A DNA stretch of 5,202 bases from Aquificota bacterium (GTDB taxonomy: Bacteria > Aquificota > Aquificia > Aquificales > Hydrogenothermaceae), in NCBI GenBank assembly GCA_013153765.1, contig JAADDT010000060.1:1-5202 (forward strand). The letters run 5' to 3'. Shown here piece by piece: positions 1 through 5,202 of this stretch. Below the pieces are notes generated by a model. That model saw only the letters and a list, made by a program, of their open reading frames with translations, was not told the origin of the DNA and did no database searches. Numbering within the stretch: the first letter of the stretch is position 1; the number at the start of each line of letters is the position of its first letter. Position numbers and translations under genes: made by a program.

Positions 1-804
1 TCCATAATAAAACAGATGCCGGCAGGTAGGAAGCCCGTAAAAACAGTCCTTTACTACGAGGACGAAAGGGAGATTATGATAGGCAGGATAAGGCTGGAGC
101 TTGATAAGGGAAGGCAGGCTTTCGTCGTTTATCCCTTAATAGAAGAAAGCGAGAAGATGGAGCTAAAGTCCGCACAGGAAGGCTTTAAGCAGTGGTCTGA
201 ATACTTTCCGGACAAAAAGATACTCCTCCTCCACGGCAGAATGTCCCAAGAGGAAAAGGACAAAATAATGGAGCAGTTCAGGAAAGGTGAAGGGGACCTG
301 CTCGTCTCAACTACCGTTATAGAGGTTGGCGTTGACATACCTAACGCCACCGTTATGGTTATAGAGGATGCTCACCGCTTCGGTCTATCCCAGATACACC
401 AGTTAAGGGGAAGGATAGGCAGGGGTGAGCACGGCGGATACTGTTTTTTGGTCGTACCTTCCCGCTTCAAGAAGAAGGCTGAAAATCCGGAGGAAGAAAA
501 AAGGAGGCTTAAAACGCTGGAAAGGCTGAAAATTCTGGTGAAAACCAGCGACGGCTTTAAGATAGCCGAAGCGGACTTACGGCTCAGGGGAGGCGGGGAC
601 ATTATAGGCACCGCCCAGTCCGGCAGGTTTAACTTCAGCATTGCTGACTTTTCACGACCTAAAGACAGGATAATACTTGAATACGCAAAAAAAGAGGCTG
701 AAAAGCTGATAGGGGAAGACCCGGAGCTGGAAAAACATCAGGATTTGAAGGAGCTTGTTTTCAGGAAGTACGGGGACAGGTTTAACCTGGTTAACGTTGC
801 CTAA
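1..804 (+). CDS. recG: ATP-dependent DNA helicase RecG, C-terminal part (5' end outside the window)
   Basis: RecG is a cytoplasmic superfamily 2 helicase that remodels stalled replication forks and branch-migrates Holliday junctions, driven by ATP hydrolysis. The window holds the last 267 residues, with the frame open from base 1, so the ATG at 16 is internal and not the start. Visible parts, numbered from base 1, are the PAGRKPVKT linker into the second RecA-like lobe (7-15), the segment FVVYPLIEESE (41-51), motif V with STTVIEVGVDIPNA (103-116), motif VI with QLRGRIGRG (134-142), and the RecG/Mfd-type translocation region with DGFKIAEADLRLRGGGD (184-200) then GTAQSG. RecG proteins usually have LRGPGE and GTRQSG there, so P-to-G and R-to-A changes are seen; Mfd also varies in this loop, and nothing suggests inactivity. 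The N-terminal wedge domain and first helicase lobe are not visible. The stop overlaps the convergent downstream gene by 4 bp. The family assignment is firm. Confidence 0.96.
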   Translation, partial: SIIKQMPAGRKPVKTVLYYEDEREIMIGRIRLELDKGRQAFVVYPLIEESEKMELKSAQEGFKQWSEYFPDKKILLLHGRMSQEEKDKIMEQFRKGEGDLLVSTTVIEVGVDIPNATVMVIEDAHRFGLSQIHQLRGRIGRGEHGGYCFLVVPSRFKKKAENPEEEKRRLKTLERLKILVKTSDGFKIAEADLRLRGGGDIIGTAQSGRFNFSIADFSRPKDRIILEYAKKEAEKLIGEDPELEKHQDLKELVFRKYGDRFNLVNVA

Positions 805-2678
805 TCCTTAAGCTGGTCTATCTCTATTATCTTCCCTAAAAAATCACCTTCAGCAAAGTCAAATCCCAGTTCCTTAGCAAAGTTATAAAGGTCTTCGTTG
901 TCAATGCCGGTGGCTATCGTTTTTATGCCGAACTCTGAGCTTATGTTTAAAACGCCTCTCAAAATCCTTTTCCTTTTAGGTGAGTAAACGGAGGTTTTTA
1001 TGAAAGTCCTGTTTATCCTCAAGTACTGGAATAGGTTGTGCTCAACCATTCTGGTAAGCATCTTTATTGAGGTTGTTCCTGCTCCGAAGTTGTCAAGGCA
1101 GAGCTTCAGGTTGTAAGCCTCCTTAACCTCCTGTATGGTTGAGTAGCTGTTTACGAAGGTGTTTTCTGACAGCATAAAAACAGTCCTGTCTTTTATGTAC
1201 AGAATGTCCTTCGTAATCCTGTCGTCAGGCAGGTTGTAAATCCTGTCAATGGTGGTCTGCCTCAGTCTGGTAAAAAGGAGCTTGTCCGTCTTCGGATAAA
1301 CCTTTTTCTTTATTATCTCAAAAAGCTTCTGATCTACCGTCCTGAAGGTGTTTTCAAGGTATATGTTTTCAAGCAGGTTGCAAACGTCCTTTTCTGACAG
1401 GCTTTCAAAACCGCACACAACCTCGTAGCCTGCCGTCTGAAGGTCTTCCGTCTTCTTTATAGGTCTCAGGTAAGGGTGGAACCTGCCCTCCTCAATGTCC
1501 TTCCTTATCCGCTTTTCAAACTCTATAGCCCTCCTGTATATGGTAGGCTGGTTTTTCATTATGATAAAGCTTCTTCTACCGCTTTCCCTCAGGTGTGAAA
1601 TAATGTCCTCCATCTGCAGGAGTATCTTTTCAAGGTCAGGAATGTCCTTTTTACTGACCTTCCTTACGACGAAAGTGATTTTAGGGACGAAAAAGCTCTC
1701 CTCGTCCGGGGTCGTTATCCTGATTGATTTTATAAAGTTTAAAAATTTCTTCAGAACGTTCCTGTTTACCACGTCGCCCTTTATCAGCAGTCCGAACTTG
1801 TTCCCTCCGATTTTACCGAAGACGAAATCAAATCCCGCTTCCTCAAGCTTCTCCTTCAGCAGTTTTGAAAACTTTTTCAGCAGTGTACTTCCGAACTCGT
1901 ATCCGTACATCTCGTTGGCGTGGGTAAGGTTTGAGACCTCCATCAGTATGAGTGTGTGGTTTTTGTCCTCCTCCAGCTGGCTTAAAGCTTCCTTTATCAG
2001 CTCAAGGAGTTTTCCTTTCTTGTAAAGACCTGTAACCACGTCGTACTCGTAAAACTCCCTCAGCTTCTTGTAAGCCTCCTCAAGCTCCTTGTTTTTCTTC
2101 TCAAGCTCTTCCTGTATCTTTATAAACTCTGTAATGTCCCTTGATATGCCCAGTATTGCTATTATTTTTCCTGTCCTGTTGTAGATTGGCGTCTTAATAA
2201 CGTCCAGTATTACCTCCTTCCCGTCAGGGGTTTTTACCTTCTCTATAGAGTGGGAGGAGGACTTACTTTCAAGTGCCTTCATGTCGCTGTATATACACTC
2301 TTTAGCCACTTCAGGGGGGAGGAACTCTATGTCGCTTTTTCCTATTATCTCCTCCTTGTTTATGCCGAATATGTCCGCAAACGCTTGGTTTACATAGATT
2401 ATCCTCAGGTTAAGGTCTTTTATCCATATAGGGTCAGGTGTGGTGTCAAGAACCTTGGTGAACAATACCTGAAGCTTGTCCTTCCACTCTTCACTGAGCC
2501 AGTCTATATTCTTGTATATCTCGTCCTTAAAGACGTTTTCCTCAAGGTAAAGTGCCTCTTCCAAAAGCTTGCTTATTAATTTTGAGACCGAGTATCCCTT
2601 TTCTGTGGACAGCTGTTTCAGTTTTGCAAGCAGGTCTTTATCAATAGCAATACTTAATACGGTTTTTTTCGCCGCCAT
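801..2678 (-). CDS. RHH DNA-binding protein fused to PAS, degenerate GGDEF and degenerate EAL domains
   Basis: This 625-residue protein probably acts in the cytoplasm; no membrane segment is visible. Residues 5-43 fit a ribbon-helix-helix fold: strand KTVLSIAID, helix DLLAKLKQLSTEKG, then SVSKLISKLLEEAL. Such domains dimerise and insert the strand pair into the DNA major groove. A PAS domain follows (about 71-185, ending GISRDITE), then a coiled-coil-like linker (186-209). The GGDEF domain (about 211-374) reads GGNKF at 291-295, has Glu247 and Ser249 where the two Asp of the metal loop normally lie, Ser264 for the guanine-binding Asp, and no RxxD inhibitory site. The EAL domain (about 386-622) reads EVV for EAL (419-421), DNFG for DDFG (529-532), RIN for KID (554-556) and ATGID for AEGVE (589-593). 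Cyclase and phosphodiesterase activity are therefore unlikely. I infer a ligand-responsive transcription factor, possibly binding c-di-GMP. The start is the only usable one: GGAG lies 7 nt upstream and in-frame stops lie further upstream. Confidence 0.93.
   Translation of the reverse strand: MAAKKTVLSIAIDKDLLAKLKQLSTEKGYSVSKLISKLLEEALYLEENVFKDEIYKNIDWLSEEWKDKLQVLFTKVLDTTPDPIWIKDLNLRIIYVNQAFADIFGINKEEIIGKSDIEFLPPEVAKECIYSDMKALESKSSSHSIEKVKTPDGKEVILDVIKTPIYNRTGKIIAILGISRDITEFIKIQEELEKKNKELEEAYKKLREFYEYDVVTGLYKKGKLLELIKEALSQLEEDKNHTLILMEVSNLTHANEMYGYEFGSTLLKKFSKLLKEKLEEAGFDFVFGKIGGNKFGLLIKGDVVNRNVLKKFLNFIKSIRITTPDEESFFVPKITFVVRKVSKKDIPDLEKILLQMEDIISHLRESGRRSFIIMKNQPTIYRRAIEFEKRIRKDIEEGRFHPYLRPIKKTEDLQTAGYEVVCGFESLSEKDVCNLLENIYLENTFRTVDQKLFEIIKKKVYPKTDKLLFTRLRQTTIDRIYNLPDDRITKDILYIKDRTVFMLSENTFVNSYSTIQEVKEAYNLKLCLDNFGAGTTSIKMLTRMVEHNLFQYLRINRTFIKTSVYSPKRKRILRGVLNISSEFGIKTIATGIDNEDLYNFAKELGFDFAEGDFLGKIIEIDQLKD
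2547..2678 (-). other. Region encoding the N-terminal ribbon-helix-helix DNA-binding domain
   Basis: These bases encode residues 1-44 of the minus-strand regulator. The pattern is a short basic lead (AAKK), an alternating polar/hydrophobic strand (TVLSIAID), an amphipathic helix, a glycine turn (KGYS) and a second helix with the typical S-x-S-x-L-I-x-x-L-L arrangement of CopG/Arc-type proteins. In that family the strand residues facing the groove read the DNA bases; here Thr6, Leu8, Ile10 or their alternate-facing neighbours would be candidates. The domain is separated from the PAS domain by roughly 27 residues rich in charged and aromatic residues, probably helical. The call rests on pattern recognition only; a profile search against RHH_1 or the MetJ/Arc superfamily would settle it. 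Confidence 0.78.
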
Positions 2679-2685
2679 CTGTTTT

Positions 2686-2689
2686 CTCC
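2686..2689 (-). promoter_or_regulatory. Ribosome binding site of the RHH-PAS-GGDEF-EAL gene
   Basis: GGAG on the minus strand is followed by seven bases (AAAACAG) and the ATG at 2678-2676. The spacing is ideal and supports this start. No ATG, GTG or TTG lies in frame between here and the upstream in-frame TAA codons. Confidence 0.8.
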
Positions 2690-2691
2690 AC

Positions 2692-2709
2692 TTAATAAAT
2701 TTTTATTAA
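2692..2709. promoter_or_regulatory. 18-bp palindrome, candidate operator upstream of the RHH regulator
   Basis: The site reads TTAATAAA-TT-TTTATTAA, a perfect inverted repeat with 8-bp arms and a 2-bp centre. It ends 13 bp before the regulator's ATG, and with the promoter proposed here it would cover the transcription start and early leader. RHH proteins typically bind short two-fold symmetric or tandem sites, often in their own promoter, so self-repression is a reasonable inference. The caution is composition: the arms are entirely A/T and lie in a tract that is almost all A/T, where inverted repeats of this length are not very improbable by chance. It could also be a weak hairpin in the leader RNA. 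Confidence 0.4.
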
Positions 2710-2714
2710 AAATC

Positions 2715-2742
2715 AATATAATTAATAAGAATTATATAACAA
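2715..2742 (-). promoter_or_regulatory. Putative sigma-70-type promoter for the RHH regulator gene
   Basis: On the minus strand a -35-like TTGTTA (2742-2737) is separated by 16 bp from a -10-like TATATT (2720-2715). Transcription would start near 2708, giving a leader of about 30 bases that contains the ribosome binding site. The surrounding AT-richness makes other -10 boxes possible, for example TATAAT at 2736-2731, so the exact promoter is uncertain. Confidence 0.35.
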
Positions 2743-2776
2743 TTATTTTAAACAGGAAACGGTCAGGGGTAAAGTG

Positions 2777-2805
2777 TTGTAAGATAAGCCGAGGGGGATT
2801 ATTAT
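2777..2805 (+). promoter_or_regulatory. Putative sigma-70-type promoter for the membrane diguanylate cyclase gene
   Basis: A -35-like TTGTAA (2777-2782) is followed by a 17-bp spacer and a -10-like TATTAT (2800-2805). Transcription would start near 2812, giving a leader of about 27 bases. The spacer holds the G-rich block CCGAGGGGGA. Overlapping alternatives such as TATATA at 2805-2810 exist. Confidence 0.35.
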
Positions 2806-2830
2806 ATATAAAATTACTAACAATCCGAGC

Positions 2831-2837
2831 GGGGGAG
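2831..2837 (+). promoter_or_regulatory. G-rich ribosome binding site, unusually close to the start codon
   Basis: GGGGGAG lies directly before the ATG at 2839. The GGAG core leaves one base to the start codon and the GGGGG part leaves three, against a usual five to nine. No upstream in-frame start is possible because a TAA lies at 2818-2820. The next codons (TTA, AGA, CTT) are not starts, and starting later would remove the first membrane segment. The ATG at 2839 is therefore kept, perhaps with weak initiation. Confidence 0.55.
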
Positions 2838-2838
2838 A

Positions 2839-5193
2839 ATGTTAAGACTTGCTGTAGGGACAGGGTTAATAATAGCCGTCCTGCTTATAAACGTTTACTA
2901 CAACGGAATAAGGGAAGAGATAAACTATTCCCTTCTTATCCCGAACGTGGTAGCCCTTATTTTCATACTGATAGGCTACCAGATAAGCCACAGGCTCAAG
3001 AACATAAAGTCCGTCTATCTGCCTATGAACGCAGGTTTTATTTTTTTAATAATATCCCAGTCTTTCCTCGTTGCACACTTCCTTACGAACCAGTCCATAC
3101 TGACCTTGAGCATTTCCGAAATATTCGTAAAGCTTCCGGGGATAATACTGACGCTTACAGGTTTTGCCCAGTGGATAAGGGTTAAGGAGGAAAGGGAAAG
3201 GATACTGAAGGAGCAGGAGGAAAAGTGGAAGTCCATAATAGAGGGGGTTAACGAGATAATCGTAATCATACAGAACGACAGGATAAGGTACGTTAACTCA
3301 AAGATAAAAAGGCTTTTGGGATACGAGCCTGAAGACATAAGGGGAAAGCCCGTTTACCTGTTCCTGCCTGAGGAGGAGTTCAGCAGGCTTAAAAAGGACG
3401 GCTCAAAAAAGGTAGTAAAGCTGAAAACAGCCGAAGGCAGTGAGAAGGTGTTTGAGGTAAATCCTTCCATAATACCTTTTGAGGGAAAACCTGCCTTTCT
3501 GGGGATTTTGAGGGACATTACGGACAAGGTAAAAAGGGAGCAGGAGCTTTTGCAGGCAAAAAAGCGGATAGAGGAGATAAAGGAGAAGCTCCACGAAGCC
3601 CAAAAGCTTGCCAAAGTAGGCTACTGGGAGGTACACCTGCCGGACATGGAGTTTTACCTTTCACAGGAAGCTGTGGAGGTGTTTAACTGTCCTGCAGATA
3701 AGTGCAGTTATGATTTTGAGGCTTTCCTTCAGGTAATCCTGCCACAGTACAGGGACGAGATAAGGAGGAAGAGGTTTAACGCCATAAAAAACGGCGTGCC
3801 TTACGAGGCTGAATACAAGGTTGAGACGCCTGCCGGCGTGAAGATAATCAGGGAAAAGGTAAAGATACTGAACAACCACAGGACGGTGCTTGGTATAGTG
3901 CAGGACATTACGGAGATACACCAGATTTACCAGAAGGTTGCTGAAAGTGAGGAAAGGTACAGGAACCTTTTTGAGTACTCAAACGACGCCATCATAATAG
4001 CCGGAATGAAAGGGAGCATACTTGACGCTAACAGGAAAGCCCTTTACCAGATAGGCTACTCAAAGTTTGATATGAAACTGCTGAACATAAAGGACATTTT
4101 CGGTGAAGGCTTCAGGAGGGTTTACGACCGCTGGCTGAAAAAACTGCAGGAAAAGGGACACATCAGGTTTGAGGCTGTGGTGAAAACGAGGGACAGGTCA
4201 GGTTATCCTGCGGAGGTTTCAGCCAGCGTGTTTGAAATAAGGGGTAGGAAGTACATACAGCTCATAATAAGGGACATTTCGGAAAGGAAGAACGCAGAAA
4301 GGGAGCTGAAGCTTGCCTCAATGGTGTTTGAAAACGCCCTTGAAGGCATTATGATAACCGATAGGAACGGTCAGATACTCAGGGTTAACGAGGCTTTCTC
4401 CCAGATTACCGGTTACGGCAGGGAAGACCTTGTAGGCTGGAACGTGAAAGAGCTTTCGCTGTTTTACGCAGGTGAAAGGGGTTTTGACGGTCTGTGGGGT
4501 AAGGCTGAAAGGGAAGGTAAGTGGCAGGGTGAACTTACCGCCGTAAGGAAGGGAGGTGGAATGTTTCCGGTCTGGCTTTCAATCGTGCAGGTTAAGGGTC
4601 GGGACGGGGTGTCAAACTACATACTGATGGTGTCTGACATAACCACCAGAAAACACAAGGAGAAAAAGCTTAAAGACCTTGCTTACTACGACAACCTTAC
4701 CAAACTGCCGAACAGGGTTTACCTGATGTCAAAAATAAGGTCAGCCGTTGAAAAGGCTAAGCTGGACGGCACAAAGTCCGCCCTGTTTTTCCTTGACCTT
4801 GACGGCTTCAAGCAGGTTAACGACACTTACGGACACGAGGTTGGGGATAAACTGCTCCAAGAGGTGGCAAAAAGGCTGAGGGGTTCTGTAAGGAAGGACG
4901 ACTTTGTGGCAAGGCTCGGGGGGGACGAGTTTGTAATACTGATTGAAGGGGTTAGCGACAGGGAGGTACTTGAAAAGATAGCTAAAAAAATAATAAATAG
5001 CATGGGAGAGCCGTTCTTTATAGACGGTAAGGAGATAAGGATAGGCACGAGCATAGGCATATCCATAATGCCTGACGACGCAAAGGACGGGGAGACCTTC
5101 CTGAAACACGCCGATTTTGCAATGTACCGTTCAAAACAGAGGGGTAAAAACAGGTACACCTTTTATTTAGATATCGTTAACAATTCCCAGTAA
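2839..5193 (+). CDS. Membrane-anchored diguanylate cyclase: 4 TM segments, four PAS domains, GGDEF
   Basis: This 784-residue protein should condense two GTP into cyclic-di-GMP at the inner membrane. Four hydrophobic stretches (about 3-21, 31-49, 61-82, 94-112) have short loops, so no large periplasmic sensor domain is present; the charged linker after residue 114 points into the cytoplasm. Four PAS units follow: about 127-232 (ending LGILRDITDK), 257-362 (GIVQDITE), 367-487 (IIRDISERK) and 491-606 (MVSDITTRK), joined by helical linkers. The fourth has the familiar FENALEGIMITDRNG start. The GGDEF domain spans about 612-776: FLDLDGFKQVND (651-662) with metal ligand Asp653, Asn661 and Asp670 in the guanine-binding positions, GGDEF at 694-698, and the product-inhibition motif RKDD at 685-688, spaced correctly from GGDEF. 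All motifs for activity and feedback inhibition are present. No EAL domain follows. It is divergent from the RHH-PAS-GGDEF-EAL gene across 160 bp. The PAS ligands cannot be named. Confidence 0.95.
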   Translation: MLRLAVGTGLIIAVLLINVYYNGIREEINYSLLIPNVVALIFILIGYQISHRLKNIKSVYLPMNAGFIFLIISQSFLVAHFLTNQSILTLSISEIFVKLPGIILTLTGFAQWIRVKEERERILKEQEEKWKSIIEGVNEIIVIIQNDRIRYVNSKIKRLLGYEPEDIRGKPVYLFLPEEEFSRLKKDGSKKVVKLKTAEGSEKVFEVNPSIIPFEGKPAFLGILRDITDKVKREQELLQAKKRIEEIKEKLHEAQKLAKVGYWEVHLPDMEFYLSQEAVEVFNCPADKCSYDFEAFLQVILPQYRDEIRRKRFNAIKNGVPYEAEYKVETPAGVKIIREKVKILNNHRTVLGIVQDITEIHQIYQKVAESEERYRNLFEYSNDAIIIAGMKGSILDANRKALYQIGYSKFDMKLLNIKDIFGEGFRRVYDRWLKKLQEKGHIRFEAVVKTRDRSGYPAEVSASVFEIRGRKYIQLIIRDISERKNAERELKLASMVFENALEGIMITDRNGQILRVNEAFSQITGYGREDLVGWNVKELSLFYAGERGFDGLWGKAEREGKWQGELTAVRKGGGMFPVWLSIVQVKGRDGVSNYILMVSDITTRKHKEKKLKDLAYYDNLTKLPNRVYLMSKIRSAVEKAKLDGTKSALFFLDLDGFKQVNDTYGHEVGDKLLQEVAKRLRGSVRKDDFVARLGGDEFVILIEGVSDREVLEKIAKKIINSMGEPFFIDGKEIRIGTSIGISIMPDDAKDGETFLKHADFAMYRSKQRGKNRYTFYLDIVNNSQ

Positions 5194-5202
5194 AATACGG
5201 TA

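Follow-up and report, generated by a model that had tools for sequence, protein, structure and literature searches.

The N terminus of a 625-residue protein encoded on the reverse strand (801..2678) of the window, i.e. the entire 5,202-nucleotide stretch of Aquificota DNA that was analysed, is confirmed as a predicted ribbon-helix-helix (RHH) DNA-binding domain, which is followed in the same chain by PAS, GGDEF and EAL domains. This domain order had been proposed in the initial annotation and is borne out by Pfam, by an RHH_3 match to the N-terminal segment and by superposition of that segment on CopG; the further suggestion made there, of a one-protein transcription factor, is plausible. Because a predicted RHH domain and a PAS domain are joined to enzyme domains with incomplete active sites, it is likely, as judged from sequence, that a signalling enzyme has been turned into a gene regulator. 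On balance, and with modest confidence, we favour the view that the protein controls transcription under the direction of its PAS domain, acting at its own promoter and likely also at that of a divergently transcribed diguanylate cyclase gene; whether it binds DNA, what it targets and in which direction, and which ligand it senses are all matters that we infer.

The gene was assigned from the open reading frame list and Pfam, and all of its parts lie on the reverse strand. The RHH domain (residues 1-45; 2544..2678), which was identified by Pfam on the segment, a PDB profile search, AlphaFold2 and a Foldseek match to CopG, is connected by a linker (residues 46-74; 2457..2543) to the PAS domain (residues 75-185; 2124..2456), for which there is both an AlphaFold2 model and, in the whole protein, a PAS_4 match over residues 77-185 (E 1.7e-21). 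A LOV-type photosensor was considered for this PAS domain and rejected because the cysteine motif that we take to be characteristic of LOV domains is absent from the sequence. A long helix in the AlphaFold2 secondary structure (residues 183-211; 2046..2132) runs from the PAS domain towards a degenerate GGDEF domain (residues 212-368; 1575..2045; Pfam E 1.3e-10), beyond which lies a degenerate EAL domain (residues 389-616; 831..1514; Pfam E 9.6e-22), the EAL motif of which reads EVV.

The profile evidence for the RHH domain depends on the length of the query. With residues 1-72 alone, RHH_3 (23.5 bits; cut-off 21.6) and DUF6364 (27.9 bits; cut-off 27.3) score above their Pfam cut-offs, with RHH_5 (21.4 bits; cut-off 26) and RHH_1 (18.6 bits; cut-off 20.5) below theirs, whereas with the whole protein all four are below (DUF6364 22.0 bits against 27.3, RHH_3 17.3 against 21.6, RHH_5 17.1 against 26 and RHH_1 14.9 against 20.5). 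The same families recur among orthologues, both in 17 N-terminal segments at E <= 1 (RHH_3 in 14, RHH_5 in 15, RHH_1 in 11 and DUF6364 in 16) and in 38 whole proteins at E <= 0.1 (21, 19, 8 and 35, respectively). The AlphaFold2 model of residues 1-72 has a helix at 14-27, a turn and a second helix at 31-48, with pLDDT values of 79-93 over this block. In Foldseek the segment model superposes on six of the eight listed CopG chains at 1.0-1.1 Å over 38-40 columns and on the remaining two at 2.0 Å, with probabilities of 0.97-0.99; the best E value is 0.13, and no CopG-type structural match was obtained at E 0.001. The ribbon strand does not appear in the monomer models, which are single-chain predictions, and is placed at about residues 6-12 by analogy, the helices being predicted. 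The segment thus has the strand-helix-helix layout of about 45 residues and the profile match of the RHH superfamily, with the qualifications that the match is of RHH_3 to the segment and not to the whole protein, and that the strand is unformed in the monomer model. The RHH assignment of the initial annotation hence survives the profile check on residues 1-72, and its alternative, that the N terminus is only a coiled-coil lead, finds no support, because of the RHH profile matches, the two predicted helices and the CopG superposition. A weak RHH-profile match in a 656-residue open reading frame (G025:C9) was discarded, as it sits within an apparently ordinary EAL domain.

The closest stand-alone relatives of the segment bear on what the domain may do. 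The three best small RHH matches in the phylum (L058, L059 and L060), from other Aquificota, are open frames of 76-82 residues that share the RHH domain with the protein from the window and differ from it in having neither a sensor nor GGDEF/EAL domains; each has a C-terminal tail and lies 5' of a ParE-type toxin gene. L058 is colinear with the segment from the first residue onward, without gaps over residues 1-51 (37% identity; hhalign probability 97.6). Antitoxins of ParE-type toxins as a rule bind the operator of their own gene. It is distinctly unlikely that the fused RHH merely dimerises the protein as a signalling scaffold, with no specific DNA binding: such a role is consistent with the small or hydrophobic nature of V7, S9 and A11, the exposed strand residues as assigned by analogy, which are less polar than their counterparts in many RHH repressors, and with operator searches that established none, but the strand serine (S9) and the two serines of the SxS turn preceding helix 2 (S30 and S32) are invariant in 17/17 segments, and the small RHH proteins beside ParE genes are antitoxin-like. 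The ParE association and the colinearity of L058 could also suggest that the fused RHH still neutralises a ParE-type toxin as an antitoxin, under sensor control. This we consider extremely improbable, given that the L058 match stops at residue 51, before the C-terminal tail, and that no small cluster of open reading frames (of at least 70 residues) is common to the 23 loci; the adjacent toxin gene and toxin-binding tail of a type II antitoxin are both missing from the gene in the window, the neighbours of which are recG and the cyclase gene.

The RHH-PAS part occurs once in each of 23 of the 41 genomes of the family (Persephonella and relatives), and among 136 genomes of the phylum no long RHH-PAS protein was found outside this family. 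The view that the architecture is unusual is upheld by the database matches to residues 1-72, all 29 of which belong to the one RHH-PAS-GGDEF-EAL family. Plasmid records matching the protein numbered 208 of 72,556; the 10 matches listed, of the 208, start at query residue 75 or 76 and therefore represent PAS-GGDEF-EAL without the RHH domain. Alignment against the protein database yielded three matches, one being a 110-residue protein with PAS labels (76% identical) that is likely a piece of an RHH-PAS family member; the other two are a 58-residue protein and a 73-residue hypothetical protein from Verrucomicrobia with 35% identity.

Across 38 aligned members, conservation is concentrated N-terminally. 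Mean pairwise identity is 63% for the RHH domain, 77% for the linker, the most conserved part, and 71% for the PAS domain, compared with 40% for each of GGDEF and EAL, and the invariant columns, gaps ignored, number 5/45, 5/29, 14/111, 7/157 and 5/228, respectively; the linker is shorter in genus g6 and in the protein of genome G024. The closest solved folds to the whole model in Foldseek, the PAS-GGDEF-EAL enzymes DosP and PA0861, are those expected of a conventional turnover enzyme of PAS-GGDEF-EAL layout whose N-terminal extension is incidental. Such an identity is, however, very improbable, with an N terminus more conserved than the enzyme part and with key catalytic residues missing from both enzyme domains of the protein from the window.

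The residue table bears out the proposal that the GGDEF and EAL domains are degenerate and, on this evidence, the active sites of both c-di-GMP enzyme domains are incomplete in most members. In the protein from the window the GGDEF signature reads GGNKF, and of the positions that we take to bind metal, the first retains its Asp and the second is Ser, so that neither the GG(D/E)EF signature nor the full metal-binding Asp set of an active diguanylate cyclase is present; its GGDEF score is the weakest of seven GGDEF matches in the genome. Only two of the eight EAL positions that we take to be catalytic (E, N, E, D, D, K, E and Q), placed using two canonical proteins of the genome, are kept, which is not the complement of an active phosphodiesterase. 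Also missing are the Q of QPI (here RPI), the final P, and both the L and R of ExLxR, which is replaced by E-V-V-x-G; the ligand contacts of degenerate EAL receptors of the LapD/FimX type, i.e. ExLxR and QPI, are thus not retained. Two further members, L050 and L051, likewise keep 2/8 catalytic positions. The state of the domain differs in genus g3, where L046 has 7/8 and its close relative P0019 8/8, L046 and P0019-P0023 together spanning 7-8; these proteins could, from their residues, still bind or cleave c-di-GMP. The suggestion in the initial annotation that the degenerate domains may read c-di-GMP thus holds as a possibility for L046 and P0019-P0023, but is weakened for the window, where with only 2/8 positions remaining such reading by EAL appears doubtful, and by G024, which lacks both domains.

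A working precedent for c-di-GMP control of such a fusion is the 'trigger phosphodiesterase' PdeL (YahA) of Escherichia coli, which binds its own promoter region and, like the protein from the window, combines an N-terminal DNA-binding domain with EAL in one chain; it differs in its LuxR-type HTH and active EAL, and the excerpted account names neither PAS nor GGDEF, whereas the protein from the window has RHH, PAS, and GGDEF/EAL domains without key catalytic residues (PMC5052742). The fusion of the trigger type is therefore present in the latter, without the residues for EAL activity. A c-di-GMP-responsive transcription factor of this kind in all members, with a degenerate EAL binding c-di-GMP and signalling to the RHH, is an unlikely general explanation. 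It draws on this working precedent, on the catalytic positions of L046 and P0019, and on the appearance of LapD, a degenerate c-di-GMP receptor, alongside FimX-EAL among the Foldseek matches of the whole model; against it stand the 2/8 positions and the Q, R and P losses of the protein from the window, the equally poor L050 and L051, and the absence of EAL from G024. GGDEF and EAL profiles match in 37/38 aligned members, as a c-di-GMP-responsive factor would have it, and, as these matches persist, the domains may keep some specific role. LapD and FimX share with the protein from the window a degenerate EAL of retained fold; LapD binds c-di-GMP via its ExLxR motif (PMC12564702), of which the protein from the window, which carries in addition an RHH, has lost L and R, together with most other positions.

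The gene in the window is flanked by the 3' end of recG (1..804, forward strand; Pfam RecG_dom3_C), which is convergent with it and belongs to the same gene cluster in 13/23 loci, and by a candidate target, the divergent gene (2839..5193, forward strand) for a 784-residue diguanylate cyclase with PAS domains followed by a canonical GGDEF with RxxD, as assigned from Pfam, motif and recurrence. The same PAS-GGDEF gene is divergent from the RHH gene in 12/23 loci, with [GA]GDEF and RxxD in 11/11 full-length copies; it was not seen in 10/23 (L040, L047, L048, L049, at a contig edge, and L050-L055). In G024, a different protein, a 611-residue HAMP-GGDEF protein resembling the usual cyclase only from residue 416 on, occupies the divergent place, and the RHH-PAS part stands alone as a 186-residue protein without GGDEF-EAL that leads straight into recG. 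This short form comes from one genome and one contig, and Pfam lists no RHH family in it at E <= 0.01. A tentative history, possible in our view, is that a PAS-GGDEF-EAL enzyme of one Aquificota family acquired an antitoxin RHH and so became a one-protein sensor-repressor. Its c-di-GMP part would then have been dismantled stepwise, being nearly intact in g3 (where it would give a trigger phosphodiesterase of RHH type), devoid of catalysis in the genus of the window and deleted in G024, with the RHH-PAS core still controlling the divergent cyclase gene, itself swapped.

Under the favoured reading of a PAS-controlled regulator, the protein would form a dimer of two chains, held together at the RHH strand, at the PAS domain and along the long helix that follows it. 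Signal perception by PAS would alter the hold on the two RHH halves and thereby decide if these bind the A+T-rich DNA between the two genes. The decayed GGDEF and EAL domains would, in the genus of the window, no longer be enzymes but a scaffold for the dimer or a surface for partners. The mode of action would resemble that of PdeL, with RHH replacing HTH, and, if this is correct, RHH would be a second type of DNA-binding domain among the few GGDEF/EAL-family proteins with a direct action at promoters. Through its pairing with the divergent cyclase gene, the regulator would then sit upstream, not downstream, of c-di-GMP synthesis, and the natural series of nearly intact, dead and absent EAL could be used to probe the role of decayed GGDEF-EAL in a transcription factor. 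Trifunctional PutA likewise has an RHH at the N terminus of a large multidomain chain and is an autogenous repressor (PMC5293562), but its enzymes, proline dehydrogenase and P5C dehydrogenase, are active, and it has no c-di-GMP domains. CdbA of Myxococcus xanthus, a small tetrameric protein, also links RHH to c-di-GMP; it binds the nucleotide through the RHH itself, at a site with strand Lys/Ser and Arg residues, and the excerpted text describes no fused GGDEF/EAL (PMC7156744).

In the 160 bp of intergenic DNA (2679-2838), the window has an 18-bp inverted repeat, TTAATAAA-TT-TTTATTAA (2692..2709), a candidate operator that is not conserved as such at orthologous promoters. Across 14 genus genomes its general form, TTAATAA-N4-TTATTAA, occurs at 10 places, compared with none for the reversed control. 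Only that in the window is at an RHH gene promoter, the others being, as read by eye, close to genes that include hemL-like, rnhA-like and transketolase-like ones; as the 10 places give no coherent gene set and the palindrome is not kept at orthologous promoters, it was rejected as a regulon operator. The TTAATAA heptad occurs in 12 of 18 upstream regions from the 23 loci, compared with 21% of 82 A+T-rich background regions. The enrichment of this word and of GTTAATAAT, which was not found in the window, at RHH gene promoters is a lead only, the words having been picked after inspection and the sequences being related. No Rfam family matches the window at gathering thresholds. A conserved upstream block (2730..2752, reverse strand; from alignment) with a TATAAT hexamer at 2731-2736 is a candidate promoter or operator; a promoter scan of 2600-2900 gave three sites against 0.9 expected, none using this TATAAT. 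At 0-1 mismatch the block has seven matches in the 14 genus genomes, all at the RHH gene, and at three mismatches seven further matches elsewhere (reversed control 6). The GTTAATAATTATCATTTTTAATAA block, at up to three mismatches, has no match in the window and is present at five places in the same genomes, all of them the RHH gene promoter (reversed control 1). In line with autoregulation, among five close loci, excluding the window, the 85 nucleotides preceding the start codon are on average 90% identical, compared with 63% for the next 59.

The RHH-PAS-GGDEF-EAL protein encoded on the minus strand at 801-2678 (625 residues) is a real, family-specific and unusual fusion. We take its N-terminal RHH domain as real because sequence, predicted fold and a conserved SxS turn concur; a paired ribbon and DNA binding would be expected of it. 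All Pfam RHH models fell under their cut-offs on the entire protein, and RHH_3 and DUF6364 rose above theirs on residues 1-72 by themselves. A profile of 17 orthologous segments, searched against PDB sequences, ranked AvtR first (E 0.0045), followed at E values of at least 0.05 by CopG-family proteins, ORF56, CopG, TraM, Arc and others; on our reading 11 of the 20 PDB matches listed are RHH proteins. AlphaFold2 places two helices, at residues 14-27 and 31-50 when the full protein is modelled (pLDDT 62-78 for the block; pTM 0.50) and at 14-27 and 31-48 for the 1-72 segment. CopG headed the Foldseek ranking, and MatP, Arc and NikR were also within the best 13 rows; the model superposed at 1.0-1.1 Å on six CopG chains, at 2.0 Å on two, and at 0.9 Å across 42 columns on NikR, but no Foldseek E value for the segment was below 0.1.

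A search of 5.8 billion proteins with residues 1-72, the reach of which is limited to relatives with exact words in common, returned 29 proteins including the window's own, all at least 69% identical across the segment. Pfam labels for both GGDEF and EAL are present in 28, the other (P0018, 411 residues) being labelled GGDEF only, and organism names accompany 11: Persephonella for ten, one of these truncated to 'Pers', and Aquificae for one. Eight related loci come from MAGs named Persephonella (five) or Aquificota (three). Among the matches listed for 61 genomes (the window's own and 60 relatives), those starting at residue 1 were confined to the window's family; the genome carrying the window (contig C46, Aquificota) gave seven query matches, one of them full-length. 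With the RHH-PAS protein of genome G024 as query (E ≤ 1e-12), exactly one match per genome was found in 23 of the family's 41 genomes: 12 of 14 in g1, the genus of the window, the two negatives being 55% (G009) and 78% (G011) complete, 1/1 in both g2 and g3, 3/3 in both g4 and g6, and 3/6 in g5. The same query found RHH-PAS in none of the 13 genomes of g7 to g10, nine of which are >95% complete. The 23 loci comprise 20 complete RHH-PAS-GGDEF-EAL frames, two cut at contig ends (L045 and L052) and one, in G024, that ends after PAS.

The RHH profile matched 49 of 136 phylum genomes and, outside the family, the frames listed were all ≤145 residues; phyla beyond Aquificota were covered only by protein-database, plasmid-record and related-locus searches. 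Nine other profile matches, judged by eye, were four small RHH proteins, four HNH-like proteins with the RHH-like segment C-terminal, and one match within an EAL domain. The HNH-like ORFs (L061, L062, L063 and L065; ~165-216 residues by eye), the C-terminal segment of which resembles the fused one, sit in G006, G007, contig C56 of the window's own genome (G000) and G010. An RHH-profile search of the 5.8 billion proteins also matched, at E 7.1e-4, a 73-residue hypothetical protein from Verrucomicrobia (P0032).

Full-text searches of open-licence papers brought up no account of a bacterial protein that joins an RHH to PAS, GGDEF or EAL; with coverage confined to such papers, this absence is weak. 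The nearest fusions among the papers searched are an Arc-type RHH-HisKA-REC protein in Lokiarchaeum (PMC5847659) and PutA (PMC5293562), which likewise has an RHH borne by a large protein. Its probable mode of action is closest to that of the E. coli trigger phosphodiesterase PdeL, which has an HTH where the present protein has an RHH.

In an alignment of 38 members, a set that includes many close relatives, mean pairwise identity is 63% for RHH, 77% for the linker, 71% for PAS, 55% for the coil, and 40% for both GGDEF and EAL. Catalytic positions were located via two canonical GGDEF-EAL proteins of the window's genome. The window's EAL retains two of eight (the E of ExL and the first D of DD); elsewhere the count is eight in P0019, seven in L046 (genus g3) and P0020-P0023, six in L047, P0024 and L053, five in P0016, four in L041 and P0029, three in P0014, two in P0004 and L050, and one in P0007. 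The GGDEF motif reads GGNKF, and the domain match scores lowest among seven in the genome. The window's protein lacks residues that mark an active EAL enzyme and those that mark a degenerate c-di-GMP receptor of the standard kind. With its catalytic positions and motif decayed in this way, it is unlikely to have enzyme activity or to bind c-di-GMP in the ordinary manner; of the proposal of degenerate domains that read c-di-GMP, the degeneracy is supported and the reading is weakened for the window's protein, while genus g3 may retain both activity and binding.

The best three RHH-profile matches in frames <100 residues (L058, L059 and L060; 76-82 residues) each belong to a gene pair, RHH plus ParE-type toxin, in Aquificota of other families: the next ORF begins 17-23 nt before the RHH stop codon and passes the Pfam ParE_toxin cut-off. 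The L058 protein aligns gap-free with residues 1-51 of the fused RHH at 37% identity. We infer that the fused RHH shares descent with an antitoxin.

The RHH gene is convergent with the end of recG (1-804) and divergent from an upstream plus-strand gene for a 784-residue PAS-GGDEF protein (2839-5193). This cyclase or its orthologue is divergent from the RHH gene at 12 of the 23 loci (eleven g1, one g3); [GA]GDEF and RxxD are intact in each of the 11 full-length copies, the twelfth (L039) being cut. Near neighbours at the remaining loci are, by eye, ribD-like, cytochrome bc1-like, threonine-synthase-like or bioF-like genes; the RHH gene is therefore not tied to one neighbour.

Upstream of the start codon at five closely related g1 loci (L035-L039), average identity is 90% over the first 85 nt and 63% over the next 59 nt. 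The block TTTAAAATAATTGTTATATAATT occurs at 14 places with ≤3 mismatches in 14 genus genomes (reversed control, 6); the seven with 0-1 mismatch, one of which is in the window, all lie at the RHH gene, and the seven with three mismatches lie elsewhere. A second block, GTTAATAATTATCATTTTTAATAA, absent from the window, occurs at five places, all at the RHH gene of other genomes (control, 1). The word GTTAATAAT, picked post hoc, is upstream in 4 of 10 clades, the window's not among them (0.16 expected from shuffles), and TTAATAA is upstream in 8 of 10 (7.0 versus 3.2 expected with one member per clade). This conservation fits a self-acting, local regulator; it could equally be plain promoter conservation. 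Several inverted repeats overlap in the A+T-rich spacer (2679-2838; 11 pairs at ≥8 nt), which makes any single operator guess weak. In three genus genomes (L072, L075 and L076) the palindrome TTAATAA-N4-TTATTAA recurs in the gap that separates a hemL-like gene from a small divergent ORF.

In G024 the RHH gene stops after PAS (186 residues) and continues directly into recG, which is convergent with and abuts the full-length RHH gene in both other g5 loci (L050 and L051). As the deletion is seen in one genome, on one contig, an assembly fault is possible. The G024 divergent partner (L056, contig C50, 3770-5605), 100 bp from the RHH-PAS gene, is a 611-residue HAMP-GGDEF protein with GGEEF, RxxD and one CxxCH. 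It resembles the window's cyclase in the GGDEF part only, and the cyclase opposite the RHH gene thus comes in two unrelated forms; the G024 protein, with its single CxxCH motif, is possibly a heme-bearing sensor.
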